Shown here one piece after another: positions 1 to 64,000 of a stretch of DNA of 64,000 bases; within the stretch, counting starts at the first letter, position 1, and each line of letters opens with the position of its first letter. Source of the stretch: Sulfurovum sp. FS08-3. GTDB taxonomy: Bacteria > Campylobacterota > Campylobacteria > Campylobacterales > Sulfurovaceae. The DNA is taken from assembly GCA_000830175.1 (NCBI GenBank), contig JQIS01000001.1:97482-161481 (forward strand), in the 5' to 3' direction. A model generated the notes under the pieces. It was not told where the DNA came from. It saw only the letters and a list, made by a program, of their open reading frames with translations, and ran no database searches. Made by a program: the position numbers and the translations under genes.

Positions 1-2
1 AC

Positions 3-635
3 ATCGTACTATTAAGCGATGATTGGAAAAAGGCGTTTGAACAGATTGTCAATAGTGAAGGGCGACTCTATGTAGGTAGCCACAGCGATATGATGCAAAA
101 AATCCAACCCGACATCAAAAGACTCTCCAATCAAGTCGATGGCTACACAATGGGGGGGACGCTTTTTAAATCGACCTTTAAAGTAGAAAAGTTTATCTAT
201 CAAGAAAAAGAGTTTGCTCCGTTTCATTTTGAGACATTGACCAAAGTAGTGGCTTTTTGCCAAGCTTTTGAGTTGCCCTATGCGATTGACAAAATCAAAT
301 ATACCAAACACTTTACCCCTATCTTTATTGATCGTGACCTTACCAAAACCCACCCCAAAAACAGCGATCAAGTGATTATTTTTGTCGATAACATTCATGA
401 TATTATTCAAGCTAGGGAGTATATCAAATACAACGGGCAATGGATTAAAAGCATTGTACTCACACCCCCCAATACCAAAATAGCAGAATTTTACGACAAT
501 CCGCACTGGTTCAAAGACTCCAAAGAGGCGATTGAGATACTCAAAAATACCCACTTCAACTACGCTTTTGTCTATACACTTGACAAGAGCATACTCAAAA
601 ATATCAAAGAGGAATATACCCTTTTTGATGTTTAG
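3..635 (+). CDS. Hypothetical protein, 5' end outside the window
   Basis: The frame is open from the first complete codon of the window to a TAG stop, so the gene begins upstream; the first internal Met is at base 90. I recognise no family. The visible 210 residues are soluble, with mixed alpha/beta character and no signal peptide or membrane segment. The middle contains a hydrophobic strand (VIIFVDNIHDII) followed by charged helices, which could be a Rossmann-like fold, but this is only an impression. It lies 37 bases before an MFS transporter gene on the same strand and may share its transcript. Confidence 0.7.
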   Translation: MVLLSDDWKKAFEQIVNSEGRLYVGSHSDMMQKIQPDIKRLSNQVDGYTMGGTLFKSTFKVEKFIYQEKEFAPFHFETLTKVVAFCQAFELPYAIDKIKYTKHFTPIFIDRDLTKTHPKNSDQVIIFVDNIHDIIQAREYIKYNGQWIKSIVLTPPNTKIAEFYDNPHWFKDSKEAIEILKNTHFNYAFVYTLDKSILKNIKEEYTLFDV

Positions 636-672
636 CCTCTTTGCAACATACCCTATCCAACAGTGAGAAACC

Positions 673-2190
673 ATGAAACCTAAAACCCTCCCCCGCTCCC
701 TCTTTGAGGCAGTGATTATGCCCTTTCAAGCCATGAGGCTACGCTATGTCCCGCTTTTGATGATCTATTTTGCCTACGGAGCGACGGCATTTACCGCAAT
801 TGCCGATAGCTTTTTGGTCAAAAAAGAGTTGGCATTGAGTGCTGTGGAGTATATGGAGCTAAGTTTTTGGCTTATGATTCCGTGGAGTATCAAGATGATA
901 TTTGGGCAAATAGTCGATTCGGTGAGCCTTTTGGGATCAAACCGTAAAATCTATGTCTATATCGGGGCGTTGCTTATGACGCTAGGTACTTTGATGATAG
1001 CCGCTATTGCAGGAGATTATGCGTTTTTTAAAGCCTATGACAAAGATGGACTCTATATGATGGCAATGATAGTCATGACCGTTGGTATCGTTTTGCAAGA
1101 TGTGGTAGCCGATACGATGTCCACAGAGGTCACTAAACCCAACCAAAGCGAAGAGGAACGCAAAAAAGAACTCGCTACGATTCAAGTCTTGGCACGGCTC
1201 TCTTTGGCTATGGCAGGGTTTGCGGTATCGGGACTGGGAGGGTGGTTGGCTAGTATCTATAGCTATGAAAAAGTCTTTTTGCTCTCATTGTTTATCCCCA
1301 TTCTCTCCATCATTGGCGTAAGTTTGGTGCAGCTCAACCCCGTCCCTACATCACCTCTCAATAAAAAAATATTCTTTGGTGGGATTGGGTTTGCTTTTTT
1401 TATCATCGCTATGGGGCTTTTGAAAGTGCCTTACTCTCAGGAGATTATCTTTGTTGTCTCACTCATGATTGTTTTGTACATGCTCAAAGAGGTAGTAGGC
1501 GACCTTGATGCCCAAACCGTTCATCATATCAAAATGGCAATGATTGTGATTTTTGTTTACCGTGCTATGCCCTCAGTGGGGCCCTCTTTGCAGTGGTGGG
1601 AGATGGATGTACTAGGCTTTGATGAGGCATTTTTTGGCATTTTGGCACAAATAGGAGCAACGCTTGGGATTATAGGAATGTGGTTAAGCGGTAAATTTAT
1701 CGTCGATAAGTCTATCTCGGGAGTGCTTATTGCTATGACGATTATCTATACCGTTCTCTCCTTTCCGCTGCTTGGGATGTATTATGAGTTTCACACTCTT
1801 TTGGGCATTGATGCCAAAACGGTAGCCCTTATCGATACCGCCCTAGCCTCCCCTTTTGATTACATTGCAGGAGTCATTATGCTCACTCTTGTCGCTATCT
1901 ACGCTCCTGATGGCAAAAAAGCGACGTGGTTTGCTTTGATGGCAAGTTTTATGAATATCGCTCTAGCCGCAGCGAAGCTACTCACCAAATACCTCAACGA
2001 AATCTTTGTCGTCACGCGTGAAATCAAACAAAACGGTGTCATTATCACCCCCGCTGACTACTCGCAACTGGGAATGCTGATGTGGGTGGTGATTATTGTA
2101 GGCTTTGTGGTACCTATTGTGACGATTTGGAAATTCAATCCCGATAGCAACCCAAAAGCTACAACCCCTAACGCAACAAAAGGAGAATAA
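673..2190 (+). CDS. MFS transporter, folate-biopterin (BT1)/AmpG-like
   Basis: A 505-residue integral membrane protein with about 12 hydrophobic segments, the usual MFS size. The N-terminal part holds an amphipathic start, a first membrane helix near residues 25-45, and the stretch QDVVADTMSTEV near residue 145, which resembles the conserved helix-4 region of BT1/folate-biopterin carriers and AmpG-like permeases. The substrate cannot be read from the sequence. It starts 37 bases after the previous gene and ends 3 bases before the protease gene that follows, whose Shine-Dalgarno AGGAG lies inside the end of this gene, so the two are probably co-transcribed and translationally linked. Confidence 0.75.
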   Translation: MKPKTLPRSLFEAVIMPFQAMRLRYVPLLMIYFAYGATAFTAIADSFLVKKELALSAVEYMELSFWLMIPWSIKMIFGQIVDSVSLLGSNRKIYVYIGALLMTLGTLMIAAIAGDYAFFKAYDKDGLYMMAMIVMTVGIVLQDVVADTMSTEVTKPNQSEEERKKELATIQVLARLSLAMAGFAVSGLGGWLASIYSYEKVFLLSLFIPILSIIGVSLVQLNPVPTSPLNKKIFFGGIGFAFFIIAMGLLKVPYSQEIIFVVSLMIVLYMLKEVVGDLDAQTVHHIKMAMIVIFVYRAMPSVGPSLQWWEMDVLGFDEAFFGILAQIGATLGIIGMWLSGKFIVDKSISGVLIAMTIIYTVLSFPLLGMYYEFHTLLGIDAKTVALIDTALASPFDYIAGVIMLTLVAIYAPDGKKATWFALMASFMNIALAAAKLLTKYLNEIFVVTREIKQNGVIITPADYSQLGMLMWVVIIVGFVVPIVTIWKFNPDSNPKATTPNATKGE

Positions 2191-2193
2191 CAA

Positions 2194-3672
2194 ATGGGAA
2201 AAATGTTTCAAAGAGCCGATGGTTCACAATACAGTTTAGTAGGGTACAAATACCAAAAACCCAGTGCCAACGCCAAAAAATATACCAACAACAATGCAAA
2301 TCAAAAACTTCCACCCAAAGTAGATTTGCGTAAACTCCTCACACCTATTGAAGATCAAGACCAAACCAACAGTTGCGTAGCCCACGCCGTTGCGGGCGCT
2401 TATGAGTATCTAGCCAAACAACATCTTGAAAAAGATTACGATGTAAGCCGTATGTTTATCTACTACAACGCACGCTATTTGGATACAGACGATGATGAAG
2501 AGATAGAGGATGATGGTAGCTATATCCAAAAAGCTATCGAGGGACTCAAAGAGTACGGTGCGTGTGCGGAGGCATCCTATCCTTTTAATTTAGACAACAT
2601 CAACGAAGAACCCCATCAAGAGGCGTACGATGAGGGGGCAAACTTTTTGGTTGAAGATACCCAATTTGTCCAAACCGATCTATCGACATGGAAAAGTTGT
2701 TTAGCCAATGGCAACCCTATTGTATTTGCCGTTCAACTCTATCAATCCTTTGAGAAGCAGAGCAAAAAAGGCGTTGTGCCTATGCCCACACCCAAAGAGT
2801 CAAGTCGTGGTTCACACGGCGTTCATGCGATGTTGGCGGTAGGGTATAGCGACAAAGATAGATGCTTTATTGTACGAAACTCGTGGGGCAAAGATTGGGG
2901 CGATAAGGGGTATTGCTATATGCCCTATGACTATTTGATAGGCGAAGATCACAATTGCGACGATTCGTGGATTATCAAACAGCTCAATAATGTCGATTTG
3001 GATACCGATAGCTATTGGTACGACGATGAGGAGTCGGTTGTGGGTGATTACGATACGGAGCTTTCCCAAATGACTCAAGAGGATTATGAGGCTATGATAG
3101 ATGATATGGGCGATTATCTATTGGAGTATCGCATTGCCTTGCTCTTTTTGTACGCCTCTTATGCCGATGGTGAGGTGAGCGATGAGGAGTATGAGAGCTT
3201 GGGTGAGTATATGGATGATATTTTGGTCAAAATTGACTCCAATTTGAAATCTTCAAAAGTATTAAAATTTGCCATGCAAGATGTTGATAACAAAGAGTTG
3301 ATAGAGGAGACTATAGAACTCTTTAGACAATACTTCTCGCATGATTTTTTGGTCAATCTTATTGCTCAAATCGAAGAGGTAGCGATGGTCGATGAACTTT
3401 CTAATAAAGAGAGTCGTATCATTGAAAAACTCATGGATGCATGGGGTGTAACCGAAGATGATTACGAATACGAAGAAGATGATGAAGAAGATGATGAAGA
3501 GGATGATGAAGAGGATGATGAAGACGAAGATGAAGAGGATGATGAAGACGAAGAGGACGAGGACGAGCATGAAGATGATGAGTATGAAGATGATGAAGAA
3601 GAGTTAGTAGATAATGAAGAGTCGCACGAGGATGATGAAGCCACACCACGTATTGTAGGAAGAAGGGGCTAG
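2194..3672 (+). CDS. Papain-like (C1A) cysteine protease with TerB-like domain and polyacidic tail
   Basis: Residues about 40-270 form a C1A peptidase domain: the nucleophile Cys is in QTNSCVAHAVAGAYEYL, the catalytic His in GVHAMLAVGY and the Asn in VRNSWGKDWGDKGY. No signal peptide or propeptide is evident, so it is probably cytoplasmic and made active. Residues about 310-425 resemble a TerB domain, with the paired acidic motifs YADGEVSDEE and MVDELSNKES that in TerB proteins bind metal. The last 65 residues are almost entirely Asp/Glu and end in a basic RIVGRRG. The start is supported by AGGAG 8 bases upstream. I know of protease-TerB fusions only in general terms; the target is unknown. 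A link to tellurite or stress response is inference from the TerB domain. Confidence 0.8.
   Translation: MGKMFQRADGSQYSLVGYKYQKPSANAKKYTNNNANQKLPPKVDLRKLLTPIEDQDQTNSCVAHAVAGAYEYLAKQHLEKDYDVSRMFIYYNARYLDTDDDEEIEDDGSYIQKAIEGLKEYGACAEASYPFNLDNINEEPHQEAYDEGANFLVEDTQFVQTDLSTWKSCLANGNPIVFAVQLYQSFEKQSKKGVVPMPTPKESSRGSHGVHAMLAVGYSDKDRCFIVRNSWGKDWGDKGYCYMPYDYLIGEDHNCDDSWIIKQLNNVDLDTDSYWYDDEESVVGDYDTELSQMTQEDYEAMIDDMGDYLLEYRIALLFLYASYADGEVSDEEYESLGEYMDDILVKIDSNLKSSKVLKFAMQDVDNKELIEETIELFRQYFSHDFLVNLIAQIEEVAMVDELSNKESRIIEKLMDAWGVTEDDYEYEEDDEEDDEEDDEEDDEDEDEEDDEDEEDEDEHEDDEYEDDEEELVDNEESHEDDEATPRIVGRRG
3466..3612 (+). repeat. Low-complexity GAT/GAA/GAG tract coding for a polyacidic tail
   Basis: Irregular 6- to 9-base repeats of gatgaa/gaggat inside the protease gene code for runs of Asp and Glu. 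The reverse strand of this tract is an artificial Ser/His-rich frame with no ribosome binding site. Such tracts can change length by slippage; lengths divisible by three would keep the frame. Confidence 0.8.
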
Positions 3673-3739
3673 AAGAGCGTTTGTGTAAAGGTCTCCTATC
3701 TTTAAAAGACCTTGCACACTTCAAGAAAAAATTTGATAT

Positions 3740-3848
3740 TTCGTAGGTTTAGTATCGCCAAACAATAGATAAAGCCTATCCTATGGATACGATATATTAA
3801 GTTTTAAGCGTTTGGCGATGCCTAATCTACAAAGTGCGTAACATCAGT
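3740..3848. repeat. MITE-like palindromic element, core type A
   Basis: Two imperfect 24-base arms (3740-3763 and 3810-3833, centred on ATCGCCAAAC/GTTTGGCGAT) form a long stem around a 46-base loop. The right arm is followed directly by GTGCGTAACATCAGT, the same terminal sequence that ends the other palindromic elements of this window. The matching left terminus is not recognisable, so this copy may be truncated on the left or a hybrid. It lies in a 320-base gene-free stretch between the convergent protease gene and the small exported peptide gene; nothing else was seen in that stretch. Confidence 0.6.
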
Positions 3849-3962
3849 TAAAATAGAGGAGAGCATAACTCTTGAGTGTGTTGCTTTTTACAATCAAATA
3901 GGTATCTATCAAAAATAGAAAAGATGAGAAAGTTTAAAAAGGGAGTTTGGTAGATAGAGAGT

Positions 3963-3985
3963 GTAGAGTAGCAAAGCTACTCTAC
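3963..3985. terminator. Hairpin downstream of the small exported peptide gene
   Basis: A perfect 10-bp stem (GTAGAGTAGC, loop AAA, GCTACTCTAC) lies 8 bases beyond the stop of the minus-strand peptide gene. There is no clear T-run on either side, so it may stabilise a 3' end rather than terminate by itself. Confidence 0.5.
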
Positions 3986-3992
3986 GGATTAA

Positions 3993-4103
3993 TTACTCAG
4001 CAACTGTAGTATTGGCTTCAGTTGTGTTTGTTTCAGCAGTTGCTGTTTCAGCAAACGCAAGTGTAGCAACGAAAAGTGCAACGAAAACGATAGCTTTTTT
4101 CAT
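3993..4103 (-). CDS. Small exported peptide, 36 residues
   Basis: A short frame with a very good Shine-Dalgarno (AAAAGGAGAAAAAT before the ATG) codes for MKKAIVFVALFVATLAFA followed by ETATAETNTTEANTTVAE. The first 18 residues are a typical Sec signal peptide with an Ala-x-Ala type cleavage site (AFA). The mature part would be only about 18 residues, rich in Thr, Glu and Ala. No family is recognised. An AT-rich upstream region could hold its promoter. Similar short Ala/Thr-rich secreted peptides exist in bacteria, but no function is claimed. Confidence 0.6.
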   Translation of the reverse strand: MKKAIVFVALFVATLAFAETATAETNTTEANTTVAE

Positions 4104-4257
4104 ATTTTTCTCCTTTTATAAGATGTGGAATTATACACTATTTTTGAGCCAAATGCATCAAATAATTGTGATATTTTTTTAACAATATGATTTTTTTTAC
4201 TCTTACTCATTATCTTTTCAAAGAGCCTCACAAAAAGCTCTTTTTTCTTTTAAAAAA

Positions 4258-4296
4258 GGGTTGTCTTATCGCCAATCATTGATTTTGGGACAACCC
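4258..4296 (-). terminator. Rho-independent terminator of the ankyrin/ybaB/panD genes
   Basis: Read on the minus strand, GGGTTGTC pairs with GACAACCC over a 23-base loop and is followed by six T. It starts at the last base of the ankyrin gene stop codon, so it ends the panD-ybaB-ankyrin transcript. Confidence 0.7.
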
Positions 4297-4844
4297 TACT
4301 CCTCGGAATAGAGATTATGCCTTCCGCCCTTTTGGCTCAAAAACTCTACCACCTTTTTTTGTCCCAACCGTTTGGCGTAATCTTTGGCACTCATGCCTGA
4401 TTTATCGACTTTGTTGATATCAGCACCGTGATTGAGCAACGTTTCGATGATAGCCAAATCACTAAAACAACACGCCAACATCAAAGGGTTAATACCGCTT
4501 CGTCTTTGGGTCTCATTGACGCTAATGCCCTCTTTGATAACAAAATCAACCACATCGTTGCGTTTAAATTTGATAGCTACATCCAAAGCACTCAATCCAT
4601 CTTCGTTGAGTCCATGAATATCAACCCCATAACGCATCAAAAGCTCAATAAGTTCGACACTCGCATATCGCCTAATGGCGTAAAACAAAATAGGCGTCTC
4701 ATCGGGTTCGTCAAGCTCATACTCTTGCCCAAGCACAACAGGCAAGGAGAGGTCGTATCCCTCTTGAAGGTATTTTTCAAGCACAACCAACGCATCGTTA
4801 TCAATCGCTTCAAGCACTTTGCTCGTCATTTGAGACTTTTGCAT
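4296..4844 (-). CDS. Ankyrin repeat protein
   Basis: A 182-residue soluble protein with four ankyrin-type repeats, visible as TPILFYAIRRYASVELIELL, GLSALDVAIKFKRNDVVDFV, GINPLMLACCFSDLAIIETL and GMSAKDYAKRLGQKKVVEFL. Ankyrin repeats bind other proteins; no enzyme domain is present. The ATG chosen starts one base after the stop of ybaB, which fits translational coupling; a longer frame exists upstream but its extra residues only mirror the ybaB 3' end. A second Met six codons further in is possible. It is the last gene of the panD-ybaB-ankyrin group and is followed by a terminator. Confidence 0.8.
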   Translation of the reverse strand: MQKSQMTSKVLEAIDNDALVVLEKYLQEGYDLSLPVVLGQEYELDEPDETPILFYAIRRYASVELIELLMRYGVDIHGLNEDGLSALDVAIKFKRNDVVDFVIKEGISVNETQRRSGINPLMLACCFSDLAIIETLLNHGADINKVDKSGMSAKDYAKRLGQKKVVEFLSQKGGRHNLYSEE

Positions 4845-4845
4845 C

Positions 4846-5163
4846 TTATTTAAAAGCCCCCAAACCGCCCAAACCGCCAAGCATTCCCATGGCTTGTGAT
4901 TTTTTATTATCCTCTACCATTTTGTTTATATCGTTCATGGTTGAAATAAGGAGTATCTGCAAAGACTCTTTGTCTTCAAGCAACGAATCATCGATAGTAA
5001 TATCAAGAATTTCACCCTCTCCATTCGCCTCAATCTCAACCATACCTCCACCGCCTTTGGCTTTGAGGCGTATCAACTTCACCTCTTCTTGCATTTTGTT
5101 GGCTTGAGCTTGTAGTTGCTCCATCATCTTGCCCATTTTGGACATATCAAAACCCTCAAACAT
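4846..5163 (-). CDS. ybaB: YbaB/EbfC family nucleoid-associated protein
   Basis: 105 residues, the usual family length. The N-terminal helix is rich in Met, Gln and Lys (MGKMMEQLQAQANKMQEEV), followed by the typical GGGGMVEIEANGEGEILDITID strand region and a C-terminal helix ending in a Gly/Leu-rich tail (MGMLGGLGGLGAFK). The family forms tweezer-like dimers that bind DNA and is often found near dnaX/recR, but here it stands between panD and an ankyrin gene. Nine bases separate it from panD, with the Shine-Dalgarno AAGGAA before its ATG. Confidence 0.93.
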   Translation of the reverse strand: MFEGFDMSKMGKMMEQLQAQANKMQEEVKLIRLKAKGGGGMVEIEANGEGEILDITIDDSLLEDKESLQILLISTMNDINKMVEDNKKSQAMGMLGGLGGLGAFK

Positions 5164-5172
5164 TATTTTCCT

Positions 5173-5541
5173 TTATTCTAGCCCTTCAAATTCTTGAGCT
5201 ATAGCATTATCCTCTTCGACTATAACCACTTTTGGCTTAAAGTTGTCTGCCTCATCAGGGGTCATATTGGTATAGGCGATGATAATAATCTTATCTCCTG
5301 CGTGTGCTTTTCGAGCCGCTGCACCGTTGATACAAATATCTCTTTTACCTCGCTCTCCTGCAATAATATAGGTAGAAAATCGCTCACCGTTATTGATATT
5401 GACAATATCAACCTTCTGCCCCACACGCATATTGGCAGCATCAAGCAACTCTTGATCAATCGTAATAGAACCTACATAGTTTAAATTGGCATCGGTGACT
5501 GTGGCTCTGTGAATTTTGCTATAAAGCATCTCAATAGTCAT
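5173..5541 (-). CDS. panD: Aspartate 1-decarboxylase (pyruvoyl enzyme)
   Basis: Makes beta-alanine from L-aspartate for pantothenate and coenzyme A synthesis in the cytoplasm. The 122-residue proenzyme carries the self-cleavage site YVGS, where Gly24-Ser25 breaks and Ser25 becomes the pyruvoyl group. The substrate-binding region [14 protein letters not shown] and the [12 protein letters not shown] loop are present. Length and motifs agree with a complete enzyme. The other pantothenate genes are not in the window. Confidence 0.96.
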
Positions 5542-5577
5542 TCATCATATCCTTTAATCTCTTTTATATCTTTTTAT

Positions 5578-5709
5578 CTGATGTTACACAAAAATAGAAG
5601 CAAAGCCCCTATTTTTGGCAGGGACACAAGTGTCCCTTGCGACCCCCTAAAGCTACCCGCATAGCGGGAGAACGACAAGGTTTTACGCACTTTAAGTGCG
5701 TAAAGTCAG
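5578..5709. repeat. MITE-like palindromic element, core type B, copy 1
   Basis: The element runs from CTGATGTTAC to GTAAAGTCAG. Inside are several short hairpins: a stem with AAAATAG/CTATTTT arms, AGGGACAC/GTGTCCCT, CCCGC/GCGGG, and TTTACGCAC paired with GTGCGTAAA near the right end. A second copy with the same order of hairpins lies at 33841-33973 in the opposite orientation. It fills the space between the minus-strand panD group and the minus-strand ferredoxin gene. Confidence 0.75.
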
Positions 5710-5781
5710 TTTATATTATACCAAAATCGGGGGTTAATAGATTAATTGGGGGAGTGCGGAGTGCAAATTGATGAGCAAAAC

Positions 5782-5800
5782 CCTAAGCGTTTGGCTTAGG
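5782..5800 (-). terminator. Hairpin after the ferredoxin-like gene
   Basis: CCTAAGC pairs with GCTTAGG across a 5-base loop, 10 bases beyond the stop of the minus-strand gene and followed on that strand by GTTTTG. A plausible weak intrinsic terminator. Confidence 0.55.
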
Positions 5801-5809
5801 ATTCTAGTA

Positions 5810-6187
5810 TTAACGTGCCATTTGAGCTGGAGAGATAGGCTCACCCCACATCTGCTCATTAATGACATACTCTTGCACAACACTGCCACCAATAATATGC
5901 TCTTCAATGATACGATCAATCTTCTCTTTGGTCAAACCTACATACATCGTATGCCCCGGTTCTACAAGCATTACGGGACCTTGTTGGCAACGACCAAGAC
6001 ATCCTGTTTGAATAGGAGTTACAGTACCGATAATCCCTTTTTGCATCAATCTTTGCCCAAGGTGAGCAAAAAGCTCTATTGATTGGGGGTTGTTTTGACT
6101 TACACAGCTAGGCTTTGGCATACCTGGAGGTGCACTTTGCTGACACTTGAAGATATAAAAAGCGGGTTGTGGAATAGCCATCATCAT
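5810..6187 (-). CDS. Thioredoxin-fold (2Fe-2S) ferredoxin
   Basis: 125 residues with the four-cysteine arrangement of the thioredoxin-like [2Fe-2S] ferredoxins: Cys15 in FKCQQS, Cys28 in KPSCVSQ, then TGCLGRCQQGP with two Cys four apart. The region PGHTMYVGLTKEKIDRIIEEH is the usual C-terminal part of that fold. It probably moves electrons in the cytoplasm; the partner is not visible. Start chosen at the first of three Met codons because AAGGAT lies at the right distance upstream. It is divergent from pgsA. Confidence 0.85.
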   Translation of the reverse strand: MMMAIPQPAFYIFKCQQSAPPGMPKPSCVSQNNPQSIELFAHLGQRLMQKGIIGTVTPIQTGCLGRCQQGPVMLVEPGHTMYVGLTKEKIDRIIEEHIIGGSVVQEYVINEQMWGEPISPAQMAR

Positions 6188-6318
6188 ATTTTATCCTTGT
6201 TTTGGGTTAATTAGGAGTAATTTACTCTTGTTTTGAAATGATACCAAAAAAACCTCTATTTAACTTTAAAGCACAACAAGTTGGATATACTTATAAAACT
6301 ATTTTCTTTGGAGTCTCA

Positions 6319-6879
6319 ATGAAACGCAATCAAATCTACAACATTCCCAATCTTTTGGCATTTATCCGATTGATGCTTGCACCTTTGATGTTTTTCTTGC
6401 TTGTCAATCGAGATGCCTCTTTTTTGGTCGGTATTGACCCCTCATGGCTCGATTTTTTTGCGGCGTTTATCTTTGTCATTGCTAGTATTACCGATTTTTT
6501 TGATGGTCTTATCGCACGTACGTTTGATCAAATCACCATGGTGGGCAAAATCCTTGACCCCTTAGCCGACAAAATGCTCACCCTTGCGGGATTTTTGGGA
6601 CTGATGATGCTTGAACGAGCCGATAGTTGGGTGGTCTTTTTGATTTTGACACGAGAGCTTTTTATTACAGGATTGCGTGTTTCGGCGGTGAGTCAAAATA
6701 TCGATATAGCAGCCTCAATGGCGGGTAAAATCAAAACCGTAGTGCAGATGATAGCCATTGGATTTTTGCTTATGGGGTGGTGCTGTGGGGAGGTTTTGCT
6801 CTATATTGCCCTAGCTTTGACACTCTATTCGGGCTATGAGTATGTGCGAGATTTCTTTAGAGGCATAGAGCTATCATGA
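6319..6879 (+). CDS. pgsA: CDP-diacylglycerol-glycerol-3-phosphate 3-phosphatidyltransferase
   Basis: Membrane enzyme of phosphatidylglycerol synthesis. It has about five hydrophobic helices and the full CDP-alcohol phosphotransferase signature in D-FFDG-LIAR-(x8)-VG-KILDPLADK, with all conserved Asp, Gly and Arg residues. An upstream extension of 27 codons exists in frame, but the ATG preceded by GGAGT and followed by MKRNQIYNIPNLLAFIRLML fits the normal family start. It overlaps the next gene by four bases (ATGA). Confidence 0.93.
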   Translation: MKRNQIYNIPNLLAFIRLMLAPLMFFLLVNRDASFLVGIDPSWLDFFAAFIFVIASITDFFDGLIARTFDQITMVGKILDPLADKMLTLAGFLGLMMLERADSWVVFLILTRELFITGLRVSAVSQNIDIAASMAGKIKTVVQMIAIGFLLMGWCCGEVLLYIALALTLYSGYEYVRDFFRGIELS

Positions 6880-7553
6880 AACGCCTTAGAGATGCTCTAT
6901 TGCTCAAACAGCTCTACCAACTCAAAGATTTGGATTATCAATACATTGATTTAAACCTCGAAGATAACGCAACCAATGACCCTACCTCTTTGCCCGATAC
7001 CCTACCCCAGCTCAACACCCTTATGGCATCGTGTCATTTGTGCAGCATCTCCAAAGTACGCCAAAACGTCGTTGTTGGTACGGGAAGTGCGCAAGCCACT
7101 ATTGTTTTTGTAGGTTTTAAGCCCACCATGGTAGATAGCTCCAATCGCAACATACTAAGCGGCTCCAAAGGCGAAATGCTTGTAAAGATTATCGAAAATG
7201 TATTGCAAATCCCTCGTGAAAATGTCTATATCACCAATCTTATCAAGTGCTACCCCAAAAACGACAAAACCATTGAAGCAAGTGAGGTTTACAGTTGTCT
7301 AAGCTACCTCCAAAAAGAGCTTGAGATCATTCATCCCAAAATCGTCGTAACGATGGGATGGGAAGCGTTTCATTACCTTACACAAGAGAGTATCACCCTA
7401 GAAGAGGTACATGGCAAAATCATTCAACACGAAAAGTTTGCCCTTATGCCTATCTATGATTTGACACACGTCCTCAAAAACCCCTCTCTCAAAAAGAACC
7501 TCTACGGCGATATGCTTAGGCTCAAAGAGTTTATAGGGAGAGGGAAAAATTGA
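6876..7553 (+). CDS. Uracil-DNA glycosylase family 4-like (4Fe-4S) protein
   Basis: 225 residues. Four cysteines in the iron-sulfur pattern of family 4 glycosylases are present: CHLC near residue 53, the Cys in YITNLIKCYP, and Cys in VYSCLSYL. The strand ATIVFVGFKPT and the GSKGEML segment align with the usual active-site loop and the GxxG motif, but GEAPG is replaced by GFKPT, and the HPS motif near the C-terminus is replaced by LTHVLKNPS. It may be a divergent glycosylase of the epsilon group or a protein that lost activity. The start overlaps the pgsA stop. Confidence 0.75.
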   Translation: MKRLRDALLLKQLYQLKDLDYQYIDLNLEDNATNDPTSLPDTLPQLNTLMASCHLCSISKVRQNVVVGTGSAQATIVFVGFKPTMVDSSNRNILSGSKGEMLVKIIENVLQIPRENVYITNLIKCYPKNDKTIEASEVYSCLSYLQKELEIIHPKIVVTMGWEAFHYLTQESITLEEVHGKIIQHEKFALMPIYDLTHVLKNPSLKKNLYGDMLRLKEFIGRGKN

Positions 7554-7574
7554 TTTTTGAGTAGTAAGCTGTAG

Positions 7575-7592
7575 GTTCGGCTTTAGCCGAAC
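7575..7592. terminator. Hairpin between convergent genes
   Basis: Perfect 8-bp stem GTTCGGCT/AGCCGAAC with a TT loop, placed between the plus-strand glycosylase gene and the minus-strand lipoprotein gene. No strong T-run; it may act as a two-way terminator or be a short dispersed repeat. Confidence 0.5.
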
Positions 7593-7650
7593 ATTTAAAA
7601 GTTATTGAATGTCTCTAACTGATGGCTTTTAACCACCAAAGCTTCTTTTG

Positions 7651-8019
7651 CTAATTTGCGGTTAATGTTACCGTTACTGTCTCGCCACACTCCACATAAA
7701 CATCTGGAATCAACCATTCGCTAGAACCCAATATTCCCTTGGCATTCACATCAATCATTCTATCGCACAGCGTAGTAACAAAATCAACTTTGCTATTGCT
7801 TTTAATGTATTGGTCACTTGTAATCATATCATTACCCCAACTACTACTAGCAACATCTTTAAAGTAGAGTTGATATACGTCAATAGTGGTTGTGTTATTA
7901 ATACGAACCGTAGCCGTTGTAGCTCCATCATCAAAAATATCATTGAGTCCACCCTCTCCGCCTCCACAACCAAACATAAACAAACTACTTGTAATCACAA
8001 TCAAACTTTTGATTTTCAT
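7651..8019 (-). CDS. Small lipoprotein of unknown function
   Basis: 122 residues starting MKIKSLIVITSSLFMFGCGGG, a lipoprotein signal peptide with the lipobox FMFGC. The mature part begins with a Gly-rich linker and then a beta-rich domain (TATVRINNTTTIDVYQLYFKD ... GETVTVTLTAN) with two further Cys that could pair. The start is set by AGGAG nine bases upstream; a longer frame reaching base 8145 has no ribosome site. No family recognised. It is divergent from the HTH/CHAT gene group. Confidence 0.75.
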   Translation of the reverse strand: MKIKSLIVITSSLFMFGCGGGEGGLNDIFDDGATTATVRINNTTTIDVYQLYFKDVASSSWGNDMITSDQYIKSNSKVDFVTTLCDRMIDVNAKGILGSSEWLIPDVYVECGETVTVTLTAN

Positions 8020-8197
8020 CAATGTACACTCCTTTAAAATTATAATACCCAAAGTATAAAATAAATTTTTAAAGGACTTTATGAAACTTTGGTGTAATGT
8101 TGGTGAAAAGTTTGGTGTAAATCTATCTTTTGGTCTAAAAAACAAGCTAACTTGTATTACTATATAATTTTAAAAATATTAATGAAAGATAGTGATA

Positions 8198-8911
8198 ATG
8201 CGTGAAGATGATAAGCTGCTCTCCCAAAAATTAGATTATATTTTGGATCACTACATGAGTGCTTCGGATGTGGCACGAGCATTTGGATTTAAGTCCAACT
8301 CAATGATTACAGCCATGAGACAAACAAGCAACCCCAAAGTAATCTCCAAACTGCACAAAGATGGACTAGAGAAGTATTTTAATATCCCTCTAAGTATATG
8401 GGACAAAGAGGTGACTATCGAAGCCATGCCTACGATAATCCAATCCTATCAAAACCATCAAAAAAGTACCGCCCCCCAGCTCCCTTTTGAGGGCAATCCC
8501 ACACTGCTAGAGCGATTGGTGGGTGAGTGGTATGCCTATTTTTATTCGAGTCAAATAGATGCCCTACCCCACACCATCAAGCACACTATCGACACAAATG
8601 GCAAAGTAGAAGATGAAAACGGCAACCGTGGGCAACTCTTTTTGGGGAGCAATCAATCGATGATAATCAAAGAGGCAAGTAACAGCAAAAACCTTGTCTC
8701 CTACACCTTTACCAACAACCAAGTAGCTTACGCCACCTTTGTCTTCACCCTCACCTCCAAAAGCGATAAGGTCAATGAAGAGATGCTCAATTTTGGGTTT
8801 TTTTCCAAAAAGAGATTTGAAGCCGATGCAATCAAAACCCTTTTGGGTGCAAAAGAGAAGATGCAAATGAAGATAGATAAAGAGTTTCTGGAGAGGGTGG
8901 CAGTACTCTAA
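8198..8911 (+). CDS. Hypothetical protein with HTH-like N-terminus, first of the CHAT gene group
   Basis: 237 residues. The segment SASDVARAFGFKSNSMITAMR near residues 21-41 looks like a helix-turn-helix, followed by a linker and a C-terminal domain of alternating strands (GEWYAYFYSS, GQLFLGSNQSMIIKEA, NLVSYTFTNNQVAYATFVFTLT) that could be a small beta-barrel. No family recognised. A GTG six bases further upstream is an alternative start. It ends 56 bases before the GTG chosen for the CHAT protease gene and reads the same way, so it may be its regulator, partner or substrate; that is inference from position only. Confidence 0.7.
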   Translation: MREDDKLLSQKLDYILDHYMSASDVARAFGFKSNSMITAMRQTSNPKVISKLHKDGLEKYFNIPLSIWDKEVTIEAMPTIIQSYQNHQKSTAPQLPFEGNPTLLERLVGEWYAYFYSSQIDALPHTIKHTIDTNGKVEDENGNRGQLFLGSNQSMIIKEASNSKNLVSYTFTNNQVAYATFVFTLTSKSDKVNEEMLNFGFFSKKRFEADAIKTLLGAKEKMQMKIDKEFLERVAVL

Positions 8912-8915
8912 AATA

Positions 8916-8924
8916 TGTTATAAT
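8916..8924 (+). promoter_or_regulatory. Extended -10 promoter of the CHAT gene
   Basis: TGTTATAAT matches the extended -10 consensus exactly. The predicted transcript start lies near 8931, only a few bases before the first ATG of the frame, which favours the later GTG start with its own GGGAGG ribosome site. Confidence 0.5.
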
Positions 8925-8967
8925 CGTGTAGGTTATGACCAATTCAATTAAAAGGGAGGGGCGTGGT

Positions 8968-10983
8968 GTGAAAGAAGAACTACAAAAAATAAAAAATTTA
9001 TTAAATTTTGCCAAACGAGAATACGGAAATAAAAGTATTGAAGTAGTTGTATCCTACAGCAATATAGGTGCTATCTATACACGATCGTCAAATTATTCAA
9101 AAGCTATTGAATACTACAATAAAGCACTTAAAATACTTCGCTCATTGCCCCAATCCAAAAAAGTCTTAGAAGGGTTCAATGCAATCTATACACATATTGG
9201 TGAAACTTATACATATCTCAAACAATATGAAAAAGCAAAAGAGTACTTATTGGAATCTATCAAGTTTAGTGAAGCCATTAATGATATTTATGCCGAAGAT
9301 TATAATCATTTGATTATTTGTTATCTGCATCTAAATGAACCCGAGAAAGCTTTGGAGTATTTTGATAAAGATTTAGAACGCATTTCGCGACGAACAACAA
9401 ATAATAAAGAGGCACTCTTAACTATTTTGGCTAATTATATGAGTATATTAACACAAATGCAAAAGTTTGATGAGTCTAGAGAATATATTCCAATTTTAGA
9501 GTATCTTTTAATAGATTCAGCTTATATTCAACGCTACAAAGCCTATAAAATGCTCTCTGATTTTGCAGTTCAAACGATTAATTTTGCCAACAGTAGCGAT
9601 ACCCTAAGCTCAGTGGAACTCTCCTATCAATATATGCAAAAAGCTTTTAATGCCTACAATCAACATCTTAAGAGTAGTTTTGAAATAAGTGACAATCAAA
9701 CCAAACAAAATATAATGGATGAGGAGTATAACTATAATCTTAATATTGAATTTTTTGCAAGTGCATCTCACTATGTCTCCCATCTGTTGCACAATAAAAG
9801 CCCTCAAAATATGCTTAAAGCCGAAAAAGTCAATCAAGATAGCTTTAATGTTTGGATTAACTACAAAGGTGAAATATCCAATTTCAATACAATGATTGCA
9901 GTAGTAGAGGCTCAAACAGATAATCAATTACTTAAAAAAAATATCAAAAAGTGGAAAACTCTCAAGATACAACTCTCCAATCTCTATCAAGACTTTAATA
10001 ATGACAGGAGTGCATTAATAGAGAGTATAGAAAAAGAGATAAGTCATATAGAAAGCGAGTTAAGCAATCACTCAACACAATTTAAAGAGTTTATGGGATT
10101 ACAAAATCTTACTTACAAAGATATCGCCTCATACCTAAAGCCCAATCAGCTCTATGTTGATTTTGTATCTATGTATGGCAGTGATTACATTTTTATACTT
10201 GATAATGAATGCAACATAAGTTTTAAAACTCTCTTTCTTCAAGATACGCACAAATTAAGAACAAAAATACAAGCATTACAAAAAGAGTTGCAAAACAAAG
10301 AAGATAAAAGAAATATCAAACCCTTGTTGCAAGATATCTATCAAATTTTTGAAGATATTAGTTATAGCTTTGATACAAAAAGCCTTTTTGATGAGTTTAA
10401 AGACAAAACCGATCTCATCATCTCCCCCAATGGATTGCTCAACTTTATTCCTTTTGAGGCGTTGCATGATGGTACGAGCTATTTGATTGAATCCAAAACC
10501 ATTAGCTATGTATCAAACGCCAAAGAGTTTATCAAGGAGCATCGACGCAAAGCACAAGAGAAGGGTAATGGGGATATTGTTGTCTTTGCCAATCCTCACT
10601 ACGATATGAAATTTGGCAACGAAAACAGAGGTGTGCCGCCGTTGCTTAATCAAAGCTTTGGAGCATTGGAGGGGACGCAAAAAGAAGCCGATACCATTAA
10701 GGGCTATTACCCCAATGCCAAAGTCTATACCCAGCAAGAAGCCACAGTTGAAAATCTCATGAGCGTTCAAAACCCAAAAATCTTGCATATCGCTACGCAT
10801 GGGTTTTATTTGGAGGACGAAAACATGAGCAACAGTTTGCAAAAGAGTGGATTGGCACTTAGCGGTGCAGCACAAGCCAAAAAAGTAGGCGATACACGGG
10901 GTATTGTCACCGCTTTGAGTCTCTCTGCTCTCAATCTTGCTCAAACCGATCTGGTGGTGCTTTCGGCGTGTGAGACGGGGTAG
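8968..10983 (+). CDS. TPR-CHAT protease, frame ends early inside the CHAT domain
   Basis: A large soluble protein: tetratricopeptide repeats in the first third (for example VSYSNIGAIYTRSSNYSKAI, AIYTHIGETYTYLKQYEKAK), a helical middle, and a C-terminal CHAT (caspase-like) domain with the catalytic His in ILHIATHGFY and Cys in LSACETG. The frame stops at TAG immediately after SACETG. The missing C-terminal part follows at once in the -1 frame, so the gene is frameshifted. Start: GTG preceded by GGGAGG; an ATG 33 bases upstream is the alternative. CHAT proteases cut specific partner proteins after activation through their repeats. Neighbours suggest a three-gene unit with an HTH-like protein and an exported protein. 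Confidence 0.8.
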   Translation: MKEELQKIKNLLNFAKREYGNKSIEVVVSYSNIGAIYTRSSNYSKAIEYYNKALKILRSLPQSKKVLEGFNAIYTHIGETYTYLKQYEKAKEYLLESIKFSEAINDIYAEDYNHLIICYLHLNEPEKALEYFDKDLERISRRTTNNKEALLTILANYMSILTQMQKFDESREYIPILEYLLIDSAYIQRYKAYKMLSDFAVQTINFANSSDTLSSVELSYQYMQKAFNAYNQHLKSSFEISDNQTKQNIMDEEYNYNLNIEFFASASHYVSHLLHNKSPQNMLKAEKVNQDSFNVWINYKGEISNFNTMIAVVEAQTDNQLLKKNIKKWKTLKIQLSNLYQDFNNDRSALIESIEKEISHIESELSNHSTQFKEFMGLQNLTYKDIASYLKPNQLYVDFVSMYGSDYIFILDNECNISFKTLFLQDTHKLRTKIQALQKELQNKEDKRNIKPLLQDIYQIFEDISYSFDTKSLFDEFKDKTDLIISPNGLLNFIPFEALHDGTSYLIESKTISYVSNAKEFIKEHRRKAQEKGNGDIVVFANPHYDMKFGNENRGVPPLLNQSFGALEGTQKEADTIKGYYPNAKVYTQQEATVENLMSVQNPKILHIATHGFYLEDENMSNSLQKSGLALSGAAQAKKVGDTRGIVTALSLSALNLAQTDLVVLSACETG

Positions 10984-11225
10984 GGGATTTGCACAACTTT
11001 GATAGTGTCAGCTCCCTTGCAAGTGCCTTTATTCAAGCGGGGAGCAAAAATGTGATAATGAGTCTATGGAAGATAGATGATGAAGCCACCTCAAAGCTTA
11101 TCAAAGCCTTTTACGATATGATTGCACAAGGTAAAAATTACAAAGATGCCCTAAGAGGGGCCAAATTAACAATGATAGAGCAAGATCCATTTCATTGGAG
11201 TGCTTTAACACTGCATGGAGTATAA
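10984..11225 (+). pseudogene. Out-of-frame 3' part of the CHAT protease
   Basis: Read one frame back from the upstream gene, this codes for VGDLHNFDSVSSLASAFIQ and then SKNVIMSLWKIDDEATSKL, the conserved last part of CHAT domains, where MSLWKVDDEAT is a hallmark. There is no ribosome site or credible start of its own. A single missing base near 10978-10983 would join it to the upstream frame. It ends one base before the next ATG, as expected for a complete operon gene. Confidence 0.8.
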
Positions 11226-11597
11226 ATGAAAAAAGAGATTATCAAGATAGGACTATTGGTATTGGTGATATACAGCAATATTGCCGTAGTATCATTAGGA
11301 GACGACAAAAAGCCCGTCGATGAAGGAAAAGAGATCCTAAGAGGTGGCGAAGCAGGTGAAAACAATATCACAGTAGAAGAGACCAATACAACCATTGTCT
11401 TGAAATTTGCTATTGTAGAACACTTGCCTATTACACTTACAATCGAGCGAAACGGTGAAGTAGTGCTTGAAGAGGTTAATGAAAACGAAGAGGAGATAGG
11501 CTTTGAGATTGCAAAAGAGACTCTTCAAGTAGGCGATACAATTATCATTCGCAACCGATTTGAAGAGGTAGCTAGGATAGAAATATCAAAAGAGTAG
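11226..11597 (+). CDS. Exported protein of unknown function, last of the CHAT gene group
   Basis: 123 residues beginning MKKEIIKIGLLVLVIYSNIAVVSLG, a Sec signal or N-terminal membrane anchor. The rest is strongly acidic with a beta-sandwich-like pattern (TTIVLKFAIVEHLPITLTIE, EIGFEIAKETLQVGDTIIIR). No family recognised. The ATG follows the CHAT frame stop within five bases, so translation is probably coupled. Its export suggests that it acts in the envelope or periplasm while the CHAT protein is cytoplasmic. Confidence 0.7.
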   Translation: MKKEIIKIGLLVLVIYSNIAVVSLGDDKKPVDEGKEILRGGEAGENNITVEETNTTIVLKFAIVEHLPITLTIERNGEVVLEEVNENEEEIGFEIAKETLQVGDTIIIRNRFEEVARIEISKE

Positions 11598-11598
11598 C

Positions 11599-11617
11599 GT
11601 TGGGTTAATAGCCCAAC
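11599..11617. terminator. Hairpin after the CHAT gene group
   Basis: GTTGGG pairs with CCCAAC around a TTAATAG loop directly after the stop codon of the exported protein gene. No T-run follows, so termination is uncertain. Confidence 0.4.
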
Positions 11618-11678
11618 ACGGAAACCCAATATCTATTGTATTGACGCTCGCACAGGAATAGCTCTTTGCTTCTATTTA

Positions 11679-11714
11679 ATCGTTTATCATTATGATAATA
11701 CCAAAACGATACTT
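11679..11714. repeat. Left flanking repeat of the PIN toxin-antitoxin module
   Basis: A stretch with the form ATCGTTT ... AAAACGATACTT. A related copy in the same orientation lies at 12558-12595, just after the toxin gene; the last 12 bases AAAACGATACTT are identical and the central TATGATAATA/TATAATAATA is similar. Each copy is itself roughly palindromic (CGTTT ... AAACG). Confidence 0.5.
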
Positions 11715-11739
11715 CCACTTTTAATATTTCACCAAAATT

Positions 11740-11748
11740 TGCTATACT
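11740..11748 (+). promoter_or_regulatory. Extended -10 promoter of the PIN toxin-antitoxin genes
   Basis: TGCTATACT is an extended -10 element 38 bases before the antitoxin start. No convincing -35 was seen, as is common when TGn is present. Confidence 0.5.
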
Positions 11749-11785
11749 TACTCTATAGTAGAATAGAATTTTTCAAGGATTGATG

Positions 11786-12103
11786 ATGCAAACGATTGAA
11801 CTCAAAATCAAAGAGGGAGCGTACGATAAGATTGTCTATTTGTTGGAGCATTTTAAGGATGAGTTGGAGATTATTTACCACAACACTACGCAAAACAAAC
11901 AACCCAACAATACCCCTCTATCCCAACACCTTGATAAAGAGATAAAAAATTTAAAAGTAGTCAATCAAAAAGGGGCAGATGAGACAGCCCTATTTATCAA
12001 AGAGATCAATCAAGCCTTTGGTAATGAGTATCAAAAGAGCAATTTAGGCGATATTTTAGGCGATATTAGAGATGAGTATCTCAAAGAAAAAGGTCTATTG
12101 TGA
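11786..12103 (+). CDS. Antitoxin-like partner of the PIN toxin
   Basis: 105 residues, hydrophilic, with charged helices and no clear DNA-binding motif recognised; the N-terminus MQTIELKIKEGAYDKIVYLL may form the strand-helix of a small dimeric DNA-binding domain and the C-terminus GDILGDIRDEYLKEKGLL resembles toxin-binding tails. Start chosen at the second ATG, six bases after AAGGA. It overlaps the toxin gene by four bases (GTGA), a typical antitoxin-toxin arrangement; the role is inferred mainly from this. Confidence 0.7.
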   Translation: MQTIELKIKEGAYDKIVYLLEHFKDELEIIYHNTTQNKQPNNTPLSQHLDKEIKNLKVVNQKGADETALFIKEINQAFGNEYQKSNLGDILGDIRDEYLKEKGLL

Positions 12104-12516
12104 ATTTGAAATTTTATATTGATACCAATATCTTTTTAAATTCATACCTCAATCGTGACAATAGCATCTCTACAAAGGTTTTACTTTTTTTGGAGCAAAG
12201 AGGCGTAGAGATTGCTATCAATGATATTAGTGTCGTGAATATTGCCTATATTTTGAGGAAAAAGTTTAGCTCAGATGAAATCAATCAAAAGATTAACACA
12301 CTGCTTTCAAAATACCAAATCATCTGTGCAAACCAAACCATCATCAAGCAATCCAATGACTCCACTTTCAAAGATTTTGAAGATGGCATACAATACTTTT
12401 GTGCCAAAGAGGCTCAAGCACATTTAATCATCACCGATAATATCAATGACTTTAAAGCCTCCAATATAGAGGTGATAACGGCTAAAGAGTTCTATAAAAA
12501 GTATATAGAGGAGTAG
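12100..12516 (+). CDS. PIN domain ribonuclease toxin (VapC-like)
   Basis: 138 residues with the PIN fold: first acidic residue in KFYIDTNIFLNSYL, a later Asp in FKDFEDGIQYFCAKEA and the last in LIITDNINDF. These match the metal-binding Asp residues of PIN RNases; the second position (NIAYIL region) carries Asn where Glu is usual. GTG start, overlapping the antitoxin stop by four bases. VapC toxins cleave tRNA or rRNA; the target here is unknown. Confidence 0.85.
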   Translation: MNLKFYIDTNIFLNSYLNRDNSISTKVLLFLEQRGVEIAINDISVVNIAYILRKKFSSDEINQKINTLLSKYQIICANQTIIKQSNDSTFKDFEDGIQYFCAKEAQAHLIITDNINDFKASNIEVITAKEFYKKYIEE

Positions 12517-12557
12517 TGTCAACTCTTTTTGACGATTGATAAACATCTTTAGCCTTT

Positions 12558-12595
12558 ATTCGTTTTTGTATTATAATAATATCAAAACGATACTT
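12558..12595. repeat. Right flanking repeat of the PIN toxin-antitoxin module
   Basis: Second copy of the sequence at 11679-11714, 41 bases after the toxin stop. Together they enclose the promoter and both genes. Followed by a GAGGG/CCCTC hairpin that overlaps the end of the convergent S41 protease gene. Confidence 0.5.
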
Positions 12596-12610
12596 AACGC
12601 CAAGAGGGGC

Positions 12611-13852
12611 TTAATTGCCCTCCAAACATATTTCGTATTCTATATAGTAGAGTGCCTCTTTGAGCATAGTGTCATTGGGGTCATTTTGCGGATAGTCGAA
12701 AGTATCCTTGGCTTCACAAGTGGGTGCGATACCGCTATAAAAATCCCCCTCGCCGTTGGCATTGACTAGCTCGAAATTGATAAGCCAATAGATATACTCC
12801 CCATAGCTTCGACCGTGCATTCCCACAGGTTTGCCGTGCGTGGTTGTGCCGATAGTATAGACTTCCATGTAGGGTTTGAGTGAATTAATCACCACTTCAC
12901 TAGCCGAAGCACTATGCGGTGTCGTAAGAAAAAAGATACGTTTAAGGTTTGAGAGTGAATTGGAGTCTTTTTCAAACGCATAGTAGCTATCTTGATAGGA
13001 TTGATTGGGATTGTGTTGCAAGACAAACTGTATCTTGGAGTCATAGGCGTATCCCGCTATTTTGTCCATCAAGTTACTAGCCGTCGTGAGATACCCCCCG
13101 CCGTTGTAACGCACATCGATAATCAACTCTTCAATGTTTTGCTCTTTGAAAACATCAAACGCCCTATCAAACTCCTCATAACTCGAAGAGCTAAATTGAT
13201 CATACCGCATCCATCCGACCCTTTTGCCGTTTGGAGTGGTGAAGATTTGGTGTTGGGTGACTTGATAAGTATAAATAGCAGGTGCCATGGTGATTTGCAG
13301 ACTCTCATCGCCTCTAAGGAGTCCAAAGGTAGCCTCTTGATTCAAGCGACTTTTGGCTTCCGATAGCCCTTGGGCGGTGATATTTTCATCATTGATAGAG
13401 ACAAGAATATCGCCTCGCTCCAATCCCGCACTTTGGGCAGGAGAACCCAAAACGACGCTCGTAATTTGAAACGTTTGCGTCTCATAAGTAAACCCAAAGC
13501 TCCCACTTGAGGTTTGATTGGCGAAGTTTTCATACTCTTCATAGGTCTCAGAGTAGCTCCATCTATCAAGCTCTTGATAACGCAAAGCATCAATCATAGC
13601 TTGTGGATTGTCGTAGAGGTTTGTATCGATAGTAATATCGATTTTGTCGTACCACAAATACTCCGTACCAAAGAGCAAACGTAAAAATTGTTTATCACTG
13701 CTCGTAAAATCGCTTACGCTTGGACTATTCGTACTCGAACTTTGGGTTTTGTTGTCATCATAAATAGGGAAACTACTCGACGTCGCTCCACCGCCTCCAC
13801 CGCATCCTACAAGCCCAAATGCCAGAGCCATAACATATACAAATACTCTCAT
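12611..13852 (-). CDS. S41 family peptidase lipoprotein with PDZ domain
   Basis: 413 residues. Signal peptide with lipobox GLVGC followed by a Gly run. A PDZ domain lies near residues 115-200 (GSPAQSAGLERGDILVSIND) and the tail-specific protease domain follows, with TTPHSASASEVVINSLKP containing the likely nucleophile Ser and GKPVGMHGRSYG after it. Family members degrade or trim envelope proteins; some are not proteolytic. The stop lies one base before the start codon region of the upstream TRAP binding protein gene, so the two share a transcript with the binding protein first. Confidence 0.88.
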   Translation of the reverse strand: MRVFVYVMALAFGLVGCGGGGGATSSSFPIYDDNKTQSSSTNSPSVSDFTSSDKQFLRLLFGTEYLWYDKIDITIDTNLYDNPQAMIDALRYQELDRWSYSETYEEYENFANQTSSGSFGFTYETQTFQITSVVLGSPAQSAGLERGDILVSINDENITAQGLSEAKSRLNQEATFGLLRGDESLQITMAPAIYTYQVTQHQIFTTPNGKRVGWMRYDQFSSSSYEEFDRAFDVFKEQNIEELIIDVRYNGGGYLTTASNLMDKIAGYAYDSKIQFVLQHNPNQSYQDSYYAFEKDSNSLSNLKRIFFLTTPHSASASEVVINSLKPYMEVYTIGTTTHGKPVGMHGRSYGEYIYWLINFELVNANGEGDFYSGIAPTCEAKDTFDYPQNDPNDTMLKEALYYIEYEICLEGN

Positions 13853-13853
13853 C

Positions 13854-14942
13854 CTATCCCCTAATATTTAAAAAGTTGCGTGTTGTTATATCATCGTAGG
13901 GATGATTGAGCTTTTCAAAGGCTTGGTAGCTCTCTAGTACCTCTTTGAAATCGCTGCTTTTGCGACTCTCCTCCTCTAGTACCTCTTGCAAAACCTCTTT
14001 GGCTTTGGTAATCACATCGTTTGGAAACTCCTTAATCTCAACACTTTTGGGCAACTCTTGAAGTGCCAAAGCGTTTTTGTAGCGAAACTCATTGAGCATA
14101 TTGGTTGTCATCTCACTAGCAGCACAACTGATAATGGCTTGATGCTCTTTGGAGAGAGTATTCCAGCGATTGAGATTAAAGGTGATTTCAAGTATTGAAC
14201 CAGGTTCATGCCATCCTTTGTAGTAGTAGGGTGCTACTTTGGCAAAGCCCATCAATGTATCAAGAGCGGGTCCCACCCATTCGGTGGCATCAATCGTACC
14301 TCTTTCGAGTGCAGTATAAATTTCACCTGGAGGGAGCAAAACGGGATTGACTCCCAATCGCTCCATCACCTCGCCTCCTAGCCCTGGGATACGCATCTTA
14401 AGCCCTTTGAGGTCTTGGAGTGAAAGAATTTGTTTTTTAAACCATCCCCCCATCTGCGGCCCTGTTGTCCCTCCAATGAGAGGATAGAGATTAAATTTAG
14501 CATACATTTTACGCCACAGCTCCATCCCTCCACCAAAGTGCATCCACGTTACCATCTCTTCACTCGTAAGCCCCAAAGGCATACCCCCAAAGATAGAAAA
14601 AGCGGAGTTTTTGCCTTTCCAGTAATAGACTCCCGAGTGAAACGCATCGATTTGAGCGTTGCTTGTGGTGTCAAAAACCGCCAAAGCGGGTACTAAAATA
14701 TCTTTGGGATAGACTTTAATCTCTAGCGTCCCACCGCTTAGCTCTTTGCAACGAGCCGCAAAAGCATCGACTCCTGTACCCATAATAGGAAAGTGTGCAG
14801 GCCACGAGGTGGAGAGCTTGAGTGTGGTCTTTTTGCCTTTGTTGATAGTGATGCTTTGATGCTCTTGGGGTCTTTGACATCCGCCTAGTCCTATAGCCCC
14901 CATAGCAATAGCACCATTTTTAATAAATTCTCTTCGTTTCAT
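13854..14942 (-). CDS. TRAP transporter substrate-binding protein (DctP family), orphan
   Basis: 362 residues. The N-terminus MKRREFIKNGAIAMGAIGLGGC combines a twin-arginine motif with a lipobox, so it is probably a Tat-exported lipoprotein. The mature part has the DctP pattern: TSWPAHFPIMGTGVDAFAAR at the start, GGTLEIKVYP, and the conserved LKMRIPGLGGEVMERLGVNP. The GWHEPGSILE region is like binding proteins for keto acids or related organic acids. The membrane subunits DctQ and DctM are not adjacent; an S41 protease gene follows instead. Confidence 0.88.
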   Translation of the reverse strand: MKRREFIKNGAIAMGAIGLGGCQRPQEHQSITINKGKKTTLKLSTSWPAHFPIMGTGVDAFAARCKELSGGTLEIKVYPKDILVPALAVFDTTSNAQIDAFHSGVYYWKGKNSAFSIFGGMPLGLTSEEMVTWMHFGGGMELWRKMYAKFNLYPLIGGTTGPQMGGWFKKQILSLQDLKGLKMRIPGLGGEVMERLGVNPVLLPPGEIYTALERGTIDATEWVGPALDTLMGFAKVAPYYYKGWHEPGSILEITFNLNRWNTLSKEHQAIISCAASEMTTNMLNEFRYKNALALQELPKSVEIKEFPNDVITKAKEVLQEVLEEESRKSSDFKEVLESYQAFEKLNHPYDDITTRNFLNIRG

Positions 14943-15038
14943 GGTTAAAACTCTCTTTTAAAGATTGCGATAGTTAAATAGCTTAATTATACAATAATGA
15001 TAGTTAGTGATAGATTGTAAATGTTTATGAAACAACAG

Positions 15039-16568
15039 CTACACCCTCCCCCACTCCATCTTGCTAATATTTCTATCTTTGGTATCAAACTCTATCCCTA
15101 CGAGATAAATATCTCTTCCATCGCTTAGATATTTTTCATAATACCTCTTATCTTTGATTTGAGCCAAAGCATCCGTTGCATCGACTTTGAACTCTATGAT
15201 ATAGATTGTATGGGGAAGTTTGAGTGTCAAATCTATTCGTCCTTTGTTGGTAGTATCTTCACCAATCACCTCAATCCCCATGCTCTTAATATAGGCATAC
15301 AAAACACTCACATAGTACCCCTCATACTCATACATTTTGTTGTGAGTAAAGAGATGATAGGGGATAGAGGCGTAGAGTGTGGTGAGTTGTGTTTGAAGTG
15401 CATCAAAATCTTGTTCAAAGAGAGCTTTGTAGATATTGTTTTTAATCACTATCCCATTATGCACACGAGCCATAAAATCAGCAATGCTTCCTAGCAAAGA
15501 TACTCTAACCTCTTTGTTGGGAATATCCAAATGATACAAAGGGGTATCATCAAAATTGGTCTGGACTTTGCTAATGGTTAGATACCCCGTTTGCCACATC
15601 AATGTTTCAAGTTCGATATAATCGACATCGAAGCTATCGAGCATTTTGCTATCTTTGATGATATTTTCCAAATCGGGTACAAAATAGTTGTTTTTTTCAA
15701 TAAGTTTGAGTAAAAATGTTGGTGTTGCGGTGCTAAACCAATAGCTATCATATCTATAACCATTGGCAATAAAAAGCAAAATATCAAAAGGATTATAAAC
15801 TCCCTCACCTAGCCACTTGTAGCCATTGTACCACTCTCTTATCTTAGCAAAATCTTGCCCCTTAAGATGCTCTTTAAATGAGGTCTCTACATCGTTTTGA
15901 GTATAGCCACAAATGGTAGCGTATTGGGGAGCAAGGGTAATATCATAAAGATTATTGAGTCCACTAAAAAGACTTACTTTTGAAAATTTGCTCACACCTG
16001 TGATAAAGACAAACTTCAAAAACTCATCAGCTCCTTTGATGACGCTGTAAAAACTCTTCAATCCATCCCTCATTTGCCTTGCAACTTCGGTGTTTTCGAT
16101 ATTATCAAGAATGGGTTTGTCGTATTCATCGACAAGAATGACTACTTTTTGGTTGTATTTTTGATAGGCTTTGATAATAAGCTCTTCAAAACAACCACCA
16201 ACAGAGAGAGTATTGTCGCACGTTATATCCAAATAATTTTGATTCAATTTAAGTATCTCAAAGAGTCTATTTTTAAACCCCTCTTTGGATTTAAAATCAC
16301 CGCTATTAAAACTTATCCGTATCACGGGATAGGGCTTAAACTCATACTTATCATAGATATACAACCCCTTAAAGAGCTCTTGTTTGGCTTCAAAAATGCT
16401 ACGCAACGTATCCAAAAAGAGCGACTTCCCAAAACGGCGGGGGCGGGAGAGGAAGTAGTATTGCCCATTTTGAATCAAATCCAATGCGATTTGGGTTTTG
16501 TCTATATAGATATAATCTTCTTTTATGATGGTTTCAAGTGTCGAAATGCCTATGGGTAATTTTTTCAT
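15039..16568 (-). CDS. AAA-ATPase-like protein with PD-(D/E)XK nuclease domain
   Basis: 509 residues of a large family common in Bacteroidetes and epsilonproteobacteria. N-terminal AAA-like domain: YFLSRPRRFGKSLFLDTL carries the Walker A-like PRRFGKS and VVILVDEYDKPILD the Walker B. The C-terminal part ends in a PD-(D/E)XK nuclease-like motif, GRIDLTLKL followed by IYIIEFKVD. Genomes often carry many copies; a role in defence or mobile elements is suspected but not settled. Start at the ATG preceded by AAGGC. A 225-base AT-rich gene-free gap follows on the upstream side with no clear feature. Confidence 0.85.
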   Translation of the reverse strand: MKKLPIGISTLETIIKEDYIYIDKTQIALDLIQNGQYYFLSRPRRFGKSLFLDTLRSIFEAKQELFKGLYIYDKYEFKPYPVIRISFNSGDFKSKEGFKNRLFEILKLNQNYLDITCDNTLSVGGCFEELIIKAYQKYNQKVVILVDEYDKPILDNIENTEVARQMRDGLKSFYSVIKGADEFLKFVFITGVSKFSKVSLFSGLNNLYDITLAPQYATICGYTQNDVETSFKEHLKGQDFAKIREWYNGYKWLGEGVYNPFDILLFIANGYRYDSYWFSTATPTFLLKLIEKNNYFVPDLENIIKDSKMLDSFDVDYIELETLMWQTGYLTISKVQTNFDDTPLYHLDIPNKEVRVSLLGSIADFMARVHNGIVIKNNIYKALFEQDFDALQTQLTTLYASIPYHLFTHNKMYEYEGYYVSVLYAYIKSMGIEVIGEDTTNKGRIDLTLKLPHTIYIIEFKVDATDALAQIKDKRYYEKYLSDGRDIYLVGIEFDTKDRNISKMEWGRV

Positions 16569-16793
16569 CAATTTGCCTTGGATTGGGATGAAATATTATA
16601 ACATAAGGGGGCTTTGGGAGCTACTTTTGGGGTTGTTTTGTCTCTTGCTATGGCAAAAAAGACTCGAAAATTACAATTTTTTTAATGAATATTTTTGAAA
16701 TTTAAGAAAAAATATATTAAAATTATATTGTTATATTTGTAGTTTATTGTAATTCATATTTGATTTTGTGATAAATTATGGGGAGAATAATTT

Positions 16794-17297
16794 ATGACAA
16801 AAGCTACAATTAATACAATATTTGAAAATATTGGCAAAAATTTAATTTTTAAACACCAAACCAAAGAGGATAAAGAGTTTCTATTATCACTCTATGCTTC
16901 AACTAGAGAGGATGAACTAAGCATAACATCTATGAGCTTAGCTGAAAAAAAAGCCTTTATCAAGCAACAGTTTGAAGCCAAAGAGGGCTACTATGCTGCA
17001 AAATTTAGCGATGCCCAATTTTTAATTATTAGCAGAAAGAAACAACAAATTGGTAGATTAATCTATGCTATTGATGACAGTTTGCATCTCATTGATATTG
17101 CAATCGTTAAAAAATCACGAGATAGCGGTTTTGGCAGTGAGATACTCCATGCCCTCATACACAATTCAAAAATACTTAATAAACCATTGAGGCTAAGTGT
17201 AGCGATTGACAACATCAAAGCTATCAAACTCTATCAAAGATTGGGACTCACAATGATAGACCAACACAATTACTATTACAAGATGATAAAAATATAA
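16794..17297 (+). CDS. GNAT family N-acetyltransferase
   Basis: 167 residues. The acetyl-CoA binding motif A is seen in DIAIVKKSRDSGFGSEILHA (R/Q-x-x-G-x-G/A like) and the C-terminal LSVAIDNIKAIKLYQRLGLT is the typical motif B region. Start supported by GGGGAGA upstream. Genes of this type are often placed next to phage-collar-like proteins, as here, which suggests that it modifies a partner of that locus. It has its own AT-rich upstream region. Confidence 0.88.
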   Translation: MTKATINTIFENIGKNLIFKHQTKEDKEFLLSLYASTREDELSITSMSLAEKKAFIKQQFEAKEGYYAAKFSDAQFLIISRKKQQIGRLIYAIDDSLHLIDIAIVKKSRDSGFGSEILHALIHNSKILNKPLRLSVAIDNIKAIKLYQRLGLTMIDQHNYYYKMIKI

Positions 17298-17377
17298 GAA
17301 CAATTGAGTATTTGAACAAATATTCAATTGTCTTTATGGTTTGAGACAGATAATTTTAATACACAAAAGGAGAAAAT

Positions 17378-18004
17378 ATGGATCCATTTCTTGGAGAGAT
17401 TAAGGCAGTAGGATTTGATTTCGCACCACGAGGTTGGGCACTATGTAATGGGCAGATATTGCAAATAAATCAATATCAAGCACTCTATTCACTTATAGGA
17501 ACAACTTATGGTGGCGATGGACACAATACTTTTGCATTACCTGATTTGAGAGGTAGAGTGGGTGTGCATCAAGGGCAAGGTCTAAACAGATATGTAATGG
17601 GTCAAAAAGCTGGAACTGAAACTCACACTTTGAGTGCTGCACAGATGCCATCACACACACACTTGGCAACTTTCGCTCCTACTTCAAGTTCTCCTTTTAC
17701 AGCCAATGTAGCAGTAAAAGCCAAAGATGGTTTGGGTGATACAAATAGTGCGAACGCTCATTATTGGGCAACTGGAAAAACACAATCTGGACCTACAATC
17801 TTAAATGTTGTAAATGGATACTCAAGTAGTGCAAATACCACAATGGCTTCTGATGCTGTTAGTGTAAGTGTATCGGGTGGTATGACACAAGGGAGTGTAA
17901 CCAATCAAGCTACAGGGGGCAATCAACCATTTAGTATCGTGCAACCTTATCTAACACTCAATTATATAATTGCATTAGAGGGTTATTATCCATCAAAAGA
18001 TTAA
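17378..18004 (+). CDS. Phage tail collar domain protein (MdpB-like)
   Basis: 208 residues. The N-terminal collar domain is clear: GFDFAPRGWALCNGQILQI, then QYQALYSLIGTTYGGDG and FALPDLRGRVGVHQGQG. The rest is Ser/Thr/Ala-rich with the SHTH motif and ends GGNQPFSIVQPYLTLNYIIALEG, the usual end of microcystin-dependent-protein-like sequences. No signal peptide. Such proteins occur outside prophages in free-living bacteria, and no other phage gene is present. Good ribosome site (AAAAGGAGAAAATATG). Confidence 0.9.
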   Translation: MDPFLGEIKAVGFDFAPRGWALCNGQILQINQYQALYSLIGTTYGGDGHNTFALPDLRGRVGVHQGQGLNRYVMGQKAGTETHTLSAAQMPSHTHLATFAPTSSSPFTANVAVKAKDGLGDTNSANAHYWATGKTQSGPTILNVVNGYSSSANTTMASDAVSVSVSGGMTQGSVTNQATGGNQPFSIVQPYLTLNYIIALEGYYPSKD

Positions 18005-18005
18005 A

Positions 18006-18026
18006 AAAACGGGGTTTTCCCGTTTT
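18006..18026 (+). terminator. Intrinsic terminator after the collar protein gene
   Basis: AAAACGGG pairs with CCCGTTTT across a short GTTTT loop, immediately after the stop codon. Confidence 0.75.
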
Positions 18027-18110
18027 GAGTAATAAGGTATGATTTTTCTATCTGCAATCTACTGTAGATGCAAAAGTCATACTTTGATTTTATCTTAAAA
18101 GGAAAAAACG

Positions 18111-21100
18111 ATGAATATAAAATTATGGATTTTGACGGCTTCGATGCTGTTGGGTTTTACCACTGTTTGGGGTGTCGATACAACGATTACTTTTTCCCAT
18201 ACAGGTGACTGGACTCGTCCAAATACATCAAATACTTTAGCACAAGATGGTGATAACAATAGTAATGATAGAGCAGGACAGGTTATCCAAATCTTTGTGG
18301 GCGGTAGTGATGGTGTAGCAGATAGCGAAAATATCTATATCGCTGGTCCTTCAGGAACAACCACCTCGGCACATCCTGATACTTTGTTAGCTGATAATAC
18401 TCCAAGCGTAGGAATTGCAGGGTATATTGTGAAATCAAGCGATGGCTCAGAGTTTAACTTCAAATCATTTCTTTTAGCTAATCCTTATGATAGTTGGACA
18501 GAGGATGTCACAATTGCAGGATACAAAGATGGTGTTTTGGTAGGTAGCAATACAGCTTCTGTTACAGGAAATGCTTATAATGATACATTAGCAGAGTATG
18601 CATTGATAAATCAAGGAGGTGAGCTTATTGCTTCTAGCTTTCAAAATATCGATGAGGTGCGTATCTATGGATATAATGGTAGTATGGTATACTTTGGGGT
18701 TAATAGTTTTGTTATTGGTGATGCAGTAGTTCCCAACACCGCCCCTACCATCACAGGAGCCGTAGCCAATCAAAGCGTCAATGACACAGCCACCCTTAGT
18801 CCTTTTAGCGGGGTGACATTAACCGATACAGAGAATAATAATCTCTCTATCACTATTACATTGGATAGCAATGCCAAAGGGGTGTTGAGTGGAAGTGGGC
18901 TAAGTGGAAGTGGTCCTTATACATTGGCTAGTGATACGATTGCCAATGTACAAGCCAAACTTAGAGCTTTGACATTTAATCCTACCGATAACCGTGTCGC
19001 ACCAGCATCGACAGAGACGACAACTTTCTCTTTGGTAGCCAATGATGGTACAACCAACTCAACCACAAATAACACAACAACAGTCATAAGTACAAGTGTC
19101 AATGATGCTCCTACAGATATAGCACTTAGCAACGCAACCGTAAATCAAAGCGGTGGAACAAATGCAACCGTAGGGACACTAAGCGTCACAGATGCCGATA
19201 CAGGCGATGGTGCGACCTATACTCTCGTAAGTGGTACAGGCGATGCAAACAACTCTAGTTTCAATATCAGCGGTACGACACTAAGAGCCAATAATGCGAG
19301 TACATTAAGTGCAGGAACATACAGTGCAAGGGTCAATGTCAATGATGGTGATGCCAATTTTGCCGAAGCATTTACGATTACCGTGGTGGATAATATCGCT
19401 CCAACCGTTTCAACACTCTCTCCTACGCTAGGTGCGACAGGTGTAGCACTGACAAGTGATTTGGTTTTGACATTGAGTGAAAATATCGCAAAGGGGAGTG
19501 GGAATATCGTCATCAAAAAATACAGCGATGATAGCACACTTCAAACCATTGATGTAACAAGTGGGAATGTTGTGGTCAGTGGTGCAACCGCAACTATCAC
19601 ACACTCCACACCTTTTGCACTCAATACGGAGTATTATGTAGTCGTAGATGCCACAGCGTTTGATGATTTGCATTCCAATAGTTTTGCGGGTATTTCAAAT
19701 AAAGATACATGGAAGTTCACAAGTGCATCCAACAACGCCCCACTCATCACCCTCCCCTCTGCACCGACGGTCAAAGAAGATAGTAGTGCCAATATCATAG
19801 CAGGTATCTCAATCGCCGATGGTGACAATGATAGTCAAACAGTGACACTCAGTGTGACCAATGGAACAGTATCGTTGAGTGGGACAACAGGACTCACAAT
19901 GACAACAGGTGATGGGACAGATGATAGCTCTATGGTATTGAGTGGTACACTTGCTCATGTCAATAGTGCGTTAAACAATCTCACTTTTACACCCACAGCT
20001 AACCATGATGGCAATGCCTCTATTCGTGTGCAAACCGATGACGGCAATGGCGGAACAGATGACGACACCCTTGCTATCACCGTTCATAATGCACCAGAGG
20101 TTAGCTCTATCGTTCAAGTAAATGGCACTCCAACAAACGCAACAAGTGTTGGCTTTAGCGTCACATTTAGCCAAAGCGTATCGGGTATTGATACAGGTGA
20201 TTTCAATCTCACTACTACAGGAAGTGCGAGTGCAACAGTAGCAAGTGTGAGTGCATCAAGTGGCACAACCATAACAGTAACCGTTAATGGCATTACAGGC
20301 ACAGGGACTCTTAAATTAAATCTCAAAGATAACGACTCTATCACAAACAGCAACAGCGTTGCTCTAGGAGGAGTAGGTATCAGCGGAAACGGCAATGGAA
20401 GTTTTGGTAGTGGTGAATCCTATACTATCGATACCACCGCTCCAACCGTAATGCATGTCACTTCCACAAAAGCTAATGGCACTTATGGAGTGGGTAGTGA
20501 AATCAATGTAACGGTAACTTTTGATGAGAATGTAACGGTAACGGGAACACCGCAACTTACTCTTGAAACAGGTACTACCGATAGAGTATTAAACTATACA
20601 AGCGGTTCAGGAAGTACTACGCTTACTTTTGGTTATATTGTCCAAGCAGGAGATACAAGCAACGACCTTGATTACAGTTCAACTTCGGCTCTTGCACTCA
20701 ATAGTGGAACAATCAAGGATGATGCAAACAATAGCGCATTACTCACTCTTGCCTCACCAAGTAGTGCTAATTCATTGGGTGCAAACAAAGATATTGTACT
20801 TGATACGACTACTCCAACACTCACCAATACCGCACACAGCGACATCAATCAAACAGGTGCTTCAATCAAATCTCAATCCAATGAAAATGGAACGCTTTAT
20901 TATGTCATAACCACATCAAACAGCTCTCCAACCGCACAACAAATCATTGATGGTAAAAATGAGAATAACACAACAGCTATTCAAGCAGATAGCAGTGCAA
21001 TAAGTGCCGATACACTGAAAAACTTTTCAATTTCAGGTTTGGGGGCTTCGACAACCTACTACTACTACTTTGTAGCTCGTGATAGTGTCGGTAATGCAAG

Positions 21101-23903
21101 TGCAATCAGCAGTGGAAGCTTCTCAACAAATAATTATCAAATTGCTATTAACAAAATTCAAGATGGTAGTGAAAATGCAACCCATGCACTTTTTAGAGTC
21201 GCCATTACTCCAACCAATAGTAGCGGTGGAGCTATTACAGGAGATATAACCTATGCAGGGAGTGCCACAAACTCAACCGATTACAGTGCATCTTCAACCT
21301 TCAGTATAGCCAATGGAGAAAATAACGCAACCATTACTATCAATGTAACAGACGATACTATCTATGAGGGCAATGAATCGATTAGCCTTACACTATCCAA
21401 CCCCTCAAAAGGGACAATTGTTACTTCAAATGCTACAGCTACTTTGATGGATAATGAAACAAAACCCACTATCGCAATCAACGATGTCAATACCACAGAG
21501 GGCAATAGTGGAACTAAGACGCTTACCTTTAGTGTAATGCTCTCTCACCCTGCCAAAGATGCCGTGACACTCAACTACGCTACAGCCAACAGCAGTGCCA
21601 CAGCGGGAAGTGACTATGCAAGTACCAGTGGAGTTATCACCTTTGGTAGTGAGAGCAACACCACGCAAACTATTAATATTACCATTAATGGCGACTACAG
21701 CAGTGAAGCCAATGAGAGCTTTACTATTGATTTAACCTCACCGAGTGCAAATGCTCAAATAGGTGACAATCAAGGGGTAGGAACAATTATCAATGATGAT
21801 AGTGCAGGATTTACACTAAGCAAAACCACAGCAAGTGTCAATGAGAGCGGTACAACCGATAGCTTTACCGTGGTGCTTAACTCCAAACCCACAAGCAATG
21901 TAGAACTCTCTATTGTAAGTAGCAATACAAATGAAGCAACAATCTCTCCCTCTACACTCACCTTTACCCCAACCGATTGGAATGTGAGCCAAAGTGTGAC
22001 TTTAACAGGAGTAGATGATGGAAGCGTGGCAGATGGTAATCAAGAGAGTAATATTACCCTCTCTATCATCGATGCCAATAGCGATGACACCTTCGATGCT
22101 TTAGCCGATAAAAGAGTAACCGTTACAACTGTTGATAATGATATACCAGGTATATCAGTATCTCCAACTACCCTAACACTCCATGAGCCTAGCGGAAGTG
22201 CTACCTTTGATATCAAGCTCAATACACAACCTACAGGCGGAAATGATGTTAATATTAGCTCAATTACCACAAGCAACTCTCAATGCGGTGTATCAACAAG
22301 CTCTCTAGTAATCTCAAATGCCAACTGGAATCAAAATCATACCATTACCGTTTGGGCCTTGCACGATAGCGATGACGGCAACCAAAGTTGTGTCATAGTG
22401 ATTGGCAATACAAGCAGTGGAGACTCTAGCTATCATGGAATAAACCCCAATGATGTAAATGTGACCGTTGTATCAGACAACACTCCTACATCAAGCGATG
22501 CTAATATAACACTCAATGAAGATACAAGCAAAACATTCAGTATTGCCGATTTTGTATTTAATGATGCCGATAGTGGCGATACATTGCACAGTATTATTAT
22601 CCTCTCAACACCAACAATAGGAAGCTTCAAGCTCAATGGTGTATCTGTAGCAAACAACCAAGTCATTCTTGCGTCAAATATTGGCAATCTAGTCTATACT
22701 CCTGTATCCAATGGCTACGGTAATAACTATGCATCTTTTACATTCAAAGTAAGCGAAGGAGACAACAACTCTTCAGCATATACAGCAACATTGAATGTAG
22801 CAAAAGTAGTTGATAATACTCCCGATAGCTTTAGCTTCACAGCTCTTACCAACCAAGAACTCAATAGCCAACTAACATCAAACAGTGTCACTTTGAGCGG
22901 TATGGATAATAATGTATCTGTTTCAATGAGTGGTGGAGAGTATGAGATTAACAATGATGGCAACTGGAGAAGCAGTAGCTCTACTGTTGATAATAACGAT
23001 ACTATCAAAGTAAGAACCGTATCATCAGCCAACTACAGCACTACAACAAGTGCAACGCTTACCGTAGGAACTCTAAGCAAAAACTTTGATGTGACAACCA
23101 AAACAGCACCCATTACAAACAAAGCCCCAACACTTACCAATATCGCACAATCTCTATCCATTGACGACAATCAAAGTGCCTATCCTTTTGGTAGTGCAAT
23201 TTTAAGCGATGATGATAATGATAGTTTAATGGTAGAGCTTAGTCTTGATAACAACCAAACAGGGAGACTCTCTAGCTATACAATAGAAGGAGATAGTAGC
23301 AGTGTTCAAAAGTCACTAAGAGGCATTAGCTTTATACCTATGCAAAATATTGCACCCGTAGGCGATATAAATAGAACCATCATTACCCTAAAAGTATCCG
23401 ATTCAAAAGATACAATTGCCCAAACTGTTGAGATAAATGCAACATCTATCAATATAGTACCTCAAATAGATACTACTTTTGAAAAGCAAACTATCACTTT
23501 GGATACAAATCAAACGTTGCAAGTTAAAATTTCAGATAGAGATTATGATGAGCTTAATCTTTCTGTAAGTAGTAGCAATAGCGACATTGCTACAGCCGTT
23601 ACGACTTTTGTCAATCCAATCGTTGATGCAGATTACAAAGTCAATAGTTTTGCAATCAACCTAACAGCACTTGGCGAGGGCAATACAACCATTACAGTAA
23701 TAGTGAGTGATGGCTACAGCATAACAAGCAAATCTTTTGATGTTGAAGTACCTAGCAAAATAGAAGAGACTCCAATAGAGAATAATAGTAGCACAGAAGA
23801 TAATAGCACCAATGAACCCACAACAGAGGATAACACGACTATCGAAGAACCTACAACGGAAGATAATACCACACATTTACTGGTTCCATGGGTTACATTA
23901 TAG
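18111..23903 (+). CDS. Giant secreted repeat protein with Ig-like, cadherin-like and Calx-beta domains
   Basis: 1930 residues. Signal peptide (1-22, ending TTVWG), then a beta-rich N-terminal domain to about 205. About 15 Ig-like modules follow, many starting APT or APxI: cadherin-like near 330-430, a Big_5/SbsA-type module 430-540 ([20 protein letters not shown]), repeats near 540-900, an FN3-like module 900-1005, Calx-beta modules from about 1007 ([30 protein letters not shown]) to about 1460, and further cadherin-like modules. Calx-beta and cadherin folds bind calcium. The C-terminal 50 residues are a Thr/Glu/Asn-rich linker that ends abruptly in HLLVPWVTL with no anchor or secretion domain. 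Probably an adhesin or matrix protein of the GNAT/collar locus. Confidence 0.85.
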
Positions 23904-23934
23904 CATATTTAGGAGGAGCTAACCGACTAGCCTG

Positions 23935-24570
23935 TTAATTTAATTGACATCCTTTTTTAAAAAGACTAGAAGCAATTTTTTTATCTTTTTTTTCATAATA
24001 AAAAAGTAGTGCTAAGTTATGACAAGCAATTTTTTCATCATTATCACAGGCTTTTTGATAGTAGTTCATAGCTTTTGGGAAGCTTTTTTTAACTCCCAAT
24101 CCATCTTGATATAATAAACCAAGATGCGTGCATCCATTAAATATTCCATTTTGACAAGCATAGGTAAATAGATAATAAGCTTTAGTATAATTTTGATCTG
24201 TAGCTAGTCCGTCACGATGCATTATGCCTAAATTATAACAACCTTTTGCTACATTAGCTTTACACGCTATTTTATAAAGTTCTAATGCTTTTTTATAATT
24301 AACTTTTGTAGTATATCCATATTGATATAGATAACCCAAGTTAGAACAAGCTACATATAAATTACTTTTACACGCTTTTTGATAATATTTAAATGCCAAA
24401 TCATAATCTTGTTTATTCCCATCTAAACCATGTTCATAAATATTTCCAAGATTATTACAAGAAATACTCTTACCATTATCGCAACTACTTTTAAATTGTG
24501 ATATAGAAGAGTTATTTTGATTTGAAAAAAGTAAAATACTAAAAACAACAAATATAAAAAAAGCTTTCAT
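23935..24570 (-). CDS. Cysteine-rich Sel1 repeat protein (Hcp-like)
   Basis: 211 residues: an N-terminal signal peptide (MKAFFIFVVFSILLFSNQ) followed by five or more Sel1-type repeats of 36 residues, each with a Cys pair (for example ACKSNLYVACSNLGYLYQYG, ACKANVAKGCYNLGIMHRDG). This is the layout of the Helicobacter cysteine-rich proteins, which are secreted alpha/alpha solenoids with a disulfide per repeat. The function is probably protein binding in the periplasm or outside the cell. SD AGGATAAC upstream. It faces the giant repeat protein gene. Confidence 0.9.
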   Translation of the reverse strand: MKAFFIFVVFSILLFSNQNNSSISQFKSSCDNGKSISCNNLGNIYEHGLDGNKQDYDLAFKYYQKACKSNLYVACSNLGYLYQYGYTTKVNYKKALELYKIACKANVAKGCYNLGIMHRDGLATDQNYTKAYYLFTYACQNGIFNGCTHLGLLYQDGLGVKKSFPKAMNYYQKACDNDEKIACHNLALLFYYEKKDKKIASSLFKKGCQLN

Positions 24571-24655
24571 TGAGTTATCCTATTTATTAAATTTTTACTT
24601 AACTAGAAATCAAATATGTGTTACAAAGCTAAAACTTTGCAGGAGTTCATTTTTT

Positions 24656-24721
24656 CCGTTCACCCTAAGCTTGTCAAAGGGTCTTGTGTTTAATGTGCTT
24701 CGACAAGCTCAGCACGAACGG
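24656..24721. repeat. REP-like palindromic repeat
   Basis: CCGTTCACCCTAAGCTTGTC and GCTTCGACAAGCTCAGCACG form the arms of an imperfect hairpin. The core (AGCTTGTCAAAG / CTTCGACAAGCT) resembles a dispersed repeat known from many unrelated bacterial genomes. It lies between two minus-strand genes and may affect mRNA ends. Confidence 0.65.
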
Positions 24722-24757
24722 TAAATATAAATTTTTTGCTAATCCTTTTTCAATATT

Positions 24758-25396
24758 TTATCTTTGAATATTTGATACAATACCCAATATCTCTCTCAAA
24801 TCCTTCTCCTCTATGCAATGCGTGGCGGACTCTTTGAGGATGGGTTTGGCACAAAAGGCGATGCGGGTGTGGGCGTATTGGAACATACTAAGATCATTAG
24901 CACCGTCACCTACTGCAAGGGTGTTGGCTTGTGAGATTCCCAAAAGTTTTTGAAGTCTTTGAAGCATATCGCCTTTGGAGTGCGAAAACATCATATCTCC
25001 ACCTACTCGTCCGCTCAAAATCCCCTTCTCATCGTGCAAGATATTGGCAAAATCGGCATCAATGCCCAAAAAAGCACAAGCTGGTGTTGTAGCATTTCTA
25101 AATCCACCCGAAAAACAAATCACTTTGTAGCCTCTATTTTTGAGTCCCTCGACCACCTCTTTGGCTCCGTTCATCAAAGGCAACTCTTGACAAATGGCAT
25201 CAAGTGCGGATTTTTCAAGCCCCTTAAGCAACGCCACACGAGTCGTAAGTGCTTCAAAAAAATCCAACTCCCCCGCCATTGCCTTCGCCGTAATATCGGC
25301 TACCTCTTTTTCAAATCCTAGCGGTTTTGCCAAAAAATCAATCGTCTCTCCATCCATCAAAGTCGAATCAAAATCAAAAACAGCCAATTTATCCAT
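24758..25396 (-). CDS. serB: Phosphoserine phosphatase
   Basis: Last step of serine synthesis: removes phosphate from phosphoserine. HAD fold with motif I FDFDSTLMDGET (both catalytic Asp), motif II CFSGGFRNAT, and motif III/IV in HSKGDMLQRL and TLAVGDGANDLSMF. 212 residues, full length for a SerB without the N-terminal ACT domain. It lies 79 bases downstream of polA on the same strand. Confidence 0.95.
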   Translation of the reverse strand: MDKLAVFDFDSTLMDGETIDFLAKPLGFEKEVADITAKAMAGELDFFEALTTRVALLKGLEKSALDAICQELPLMNGAKEVVEGLKNRGYKVICFSGGFRNATTPACAFLGIDADFANILHDEKGILSGRVGGDMMFSHSKGDMLQRLQKLLGISQANTLAVGDGANDLSMFQYAHTRIAFCAKPILKESATHCIEEKDLREILGIVSNIQR

Positions 25397-25475
25397 GCTA
25401 TCCCTTTGTAAAAAATGTTGTCATTATATCTTAAATGGTTCAAAAAATGATGCAATCAATTGCACCCTACAGTAT

Positions 25476-28178
25476 TTATTTTAGCTCACCCCAACTATCA
25501 CCAATTGAGATACTGCACTCCAATGGAACATTAAGTTCTCTGATGTTTTCCATAATCTTTGCAAATTTTTCTCCCAACTCTTGGGCTTTGTCCTCTTGTA
25601 TCTCAAAGATTAGCTCATCGTGGATTTGCAAAAGCATTTGAGCCTCCATTTTTTGAGCCTCTATCACCCTCTCAATCTCCACCATGGAGAGCTTGATAAG
25701 ATCCGCCGCAGAGCCTTGAAAGAGCGTATTGACCGATTCACGTTCATAAGAGGCTTTTATCATCGCATTGGCTTGGGTGTAGTCAAAAACCCGTCGGCGT
25801 TGAAGCAGCGTTTGTACAAAGCCACGACTCTTCATCCCCTCTTTGATACCCTCCAAAAAGCTCTTGATAGAGGGAAAAGCCTTGAAGTAGTTTTCGATAA
25901 TCACCTTGGATTCTTGGGTGCTAATGTGCAACTCATCGGAGAGTTTACGGCTTCCCATGCCATAAAGTAAACCAAAATTAATCGATTTGGCAAAGCTTCG
26001 TTTGGCTTTTGCATCCTCCTCTCCAAAGAGTTTGATAGCCGTAGCAAGGTGAATATCCACCCCTTGCCTAAACGCCTCCATCAACGCCTCATCTTGACTA
26101 AAGTGTGCCAAAAGCCTAAGCTCAATTTGCGAATAGTCAATTCCTACGAGTTTGTATCCCTCTTTTGCCACAAAAGCCTCTCGCACCTCTCGCCCTAGCA
26201 CTGAACGTACGGGAATGTTTTGCAAATTGGGGTCTTTTGAACTCAGTCTCCCCGTGGTTGTACCCGTTTGGATAAAGCTGGTATAGACTCGTCCTTGTGC
26301 ATCGCTTTGAGCCAATTTGATAAGCGGTGTGACGTAGGTTGAGAGAATCTTTTGATGTTCACGATACTCTAGCAAAAGCGGCACGATGGGGTGAGCATCG
26401 ATAAGGGTGCTAAGGACTTGTTCATTGGTAGAGTAGCCTGTTTTGGTCTTTTTGCTCCCTTGAAGTTTGAGGGTTTCAAACAAAACAACGCCCAATTGTT
26501 GGGTTGATTTGATATTAAATTCACCCCCCGCTTGGGCGTAAATGGCAAGGGTTAGCGTATGGAGCTTTTCGTTGAGCTTAGTTTCAAGGTTTTTGAGCTT
26601 GCTTGTATCCATTTTGATTCCTCTAGCTTCCATTTGAGCCAAAGTATTGATAAAGGGAATCTCTAACGTATCAGCCTCTTCAAGGAGATACTTTAATTCC
26701 TCACGATGAAACAAATCGACCAAATAGTTATAGACTTTGCGGCACATCCACGCATCTTCAGAGGCATAAAAGGAGGCGGAGTCGATATCGACGTAGCTAA
26801 AATCCTCTCCTTTTTTGACGACCTCCTTAAAGGGTTTCATGGTGTATCCAAAATAACGTTTCGCCAAAGCATCAAGCCCAACGCTAAGCGATGAGTCGTA
26901 AAGCCATGCCAAAATCATACTATCGCCAAAAGGCCTGTAGCGTTCAAAGCCGTAGCGGTTGTAGAGCAAAGAGAGATCAAATTTGAGATTTTGTCCTACG
27001 ATTTTATGGTGTGTAAAAAGCCTCTTGATAGCTATCAAGGCATCTTGAAGTGCGACTTGCTCCCCAACTCCTAGATAGCTGTGTGTAATAGGGACATAGT
27101 AGCCTTGCGATTCATCAAAACAAAAGCTAAAGCCCACCAACGAAGCTCTTTTCGTATCAAGCCCTGTTGTTTCGGTATCAAAAGCCACAAGGGCATCATG
27201 AGGAATGGAGTCTATCACTTCATTGAGGGCTTGGGTTGTGTTTAGCGTATGGTGTGCAAAAGTGAGTATTGGCTTACTCTCTTTGGGAGCGGAGGGTTGA
27301 GGAGTCGATAGGTAGTGGCTATCCTCTTTGGCAGCACTCTTGAGGGCTTGGTGCATTTCGTACTTGATAAACTCATCTTTCAAACACGAGAGGTAATTTT
27401 TCTCCTCAAAAACAAAGCGTTGCAAATCAAAATCCTTCAAAACATCGTCTCTAAGGGTGACAAGTTCACGAGACAAAAAGGCACTCTCTTTGGATTGAAG
27501 CAAAAGCGATTGGGTGCGTACGGGGGTAATGGTATCAATATGGGCATAAATATTTTCAAGTGTGCCAAACTCATTGATAAGTTTACTCGCCCCCTTTTGC
27601 CCTATTCCTTTGACTCCAGGGATATTATCGGAGCTATCGCCCAAAATAGCTTGAAAGTTGGTAAAATCTCTAGGATAAACGCCAAACTTTTCAAACGCCT
27701 CCTTTTCGCCAATCTCACGCTTTTTGATGCTATCATACATCACTACCTTGCCCTCTTCGATAAGCTGATAGAGGTCTTTGTCGTGTGAGACGATGCGTAC
27801 TTTGAGTCCTTTGGCTTTGGCAAAATGCGTCACGGTTGTGATAATATCATCGGCTTCAAACCCCTCTTGGGAGAGATTGGCAAAACCCATCTTCTCTATC
27901 CACTCAATAGCTACGGGGAGTTGTGCCAAAAGCTCCTGCGGTGCGGGTGGGCGGTTGGCTTTGTAGTCTTTAAAAAGCTCATTGCGAAAGGTCTTGCCTT
28001 TGCTATCAAGGGCAAACACTAGATAATCGGTTGAGTGGTCACGATGGAGCGAATCTACAAGCTTGACAAATCCCGTAAGCAATCCCGTAGGAAAGCCTTG
28101 GGAGTTGCGTAGCGGTGGCAGGGCAAAAAAGGAGCGGAAAAAAAATCCAAAGGTGTCGATAATCGTGATAGTTTTCAA
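25476..28178 (-). CDS. polA: DNA polymerase I
   Basis: 900 residues with all three domains. The 5'-3' exonuclease is at the N-terminus (IDTFGFFFRSFFALPPLRNS, SHDKDLYQL, GDSSDNIPGVKGIGQKGA). The 3'-5' exonuclease has an intact ExoI motif (ALVAFDTETTGLDT) near residue 335, so proofreading is probable. The polymerase part shows motif A (VGIDYSQIELRLLAHFS, about 680), motif B (RSFAKSINFGLLYGMGSRKL, about 730) and motif C (QIHDELIFEI, about 855). It works in Okazaki fragment maturation and repair. The upstream neighbour mnmG ends 14 bases before its start region. Confidence 0.97.
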   Translation of the reverse strand: MKTITIIDTFGFFFRSFFALPPLRNSQGFPTGLLTGFVKLVDSLHRDHSTDYLVFALDSKGKTFRNELFKDYKANRPPAPQELLAQLPVAIEWIEKMGFANLSQEGFEADDIITTVTHFAKAKGLKVRIVSHDKDLYQLIEEGKVVMYDSIKKREIGEKEAFEKFGVYPRDFTNFQAILGDSSDNIPGVKGIGQKGASKLINEFGTLENIYAHIDTITPVRTQSLLLQSKESAFLSRELVTLRDDVLKDFDLQRFVFEEKNYLSCLKDEFIKYEMHQALKSAAKEDSHYLSTPQPSAPKESKPILTFAHHTLNTTQALNEVIDSIPHDALVAFDTETTGLDTKRASLVGFSFCFDESQGYYVPITHSYLGVGEQVALQDALIAIKRLFTHHKIVGQNLKFDLSLLYNRYGFERYRPFGDSMILAWLYDSSLSVGLDALAKRYFGYTMKPFKEVVKKGEDFSYVDIDSASFYASEDAWMCRKVYNYLVDLFHREELKYLLEEADTLEIPFINTLAQMEARGIKMDTSKLKNLETKLNEKLHTLTLAIYAQAGGEFNIKSTQQLGVVLFETLKLQGSKKTKTGYSTNEQVLSTLIDAHPIVPLLLEYREHQKILSTYVTPLIKLAQSDAQGRVYTSFIQTGTTTGRLSSKDPNLQNIPVRSVLGREVREAFVAKEGYKLVGIDYSQIELRLLAHFSQDEALMEAFRQGVDIHLATAIKLFGEEDAKAKRSFAKSINFGLLYGMGSRKLSDELHISTQESKVIIENYFKAFPSIKSFLEGIKEGMKSRGFVQTLLQRRRVFDYTQANAMIKASYERESVNTLFQGSAADLIKLSMVEIERVIEAQKMEAQMLLQIHDELIFEIQEDKAQELGEKFAKIMENIRELNVPLECSISIGDSWGELK

Positions 28179-28192
28179 TACAAAAGCCTTAA

Positions 28193-30061
28193 TTAAATTT
28201 GTTTTTGTGCCATTTTGATATAGACGTGGAGTATCTCCAATGAAGCGGGAGTCACGCCTGAAATCTCTGAGGCGTTAAAGAGTGTGGGAGGATTGGCTTT
28301 TTTGAGCTTTTCGACTATCTCGTTGCTTAGTCCTGATACTTTGGCGTAGTCAAAATCGTTGGGGATTTTAAGTTTGAGCATATCTTTCATTTTGGATACT
28401 TGCATCAATTGTTTATCGATGTATCGGTGGTATTTGGCTTGGATAAGTATCTGTTCTATTACTTCATCGCTGTAGGACTCAAACGCTGGAATAAGCGTCG
28501 TGAGTTTGCTGCGATTGTACTCTCCTCTACCTACTACATCAATGAGGGCGGTTTTATCATTAAGTCCCATCTCACCGATACTCTCAAGTAATCCAATAAG
28601 CTCTTTGGTAGGTGTGACGTAGCTGTTTTTGAGATACTCCACCCCCTCCTCAATCGCTGCTTTTTTGGCATACAATCGCTCCAAATAGTCACGTTCAAGG
28701 AGTCCAAATTTCTCCCCGTAGTGGCTTAGACGTATATCGGCATTATCTTCTCTTAGTAGCAATCGATACTCTGCACGTGAGGTAAACATACGGTAGGGTT
28801 CGAGTGTCCCTTTGGTCACAAGGTCATCGATAAGTACCCCAATATACGCCTCATCTCGTCCCAAAATAAAAGGCTCTTCACCATTTAAAGCAAGGACGGC
28901 ATTGATACCTGCCATCAATCCCTGGGCCGCTGCCTCTTCGTAGCCTGTCGTGCCGTTGATTTGCCCTGCGAAATAGAGGGCTTTGATTTTTTTGCACTCC
29001 AAAGTGTGATAGAGTTCGGTAGGCTGGATAAAATCGTACTCGATAGCGTACCCATAACGTACGATTTTGGCACTCTCCATCCCTTTGACGCTCTCTATCA
29101 TCTCTTTTTGTACCTGTGTGGGCAAAGAGGTACTCATGCCGTTGATGTAACACTCAGCGTTGTGTATCGTTTGAGGCTCGACGAAGATTTGATGGCGAGG
29201 TCTATCCCTAAAGCGGTAAATCTTATCTTCGATACTAGGACAATACCTAGGGCCCACGCCGCTAATTTGTCCGCTAAAGAGCGGTGCATTTTCAAAATTG
29301 TTCTCAATAATAGTATGCGTATCTTCGTTGGTATAGGTGACATAGCAGGGCAATTGGATAGGATTGAAGCTCTTTTTGTCGGTACGAAAACTAAAAGGCA
29401 TAGGAGGCTCATCCCCGCCTTGAGGCTCCATAACGCTAAAATCAATACTCTTTGCATCAATTCTAGCACACGTCCCCGTTTTGAGTCGTCCTATTTCAAG
29501 CCCCAAACGACGCAAATACTCACTAAGTTCAATAGAGGCAAACTCCCCTTGACGACCCGCACTCAGTTGGGTTTTGCCAATATGAATGATACCGTTGAGA
29601 AACGTTCCTGCAGTAATAATCACTTTGGAAGCCCGATACTCATTACCTAGTTGTGTCACCACGCCTTTGGCAACGTTGTCGTCGATAATAAGCTCCGTAA
29701 CCATCTCTTGCTTGACATCCAAATGGGGAGTTTGCAAAATTTTATCGTGCATGTAGTTTCGGTATCTATCCATATCGATTTGCGCCCTACTCCCTCTTAC
29801 TGCTGGACCCTTTGAGCCGTTTAGGATTCGGTATTGTATCCCCGTAGCATCGGTACAAAGCCCCATTTCGCCTCCAATAGCATCAAGTTCTTTGACCAAA
29901 TGCCCTTTGGCAAGTCCTCCAATAGCGGGGTTGCACGATGAAGCGCCGATTTGTTCTACCAAAATAGTCACAAGCAACGTCTTAGCCCCCATCCTAGCAC
30001 TTGCCAACGAAGCCTCTATTCCCGCATGTCCACCACCAACAACTATTACATCGTATTGCAT
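28193..30061 (-). CDS. mnmG: tRNA uridine-5-carboxymethylaminomethyl modification enzyme MnmG (GidA)
   Basis: FAD-dependent enzyme that with MnmE modifies U34 of several tRNAs. About 622 residues. The FAD-binding [10 protein letters not shown] follows the start [29 protein letters not shown] and [17 protein letters not shown] are family signatures, and the C-terminal helical MnmE-binding domain is present. An in-frame extension upstream of this ATG is not used, since AGGAAAAAT stands directly before the ATG and the family starts here. Confidence 0.96.
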
Positions 30062-30146
30062 ATTTTTCCTAAAGTATAAAAAGTGTACCATTATATCAAA
30101 ATTTAAATTGCAATATTCTACAACTTTTTTAGAAAGGTAACCCCAA

Positions 30147-31103
30147 ATGAAATTCGCAGATCCCAAAAACGATTTGGCTTTTAAAAAAATATTTGGTGAC
30201 ATGAATCACAAAAATATCCTTATCTCATTTTTGAACTCTGTGCTTGATTTCAAAGATGGCTTTGCTATTGTTGATGTATCACTAGCAAACCCCTATCAAG
30301 TCCCTAGAATCGAAGACCTCAAAGAGACTATTCTTGATATCAAAGCCAAAAACCAAAACGGTGAACATTTCATTGTCGAAATGCAAAAAAAAGATTTGGG
30401 TAACTTTGCCAAAAGAAGCCTCTACTACACATCCAAAGCCTATGTCGAACAGCTCCCCAAAAAGAGAGATTACTCTGTTTTGAAAAAAGTCTATTTTATT
30501 GGCATACTCAACTTCACCATCTTTGAAAACAAAAATTACATCTCAAGACACCTTATTATCAATCAAGAGACCCAAACGCAAGATTTGGAGGATTTTGAAT
30601 TTAGCTTTATTGAGTTGCCTAAATTTACAAAAGATATTCATGAACTCGGTAGCACTTTGGATAAGTGGATATACTTTATCCAAAACGCTTCAGACCTAAG
30701 CGTTATCCCACTCCAATATGAAAATTTAGAAGCTTTCAAAGAAGCCTTTGGTATAGCTACTCAAACCCTATGGGACACCAAAGAGCTCGAACTCTACGAC
30801 TATATCGCCCTCAAAGAGTACGATGAGATAAATGCGTTGCAAACCGCACAAAGAAAAGGGGAAGCAATAGGAATTGAAAAGGGGATGAAGAAAGGAATGG
30901 AAAAAGGAATGGAAAAAGGAATGAAGAAGGGGATGGAAAAAGGGATGGAAAAAGGGATGGAAAAAGGGATGGAAAAAGGGATGGAGCAAAAAGCAATAGA
31001 GATAGCCCAAAAGTTGATAACTCAAAGTTTTGATAACGATACAATATGTACAATTACAGGACTATCCAAAGAGAGGATTGAGGCATTAAGAGCAAGCAAT
31101 TAG
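30147..31103 (+). CDS. Rpn/PD-(D/E)XK nuclease family (transposase-like) protein
   Basis: 318 residues. The N-terminus [16 protein letters not shown] and the nuclease core [20 protein letters not shown] (D ... E-x-Q form of the PD-(D/E)XK motif) identify the Rpn/PDDEXK transposase-like family, which promotes recombination and occurs in many copies in some genomes. Near residues 245-280 is a run of nine Lys-Gly-Met units, after which the C-terminus [20 protein letters not shown] resembles the usual short helical end. It is the only gene of this kind here, between mnmG and a helicase gene. Confidence 0.85.
30877..30984 (+). repeat. 12-base tandem repeat coding for (Lys-Gly-Met-Glu/Lys)n
   Basis: About nine near-identical 12-base units of the form AAAGGGATGGAA within the Rpn-type gene. 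The last five are almost perfect copies, which points to recent expansion. Changes in number keep the frame and alter only the length of a charged helix. Confidence 0.85.
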
Positions 31104-31106
31104 ACT

Positions 31107-33167
31107 TTATTGCGATATTTGTGCTTTATCCGTAATACCATCTTTGTCGATCATTTTGGCTTCATGTAAGAATGCGGAGGGTTCAAACTCTATCTTTTTG
31201 AGTTTGTCGTATTTGGCAAGAGAGAGATAGAGGTTGTCTCTAGCACGGGTTACGGCTACATAGAAGAGTCGTCGCTCTTCGTCGATATCGGAGCCGCTTT
31301 TGGCAGCAAGTTTGCGATTGGGGAAGCGTCCATCCATCAAATCGACTACATAGACATCTTTAAACTCCAACCCTTTACTTGCATGTACGCTCAAAAGATT
31401 AACCCCCTCTCCCTCACTTAGTTCATTGCCTCCGAGTATCATGGCATTGATAAAGCGTCCCAACTCTTGATAGTGTTTGGCAAGGTCAAGCAAAAGTTTG
31501 GCTTTACGTTCAATGCGTTCTTTGGCTTGTTTTTTGCGTTCTTCATCTATCTCTCCGTTTTTCAGTCGTGCACGCGATAGGGCTAATGTTTCGATGACGT
31601 ATTGATAGAGACGTGAATCAATGGCTTTTCTCAAAATCGAAGCGGGAGGATTGGAGGAGGAGACTTGCATCATCAATTCATAAAAATAATTAAGAAAGGT
31701 TACGCCCTCGTGGGTAATACGGGGATGTTTGAGCAAAGGGTGTCTTTTGATAGCATCGTAAATTGCCATTGAAGCAAATCGTGCTTGAGAGCCAATCTCC
31801 AAATCATCGTCAAAGAGTCCCAGTTGCACATTTTTGGTAGGATTGAATTTGGGTAGCTCTTTTTCGATGGGTTCTAGTAATCCACGCAACGCATTTCCCT
31901 TGCCAAAGTGTACCATAGAGGTAAAAAATTCTCGTGAAAGAGCCGAACCGACATTTTTGGCGTACTCAAAAATATGGATAAATGCCATCATATCTTTGGG
32001 ATTGTTGAGCAGTGCCAACGCATCAAGCAAAAACTTAATCTCTTTGGCATCAAAAAAGCTAGTGCCTCCTTTGCGACGTGAGGGGACGCTAAGCTCCCTA
32101 AGTGAGGCTTCAATCCCATCGGCACTGGAGTTGTTACGAAAAATCACAGCAACATCAGCAAAAGGCGTAGGGGAGTCTTTGATAGCTAGTGCAATCGATT
32201 GGTATTGGGCAAATAGCTCATCGTATATGAGAAGTTTGGGTTTGCTAAACTCTCCTTGACGTACCACCTCCAAACTTTTGGGATAGATACGCTCATTGTG
32301 TTCAATGACACGATTGGCAAGAGCCAAAATAGCACTCGAAGAGCGGTAGTTTTTGGTAAGGGTATGGATGGTTGCGTTGGGATAGCGTTTGTCAAAGGTG
32401 GAGATATTTTCGATATTAGCCCCATTAAAAGCATAAATACTTTGGTCGTAATCGCCTACGCAAAAGAGCGATTGTGAGCGTAAATCATCGATCAAAGCCC
32501 CTTGAAGAGTATTGGTATCTTGATACTCATCGACAAGTACCTCGGTAATATTGGGACGTACATGGGTAACATACTCACGGGTTTTGAGCAACAAATCATT
32601 AAACGACAAAAAACCATACTCCTCTTTGGTGGCTTCATACTCATCAATAATACCCAAATAGATATCCATCAAAATTTTATGTTCTTCGTATTTGTTGCCA
32701 AACCACGCTTCAAAGCTTTCAAGTGTAGCGTTTTGATAGAGATTGTATTGGTCGTAGAGGTGCGAAGCACTAAAAGGCTCAATGGGTAATCCTAGTCGCT
32801 TAAAGGCTCGTCGTTCATAAATAGAGCGAAAAAGGGTACGCAACTCATTGGGTTGTTTGAGCGAAATATCAGGATAGGCACTCTTAAGCCATCGATAACC
32901 AATAGCGTGAAACGTCCCCGATTCGATTTGACCAATAAGTTGAGCGGGGAAAAATTTCTCCAAACGTGCTATCATCTCCCCTGCAGCTTTGTTGGTAAAA
33001 GTAAGCAAAATGATAGTGCTAGGCTCGACGCCATTTTTGAGCAGATAAGCAATACGTCCTACAATCGTAGAGGTTTTGCCCGTCCCTGCACTGGCAATCA
33101 CAAGATTAGCACCCAATGGCGTTGTAGCAGCTTTGAGCTGCTGGGCGTTTAGATTGGCTAGAGGCAT
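31107..33167 (-). CDS. UvrD/Rep/PcrA-like superfamily 1 DNA helicase
   Basis: 686 residues. Motifs in order: Walker A ASAGTGKTSTIVGR, motif Ia LLTFTNKAAGEM, Walker B EVLVDEYQDTNTLQ, motif III GDYDQSIYAFNGA, motif IV TLTKNYRSSSAIL, motif V LLSVHASKGLEFKDVYV and motif VI AVTRARDNLYLSL. Such enzymes unwind DNA 3'-5' in repair or at stalled forks. Assignment to UvrD, Rep or PcrA is not possible by eye. The start overlaps the stop of the preceding gene by one base (TAATG). Confidence 0.93.
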   Translation of the reverse strand: MPLANLNAQQLKAATTPLGANLVIASAGTGKTSTIVGRIAYLLKNGVEPSTIILLTFTNKAAGEMIARLEKFFPAQLIGQIESGTFHAIGYRWLKSAYPDISLKQPNELRTLFRSIYERRAFKRLGLPIEPFSASHLYDQYNLYQNATLESFEAWFGNKYEEHKILMDIYLGIIDEYEATKEEYGFLSFNDLLLKTREYVTHVRPNITEVLVDEYQDTNTLQGALIDDLRSQSLFCVGDYDQSIYAFNGANIENISTFDKRYPNATIHTLTKNYRSSSAILALANRVIEHNERIYPKSLEVVRQGEFSKPKLLIYDELFAQYQSIALAIKDSPTPFADVAVIFRNNSSADGIEASLRELSVPSRRKGGTSFFDAKEIKFLLDALALLNNPKDMMAFIHIFEYAKNVGSALSREFFTSMVHFGKGNALRGLLEPIEKELPKFNPTKNVQLGLFDDDLEIGSQARFASMAIYDAIKRHPLLKHPRITHEGVTFLNYFYELMMQVSSSNPPASILRKAIDSRLYQYVIETLALSRARLKNGEIDEERKKQAKERIERKAKLLLDLAKHYQELGRFINAMILGGNELSEGEGVNLLSVHASKGLEFKDVYVVDLMDGRFPNRKLAAKSGSDIDEERRLFYVAVTRARDNLYLSLAKYDKLKKIEFEPSAFLHEAKMIDKDGITDKAQISQ

Positions 33168-33694
33168 TAAAGCTCTATGGTAATAGGCTCATCAAGACGC
33201 TCGATAAGCTCTTCGTAGTGTTCTAAAGTCTGAAAGGCTTTTTCGTATCGCCATCGTAAGACAAATTCGATAATATCATTTTTGAGTTCAGGTTCAAGCG
33301 TTTGTGCTTTTCCAAAGTAGCCCAATGAGACATTTTTGGCCTTTTTTTTGCCATTTTTGTCAGGTTCATAGGTAATAGCAATGATTTGAATGTATTTGCC
33401 GTCTCGCACATCGCCAAAATCCTCTTCTTTGAGACCAATCCCACTAAGATTCATCGCTTTGTAGATAAAAATTTCACCAAAATCGGGTGATTTTTCGTAG
33501 ATGTTCAATTTAATGTAGAGATCATTAACCTTTTTGATGTTGCCATGGCGTATGGCTTTGATATGATCTTTGGGTGAAACTTGCTCATTCTTTGGAGTAT
33601 TGCCTCTATCGGCTCTCTTGAAATTTTGTTTAAGAGCAATCTTCTCATCAATTCGCTGGGTAAGTTCTTTAATTCTATCGATACTACCTACCAT
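33167..33694 (-). CDS. Conserved hypothetical protein upstream of the helicase
   Basis: 175 residues, hydrophilic. A short N-terminal helix (RIKELTQRIDEKIALKQNFK) is followed by a mixed domain with NDLYIKLNIYEKSPDFGEIFIYKAMNL and KYIQIIAITYEPDKNG, and a C-terminal helix. No family recognised. The ATG follows GAGAGGGG; a 13-codon extension upstream has none. One-base overlap with the helicase gene suggests coupled translation and perhaps a common role in DNA metabolism. Confidence 0.75.
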   Translation of the reverse strand: MVGSIDRIKELTQRIDEKIALKQNFKRADRGNTPKNEQVSPKDHIKAIRHGNIKKVNDLYIKLNIYEKSPDFGEIFIYKAMNLSGIGLKEEDFGDVRDGKYIQIIAITYEPDKNGKKKAKNVSLGYFGKAQTLEPELKNDIIEFVLRWRYEKAFQTLEHYEELIERLDEPITIEL

Positions 33695-33840
33695 AAAACC
33701 CCTCTCTTTACACACACATACTAAACTCAACACATCTTCGATATTATATAATATAACAACCTATTACATCCTTAATAGTTGTAAATATAATCTACTAAAT
33801 GGTTAAAAAGTATAATTTCGATAGAATTTCATATCAAAAA

Positions 33841-33973
33841 CTGACCTTACGTACTCAAAGTGCGTAAAACCTTGTCGCTCTCCCGCTGTGCGGGTAGCTT
33901 CAGGGGGTTGCAAGGGACACTTGTGTCCCTTGCAAAAAATAGGGGCTTTGCTCCTATTTTTGCGTAACATCAG
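33841..33973. repeat. MITE-like palindromic element, core type B, copy 2
   Basis: Inverted relative to the copy at 5578-5709 and of nearly the same length. Same order of parts: AAGTGCGTAAAACCTTGTCG, CCCGC/GCGGG hairpin, GGGACACTTGTGTCCC hairpin, AAAATAGG/CCTATTTT arms, and the end GCGTAACATCAG. It occupies nearly half of the 307-base gap between the helicase group and murA. Confidence 0.75.
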
Positions 33974-34001
33974 TAAAAAAAGTATTGAAGCAGGATGAAT
34001 A

Positions 34002-35267
34002 ATGGATTATTTAACAATCGAAGGCGGTGCCAAACTGAGTGGGAGTGTTACAATTAGTGGCTCCAAAAATGCAGCTTTGCCCGTCATTGCAGCGACGCTA
34101 TTGAGTGACAAAGATATTACACTTGAAAATTTACCCAATGTGGTGGACATCAAAACGCTTCTCAAGCTTGTAGAGATGCTTGGAGGCAAGGTGAACTACC
34201 ACGATAATCACAGTGTCACCATCAACAATCGCTCCATTAGCTCCACCAAAGCCGTTTACGAGATCGTCTCGCAAATGCGTGCATCGATTTTGGTGCTAGG
34301 TCCTTTACTTGCTCGTTTTGGAGAGTGCGAAGTCTCTTTGCCAGGTGGATGTGCTATTGGGCAGCGTCCTATTGATTTGCATCTCAAGGCACTTGAAGCC
34401 ATGGGTGCAGTTATAGAGATTAAAAGCGGTTATGTAAAAGCCTATGCACCCGATGGTTTGAAGGGTGCAAAGATTGTTTTTGACAAAATTACCGTAGGAG
34501 GAAGCGAAAACGCTATTATGGCAGCGGCTCTTGCTCATGGCACAACGACTATCATCAATGCAGCCAAAGAACCCGAAGTGGTGCAACTGTGCGAAATATT
34601 GGTCGATGGGGGAGTTTTGATTGAAGGCGTTGGTACGAGTGAGATTACCATCGAAGGCACGGGAGGTAAACCCATTGATTTTAAAACCCCTATTACTATT
34701 ATCCCTGATAGAATTGAAGCGGGTACCTATTTATGTGCGGGAGCGATTACAAAATCCTCTATTACACTCAAAAAGGTCAATGCTCAACACATCAAAGCCT
34801 CTATTGATAAACTCGAATCGATGGGGTGTCAATTTGATATTAGCGATGATGAAGTCACTATCTACCCACCTGAGGAGCTTATCTCGGCGAATATCACCAC
34901 AACCGAATACCCAGGATTTCCTACCGATATGCAAGCTCAATTTATGGCTTTGGCGATTGTCTCCAAAGGCGATACACTTATCGAAGAGCGACTCTTTGAA
35001 AATCGTTTCATGCATGTAAGCGAACTCAATCGTTTGGGGGCTGATATTTGGCTCAAAGGCAATATCGCTGCGGTGCATCAAGTCGATGAACTCAACGGTG
35101 CGGATGTAATGGCGACTGATTTAAGGGCTAGTTCAGCACTCGTATTAGCCGCTTTGATTGCCAAAGGCGAGACCAATATCCACCGAATCTATCATCTTGA
35201 TAGAGGATACGAAAACCTAGAGGGCAAACTAAGTGCCTTGGGGGCGAAAATTCATCGCCACAAATAA
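34002..35267 (+). CDS. murA: UDP-N-acetylglucosamine 1-carboxyvinyltransferase
   Basis: First committed step of peptidoglycan synthesis: transfers enolpyruvate from PEP to UDP-GlcNAc. 421 residues, usual length. N-terminal [20 protein letters not shown] holds the catalytic Lys, and [19 protein letters not shown] holds the active-site Cys (residue 117), the residue attacked by fosfomycin in other species. The second domain shows [19 protein letters not shown] single-copy housekeeping enzyme; the start is the first ATG after AGCAGGATGA. Confidence 0.97.
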
Positions 35268-35404
35268 GAGGTATTTATCGCCTCTTTAGGATGATAAAAA
35301 GATAAAATTTCTCTAATTTTGGGATGCACAAACTCTATTATTGATTCATTGATTAATCAAACTATGCTATTATCCCCTCCAAAACTCAATTAGGTTAGGC
35401 AATA

Positions 35405-38400
35405 ATGACAATAATGAAACAGATATTTTCCATGAAAGTTGCGGTGATTTTGCTCTTTGTATTTGCTATTGCTATTGGCAGTGCAACATTTATAGAAAAT
35501 GATTACGGCACACAAAGTGCTAGGGCGTTGGTTTACAATGCTACATGGTTTGAGGCGTTGCTGATTTTTATCACCTTGACGCTGATTTTTAATATCTATC
35601 GCTTCAAGATGTACAAACGCTCCAAATGGGCAGCACTGACATTTCATGTCGCTTTTATTTTGATTGCTATAGGTGCAGGAATGACACGCTATATTGGCTT
35701 TGAGGGTGTGATGAGTATTCGTGAGGGGGCTACGGCTTCGACAATGATGAGCGATGTAATGCTTTTGCAAATAGATGCTCAAAAAGAGCAGTATGAAAAG
35801 GTACTCCATCTCTCCTCTATGAGCAAAAACAATCTCAAAGAGAATATTAGCCTAGAGGGCAAAGAGATAGAGGTGGAGCTTCTTGAGTATCTGCCCAATG
35901 TAGGCAACAAGATTGAAGAGAATAACGGTAGCGGCGTTGTAGAGATGATGCTCTCGTTTGGTAGCGGTTCGGCTACTATTATGCTTCAAAAAGGGGATGT
36001 TTACGAGAGTGAGAGCTTTGTTGTGAGCTTTGAAAAAGCAATAACAAGCGACAAAAAGATACTCGCTATCCATGAACACAACGGAAGCCTTGTCGTAAAC
36101 TCTCCTTATGATTTCAAAACCCTCAATATGGATACACAACAAGAGGGCAATATCACAAAGGGTGCAAATATCGCTCTTGCCAATCGTATGCTCTATCAAT
36201 TTGAAGAGGGTGGAATGGTCATCAAAAAATACTACCCCAAAGGCTCACTTACTCTTGCTTCAAACTCCATCAAACCTCAAGCAGGTATGCCTGACCTCAT
36301 TAGACTCAAACTAAGTTGTGCCAATGAGAATCAAACCGTTGCTTTGCAAGGGACACAAGGGAGTGTAGGAGAGTTTAAACGTGTAAATTTGTGCGGTAAA
36401 AGTTTAAATCTGCGTTATGGAGCCAAAATGATTGAGCTGCCTTTTTCTATCAAATTAGAGGATTTTGTCATGGATAGATACCCAGGATCCAACACCCCCT
36501 CCTCCTACTCTAGCCATGTAGCGGTTGTCGATTCAGAAAAAATGATCAATATGCCCTACCATATCTATATGAACCATATTTTGGAGTATCGAGGCTACAA
36601 GTTTTTTCAATCCTCTTACGATCAAGATGAAAAAGGCACAGTCCTTTCGGTCAATCACGACCCTGGTACGCTTCCTACCTATGTGGGATACTTTTTGTTG
36701 ATAGTGGGTATGGTGTGGGTACTCTTTGCCAAAAATGGACGCTTTCAAACCCTTCTTCGCTCCGCAAGAGAGTTGCAAAAAGGTGCTTTGGCTTTTGCTT
36801 TGATGGTTGTGCTTTTGGGACACACACCCCTTAGAGCCGATGAAACAGCTATTAGCAAAATCCATGCTACCAAATTTGGAGAGCTAATCGTTCAAGATGC
36901 TCAAGGACGCATGAAACCTCTCGATACCCTCTCCAAACAAATCATTACCAAAATAACACGCAAGAGTACTTTTTTGGGACTTGATTCCAATCAGCTCCTT
37001 TTGGGCATGATTATCGCTCCAGAGGCTTTTCAAAAAAAACCCATGATTAAAATCGGACACCCCTCAATCGCCCAAAAACTAGGATTTGACACAACCCAAA
37101 AATACCTACGTTTTAGTGATTTTTTTGCTGATAATATGAAAACCTACAAACTCTATGACGATATTATGGTAGCCAACCGTAAACGCCCCATTGAGCGAAG
37201 TACTTATGACAAAGAGATTATCAAAGTCGATGAGCGTATCAACATCTCCTACATGGTCTATACAGGTTCGCTGATACGCATTTTTCCCAAACCCAACGAC
37301 AGCAACAATCTCTGGCTCTCTCCCATGGATGCTATGAAAGATTTTGAAGCCAAAGATGCCCAAATGGTACAGCTTATGACGATGAACTATTTCCAAGGGA
37401 TTGAAAAGGGTATCAAAGAGGGAGATTATACCAAAGCCAATGAGGCGTTAGGCTTTATAGAGCAATTCCAACAAAAATACGGCAAAGCGGTAGTACCAAG
37501 CCAAACGCACGTTAAGCTTGAAATTCTCTACAACAATCTCAATCTCTTTGGCCGTCTAACGCCTATCTATATTTTGGTGGGACTTGTGTTACTTATTTTA
37601 TCCTTTATTCATATTCTTAAACCCAACTTTAATCTAAGACGCTACACACGCATTGTGCTTTATATTATTGTCTTTGGATTTATGATTCACACGCTAGGTC
37701 TCTTTTCTAAGATAGAAGCGGGTAAATTGACCATTGATGCTATTGATTTTGATCTCTTTAAACTCATTGATAGCATTATAGAGCTGCTTGAACACAAAAT
37801 TTATGAAAAGAACTTAGATCTTGTCGTAAGCTATGATAACAATTTAGGTAAAAATTTCTACGGTGATAGCCTTAGAATCTCTCAAATCCTTACCAATTTC
37901 ATCGGTAATGCCGTCAAATTTACCGACAAAGGCGAAATAGCTCTCTACATCACCAAGGCTTCTACCAATCGTGTACGCTTTGAAGTACGAGATACAGGCA
38001 TAGGACTTACCCCAGAGCAACAATCCAAACTCTTCCAGTCCTTTTCACAAGCCGATGGTAGCACAACACGAAAGTATGGCGGTTCAGGTCTAGGGCTTAC
38101 TATCTCCAAGCAACTTGCTGAACTGATGAATGGAGAGGTTTGGGTGGAGAGTGAGTTTGGCAAAGGTAGCAGCTTCTTTTGTGAGATTGAACTCAAAGAG
38201 AATCCACTCAGTGCACAATTTCAAATCTTTGAAAATAGAAAAATTCTCATTGTAGATGATAACCCTACATGGCATAAGACCATCCAAAATATGCTTGTGC
38301 GATTTAATATAGCCTCAGATTGTGTCTGTAGTGGTTATGAGGCTATTGAAAAGATAATAGAGTCCCAAAGTGGATACGATTTGATTTTGATGGATTGGCA

Positions 38401-39649
38401 GATGCCTGGGCTTGATGGTATCGAGACGGCAAAACATATCAACCAAACCTACAAAACAATAAATCATAAAAAAATACCCACTATTATCATGGTAAGTTCC
38501 TATTCGCAAGAGTCCATCAACCACAAAGCACAAAGAGTAGGCATAGAGAGGGTATTGCAAAAGCCTATCAATCCCTCCAATCTCAATGATATTTTAAGCA
38601 CTGTTTTTATCAACGATTGGGCATCTAGCTATGCACATGAGTCAAAAAAACGCAAACAACCCAAAGATATTGGGGTGCTTAAAGGCTCATCCATCTTGCT
38701 AGTTGATGATAATGAAACCAATAGAGAGATTGTAGTAGGTCTGCTTGAAGAGAGCGGTATTGAGATTGAACAAGCCACAAATGGTCAAATGGCAATAGAT
38801 AAATACAACGCCAATCCCAACAAATACAAACTCATTTTAATGGATATCCAAATGCCTATTATGGATGGTCATCAAGCTACCTCTATCATTCGTCAAACCA
38901 ATCAAAAGATACCCATTATTGCATTGAGTGCCAATGCTATGAAAGAGGATATAGAAAAGAGCTACACAGTGGGGATGGATGAACATCTCAACAAACCCAT
39001 TGAGGTCAATAAACTCTACGATGTGCTTTTGAAGTATCTGCCCAAAACAAACGATGCACTTTCCAAGGTAAAAACTCCTCTTGCATCAAAGAGTCTTATA
39101 CCTCTATTTGATACTATTGATACCATCAAAGGTTTGGAGTATCTAGTGGGCAATGAAAAGCTCTATCTTAAATTGTTGCGAAATTTCAAAAAAGATTATG
39201 AAAATCTTGAGATTAGGAGTCTCGATGAAGAGAGCTTTGGACGTACCATCCACACCATCAAGGGGCTTAGTGCCAATATCGGCGCTATGGCTTTGCACAC
39301 AAAAGCCAAAAATCTTGAAAGCAATAGAGATAGGTTTCATATTGATGCTTTTTCGCAAGAGCTTAGTGGTGTCATAGAGGAACTCATTCAAAAGCTTCCA
39401 CTAGAAAGCCAATCCATAAACACCAAAATCGCAATCGACCAACACGAAAAAGCCAAACTCTTTCAAAAGCTTCACGATGCACTTGAACTAGGTGAGCTTC
39501 AAGGGTGTCATGCACGCATCAAAGAGATAGAGAAGTACCAGCTAGACGACAAAAGCGACGAACTCTTCAAGAGTATAAAAGAGTGTGTAGATAACTATGA
39601 ATTGGATGAAGCACTTGAACTCTTGGAAAATCACACCCAAAAGCTATAG
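35405..39649 (+). CDS. Chimera: CcsBA cytochrome c synthase N-terminus fused to hybrid histidine kinase C-terminus
   Basis: 1414 residues in one open frame. Residues 1-765 are CcsBA-like: three N-terminal helices including [14 protein letters not shown], a large periplasmic ResB-type domain, further helices, and the helix [18 protein letters not shown]. The WWD haem-handling domain and the last histidines of CcsA are missing. At about base 37700 it continues as [20 protein letters not shown], a sequence normally found just after the HisKA helix of hybrid kinases. Then follow HATPase ([29 protein letters not shown]), REC 1 (Asp997), REC 2 (Asp1147) and an HPt domain (His1283 in [13 protein letters not shown]). 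The kinase phospho-acceptor His is absent. Either a deletion fusion or a chimeric join; neither half looks functional in its usual way. Confidence 0.8.
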
Positions 39650-39683
39650 CAATAGTTAAAACCAAAAAGAGAGGATATTGCAC

Positions 39684-40877
39684 ATGCCATTGAAACAAAA
39701 TATTTTGATTGTGGATGATGAGAAGTCAAACATTGATATTGTTTTAAATCTTTTTTCACTGACCGATACAAGTAATTACAACCTTTTTGTTGCACTTTCG
39801 GGAGAAAAAGCACTCAAAGCTGTAGAAAAAATTAAAATTGACCTCATACTTCTTGATATTATCATGCCAGGAATTGATGGATATGAGGTGTGCAGACAAC
39901 TCAAAGCCAATGAAAAAACCAAAAATATTCCTATTCTCTTTATCACTTCAAGTACCGATGAGGCTTCCATTATCAAAGCCTATAATATGGGAGCTGTTGA
40001 TTATGTCACGAAACCCTTTAGAGCTGTGGAGCTAATGGCTCGTGTCAAAATTAATCTTGAACTCCAATCAACCATTGGAGAGCTAGAAGCACTCTACACT
40101 AATCTACAAGACTCTATCGCGTATGCTGCACAAATTCAAAATGCTATTATTCCACAATCATCACTTTTTGATAAATATTTCGATGAACACTTTGTGATAT
40201 GGGAACCCAAAGATACAGTTGGAGGCGATATCTATCTCTTTGAAGAGCTAAGAAATGATGATGAGTGTTTGTTGATGGTCATTGATTGTACGGGGCATGG
40301 TGTAGCTGGAGCTTTTGTGACGATGCTTGTGAAGGCGATTGAACGAGAGATTATTGGTGCTATTGTTGCAACTCAAAATGATGTAAGTCCCGCACGAATC
40401 TTGCAATATTTCAATAAAATAATGAAGAAACTTTTGAAACAAGAGGATGCGAATACCTATGCAAATTCTGGCTTTGATGGCGGAGTTGTCTATATCAATA
40501 AAAAAGAGAAGATTTTAAGATTTGCAGGTGCTCAAATACCATTTATATATGTAGAAGATTCTAAAGTGAAAATCATTCAAGGTAATCGTCACTCCATTGG
40601 ATATAAAAAATCACAAGATGACTACCCATTTGATGAACACACCATCAATCTCACATCGCCAATCTATGGATACCTTACAACCGATGGATACATCGACCAA
40701 ACAGGTGGTGAAAATGGCTTTATGTTTGGCAAAAAAAATCTTTTGGAACTCATAGAGAGACACAAAGATAGAAGCTTTCAAATCCAAAAAGAGCTACTCA
40801 TCAACGAACTCAAAGAGTATCAAGGAAAACATGAACGCAAAGATGATATTGCTATTGTGGGGTTTAGGGTTGGGTGA
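39684..40877 (+). CDS. Response regulator with SpoIIE/PP2C-type phosphatase domain
   Basis: 397 residues. Receiver domain at 1-125 (NILIVDDEKSNIDIVLNL, phospho-acceptor Asp in LILLDIIMPGIDGYE, Lys in YVTKPFRAVEL), a short helix, then a PPM/SpoIIE-like serine phosphatase domain from about 165 (DTVGGDIYLFEE, MVIDCTGHGVAGAFVTMLV, GYLTTDGYIDQTGG, DDIAIVGFRV). Start at ATG with AGAGGA upstream rather than an earlier TTG. It follows the kinase-like gene by 34 bases and is probably the output partner of that phosphorelay, acting on an anti-sigma-antagonist type protein not present here. Confidence 0.9.
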   Translation: MPLKQNILIVDDEKSNIDIVLNLFSLTDTSNYNLFVALSGEKALKAVEKIKIDLILLDIIMPGIDGYEVCRQLKANEKTKNIPILFITSSTDEASIIKAYNMGAVDYVTKPFRAVELMARVKINLELQSTIGELEALYTNLQDSIAYAAQIQNAIIPQSSLFDKYFDEHFVIWEPKDTVGGDIYLFEELRNDDECLLMVIDCTGHGVAGAFVTMLVKAIEREIIGAIVATQNDVSPARILQYFNKIMKKLLKQEDANTYANSGFDGGVVYINKKEKILRFAGAQIPFIYVEDSKVKIIQGNRHSIGYKKSQDDYPFDEHTINLTSPIYGYLTTDGYIDQTGGENGFMFGKKNLLELIERHKDRSFQIQKELLINELKEYQGKHERKDDIAIVGFRVG

Positions 40878-40890
40878 GATCTTTAACTCC

Positions 40891-41013
40891 TTTTTATCGG
40901 AGGTGGGACTTTAGTCCCACAAAAGCTAAGATTGGGTTGTCATTAGTATTGAAGCTAATAAGTGGGACCAAAGTCCCACCTCCAAAATGCCATTGCAGGT
41001 GCGTAAGGTCGGT
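40891..41013. repeat. MITE-like palindromic element, core type C, copy 1
   Basis: A long hairpin in which each arm also carries its own small palindrome: GGAGGTGGGACTTTAGTCCC on the left and GGGACCAAAGTCCCACCTCC on the right. After the right arm follow AAAATGCCATTGCA and GTGCGTAAGGTCGGT, a diverged form of the family terminus. Lies between a plus-strand and a minus-strand gene and may serve as a two-way terminator. Confidence 0.75.
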
Positions 41014-41018
41014 TCACT

Positions 41019-41468
41019 CTACTGTTTCAACAGCCGATAGATAGTGGGAGTCGTAGCCAAATCTATCGCTTGAAATCCATCGAGATTTTCGATACTCTTA
41101 TTAGCTCCGTGTTCAACCAAAAGTCGCACCATATCCTCTCTACCTGCACTAGCACAATACATCAACGCTGTTACGCCGTTGTCGTTGGTGCTATCGAGAT
41201 CAATTCCTGCTTTGATAAGTAGCTCCACACACGCAGCACTTTGTCCAAAACAGGCATTCCACAATGCACTGTTGCCATCAATATTTTTGATTTCAAGCGA
41301 CGCTCCCGCCTCGATAAGCTCTTTGGCGATAGCATAATGAGCTTCTCTAGCGGCTTTCATAAGAGCGGAGTTGCCGTATTGTCCCACTTTATCAATAGCC
41401 TCTTTGTCATATCCGTTGGCATCAAGCCAATCCAAACTCTCGTGGCTAAACACTACACGCCCATCCAA
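41019..41468 (-). CDS. Ankyrin repeat protein
   Basis: 149 residues with three to four ankyrin repeats: GNSALMKAAREAHYAIAKEL, GNSALWNACFGQSAACVELL, GVTALMYCASAGREDMVRLL, and a short last repeat. Its ATG lies within the last codons of the upstream Tpx-like gene (16-base overlap), so the two proteins are made together. In epsilonproteobacteria and pseudomonads small ankyrin proteins accompany peroxide-related enzymes (for example AnkB with catalase), so a link with the upstream redox-fold protein is plausible but inferred. Confidence 0.85.
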   Translation of the reverse strand: MDGRVVFSHESLDWLDANGYDKEAIDKVGQYGNSALMKAAREAHYAIAKELIEAGASLEIKNIDGNSALWNACFGQSAACVELLIKAGIDLDSTNDNGVTALMYCASAGREDMVRLLVEHGANKSIENLDGFQAIDLATTPTIYRLLKQ

Positions 41469-41950
41469 TTTTCATGCGTGTGTCCCTTTTTTTTGAACTT
41501 GATAGCTTCATTTAATGCACTATCAAACGCCTCAATGTTCAATCCATCACTCAAATTGGCTACAATCTCACGGTAAACAATCTCTCCCTCTTTGTTGATG
41601 ATAAAAATCGATTGGGCACACACCTCATCGGTAGCATAGACTCCAAACTTCATGGCAAAATCGTGAAACTCTAGGGAATAAAAATCACTATCGTATGCGT
41701 TGTCAAGTGGTTGCGAGGCGATGATATAGATAAATGAACGCTCTTTGTGCTTCTCAATCACCTCCAACAGCTCCGTGCTTAAACTATCGGATTGGGGCAA
41801 TGTAATCATCGCTTGTACTTTGGGAGCCATCATCCCTATCACTTTGGTTTGACCGCTTTGCATTGTGAGCTTGACCGCTGGGGCTTCGCTACCAATTTTA
41901 CGCTCTTTTTTTTGGAGGGGGATTTCGATATTGTTGATAATGATGTGCAA
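41453..41950 (-). CDS. Thiol peroxidase (Tpx)-like protein lacking the peroxidatic cysteine
   Basis: 165 residues with Tpx-like layout: IGSEAPAVKLTMQSGQTKVI at the start, YIIASQPLDNAYDSDFYSLE in the middle and SIFIINKEGEIVYREIV near the end, which match the fold of atypical 2-Cys peroxiredoxins. Where Tpx has SxDTxVC, this protein has LPQSDSLS, with no Cys. The only Cys is in DEVCAQS. It is therefore unlikely to reduce peroxides in the usual way and may be a sensor or scaffold. It overlaps the ankyrin gene that follows. Confidence 0.75.
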   Translation of the reverse strand: MHIIINNIEIPLQKKERKIGSEAPAVKLTMQSGQTKVIGMMAPKVQAMITLPQSDSLSTELLEVIEKHKERSFIYIIASQPLDNAYDSDFYSLEFHDFAMKFGVYATDEVCAQSIFIINKEGEIVYREIVANLSDGLNIEAFDSALNEAIKFKKKGHTHENWMGV

Positions 41951-42136
41951 AACTTATCCTTTTACTCTTTTTGGTTTACTTATGCAAGTTTTGTGCCAAT
42001 ATCAATGATTGTTATCGCTTTGCAATGGTATTATCAATGAAACAAAAGTGAAAGTTATATATAATTATGATAGGCAAAGCTTTAGTGATAGGAATTTTCA
42101 AGGAGCTTTGCTGCTTGAAAAGGAGAAAGGTATTAA

Positions 42137-42655
42137 ATGAAACGAAAAGCTCTTTTTTTGGATCGAGATGGGGTGATAAATGTCGAAAAGCACTACTTGC
42201 ACACCGTAGAGGATTTTGAGTTTATCGATGGGGTTTTTGAGGCGTGTCGCTATTTTCAAATGCAAGGTTATCTTATCGTTGTTATTACCAATCAAGCAGG
42301 TATCGCCAAAGGGTACTACACCCATGAGGAGTTTAAAATCCTCAATGATTGGATGATAGGAGAGTTTAAAAAAGAGTCCATTGATATAGCCAAAGTCTAT
42401 TATTGCCCTCATCATCCCGATTTCGATGGGGAGTGTATTTGTCGTAAACCCAATGCAGGTATGATTTGGGAAGCCCAAAAAGAGTTTGCCATAGACCTTA
42501 CCCGCTCTCTTTTGGTAGGCGATAAACTAAGCGATATAGAAGCGGGTAAAAAAGCAGGGGTAGGGGAGTGCTACCTCATCTCCACAGGACACGATATCCG
42601 AGCTATTGTTTATGATAAAAAGATTGATAATCTAAGAGAGCTTATGAGTAGTTAA
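42137..42655 (+). CDS. gmhB: D-glycero-D-manno-heptose-1,7-bisphosphate 7-phosphatase
   Basis: HAD phosphatase of ADP-heptose synthesis for the lipopolysaccharide core. 172 residues. Motif [11 protein letters not shown], the GmhB-type motif [13 protein letters not shown], zinc-binding [16 protein letters not shown] with its Cys/His set, and motif [18 protein letters not shown]. Preceded by AAAGGAG. The 3' end overlaps the 3' end of the convergent folP gene by 14 bases. Other heptose genes are not near. Confidence 0.92.
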
Positions 42656-43784
42656 TCGCTTTATAGACTTCAAGGGCTTGTTTGTGTTCTGCTACGTCGT
42701 GGCAACGTAAAATATTGGCTCCGTTATCTAAGGCTTTGAGGTGGATTGCCAAAGTCCCTGCCAATCGATCTTCGATAGGGGTGGGGATAATGTGGTCAAT
42801 CATTGATTTGCGACTTGCGCCTATCAAAATCTCACAACCAAACTTTTGAAACTCTTGCATATTTTTAATCAATTCAATATTATGCTCCAATCGTTTGCCA
42901 AAGCCTATCCCTACATCCAAAATAATATTCTCTCTACGGAGTCCAAAATTTTCGCATATTTCGATACGACGCTCAAAAAATTCACTAATTTGGGCGACTA
43001 CATCAACGTATTGAGGATTTTCTTGCATCGTTTGGGGTGTGCCTTGCATATGCATGATGCAAAGTTTGGCTTTGTGCAGGTGGGCTAGTTCGATAATCTC
43101 TTGATTGGAAGCTCCCGTAATGTCGTTGATGATAGTAAAACCGCTATAGAGAGCGTAGCGAATGACTTTGATAGAGGTGCTATCGATACTAAAGGATACT
43201 TTTTCATAAAGTCTCTCTTTTTGAATAGCGTCGCAGATGGGTGCGATACGTCCAAACTCCTCTTCGATGGATACCAAAGGGGCGTTGGGGCGAGTCGATA
43301 CAGCACCAATATCAATAATATCCGCTCCTTGTTCTATCATCTCCATGATTTTGTGAAGGGCTTGTTTGGATTGAAAACGACTTCCCATATAAAAACTGTC
43401 ATTATTGACATTGATAACGCCCATGATTTTGGGAGGGAAACTTTTGGTATTGAGATAGGTTTTGAGTTGAAGAGCAAAATCTTTGAGTCCAAAGGGTTGT
43501 GCCATCTCTTTAGAAGAGAGGATTTCGACTTGTTTTTTATTGGCGATAAGGAGCGCATCGTAGTGACTGTTCTCATGAGTCACAACACCGCTAGGCACGG
43601 CTACTTCAGCACCGATACTTAGGGCATCTTGTTTGAGAATAGTGAGTGCGGGAGTACGCATATCGTTGATTTTGAAAAAATACAACTCCATCTTCTTGGA
43701 CATAATGTTAATCCCCGCACCCTCTACGCCCAACTCTGTGAGATACTTTTTGCTTTGAAGTGTACCAACTCGATAGATATTCAT
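42642..43784 (-). CDS. folP: Dihydropteroate synthase
   Basis: Joins p-aminobenzoate to the pterin pyrophosphate in folate synthesis; target of sulfonamides. 380 residues, about 100 more than the E. coli enzyme because of an N-terminal extension (about 1-115) seen in epsilonproteobacterial FolP. The catalytic part begins at [20 protein letters not shown] and includes [61 protein letters not shown] and [11 protein letters not shown]. Six bases separate it from metK upstream. Confidence 0.95.
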
Positions 43785-43790
43785 TGATAA

Positions 43791-44948
43791 CTACAATCCT
43801 AGATAGTTCTTGATAGCATCAACTTTATCGGTTCTTTCCCATGTAAAATCCTCGTCCTCTCGTCCAAAATGTCCATAAGCAGCCGTTTTGCGATAGATGG
43901 GTCGAAGCAAATCAAGTGTTTGCATGATTCCTTTTGGCGTAAGGTCAAAAAGTGCTTCCACGCATTGCGTAAGAACTTTTTCATCAATATCGGATGTACC
44001 GTGCGTATCAACCAAAATGGATACAGGTTTAGCCACTCCAATGGCGTAAGCTATCTGAATGGTTACTTTTGTAGCAACTCCTGCGGCGACTAGGTTTTTG
44101 GCTACGTATCGTCCTGCATAAGCACCGCTTCGATCGACTTTGGAGGGGTCTTTGCCACTAAAAGCACCGCCGCCGTGTGGACAACTTCCGCCATAGGTAT
44201 CCACAATAATCTTTCGTCCCGTAAGCCCCGCATCGCCTTGAGGACCACCGATGACAAAACGCCCTGTAGGATTGATATGATAGATGGTATTGGGAGTAAT
44301 CATATCGCTTGGCAATACGGCAAGTATGACATCTTTCATTACAGCCTCTTTGAGTGCCTCTAGCGATACTTCGGGATGGTGTTGAGTCGAAATAACGACG
44401 GTATCAATGAAAAGGGGTTTATCATCGACGTATCTCACGCTCACTTGGGCTTTGCCGTCGGGGCGTAAAAAGGGAATCGTACCATCTTTGCGTACTTTGG
44501 CAAGACGTGCGGTTAATTTATGAGCCAATGAAATAGGCAAAGGCATCAATTCGGGTGTTTCACTGCACGCAAAACCAAACATCAAACCTTGATCTCCCGC
44601 ACCAATCTCGCCTGAGGCTTGATCGACTCCTTGATTAATATCAGGACTTTGTTCGCCTACGCCGTTGAGTACTCCCGCACTTCGATAATCAAAACCGTAA
44701 CTTGCATCGGTATAACCAATCTCTCGCACTACCTCTCTGGCAATATCTTGCATGGGGGCGTAGGTGTGGGTTTTGAGTTCCCCCGCAATGATACAAAAAC
44801 CGTTGCTAAGGAGTGTCTCACACGCTACTCTTGCGTTTTTGTCGTGGGCGATGATGTAATCAAGAATGGCATCGGAGATTTGATCTGCCATCTTATCGGG
44901 ATGTCCCTCTGTAACGGACTCGCTTGTAAAAATATACTCTTTAGACAT
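43791..44948 (-). CDS. metK: S-adenosylmethionine synthetase
   Basis: Makes S-adenosylmethionine from methionine and ATP. 385 residues. Signatures [20 protein letters not shown] at the N-terminus, [15 protein letters not shown], and [20 protein letters not shown] are complete. No SAM riboswitch was recognised in the 60 bases upstream; the ATG follows AAAGAGGTCACAC. Confidence 0.97.
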
Positions 44949-45008
44949 TGTGTGACCTCTTTGAAAAATAATTGTATTAGTTTACACAAAAATTATAAAA
45001 ATAAGTTG

Positions 45009-45303
45009 TTAGAAGATGTGCAAAGCCAACCATATTGTACCCTCTTCTACCGATTCTACACTGTGTTGTGTTTGGGATGGGATAAAAAGAGACTCCCCTT
45101 TTTTGAGTATTTTTTCCTCATCTTCAATCTTAAGCAAAGCACTTCCTTGAATAATCACTACCCACTCATCCCTCTTCTTGGATACAAGTAAGAGGTTGGA
45201 GGGAGTTGGAGCTAACGATACGGATGAGTTTAATATTTTTATGTTCCAATAATGTAGTGAAGATTTCGCCCTCTTTTGGGATTGCGGTATCAAAAAGATT
45301 CAT
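45009..45303 (-). pseudogene. Cupin domain protein with a frameshift
   Basis: Starting at the ATG directly after the ribE stop, the frame reads MNLFDTAIPKEGEIFTTLLE, then HKNIKLIRIVSS, which is the usual N-terminus of small cupins in this group. It runs to a stop after about 45 codons. The rest of the cupin (DEWVVIIQGSALLKIEDEEK, KKGESLFIPSQTQHSVES, TIWLALHIF) is in the +1 frame from about base 45210 onward. One surplus base near TCCAACTCC, probably an A, would restore a protein of about 97 residues. Sequencing error or true inactivation cannot be separated here. Confidence 0.75.
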
Positions 45304-45924
45304 CTAGTAGCCCATAGAGATAGCATCAATATCGCTCCAATCCAAAGATTTTTTGGGGTTTAGGCGACGCACTAAAATATGCTCCAAATACCTCGCAAAG
45401 AGGTCGGTTTCGATATTGACTTTGGTGCCTTTGGTGTAGTGGCGTATGAGCGTTTGATTGAGGGTGTGGGGTATGATGGTGAGTCTAAAGCTTCTATCAT
45501 AGACATCGTTTACCGTTAGGCTTACTCCATCAATCGCAATAGAGCCTTTGGGAACAATATAGGTGGTGTATTGAGGCTCCACACCGATAATGTAATCGAC
45601 ACCATTGGTACGTTTGGTGATGCTTAATACCTCCCCGATACAATCAATATGCCCTTGGAGAATATGCCCCTCAAATCTATCGCTTAGTTGCATAGCAGGT
45701 TCGATGTGTACCTCTCCTTTGAGTTTGCTTTCATCTATAATGGAGCGTGTCTCATCGGCTAGTTCAAGTTCAAAGCCTTCAGGGTGGGTTTTGATAACGG
45801 TTAAACAAATACCGTTTACGGCGATACTGTCACCTATCTTGGCGGGGTGTTTGGAGGAAATGGAGAGGATATTGTTGCGATACCCCTTGACTCTACCAAT
45901 CTCTCGAATAAGTCCTGTAAACAT
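45304..45924 (-). CDS. ribE: Riboflavin synthase, alpha chain
   Basis: Forms riboflavin from two molecules of 6,7-dimethyl-8-ribityllumazine. 206 residues made of two similar lumazine-binding repeats: MFTGLIREIGRVKGYR ... SIAVNGICLTVI and ILQGHIDCIGEVLSI ... GSIAIDGVSLTVNDV. Both repeats carry the conserved GDSIAVNG/GSIAIDG element. The TAG stop is followed immediately by the ATG of the cupin gene, so they form one transcript. Symbol usage differs between species (ribE or ribC). Confidence 0.95.
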   Translation of the reverse strand: MFTGLIREIGRVKGYRNNILSISSKHPAKIGDSIAVNGICLTVIKTHPEGFELELADETRSIIDESKLKGEVHIEPAMQLSDRFEGHILQGHIDCIGEVLSITKRTNGVDYIIGVEPQYTTYIVPKGSIAIDGVSLTVNDVYDRSFRLTIIPHTLNQTLIRHYTKGTKVNIETDLFARYLEHILVRRLNPKKSLDWSDIDAISMGY

Positions 45925-45955
45925 TCTTTTTCCTAAGGATTTAAATGGGTTTAAT

Positions 45956-46117
45956 TGACTTTACGCACTTTTATCGGAAGTGGGACTTTAGTCCCACCAA
46001 AAGCTAAGATTTGGTTGTCGTTACTATACAAAGCCAATAAGTGGGACTGAAGTCCCACCTCCGAAATGCCATTGCATCTGCATATTTTACAAATAGAGTA
46101 TAGGTGCGTAATATCAG
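45956..46117. repeat. MITE-like palindromic element, core type C, copy 2
   Basis: Starts TGACTTTACGCAC and ends GTGCGTAATATCAG, so both family termini are present. The interior has GGAAGTGGGACTTTAGTCCC and GGGACTGAAGTCCCACCTCC arms, then ATGCCATTGCATCTGCATAT and TACAAATAGAGTATAG. Much like the copy at 59406-59570. It fills the space between ribE and the CPBP gene, both on the minus strand. Confidence 0.8.
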
Positions 46118-46146
46118 GTTTAATTATAGCCAAAATCCAAATAGAG

Positions 46147-46798
46147 TTAGTTAAACCACAACATATCGGTATAGATATGTCCAATAATAAGAGGAATAAG
46201 ATTGCGAGTTGTTAAAAATACAATAGCCATAAAGAGTCCCACAATGTAGGTAGCACTTAAATTTACCCAACCGTTTTCCCAATGGGGCAAAGCAAAAAAA
46301 GAGAGGTGAGAGAATCAAAAAGAGGATATCGGGTCGGCTGTAGTAGCGAGAAAGTTTATAGACAAGCCCACGATAAAACTCCTCTACAATTCCCGCACTT
46401 AAACTAAAATAAAAAGTTACAAGAAACTTCAACACTCCACTTTGGGGTATCACAGTCTCATACTCAAAGATGGGTTCAAAGATAAAAATTTTTTCAAAAT
46501 AGAGATGGCTTAATTGATAGACCAAAAAGATAGTAGGTGCTAAAATCACCGATACAAAGAGAACCAACGTGATACTTTTAATCTCAAAAATCCTTTGGGT
46601 TATCCCAATATCGGAGAGTTTGAGGTCACAATAGTGCCTTGATGCCATAAAGATACCCAAAGGCAAAACAATCCATGTAAGCAACTCAAAACTCCAATAG
46701 AGTAGAGGGCTAGAGTATATTTGGGCATTAACAAAACCATTGACGAGCAAAGGAGCAATGGCAACGGATAAAATAAGGATGAGTTTTGTGTGTGGCAT
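46147..46798 (-). pseudogene. CPBP family membrane protease, frameshifted in a T7 run
   Basis: A membrane protein with about six helices from MPHTKLILILSVAIAPLLVN onward. The CPBP/Abi motif EEFYRG is intact (SAGIVEEFYRGLVYKL). After LILSPLFF the frame passes through seven T (A7 at about 46293-46299 on the plus strand) and goes wrong. With six T it continues ALPHWENGWVNLSATYIVGL, then LTTRNLIPLIIGHIYTDMLW, giving the second and third CPBP motifs and a stop at 46147. As given, the product would end with unrelated residues at 46151. Start by AAAGGAG upstream. Confidence 0.75.
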
Positions 46799-46965
46799 GA
46801 ATACTCCTTTATCGGTAGTGTAAGGATGTTGTTTGAGAAGAGGATGTGGGAGAATTTGGAAAAATTTTATTAAGAATATTTTAACACTATTTGGCTTCAA
46901 AAGCGATAAGTCACCGATTTAAAGTACAAAAAATGTTACTTTAGGGAACTTCTAAATAAATTTTG

Positions 46966-46973
46966 GATAAAAT
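46966..46973 (+). promoter_or_regulatory. Possible secA promoter -10
   Basis: GATAAAAT preceded by TTTG, 39 bases before the secA ATG, in an AT-rich stretch. It resembles an extended -10; no -35 was recognised. Confidence 0.3.
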
Positions 46974-47011
46974 CTATCACAAAAATTTAATTGGATAGGC
47001 TGCAAAAGACA

Positions 47012-49702
47012 ATGATTAAAAAGATACTTAATATTTTTGGTTCCCAAAACGATAGAATCCTCAAAAAATACAGCAAAAAAGTTAAACAAATCAACAAACT
47101 TGAGCCTCACTACGAAAGCCTTAGTGATGATGAGCTTAAAAGTGCTTTTCGTGCGTTGCGTGATGAGGTAAGAAGTGAGAAAAAAGGAGTTGATGAGGCT
47201 TTGGTGGACTCTTTTGCAATCACACGAGAGGCAAGCAAACGAGTATTGGGAATGCGACACTTTGATGTGCAACTCATTGGGGGTATGGTACTTCACGATA
47301 GCAATATAGCCGAGATGAAGACGGGTGAGGGTAAAACGCTTGTGGCTACATTGGCGGTAGTGCTTAATGCTATGACCAACCAAGGGGTACACATTGTCAC
47401 CGTCAATGACTATCTTGCCTCAAGGGATGCTGCACAAATGGGTGTATTGTATGAGTTTTTGGGCTATAGCGTGGGGTGTATCACGAGCAATATGCGTGAT
47501 GAATCAATCAAAAAAGCCCAATACGATGCCGATATTACGTATGGTACCAACAATGAGTTTGGATTTGATTATTTGCGTGACAATATGAAGATACGAGCCT
47601 CTCAAAAGGTTCAACGAGGTCACAACTTTGCGATTGTCGATGAGGTCGATTCTATTTTGATTGATGAAGCTAGAACGCCGCTTATTATTTCAGGAGCGGT
47701 GCAACGAGAAACCCAAGACTACTTCAAAGCCAATCAAGTAGCACTCAAGCTTATCAAAGGGGAACGCCACGATATTCGTGAAGTCATGAAGTCACCCAAC
47801 CCTAATCCAGAGCTTGTCAAGATCATTGAAGCACTCAAAAACGATATGCAATCCTCGACGCAAAAGTATATTATGACGGGTGATTTTGTTGTTGATGAGA
47901 AAGATAGAACGATTATTATGACCGAAGAGGGACTTCAAAAGGCACAAGATCTCTTCGAGGTGGACAATCTCTATTCACTCGAAAATGCTAAACTCTCACA
48001 CCATTTGGATCAAGCCCTCAAAGCACACTATCTCTTTGAAAAAGATGTGCAGTATGTGGTGCGTGATGGTGAAGTCATTATCGTCGATGAGTTTACGGGG
48101 CGACTTAGTGAGGGGCGACGCTACAGTGAGGGACTCCATCAAGCCATTGAGGCAAAAGAGGGTGTGGTACTCCAAGAAGAGTCTCAAACCCTTGCCGAGA
48201 TTACCTACCAAAACTACTTTCGACAATACGCCAAACTAGCAGGTATGACAGGTACAGCCCAAACCGAAGCGACAGAGTTTGCTCAAATCTACAACCTTGA
48301 TGTTATCTCTATCCCTACCAATATCCCCATAGCAAGAGCCGATTACAACGACCTTATTTATGGAACAGAACGGGAAAAGCTTGATGCCGTGGTGCGTAAA
48401 GTCAAAGAGTTGCATGCCAAAAAACAACCCGTATTGATTGGTACGGCTTCGATTGAAAAGAGTGAGCTTATCCATGCACGACTCAAAAAAGAGAAAATCA
48501 AACACAGTGTCCTTAACGCCAAAAATCACGAACAAGAGGCGCAAATCATCAAAGATGCGGGTAATATCGGAGCGGTAACAGTAGCTACCAATATGGCAGG
48601 ACGTGGGGTTGATATTAAGATTGATGATGAAGTACGAGCGTTGGGCGGACTCTTTATTTTGGGGACGGAACGACACGAAAGCCGACGTATCGACAACCAG
48701 CTTAGAGGACGAAGCGGACGACAAGGCGACCCTGGAGCGTCGCAATTTTATCTCTCATTGGATGATAATTTGTTGCGGATTTTTGGTGGGGAGCGTATCA
48801 AGAGCATAATGGATCGTTTGGGAGTAGAAGAGGGGGAGTATATTGATTCCAAAATCGTAACCCGAAGTGTCGAAAAAGCACAAAAAAAAGTAGAGAATAT
48901 GCACTATGAATCACGTAAAAATATTCTTGAGTACGACGATGTGGCCAACCATCAACGAAAAGCCATTTACAACTTTAGAAATATGCTTTTAGATCCCAAC
49001 TTTGATGTAAGTCAAAGAATAGCCGAAAACCGTGAGGAGTATATTGCGCATCTGCTTCATGAATCGGAGATTATTGATGGGATGCCCCAAGAGGATTTTA
49101 ATCTCGAAAAACTAAGAGATCTTATTGTCGAAAACCTCAATCTTGATATTCCCCTAAATGCTTTTGAGGGCAAAGATGTGAGCGAACTTAATGCCTTTGT
49201 GAACCAAGCCGTTACCAACGTTTATGAGCTTAAAATGGGGCGTTTTGATGTGCCAATACGTCACGATATTGAGTCTGAGATTTACCTAAGCGTTCTTGAC
49301 CCTGAGTGGAGAGAGCATCTTTATGAGATGGATGTACTCAAAACGGGAATAGGTTTGCGTGGCTACAACCAAAAAGACCCCCTTACGGAGTACAAGCAAG
49401 AGAGTTATCATCTCTTTACAGCTTTGATTCAACGTATCAAATTTGAAGCGGTTAAGAAGTTGCAAATCGTTCACATTCAATTTGACAACGAAGAGGATTT
49501 ACAAGAGCAACTCGAAAAGATGAAAGATGAACTCGAAATCGAAATGGATAAGGTAATCCAAAGCGATGCCCAATCCTCCAAATCATCTCCTCAAGTAGGT
49601 GGCAAAAAAACCAAACGCAACGAATTGTGTCCTTGTGGAAGTGGCAAAAAATACAAGCAGTGTTGCGGTAAAAGCGGGCCTAAAAAAGGGCTTCTCGCCT
49701 AA
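47012..49702 (+). CDS. secA: Preprotein translocase subunit SecA
   Basis: ATPase motor of the Sec pathway at the inner membrane. About 896 residues. Walker [15 protein letters not shown], Walker B region [53 protein letters not shown], and [20 protein letters not shown] are all present. The C-terminus has the zinc-binding SEC-C motif [17 protein letters not shown], which binds SecB and lipids. The ATG before [12 protein letters not shown] is chosen over a TTG seven codons upstream. It overlaps the next gene by one base (TAATG). Confidence 0.97.
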
Positions 49703-50913
49703 TGGCTATGCAATCGAGTAGCAAGTTTATTAGCTCCATCATTAGGCACTATCTCAAATACGATAGAGATAATCCCTTTATTACCGTCTCGGCTATTTTG
49801 GCTTTTTTGGGTATCGCTGCGGGAGTTATGGTGCTTATGTTGGCAATGGGGATTATGAACGGGACGCAAAAAGAGTTTATCAAGCGTCTCACCTCTATGA
49901 ACTATCCTTTGACGGTTGAGTCTATTGATCCTAACGGCATTAGCGACGACCTTATCACTTCATTAGAGAAGCAATTCCCGCATCTTAAATTTAGCCCCTA
50001 TTATACCACGCAAGTCATTACCAAATTTGACGGAGCGGTGCAGGGTGTGATGCTTTACGGTGTCGATTTTGGTAGAGAAAAACAACTCAACCCTATTGTG
50101 GGCAAAGCGATTCACGAGACCCAAAGCCAATTTAAGATTATTATTGGCAAGACACTCAGTGACGATATGGGTATTCATGTTGGCGATAAAATTATCCTCT
50201 ATTTTTCAGAACAACAAGCCGTTGGTTTTGGTACTATGCCGTTGCAAAAGCGTTTTATTGTGGATGGGGTTTTTGATTCTGGACTACAATCTTACGACAA
50301 GGCGATTGCCTACACTACGCTTGAAGCACTCCAAAAACTGCTCAAAAAAGATGCGGGCTATTACGATGGATTGCATATTCATAGCGATAAACCGATGGAT
50401 GATATCAACAAAATTGCTCTCGTGTTGCCAGAAAATACCAATATTCAAGGGTGGTGGCAACAAAATGGTAACTTTTTTGCTGCGATGGAGATGGAGAAAA
50501 AAGCACTCTTTTTGGTACTGCTTTTGATTATTTTGGTCGCTTCACTCAATATCATCTCTTCGTTGCTTATGATTATTATGAGTCGTCGCAGTGAAATAGC
50601 TCTTATGCGAACACTCGGAGCTACCCAAGAGGAGATTAAAAGTATCTTCTTTCGACTGGGTTCTATTATCGGCGTAGCGGGAATTGTGACGGGTACACTA
50701 TTGGGTCTTGTGGGCATTTGGCTACTCAAAACCTTTGATATTATCTCCGTCCCCGAAGATGTCTATGGGACTTCAAGACTGCCTATCGAGTTGCTTATGA
50801 GCGATTTTGCGATGATTATTGTAGGCACGGTTGCTATTGTGCTACTCTCCTCCATCTATCCCGCACGCAAAGCCTCCAAGACCGACCCTTTGACGGTACT
50901 AAGAAATGAGTAG
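49702..50913 (+). CDS. LolC/LolE-type ABC transporter permease
   Basis: 403 residues with the MacB/FtsX-like layout: one N-terminal helix (ITVSAILAFLGIAAGVMVLM), a large periplasmic domain (about 50-260), and three C-terminal helices (FLVLLLIILVASLNIISSLL, IIGVAGIVTGTLLGLVGIWL, FAMIIVGTVAIVLLSSIYPA) with the end ARKASKTDPLTVLRNE typical of the family. Probably removes outer-membrane lipoproteins from the inner membrane together with a LolD ATPase coded elsewhere. LolA-like protein is coded at 61.7 kb of this window. Confidence 0.9.
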   Translation: MAMQSSSKFISSIIRHYLKYDRDNPFITVSAILAFLGIAAGVMVLMLAMGIMNGTQKEFIKRLTSMNYPLTVESIDPNGISDDLITSLEKQFPHLKFSPYYTTQVITKFDGAVQGVMLYGVDFGREKQLNPIVGKAIHETQSQFKIIIGKTLSDDMGIHVGDKIILYFSEQQAVGFGTMPLQKRFIVDGVFDSGLQSYDKAIAYTTLEALQKLLKKDAGYYDGLHIHSDKPMDDINKIALVLPENTNIQGWWQQNGNFFAAMEMEKKALFLVLLLIILVASLNIISSLLMIIMSRRSEIALMRTLGATQEEIKSIFFRLGSIIGVAGIVTGTLLGLVGIWLLKTFDIISVPEDVYGTSRLPIELLMSDFAMIIVGTVAIVLLSSIYPARKASKTDPLTVLRNE

Positions 50914-50947
50914 TATGGGTTTTGGGTGCTTGTAGGAAGATTGATGT

Positions 50948-51769
50948 ATGATAAAAAAAGCATTTGAAGAAAAATTAAAAGATTTTGTAAAAGAACTTCA
51001 AAAATATATTGCGACGAATGATGGGCAATGGAGTATCAAAGGTTTTGTAGATGTCTGCCAAAATATCTACACCATTTCAAATGATACTAAAATTGTCTCT
51101 AAAATTTTAGAGATTCATCTTTTTCCTAAGATAGTAGAGTTTGCACAAGCTAATGACTATGAGGTCGTTTTGGCTGAGCATCAAAATTACTACCCTGATG
51201 TATCATTGGTCAAAAATGATGATAAAAATATAAAATTTGCATTAGATTTTAAAACCACTTACCGAAAGCCTGATAATCCTAAAATGTGTAATGGTTTTAC
51301 TTTGGGGTCGCATGGCAAATATTTTACAGATAGACGAAGCAACAAAAACATTCAGTTTCCTTACAACGAATACCAAGGACATTTTTGTTTGGGTATTATT
51401 TATGATAGAAATCCCAATGCAAGGATTGAAGAAACCAAACGTTATCCATTAGAGGAACTCAAAAATATTGCATCGGTTATTCATAATTTTCAATTTTTTG
51501 CTACAGAGAAGTGGAAAATTGCCAGTGATAAAGGCGGTAGTGGTAATACTGCCAATATTGGTAGTATCAATAACATAGAAGATATTTTGAATGGCAAGGG
51601 GATGTTTTCAAAGCTTGGCGAAGAGTGGTTTGATGATTACTGGATGAACTACAATCAAATTACCATTGCAACCCATGATGGTACAAAAAAGATTCGTTCC
51701 CTTAAAGAGTTTGTGGAGTATCGCAAAGGTGACACTTCGCTTATTGTGCCTCAAAGGTCAAAAGAGTGA
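50948..51769 (+). CDS. Type II restriction endonuclease, EcoRV-like
   Basis: 273 residues. The likeness to EcoRV is direct: [10 protein letters not shown] ... FALDFKTTY gives the PD-D-x-K centre (Asp84, Asp100, Lys102) with the same spacing as Asp74, Asp90 and Lys92 of EcoRV. Glu55 matches Glu45. The recognition loop [11 protein letters not shown] matches GSGNTTNIGS of EcoRV, whose Gly182-Thr186 contact the bases, and the preceding HQN matches its Q-loop. The predicted site is therefore GATATC, cut blunt. It overlaps the methyltransferase gene by four bases (GTGA). Confidence 0.92.
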
Positions 51770-52668
51770 AACTCTTTATCCCTCCCATCAAATCGCAAGG
51801 GATTAAAACCAAACTTGTACCGTGGATAAAAGAAATCGTACCCCAAAACTTTGAGGGTAGATGGATTGAGCCTTTTATGGGTACAGGGGTGGTGGCTTTT
51901 AATATTAGACCCGCTCAAGCTCTTTTGTGTGATAGCAATCCTCATTTGATTAACTTTTATAAAGCATTGCAAGATAAAAGCATTATTTCTAATACAGCAC
52001 GAGCTTTTTTAGAAGAGGAGGGTGCAAAACTTATGGAGATTGAGGATTACTATTATGAGGTTCGTAGAAGATTTAATGAGAGCCATAATCCTTTGGATTT
52101 TTTGTTTATCAATCGTGCAGGGTTTAACGGCATGATACGCTTCAATTCCAAAGGAGGGCATAATGTCCCTTTTTGCAAAAAACCCAATCGCTTTGCCAAA
52201 GCCTATATTACTAAGATTGTTAATCAAATAGAGAACATCCAAAAGATTATTCTTCAAGGTGATTATAGGTTTATCCATCAAACATTTCAAGATACCATAG
52301 CTATGGCACAAAAAGAGGATGTAATCTATTGCGACCCTCCCTACATTGATAGGCACACCGATTACTATAATAGTTGGAGTGAAGAAGATGAAACAAGCTT
52401 AAATCAATGGCTTGATAATTTTGAGGGTAAATTTATCCTCTCCACATGGCACTCCAATAAATACAGAGAGAACGAGTACATCAAGACTATTTGGAAAAAG
52501 TTTACTATTTTAACCAAAGAGCATTTTTATCATTTGGGCGGAAGCGAGGAGAATCGCAACTCTATGCTAGAAGCGTTGATACTCAACCACCAACCACCAC
52601 GGATAAAAGCAAAAATAGTTTACAAGCAACCTTCTCTCTTTGATCAACAAACCACTTTATCGCTTTGA
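51766..52668 (+). CDS. Adenine-specific DNA methyltransferase (D12/Dam class), EcoRV modification enzyme
   Basis: 300 residues of the D12 class (N6-adenine). The SAM-binding motif I is [20 protein letters not shown] and the catalytic motif IV is [37 protein letters not shown] and [15 protein letters not shown] are typical of the M.EcoRV/Dam group. It would protect GATATC sites against the nuclease coded just upstream. GTG start inside the end of the nuclease gene; a 135-base gap with an imperfect inverted repeat follows. Confidence 0.93.
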
Positions 52669-52803
52669 TGTAGGGCTTTTGCCATTCAACGCCCAATCAT
52701 TTGCCAAAAATGTTCAATGGCGTTGAAGATTGAGAAAATGAAATAAGACCTTAAAGGTTTTAGGATACAATGCATTTATATATCACTACATAAAGGAGTA
52801 TTT

Positions 52804-53052
52804 GTGCATAGATTGAATTTAACAATAGATGAAGCACTCTATGAACAAGCTAGGGCAGTCAGTTTTATAGAAAAGAAATCAATTTCACAAATGATTAGAG
52901 AAAGTCTTAGTGAATACATTGCAAAAAATGCCAAAACCAAACAACAAGCTAATCTAATCCTCGAAGCAGACGATGAAAAAGAGATTTTATCAATATTGGC
53001 AAATGATGCGTTTATCTCAAATGAAAATTTTAAAAGTAAATTTAATTTATGA
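52804..53052 (+). CDS. Antitoxin (ribbon-helix-helix type) of a RelE-like pair
   Basis: 82 residues. N-terminus HRLNLTIDEALYEQARAVSF and KKSISQMIRESLSEYIAKNA fit a ribbon-helix-helix DNA-binding domain; the acidic C-terminus would wrap around the toxin. GTG start with AAAGGAG five to six bases upstream. TACAAT at 52766-52771 may be its -10. It overlaps the following toxin remnant by four bases (ATGA). Confidence 0.8.
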   Translation: MHRLNLTIDEALYEQARAVSFIEKKSISQMIRESLSEYIAKNAKTKQQANLILEADDEKEILSILANDAFISNENFKSKFNL

Positions 53053-53273
53053 TTATTTCATACTCTAAAACATTTGAAAAGAAGTTTTCAAAATATGACA
53101 GAAAACTTCAAGAAAAAATATTTAATGCTATTCAAAACTTACCCGATGTTGATATTAAAAAAGAAGAATGAGAACATAGAAAACAAATGCCAAAGATGCT
53201 AAGTTGTATTTAATCAACATATCTATAAAATTCACCTCATATTTTATGCAACCTAGTTGCAAATGGAGATTTT
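53049..53273 (+). pseudogene. Decayed RelE/YafQ-type toxin
   Basis: The first 40 codons read MIISYSKTFEKKFSKYDRKL and EKIFNAIQNLPDVDIKK, the usual start of RelE-like mRNA interferases, then a TGA. Further on, in another frame, VVFNQHIYKIHLIFYAT resembles the RelE core strand region, and a still later frame gives VANGDF, like the NRGDxY end of the family. At least one frameshift and two stops separate these parts. The active-site region is lost. It runs into the znuA promoter region. Confidence 0.65.
53247..53261. promoter_or_regulatory. Palindrome before znuA, possible metal-regulator operator
   Basis: TGCAACCTAGTTGCA, a perfect 6-bp dyad with a 3-base centre, ends 12 bases before the znuA ATG. 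A Zur- or MntR-like operator is plausible from its place. I cannot match it to a defined consensus. Confidence 0.35.
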
Positions 53274-54098
53274 ATGAAGATATTTTGGATTTTTTTAATG
53301 ACATTGGCTTTGGGGTATGCTAAGGTTAATGTTGCTGTGAGTGTTTTGCCTCAAGTGACATTTGTAAAGGCTATTGGCGGTGAGAAGGTTGAAGTTGCCT
53401 TAATGGTAGAACCTGGGCATTCACCTCATGCTTACGAGCCAAAACCCTCACAAATGCGTCAAATTAGCAAAGCCCAACTCTATTTTGCTATCGGTGTAGA
53501 GTTTGAAAAAGTTTGGTTGGAGCGTTTTGCGTCGCAAAATAGAGCGATGAAAATCATCGATACTACCCAAAATATTACAAAAATGGCTATGGCACACGAT
53601 GACCATCATCACGAAGGGGGCTTTGATCCGCATATTTGGACTTCGCCTAGCAATGTCAAAATCATTGCCCAAAATATCTACGATGGATTAATAGGTGTCG
53701 ATAGAGCCAATGAGGCTTACTACAAAGCCAATTTTGAGAGCTTTTTGTCCAAAATTGATAGCGTCGATAGCTCTATACGAGAGATTTTAAAAAATACCCC
53801 TAAGGGTGCTAAATTTATGGTTTTTCATCCTGCATGGGGATACTTTGCTACTTCTTATGGTCTTGTGCAGTTGCCCATTGAAGTAGAGGGGAAAGAACCC
53901 AAACCCCAAGCCGTCGCCCAATTGATTGCCAAGGCCAAAAAAGAGTCTATCAAAGCCATCTTTACCGCTCCAGAGTTTAGCGATACGGTAGCCAAAACGA
54001 TTGCCGATGAGTTGGGTATTGCAGTTTTGAAGCTTAGCCCTCTTAATCCCAAATGGGATGAGAATCTCATAGAGTTAGCCAAAGCAATAGCCCAATAG
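53274..54098 (+). CDS. znuA: Zinc ABC transporter substrate-binding protein
   Basis: 274 residues. Signal peptide MKIFWIFLMTLALGYA, then VNVAVSVLPQVTFVKAIGG, the metal-binding His in EPGHSPHAYEPKPSQM, a His-rich loop (AHDDHHHEGG) followed by FDPHIW, and MVFHPAWGYFA with the third His, and a last acidic ligand in FTAPEFSD. The His-rich loop favours zinc over manganese. TGGAG precedes the ATG. Only one base separates it from the ATPase gene. The permease is missing from the locus. Confidence 0.9.
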   Translation: MKIFWIFLMTLALGYAKVNVAVSVLPQVTFVKAIGGEKVEVALMVEPGHSPHAYEPKPSQMRQISKAQLYFAIGVEFEKVWLERFASQNRAMKIIDTTQNITKMAMAHDDHHHEGGFDPHIWTSPSNVKIIAQNIYDGLIGVDRANEAYYKANFESFLSKIDSVDSSIREILKNTPKGAKFMVFHPAWGYFATSYGLVQLPIEVEGKEPKPQAVAQLIAKAKKESIKAIFTAPEFSDTVAKTIADELGIAVLKLSPLNPKWDENLIELAKAIAQ

Positions 54099-54099
54099 T

Positions 54100-54882
54100 A
54101 TGTCGCAAAGTCTCATAAAAATTGAAAATTTAAGCTACAGTTACGACAACCAAAAGGTATTGGAAAATATCAATTTGGAGGTAATGGAGCGAGATTTTAT
54201 GGCGATTATTGGTCCTAACGGTGGAGGCAAATCGACCCTATTGAAGAGCATTTTGGGTATCAATCCCTTACAGCAAGGTACGATTAAGATTTTTGATAAA
54301 CCGCTCTCTAAAAACCTTCACAAGATTGGCTATGTTCCCCAAAATACCAATATCAATACCAACTTCCCCATTCAAGCTATTGAAGTGGTGATGATGGGAC
54401 ATATTCATACGCTCAAAGAGCAACACAGCTCTCGCAAACCGTGGCACAAATACCTCTCTATTGGCTACAATGAGTTTGAGCGTTCGTGTGCTTTGGCATC
54501 GCTTAGACAAGTGGGCATGGAGAGCTTTGCTTATACCAAAATCGGCTCACTTTCGGGTGGACAACGTCAAAGGGTGATGATAGCAAGGGCATTGTGTGCA
54601 CATCCCGCTATTTTGCTACTCGATGAACCTACCGCCAATATCGACGTGGAGGGGCAAAAACAGATTTATGACTTGCTTCAAAAGCTCAATGAGTTTATCA
54701 CGATTATGGTAGTGAGCCACGATATATCCGTAGTCCTTAGCTACGCTACCAAAGTAGCCCACATCAACAAAATCCTCACCTTTCACGAACTCTCCCACTT
54801 CACCGATGTCACCCGCCACCCAAGCGGACACTTTTGCGAAGTCGAAATGCTCCAAAGAATGGGCAAGGGGTGTGCTTGTTAG
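54100..54882 (+). CDS. znuC: Zinc ABC transporter ATP-binding protein
   Basis: 260 residues. Walker A IIGPNGGGKSTLLKSILG, ABC signature LSGGQRQRVMIARALCA, Walker B ILLLDEPTANID, and the switch His in MVVSHDIS. The C-terminus FHELSHFTDVTRHPSGHFCE ... GKGCAC is Cys/His-rich and could bind metal. It is directly downstream of znuA. No permease gene (znuB) follows; instead a truncated foreign gene begins inside its last codons. Confidence 0.92.
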   Translation: MSQSLIKIENLSYSYDNQKVLENINLEVMERDFMAIIGPNGGGKSTLLKSILGINPLQQGTIKIFDKPLSKNLHKIGYVPQNTNINTNFPIQAIEVVMMGHIHTLKEQHSSRKPWHKYLSIGYNEFERSCALASLRQVGMESFAYTKIGSLSGGQRQRVMIARALCAHPAILLLDEPTANIDVEGQKQIYDLLQKLNEFITIMVVSHDISVVLSYATKVAHINKILTFHELSHFTDVTRHPSGHFCEVEMLQRMGKGCAC

Positions 54883-55259
54883 ATCAAAATCTAAAAGAGA
54901 ATCAAAATATAGAGTTTAAAGAGTCGTGGGGTAGGGGCATAAATACGGTCATTGAAAGCTCCAAAGCCTATAACGGCACAATACCTGCTTTTGAATTTTT
55001 GGGTGGGCTTACGGTAGAGTTTGCTTCCAAATACCCCAATAAAGAGTTGGGTAATAAGTTGGGTGATAAGTTGGGTGAAACAAGAAGAAAAATTATAGAG
55101 TATATCTACAATGATTCTAAAATATCCACAAAAGAGTTATCTAGTAATCTAAATATAAGTACTACAGCAATAGATAAAAATATTAAATTTCTCAAAGAAA
55201 ATGGATATATCAAGCGTATAGGCTCAGCCAAAGGTGGGTATTGGGAGGTGATATTATGA
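54876..55259 (+). CDS. Truncated AlbA_2-type regulator with winged-helix C-terminus
   Basis: 127 residues from a TTG start preceded by AAGGGG. The beginning LLDQNLKENQNIEFKESW is the start of an AlbA_2 (Schlafen-like) DNA-binding domain, but it passes directly into GRGINTVIESSKAYNG, which in full-length proteins of this type lies some hundreds of residues later. The C-terminus is a winged helix (KISTKELSSNLNISTTAIDK, NGYIKRIGSAKGGYWEV). The middle is therefore deleted at a short identity (GAGTCGTGG). It overlaps the RhuM-type gene by four bases. Function of the shortened form is doubtful. Confidence 0.65.
   Translation: MLDQNLKENQNIEFKESWGRGINTVIESSKAYNGTIPAFEFLGGLTVEFASKYPNKELGNKLGDKLGETRRKIIEYIYNDSKISTKELSSNLNISTTAIDKNIKFLKENGYIKRIGSAKGGYWEVIL
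54892..54958 (+). repeat. 67-bp perfect direct repeat, left copy
   Basis: Identical over 67 bases to 56109-56175. It begins TAAAAGAGAATCAAAATATA and ends ACGGTCATTGAAAG. It contains the join ESW-GRG of the truncated AlbA_2 gene, so both copies descend from the same deleted form. Confidence 0.9.
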
Positions 55260-56092
55260 AAAATATAGAGATATATAACAGCGGGGAGTTGGAGCTTAAG
55301 GTATCAATAGATAATGAGACACTATGGCTAAGCCAAAAACAACTAGCAGAACTATTTGGCACATCAGCAGATAATATAGGACTGCACTTTAAAAATATCT
55401 ACAAAGAGCAAGAGCTTGATGAAGATGCAACTACCAAGGATTTCTCGGTAGTTCAAAAAGAGGGCAAAAGGGAAGTCAAAAGAAAGATAAAACACTATAA
55501 TTTAGATGCGATTATTAGTGTTGGGTATAGGGTAAATTCATCGAAAGCCACACAAGTTCGCCAATGGGCTACAAGGGTTTTGAAAAGTTACATCACAAAT
55601 GGCTATGCTATAAATACTCACAAGATAAACGAACTAAGATTGGCAAATTTAGAAAATGATGTAGCTACTATAAAATCGCATATCCAAAACAACACTTTGG
55701 AGTTAAAACAAGGGATATTTTTCGATGGAGAGATTTTTGATGCCTATGTTTTTTTATCAGAGATTATAAAAAGTGCAAAAAAATCTATAAAAATAGTAGA
55801 TAATTATATAGATGATAGTGTACTAACACACCTTAGTAAAAATCAAAATGCAAAGACAACTATCTACACTAGCACCATCTCAAAACAACTAAGCCTAGAT
55901 ATAGAAAAATACAACAAACAATACAAACCTATAGAGCTAAAAATTTTTAAAAAGTCTCACGATAGATTTATCGTAGTGGATGATGAAGTAATCTATCATC
56001 TAGGAGCAAGTCTAAAAGACCTTGGGAAAAAATGGTTTGCATTTTCAAAGATGGATAAAAATAGTGTAAATATTTTGGATAGGATAAAGTAG
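55256..56092 (+). CDS. RhuM family protein
   Basis: 278 residues. N-terminal domain EIYNSGELELKVSIDNETLW, LSQKQLAELFGTSADNIGLH and HYNLDAIISVGYRVNSSKAT is the hallmark of RhuM/ORF11-like proteins (virulence RhuM, related to phage KilA-N/antirepressor folds). The C-terminal half ends in a domain with IVDNYIDDSVLTHLSK and SHDRFIVVDDEVIYHLGASL, like a phospholipase D/NERD-type fold with HxKx/D-like parts. ATG preceded by GGGAGGTGAT and overlapping the upstream stop (ATGA). Such genes sit in mobile or defence regions; the exact role is not known. Confidence 0.8.
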   Translation: MKNIEIYNSGELELKVSIDNETLWLSQKQLAELFGTSADNIGLHFKNIYKEQELDEDATTKDFSVVQKEGKREVKRKIKHYNLDAIISVGYRVNSSKATQVRQWATRVLKSYITNGYAINTHKINELRLANLENDVATIKSHIQNNTLELKQGIFFDGEIFDAYVFLSEIIKSAKKSIKIVDNYIDDSVLTHLSKNQNAKTTIYTSTISKQLSLDIEKYNKQYKPIELKIFKKSHDRFIVVDDEVIYHLGASLKDLGKKWFAFSKMDKNSVNILDRIK

Positions 56093-56179
56093 ATGATAGA
56101 TACGGACATAAAAGAGAATCAAAATATAGAGTTTAAAGAGTCGTGGGGTAGGGGCATAAATACGGTCATTGAAAGGTGA
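56093..56179 (+). pseudogene. Fragment of a second AlbA_2-type gene
   Basis: Starts at an ATG that follows the RhuM stop without a gap: MIDTDIKENQNIEFKESW, then GRGINTVIE and a TGA. The start differs from the first copy (LLDQNL) but the following 67 bases are identical. The join leads directly into the remainder of asd. Confidence 0.7.
56109..56175 (+). repeat. 67-bp perfect direct repeat, right copy
   Basis: Same sequence as 54892-54958, offset by 1217 bases. Its right end GAAAG adjoins the asd remnant at GGTGAAGAG, where a short identity (GAAAGGTGAAGAG is a likely native asd sequence) may have guided the join. Confidence 0.9.
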
Positions 56180-57086
56180 AGAGATAGAGTTTAACGGCAA
56201 ATACTACAAAGTCGAGGTGCTAACGCAAGATGTTTTTGAGGGAAGGGATATAGATATCGCCTTTTTTAGTGCGGGGGGTTCGATTTCCGCTGAGTATGCT
56301 AAGTATGCCGTGGAGGCTGGAGCGTTGGTGATTGATAATACAAGTCACTTTAGAATGATAGAAAATGTGCCTTTGGTAGTACCCGAGGTCAATCCCGATG
56401 ATATTGGGCTATGGCAAGAGACGGGCATTATCGCCAATCCCAACTGTTCCACTATCCAAATGGTGCAGTTGCTCAAACCACTCAACGATCTCTACCCTAT
56501 CAAGCGTGTCGATGTGAGTACCTATCAAGCTACATCGGGAGCAGGAAAAGCAGGTATGGAGGAGCTTGTACGAGAAATGGAGGCGTTTTTTAACTTCAAG
56601 CTTGATGAGTACAAAAAAGAGGCATTTGTGCATCAAATCGCCTTTAACGTCATTCCTCATATCGATACCCCTCAACCCAATGGCTACACCAAAGAGGAGA
56701 TGAAGATGGTGCTAGAAACCAACAAAATCATGCACTCTGCCTTTGCGGTATCGGCTACGTGTGTGCGTGTCCCCGTCCTAAGAAGCCACAGTGAGTCGAT
56801 TACAGTAACGTTTGAAGAGGGCGTGGTAGTCGATTTGGAGAAGGCACGAGAGGCTTTGGAAAAAGCGGAAAATGTCACCGTAATTGATGACCTAGCCAAC
56901 AATCAATACCCTATGCCCATCACCTCTACCGATACCGATGAGACCTATGTAGGTAGAATACGCAAAGATATTTTTAGCGACAATATCCTCCATCTTTGGG
57001 GCGTTGCCGATCAAATACGTGTAGGGGCTGCTACCAATGCGGTTCGTATCGCTCAAAAATGGATAGCGATGGAGGAGAATCAATAG
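56169..57086 (+). pseudogene. asd: Aspartate-semialdehyde dehydrogenase, 5' end missing
   Basis: Codes for residues from about 40 to the end of Asd: GEEIEFNGKYYKVEVL, DIAFFSAGGSISAEYAKYAV, the active-site Cys in GIIANPNCSTIQMV, the catalytic His in VPVLRSHSESITV, and the normal C-terminus. The first 40 or so residues, with the NADP-binding GATGAVG, are absent; the frame opens from a TTG without ribosome site in the 67-bp repeat. Asd is needed for lysine, threonine, methionine and diaminopimelate, so a whole copy must exist elsewhere or the join is artificial. Confidence 0.85.
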
Positions 57087-57646
57087 TGTGTACGGTTAAA
57101 CGAATTGAGTTGATTTTTGAATGGATATTGTGGAATAGCCGTTTTTTTGTCATTTTTGCCGTTGTCTTTTCGATGTTGGGGGGTATGGTACTCTTTGTAG
57201 TGGCGAGTGTGGATATTTTTCAAGCCGCCTCGTATGTCCTATCAACCTACTTCAACCATCTCCATCCCAAAGATTTCCACGAGGTGCTTGTGAGCGGTCT
57301 TATTGGAGCGATTGATCTCTATTTGATAGCTATTGTTATGTTTATCTTTGCTTTTGGTTTGTATGAGCTTTTTATCTCCGATATTGACATAGCCAAAACC
57401 TGTAGCTCCTCTAAGTTGCTTGAAATTCACTCGCTTGATGAACTCAAAGATAAATTGGCCAAAGTCATTGTCATGGTACTTGTGGTCAATTTTTTCCAAA
57501 GAGTCCTCCATACGCAATACAGCGGTGCATTGGAGATGGCTTATCTATCGCTCTCTATTTTGGCACTCTCAGCAGGGCTTTACTTTTTGGCGTTGATGGG
57601 CAAGAAAAAAGAGGGCTTGAAAAAAGAGGCAAAAACAGATGAGTAA
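57086..57646 (+). CDS. YqhA/UPF0114 family membrane protein
   Basis: 186 residues with four hydrophobic helices ([75 protein letters not shown]) and the family segment [10 protein letters not shown]. Function unknown in the family. GTG start overlapping the asd stop by one base, with GGAGGAG upstream. It overlaps hemE by eight bases. Confidence 0.85.
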
Positions 57647-58685
57647 AATTTTTGTAGATGCCTGTTTGGGCAAAGATACCCCCTATACGCCTGTATGGAT
57701 GATGCGTCAAGCGGGGCGTTATCTGCCCCAATACATGGCAGTACGCAGCGAGGTGGGAAGCTTTTTAAATCTTTGTCACAATCCCGCCAAAGCCGCAGAA
57801 GTGACACTCCAGCCTCTTGATATTGTAGGCGTTGATGCGGCGATTCTCTTTAGTGATATATTGGTAGTCCCCAATGAGATGGGCATGGAGCTATCCTTTA
57901 TCAAAGGCGAGGGTCCAAAATTTAGCCATCCTATCTCAACACTAGAGGATTTGGAGGGGTTGTTAGGCGGCGAAGAGGCGGCCACTCGACTCACCTATGT
58001 CTATGAGACGATTGCAATTTTACGCCAACAACTCGATGCAAGGGGTGACAACAAAGCTCTGATTGGATTTACAGGCTCACCGTGGACACTAGCTACCTAC
58101 ATGATCGAAGGAGAAGGTACCAAAACCTACAACATTTGCAAAAAAATGCTCTACGCTCAACCCGATTTGTTGCACAAAATTTTACGCAAAGTTACCGATG
58201 TGGTCAAGCTCTATATGGAAAAACAGATAGAAGCAGGAGTTGATGTGGTGCAGATTTTTGATAGTTGGGCGGCAGCAATTGAGCCGAGTCGTTACGATGA
58301 GTTTAGTTGGCAATACATGGTCGAAATTGCACACTATCTCAAAGCCAAATATCCCCATATTCCCATTATCATGTTCCCCAAAGGGGTAGCGGCGTTTATT
58401 GAGCGTGGGTTAGTCTATGGCGATTTTGATGTTTTTGGTGTCGATTGGGGTACGCCTATGGCACTTGCCAAAGAGAAACTGGGCGATAGATATGTATTGC
58501 AAGGCAATATGGAACCTTGCCGACTCTACTCTCAAGAGGCGACGACGCAGTGCGTTGAGGCGTTGCAAACCATCATGGGGGGCAAACGCCATATCTTCAA
58601 TCTAGGGCATGGAATACTCCCCGATGTACCGCTCGAAAATGCGATTCATTTTGTCAATGAGTGCCATAGAGTGAGCGGTAAATAA
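57639..58685 (+). CDS. hemE: Uroporphyrinogen decarboxylase
   Basis: Fifth step of haem synthesis: four decarboxylations from uroporphyrinogen III to coproporphyrinogen III. 348 residues. Signatures [16 protein letters not shown] at the N-terminus (with the substrate-binding Arg residues), [15 protein letters not shown] (catalytic Asp), [16 protein letters not shown] and [10 protein letters not shown]. The stop and the pyrF start share a base (TAATG). Confidence 0.97.
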
Positions 58686-59386
58686 TGGATTTGGTCATCG
58701 CCCTTGATTTGCCCAGTGCCAAAGAGAACCTTCAATTGGTTGAGCAGCTTCATGCCTACGACAATCTTTGGTTAAAAGTTGGTTTTCGCAGTTACATTCG
58801 TGACGGTAAAGAGTTTTTGGAAGCCATCAAAGCCATTAATCCTACCTTTAAGATTTTTTTGGATCTCAAACTCTACGATATTCCCAATACTATGGCGGAT
58901 GCTGCAAGTGAAATCGCTGCTTTGGGTGTCGATATGTTCAATATTCACGCCTCAGCGGGAGTCAAAGCGATGCAAACGGTCATGGAGCGTATCAAAGATA
59001 TTCCCAATCGTCCGCTTGTTTTGGCAGTTACGGCTTTGACATCCTTTGATGATGCGAGTTTTAAAGGGATTTATGGACAAGATATTGCCACCAAAGCCAA
59101 CGATTTTGCCCTTATGAGCTATGCAAACGGTTTGGATGGGGTAGTCTGTTCGGCTTTTGAGAGTTTGGCTATCAAAGCACTCACTCATTCCCAATTTCTC
59201 ACCCTCTCGCCTGCTATTCGTCCCTTTGGAGAGGAGAGTGGTGATCAAATGCGTGTAGCAACGCTCCAAAGTGCCTATGAAAACCGTGTTGATTTTCCCG
59301 TGATTGGTCGTCCTATCTATCAAGATAGCAACCCTGCCCACAAAGTACGCAAAATTTTGGAGTCTATCGAAGCGTTGCAAAACTAA
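58685..59386 (+). CDS. pyrF: Orotidine 5'-phosphate decarboxylase
   Basis: Last step of UMP synthesis. 233 residues. VIALDLPSAKENLQLVEQL, LWLKVGF, the catalytic FLDLKLYDIPNTM (D-x-K-x-x-D), FNIHASAG and FPVIGRPIY are all present. Translation is coupled to hemE. A type C palindromic element follows. Confidence 0.96.
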   Translation: MDLVIALDLPSAKENLQLVEQLHAYDNLWLKVGFRSYIRDGKEFLEAIKAINPTFKIFLDLKLYDIPNTMADAASEIAALGVDMFNIHASAGVKAMQTVMERIKDIPNRPLVLAVTALTSFDDASFKGIYGQDIATKANDFALMSYANGLDGVVCSAFESLAIKALTHSQFLTLSPAIRPFGEESGDQMRVATLQSAYENRVDFPVIGRPIYQDSNPAHKVRKILESIEALQN

Positions 59387-59405
59387 TTTGCCTATTTGTT
59401 TAATC

Positions 59406-59570
59406 ACTGACGTTATGTACTTTTTATCGGAAGTGGGACTTTAGTCCCACCAAAAGCCAAAATTTGGTTGTCATTGTTATCTAAGCCAATAGGTGGGACT
59501 AAAGTCCCACTTCCGAAATGCCATTGCATCTGTATATTTTACAAATAGAGTACAGGTGCGTAACATCAGT
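59406..59570. repeat. MITE-like palindromic element, core type C, copy 3
   Basis: The clearest copy: starts ACTGACGTTATGTAC and ends GTGCGTAACATCAGT, 15-base inverted termini matching at 12 positions. Inside, GGAAGTGGGACTTTAGTCCC and GGGACTAAAGTCCCACTTCC form a long stem, followed by ATGCCATTGCATCTGTATAT and TACAAATAGAGTACAG as in copy 2. The 270-base gap between pyrF and creD holds nothing else recognised. Confidence 0.85.
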
Positions 59571-59656
59571 AAAAAAGTAGAAATAAATCTTAGATTGCTT
59601 CACAATGGGGTATTTTTTAAGTGCAAGGTCAGTCAATCATCTAAAAGGAGTCCCAA

Positions 59657-61093
59657 ATGGCTACAAAATTTTCTCAGTGGATGCGTGAATCCATAACTTT
59701 CAAGCTCTCTATTATAGGTTTTTTAATTGTACTCTTGCTTATTCCGTTGGGCATGGTTGATTCACTTATCAGTGAACGAGGCTACAATAAAAACAGAGTC
59801 GCTCAAGAGATATACTCCACATGGGGCGACTCTCAAACACTTCAAGGACCCATCCTCACCATTCCCTACAACAGCTACTATTGGGACTACTACGAGGAAA
59901 AAATTCCCGACTCCAATCAAACCATCACCAAAAAAGAACTCAAAAAACGTCTTGAATATCTACACTTCTTACCCGCCAAACTCGATATCAAAGCCACCGT
60001 TAATCCCTCGATACGCTATCGCAGTATCTACGAAGTGGTGGTCTATAATGCTTTGATTGATATAGAGGGGTATTTTGAACAACCCGACTTTAGTCAATGG
60101 CAAATTGAGAGCAAGGATATTCTCTACAATCTTGCTACGCTCTCATTTGGTATTGGTGATTTGCGTGGGGTTGAAGAGCGAATCGCTTTGGAGTTTGATG
60201 GCAAAAAAGGATTTTTTACCCCAGGAATCAAATCGGCTCAAGTCTCTAGTGCAATCAAAAGCGGCGTAAGTATGCCCGTTGCATTTGACCCTACCCAAAG
60301 CACAACTCCTTTTCGTATCAACAATCTCAAACTTCGAGGCTCTCAATCAATCTTCTTTTTGCCTTATGGCAAAGAGAACCGTGTCGTCATGGGTTCGGAT
60401 TGGGGTAATCCTAACTTTATGGGAGACTTTTTGCCCTCATCGCACACGATAGCCCCCAACCGTTTTGATGCTACATGGAGCGTCATTGATATCAACCGTG
60501 CCTATCCCCAAAGCTTTCAAGGTGACGACATAGCAAGGTTGCAAAAATACAAATACAACTCCAATCAAGACCACACCTATTATCAAAAATACAACGATTC
60601 GACAAAATTTATGGAGTCTTCCTTTGGGGTAGAGTTTATGGTGCCTATAGATTACTACAAAAAGAGCGATAGAAGCATCAAATACGGCGTACTGTTGATT
60701 TTACTCACCTTTATTACCTTCTTTTTTGTTGAAATCTTTATCAAGCGTCCCATTCACCCTTTTCAATACATCTTGGTTGGCTTTGGACTCGTTCTCTTTT
60801 TTGCTCTATTGGTATCGATTAGCGAACACATAGGATTTGACAAGGCTTACATTATCTCATCGGTGGCTACTATAACCTCCATTACACTCTACTCTATGAG
60901 TGTCTTTCGAGATCGCAAATCGCTTTTGGCACTCTTTAGTGTGATGAGTTTATTTTATGTTTTTGTCTATATGTTGCTTCAAATGCAAGATTATGCCTTG
61001 GTCATTGGCACTATTATGCTCTTTGTCACCCTCTCTAGCATCATGTACATTTCACGCAATATTGATTGGTACAATCTCAAAAAAGAGTCTTAG
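59657..61093 (+). CDS. creD: CreD-like inner membrane protein
   Basis: 478 residues. One N-terminal helix (LSIIGFLIVLLLIPLGMVDS), then a large periplasmic part with the CreD features WGDSQTLQGPILTIPY, LPAKLDIKATVNPSIRYRSI and SQSIFFLPYGK, and about five C-terminal helices (KYGVLLILLTFITFFFVEIF ... YALVIGTIMLFVTLSSIMYI). CreD is linked with envelope stress and beta-lactam response in E. coli through CreBC; no creBC genes are adjacent. AAAAGGAG before the ATG. A terminator overlaps the stop codon. Confidence 0.9.
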   Translation: MATKFSQWMRESITFKLSIIGFLIVLLLIPLGMVDSLISERGYNKNRVAQEIYSTWGDSQTLQGPILTIPYNSYYWDYYEEKIPDSNQTITKKELKKRLEYLHFLPAKLDIKATVNPSIRYRSIYEVVVYNALIDIEGYFEQPDFSQWQIESKDILYNLATLSFGIGDLRGVEERIALEFDGKKGFFTPGIKSAQVSSAIKSGVSMPVAFDPTQSTTPFRINNLKLRGSQSIFFLPYGKENRVVMGSDWGNPNFMGDFLPSSHTIAPNRFDATWSVIDINRAYPQSFQGDDIARLQKYKYNSNQDHTYYQKYNDSTKFMESSFGVEFMVPIDYYKKSDRSIKYGVLLILLTFITFFFVEIFIKRPIHPFQYILVGFGLVLFFALLVSISEHIGFDKAYIISSVATITSITLYSMSVFRDRKSLLALFSVMSLFYVFVYMLLQMQDYALVIGTIMLFVTLSSIMYISRNIDWYNLKKES

Positions 61094-61105
61094 CGACTCT
61101 TTTTT
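61079..61105 (+). terminator. Intrinsic terminator over the creD stop
   Basis: AAAAAAGAGTC pairs with GACTCTTTTTT around a TTAGC loop that includes the stop codon TAG of creD. Confidence 0.8.
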
Positions 61106-61178
61106 GTTATCTATTTTTCGTTATACTTAACCAATTTTCAATCATCCTATCCAATCCCTGTATCGAACGGAGAATCAC

Positions 61179-61676
61179 ATGGAAAAAAAAGAGATATTTG
61201 CAAAGTTGGCCACCTTTGGACGCAAACTGCTCAACAAACCCGCCCTAGAAGAGGGAATGCACCTTATTGCCGATTATGCCAAAGAGATTACACAAGCCCA
61301 GCGAAGCTCTATCTTTTTGCACGACAAAGCCAAAAAGGTTTTGTGGACGACACTTGCCGATAGCATTGACCATATCAAAATCCCCGATACCAAAGGAATA
61401 GCAGGTAAAACCCTACGCATCCAAGAGGAGATAGTCGTCAATAACCCCTATGCCGATCCCGATTTTTTGACTACTATCGATGAACAATCGGGATTTGTCA
61501 CCAAAAATATCGTCTCGGTTCCCATTTTTGATTCGAGCAAAAAGGTTATTGGTGTACTGCAAGTACTCAACAAAGAGGGGGGATTTGATGCTAATGATGT
61601 CAAATTTATCAAATTTTTTGTCCACTATATCAGTACCTATCTTGAACTCGCCTCAATCTATGGAGAACGCTTATGA
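61179..61676 (+). CDS. GAF domain protein
   Basis: 165 residues, a single GAF domain: EEGMHLIADYAKEITQAQRS, SIFLHDKAKKVLWTTLAD, IKIPDTKGIAGKTLRIQEEI, VNNPYADPDFLTTID, and KNIVSVPIFDSSKKVIGVLQ. GAF domains sense small molecules such as cyclic nucleotides or haem; no output domain is attached, so it must act on a separate partner. It overlaps the lolA-like gene by four bases (ATGA). Confidence 0.88.
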   Translation: MEKKEIFAKLATFGRKLLNKPALEEGMHLIADYAKEITQAQRSSIFLHDKAKKVLWTTLADSIDHIKIPDTKGIAGKTLRIQEEIVVNNPYADPDFLTTIDEQSGFVTKNIVSVPIFDSSKKVIGVLQVLNKEGGFDANDVKFIKFFVHYISTYLELASIYGERL

Positions 61677-62194
61677 GACTTTTGATTATTTTAGTGTTAT
61701 TAAATATTTTGGCTTGGGGAAAGATAGATTTGCCTACGAGCTTTAGTGCCTCGTTTGAGCAAATCGTCACCAATCCCAAAAAAAAGAGGCTACACTACAG
61801 CGGAACGTTGCAGTTTTCAAAAGCCAACGGACTAAAGTGGCTCTACCAAAAACCAACCAAAAAAGATGTTTGCAGTGATAATGTGCGTCTTGTGGTAGTC
61901 GATCACGACCTTGAACAAGTCTCTTATTACAAACTCAACAAAGCCATAGAGCTAGACAAAATCATCCAAAACGCCAAAGCAGTACGCCAAAGTGTCTATA
62001 CTGCCCAATACGATGGCAAAACCTATACCCTAAAAGTCAATAAAGAAAACAAAATCACGCAAATTGCCTACTACGATGAGCTTGAAAACATGGTGCAGAT
62101 AGTATTTAAAAATCTCAAATCCAACTCCAAAGATATTGCTCCCTCGCATCTGCAATGTCGCATCCCCAAAACATACGATACGATTGATGGTTAA
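61673..62194 (+). CDS. lolA: LolA-like outer-membrane lipoprotein carrier
   Basis: 173 residues: signal peptide MRLLIILVLLNILAWG, then the LolA pattern FSASFEQIVTNPKKKRLHYS, GTLQFSKANGLKWLYQKP, and beta strands to the end. LolA takes lipoproteins from the LolCDE complex to the outer membrane. The Cys in DVCSDNVRLVV is unusual for the family. A LolC/E-type permease is coded at 49.7 kb. The 3' end overlaps the phosphatase gene by eight bases. Confidence 0.85.
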   Translation: MRLLIILVLLNILAWGKIDLPTSFSASFEQIVTNPKKKRLHYSGTLQFSKANGLKWLYQKPTKKDVCSDNVRLVVVDHDLEQVSYYKLNKAIELDKIIQNAKAVRQSVYTAQYDGKTYTLKVNKENKITQIAYYDELENMVQIVFKNLKSNSKDIAPSHLQCRIPKTYDTIDG

Positions 62195-62627
62195 GAGTAT
62201 TGTATTTGTTTGTTTGGGCAACATCTGTCGCTCTCCCTTAGCCGAGGCAATTGCAAGAGAAAAAATCAAACAAAAAGGTTTGGATATTGTTGTCGATAGT
62301 GCAGGAACGAGCCATTGGCATATTGGCGAAGCTCCTTGCGAAGGCTCACAAAAAATAGCCACACTCCACGGCATAGATATATCGCACCTCAAAGCCAGAG
62401 CGGTAACCCCCAAAGATTTTAGTGCTTTTGAGCTTATTATCGCACTCGATAGCTCCAATCAAAAGGATTTGTACGCTATGGGAGCTAAACATGTCACGAA
62501 GCTACGCTACTACGACAAAACAAACGGCGACGTACCCGATCCCTACTTCTTTGATGGCTTTGAGGGGTTTGAAGAGGTTTATACCATCATCGAAACCTGC
62601 ATTGAGGAGCTACTCAATACGCTATAG
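62187..62627 (+). CDS. Low molecular weight protein-tyrosine phosphatase
   Basis: 146 residues. The P-loop is VCLGNICRSPLAEA (C-x5-R with the nucleophile Cys), DSAGTSHWHIGEAPC follows, and the general acid Asp is in DVPDPYFFDG. Family members act on phosphotyrosine proteins, in bacteria often those of polysaccharide export, or as arsenate reductases; no such partner is adjacent. Start by family comparison at MVKSIVFVCLGN, overlapping the lolA-like gene. Confidence 0.93.
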   Translation: MVKSIVFVCLGNICRSPLAEAIAREKIKQKGLDIVVDSAGTSHWHIGEAPCEGSQKIATLHGIDISHLKARAVTPKDFSAFELIIALDSSNQKDLYAMGAKHVTKLRYYDKTNGDVPDPYFFDGFEGFEEVYTIIETCIEELLNTL

Positions 62628-62705
62628 ACTTTTGATAAAAGTACCACAAATACCCTACCAACCAACTCTCCATCGTGCTATAATAAACCAAAAAAGGATA
62701 GCACT

Positions 62706-63218
62706 ATGCGATATTTTGTTTTGCTTCTTGCGTTGCTTCTGGGCAGTTGCACCGATACTCCCCCCAATGTCCAACCCCAAAAAAATTTTGAACTCACCCG
62801 TTATCTTGGCACATGGTATGAGATTGCACGACTCGATCACCGTTTTGAAAGAGGAATGGAGCAAATCACCGCTACCTATTCCTTGCAAGAAGATGGGGGT
62901 GTCAAAGTCCTCAATCGTGGATACAAAACCCAAGAAAAAGCGTGGAGTCAAGCCCAAGGAAGAGCCTATTTTGTAGAGGATAACCGCACAGGATTTTTAA
63001 AAGTCTCATTTTTTGGCCCCTTTTACGGCTCTTATATCGTCATGGAGAGCGATTATGAGAGCTACACGATGATAAGTGGACCCAATTATAAATACCTTTG
63101 GATTCTCTCTCGCCAACCTACACTTCCAGCCAAAACCCTCCAAAAACTTATCACCAAAGCCAAAAAAGCAGGATTCGATACCGACAAGCTTATCTACCCC
63201 AAACCCCAAAAAGGGTAG
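62706..63218 (+). CDS. blc: Bacterial lipocalin lipoprotein
   Basis: 170 residues. Signal peptide with lipobox LLLGSC. Lipocalin signatures TRYLGTWYEIARLDHRFERG (GxW motif), ITATYSLQEDGGVKVLNRGY and WILSRQPTLPAKTLQKLI (third motif with Arg) are complete. Probably attached to the outer membrane and binding lipids or hydrophobic ligands. AAAAGGAT precedes the ATG. Confidence 0.93.
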   Translation: MRYFVLLLALLLGSCTDTPPNVQPQKNFELTRYLGTWYEIARLDHRFERGMEQITATYSLQEDGGVKVLNRGYKTQEKAWSQAQGRAYFVEDNRTGFLKVSFFGPFYGSYIVMESDYESYTMISGPNYKYLWILSRQPTLPAKTLQKLITKAKKAGFDTDKLIYPKPQKG

Positions 63219-63232
63219 AGGGCAACAAAAGA

Positions 63233-64000
63233 CTAAACCACCGCTTGCAAGCCTAAGGCTCTCTCAAGACTATCAAACATACCTACTCTAAAAACCTCAT
63301 CACCTGCAAATAGTTTATAAAGATTTAGCTCTTTTCTTCTCTCACGGTTCATAATCTCTCCTACCATTTTTTCTAATGCTAATCTTCGTGTATGCTCATC
63401 TCTATTTTCATAAAATTTTGTTTTATAGTCTTGATGTTTTAATGTTTCATTCATAATATGTATAAATTTCACTCTTTGTTCTTCTAGGGTAGCTTCCCAG
63501 CCTTGAAACCATTTTTTGTTAAATTCCTCTATGATACTATCGAGTAAATTTTTCTCATTATCCCCATAAGCTCCCCGTGGATTGTTATTGACGGGGTCAA
63601 GTTCTGTTTGGCTTTCATCTAGCTCAATACTCACCCCTAGCTTCACCCTCTCTAGCCCATAGGTTGATAAATCGACACTATTAAGTAGCTCATCGAGCTT
63701 ATCTTGGTCTTTGTCTTTTATTATCATTTTTGGAATGAGGAACTTCAAAAACCAAAAGAGTTTTTCCCATGCGACCATCTCATAAGGGATGATAGAAGCC
63801 ATCTGCCCGTATATTTTTACAAACTGTTTGGCTTTGATTTTGTAGTCTGCTTTTTGCTCCTCTTCAAGAACTAGTTCACTATTAAATCTATCGGCTGATT
63901 TATCAATAATGGGTGATAGCCTTGAAGCTTCTTCTCCTTTGAAATATTTTTCAAAAAATTCATCAACTTCATCTAGCTCATATACACCAACATCGTCAAG
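63233..64000 (-). CDS. hsdR: Type I restriction enzyme R subunit, C-terminal part
   Basis: The frame is open to the end of the window, so only the last 255 residues are seen. VYELDEVDEFFEKYFKGEEA, the helical part QFVKIYGQMASIIPYEM ... EKLFWFLKFLIPKM, and the end LKHQDYKTKFYENRDEHTRR ... LFAGDEVFRVGMFDSLERAL are typical of the HsdR C-terminal helical domain, which binds the methyltransferase core. The nuclease and helicase domains lie outside. It converges with the lipocalin gene at a distance of 14 bases. Confidence 0.85.
   Translation of the reverse strand, partial: LDDVGVYELDEVDEFFEKYFKGEEASRLSPIIDKSADRFNSELVLEEEQKADYKIKAKQFVKIYGQMASIIPYEMVAWEKLFWFLKFLIPKMIIKDKDQDKLDELLNSVDLSTYGLERVKLGVSIELDESQTELDPVNNNPRGAYGDNEKNLLDSIIEEFNKKWFQGWEATLEEQRVKFIHIMNETLKHQDYKTKFYENRDEHTRRLALEKMVGEIMNRERRKELNLYKLFAGDEVFRVGMFDSLERALGLQAVV

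Follow-up and report, generated by a model that had tools for sequence, protein, structure and literature searches.

CcsBA moves haem across the membrane and couples it to apocytochrome c. The System II synthases of Epsilonproteobacteria (Helicobacter hepaticus, H. pylori and C. jejuni) are encoded by a single CcsB-CcsA ORF with a ResB part and conserved TM-His, and P-His1, the WWD domain, TM-His and P-His2 of CcsBA have been reported to be necessary for synthase function (PMC11322641). A gene of this type is present in the window, the 64,000-nucleotide stretch analysed here (C59:97482-161481), which belongs to the draft genome of Sulfurovum sp. FS08-3 (68 contigs, 2.54 Mb; completeness 100%, contamination 0.09%). 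It shares the CcsB-CcsA layout, the ResB part and a TM-His with the described synthases, but it stops at aa 766, without P-His1, WWD, the other TM-His and P-His2. The frame then runs on into a hybrid histidine kinase. This part shares the HATPase, the two REC and the HPt-like end with intact PAS-HisKA-HATPase-REC-REC-HPt kinases of Sulfurovum SulCav_AS07 (genome G003; L012:5237-8944) and of the same genome (L116:5263-8961), and the window and L012 both have a response regulator-SpoIIE (RR-SpoIIE) gene after the kinase. In contrast to these intact kinases, the sensor, PAS and HisKA of the window kinase are lost before 37702, through the join rather than by a shared ancestral loss. The features of the locus are listed below.

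34002-35267, + strand: murA-like gene of the EPSP-synthase family (EPSP_synthase), the natural upstream neighbour of ccsBA; gene order as in congener G004 (L011).
35405-37701, + strand: codons 1-766 of ccsBA, its 5' three quarters, with the ResB/CcsB part and the start of CcsA; orthologous to the intact ccsBA of 1018-1020 aa in G004 (L011) and G003.
37701-37702, no strand: blunt join GGTCT/CTTTTC, without microhomology in the nucleotide comparison; putative assembly misjoin.
37702-39649, + strand: 3' portion of a hybrid histidine kinase without its head (HATPase_c, REC, REC, HPt-like; PAS and HisKA absent), aligning to kinase B of G003 (1235 aa) and to the paralogue that Sulfurovum sp. FS08-3 itself carries at C59:53262-56960 (L116:5263-8961).
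39678-40877, + strand: response regulator-SpoIIE phosphatase (Response_reg, SpoIIE), which naturally partners the kinase upstream of it; in G003, the orthologous gene (L012:8973-10172) comes after the intact kinase.

The fused ORF (35405-39649, + strand) encodes 1414 aa from an ATG start with zero internal stops, of which aa 767-1414 are hybrid kinase. Pfam matched ResB (PF05140, E 2.7e-21), HATPase_c, two copies of Response_reg and, at 20.3 bits, Hpt, the last being under the Pfam cut-off of 24.6; HisKA and Cytochrom_C_asm had no match in the ORF. The CcsBA motifs SGHAPWSN, WANESWGRYWGWDPKETW, LHLRF and GLHSYA were all absent from the 1414 aa, as was the kinase H-box MSHEIRTP. Of the P-His and TM-His of CcsBA, one TM-His (FHVAF, aa 80) is all that is kept. 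Measured against a functional CcsBA, the protein as assembled therefore has the ResB (CcsB) part and lacks the CcsA part, with its WWD domain, P-His1, P-His2 and complete pair of TM-His. Measured against a hybrid histidine kinase, it has the HATPase_c boxes (DTGIGL and GGSGLGL, both intact), REC and the HPt-like His, and lacks HisKA with the phospho-acceptor His. The earlier note, made from the letters of the window, had described an in-frame CcsBA-to-kinase join at 37660-37740, with the CcsA domain, kinase sensor and phospho-acceptor His missing and REC-REC-HPt present. The Pfam and motif searches bear out this description, and the join is a blunt break between 37701 and 37702, within the interval that the note gave.

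Nucleotide comparison located the break to the base. The ccsBA matches of three congeners (G001, G003 and G004) all stop at 37701, and the hybrid-kinase matches begin at 37702-37703. The base 5' of the join agrees with ccsBA and not with the kinase, and the base 3' of it agrees with the kinase and not with the ccsBA of G004. Since each flanking base fits one side only, there is no microhomology at the join. There are also no Ns at the join, which we counted against a misjoin. Two genes on the same strand that are bluntly joined will be in frame one time in three, and for this reason an in-frame, N-free join requires no special cause.

Both genes are found intact in relatives, and apart in G003. 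Frames of 1017-1020 aa for ccsBA are present in G001, G003 and G004, all of the same genus. In G002, a 77% complete genome, ccsBA had no match at the threshold applied. In G003, the complete 1235-aa kinase (PAS, HisKA, HATPase, two REC, Hpt) is on a separate contig from ccsBA, and immediately after it comes the orthologue of the window's RR-SpoIIE gene. A search for the same join, proposed in the earlier note, found a protein spanning it in none of 60 relatives and none of 175 genomes of the family (one genome per species). The matches in the 175 genomes were to the CcsBA side alone, to the kinase side alone or to ordinary kinases with frames of 912-1239 aa.

The missing CcsA half is on another contig of the same assembly. 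A profile search of the 68 contigs detected a single ResB-family copy, the half gene of the ORF, and a single match to Cytochrom_C_asm, at C7:12859-13293 (- strand), covering model positions 68-212 of 212 and cut by the contig end. C7 is 13293 bp long; the CcsA half (C7:12748-13293) lies at its terminus, and the reading frame stays open up to the contig end. On contig C86 of G004, C59 leaves ccsBA at 6742 and C7, read backwards, re-enters it at 6957, indicating that a single ccsBA is split across C59 and C7 with a gap of 214 bp. C7 carries the WWD domain, the other TM-His and P-His2, and P-His1 falls in the 214 bp. These bases are absent from the assembly and not merely misplaced, which was counted against a misjoin. 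A second, complete ccsBA elsewhere in the genome, which the earlier note had suggested looking for, was rejected by the ResB and Cytochrom_C_asm searches; only the CcsA half on C7 was found.

The identity to G004 on either side of the break shows that the two pieces belong together. In the window, identity to G004 lies mostly at 86-95% from 35.3 kb to ~37121 and rises to at least 99.5% over the final 580 bases 5' of the join. On C7, 3683 bases counted inward from the contig end (L115:9611-13293) match G004 at 98.9%. One high-identity tract thus crosses the break from C59 to C7, and by this comparison C7 is the true continuation of ccsBA. Contamination of the assembly by a G004 strain was rejected as the origin of C7, because C7:1-9601 has only 91-93% identity to G003 and G004, like the remaining genome. 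The tract of 98.9-100% identity (37121-37701 and L115:9611-13293) within a lower background suggests recent recombination or strain mixing in the assembly. Another tract of high identity to G004 was observed at about 31540-32940. On C7 (L115), homology switches abruptly at 9601-9611, between metH-like and pgeF-like genes, from 91% to G004:C52 before to 98.9% to G004:C86 after. Neither G003 nor G004 showed this metH-like/pgeF-like arrangement, and the switch is possibly a second misjoin or a real recombination edge.

Further features of the window were recorded. A block at 24758-30122, with polA-like and mnmG-like genes among its contents, has the opposite orientation in G003:C147 (8574-13898). 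A PDDEXK_2-family transposase ORF (30147-31103) adjoins this block and interrupts the G003 gene order (window 24758-31138). A short interspersed repeat at ~45950-46130 has many matches of 80-95% over the contigs of G003 and G004.

The kinase side was compared with its close paralogue in the same genome (1232 aa, HisKA present). The initial 66 bp 3' of the join are identical to the paralogue, after which identity is 62-91% per 100 bases. The kinase path thus seems to begin at the border of a sequence common to the kinase copies, where assembly graphs break, but we take this as no more than a hint, since 66 bp barely exceeds the other exact runs between the two copies (55 and 50 bp). The L116 kinase has a body like kinase B and a tail like kinase A of G003, an apparent recombination between tandem kinase genes, and the tail of the window kinase is B-like. 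The differing tails indicate that tandem kinases were shuffled, either in the lineage or in the assembly. A simple exchange between the two kinase genes at this point, with the front from L116 and the back from the window, was rejected, as the L116 kinase stays mostly 80-92% similar to kinase B of G003 across and beyond the corresponding position. The 5' half of the window kinase was not found on any of the 68 contigs, which we counted against a misjoin; this half may have been left out of the assembly or collapsed into the L116 paralogue.

Two readings would make the join real. The first is a deletion fusion, one of the two alternatives in the earlier note, here taken as fixed in the species; its product would be a kinase anchored in the membrane, devoid of the phospho-acceptor His and feeding REC-REC-HPt. 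The single continuous open frame and the intact HATPase, REC and HPt-like parts are compatible with it. However, the supposedly deleted CcsA half persists at the cut end of C7, which a deletion fails to explain, and no congener or other relative has the join. The deletion reading fails on these two grounds, and we regard it as extremely improbable. The second is a translocation or inversion, in the strain or in part of the population, that broke ccsBA, fused its 5' part to the kinase and turned the CcsA half, at another place in the genome, into a pseudogene. The frame that stays open across the join with zero Ns, the recombined kinases nearby (L116) and the other rearrangements of the region (the transposase ORF and the inverted block) speak for it. 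Against it, the CcsA piece stops exactly at a contig end and is not in a reciprocal junction, the join has neither homology nor microhomology and is absent from the relatives searched, and a genome with c-type cytochromes would be left with no cytochrome c synthase. We consider such a rearrangement very unlikely. If at least some of the population did carry the join, for which the chances seem about as slim, the CcsBA transmembrane segment would anchor a His-less kinase core; the HATPase would have no phospho-acceptor of its own, and REC-REC-HPt would be a relay for the adjacent RR-SpoIIE protein.

The fusion is better read as ordinary rather than as a new protein, because the missing end of the synthase sits cut off at the tip of C7. 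From these comparisons, two ordinary genes were very probably misjoined during assembly to give the CcsBA-kinase frame. The chimeric assembly join, the alternative given in the earlier note, is thereby strongly favoured. In metagenome assemblies, ~1-2% of contigs were found to be chimeric, with extensive misassemblies by every assembler compared (PMC7329831), and the draft genome is likely a metagenome assembly. Like those chimeric contigs, the window has an abrupt change of homology, and the half of ccsBA that it lacks is at the end of another contig of the same assembly; the window join differs in lacking Ns and in being, by chance, in frame. One path of the assembler would have ended inside ccsBA and another would have begun at the stretch common to the paralogous kinases, the two ends then being fused without Ns. 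The ccsBA of the organism would be one complete gene, running from 37701 through ~214 unassembled bases to the end of C7. A separate, complete hybrid histidine kinase, probably sensor-HisKA-HATPase-REC-REC-HPt, would lie upstream of the RR-SpoIIE partner. A clean, in-frame and N-free fusion in a draft genome can be a misjoin even at 100% completeness and 0.09% contamination, and looking for the missing half at the end of another contig is a quick way to settle such cases.

The genome encodes c-type cytochromes, namely FixO of the cbb3 oxidase and a di-haem peroxidase (L116:11545-12570), for which a cytochrome c synthase is required. Since no synthase gene other than the split ccsBA was detected, the organism would naturally have an intact CcsBA and a separate, intact hybrid kinase, which, judging from what is known of the family, presumably passes phosphate to the neighbouring RR-SpoIIE phosphatase. 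Proteomes predicted from this Sulfurovum draft genome will contain a false 1414-aa CcsBA-kinase protein.
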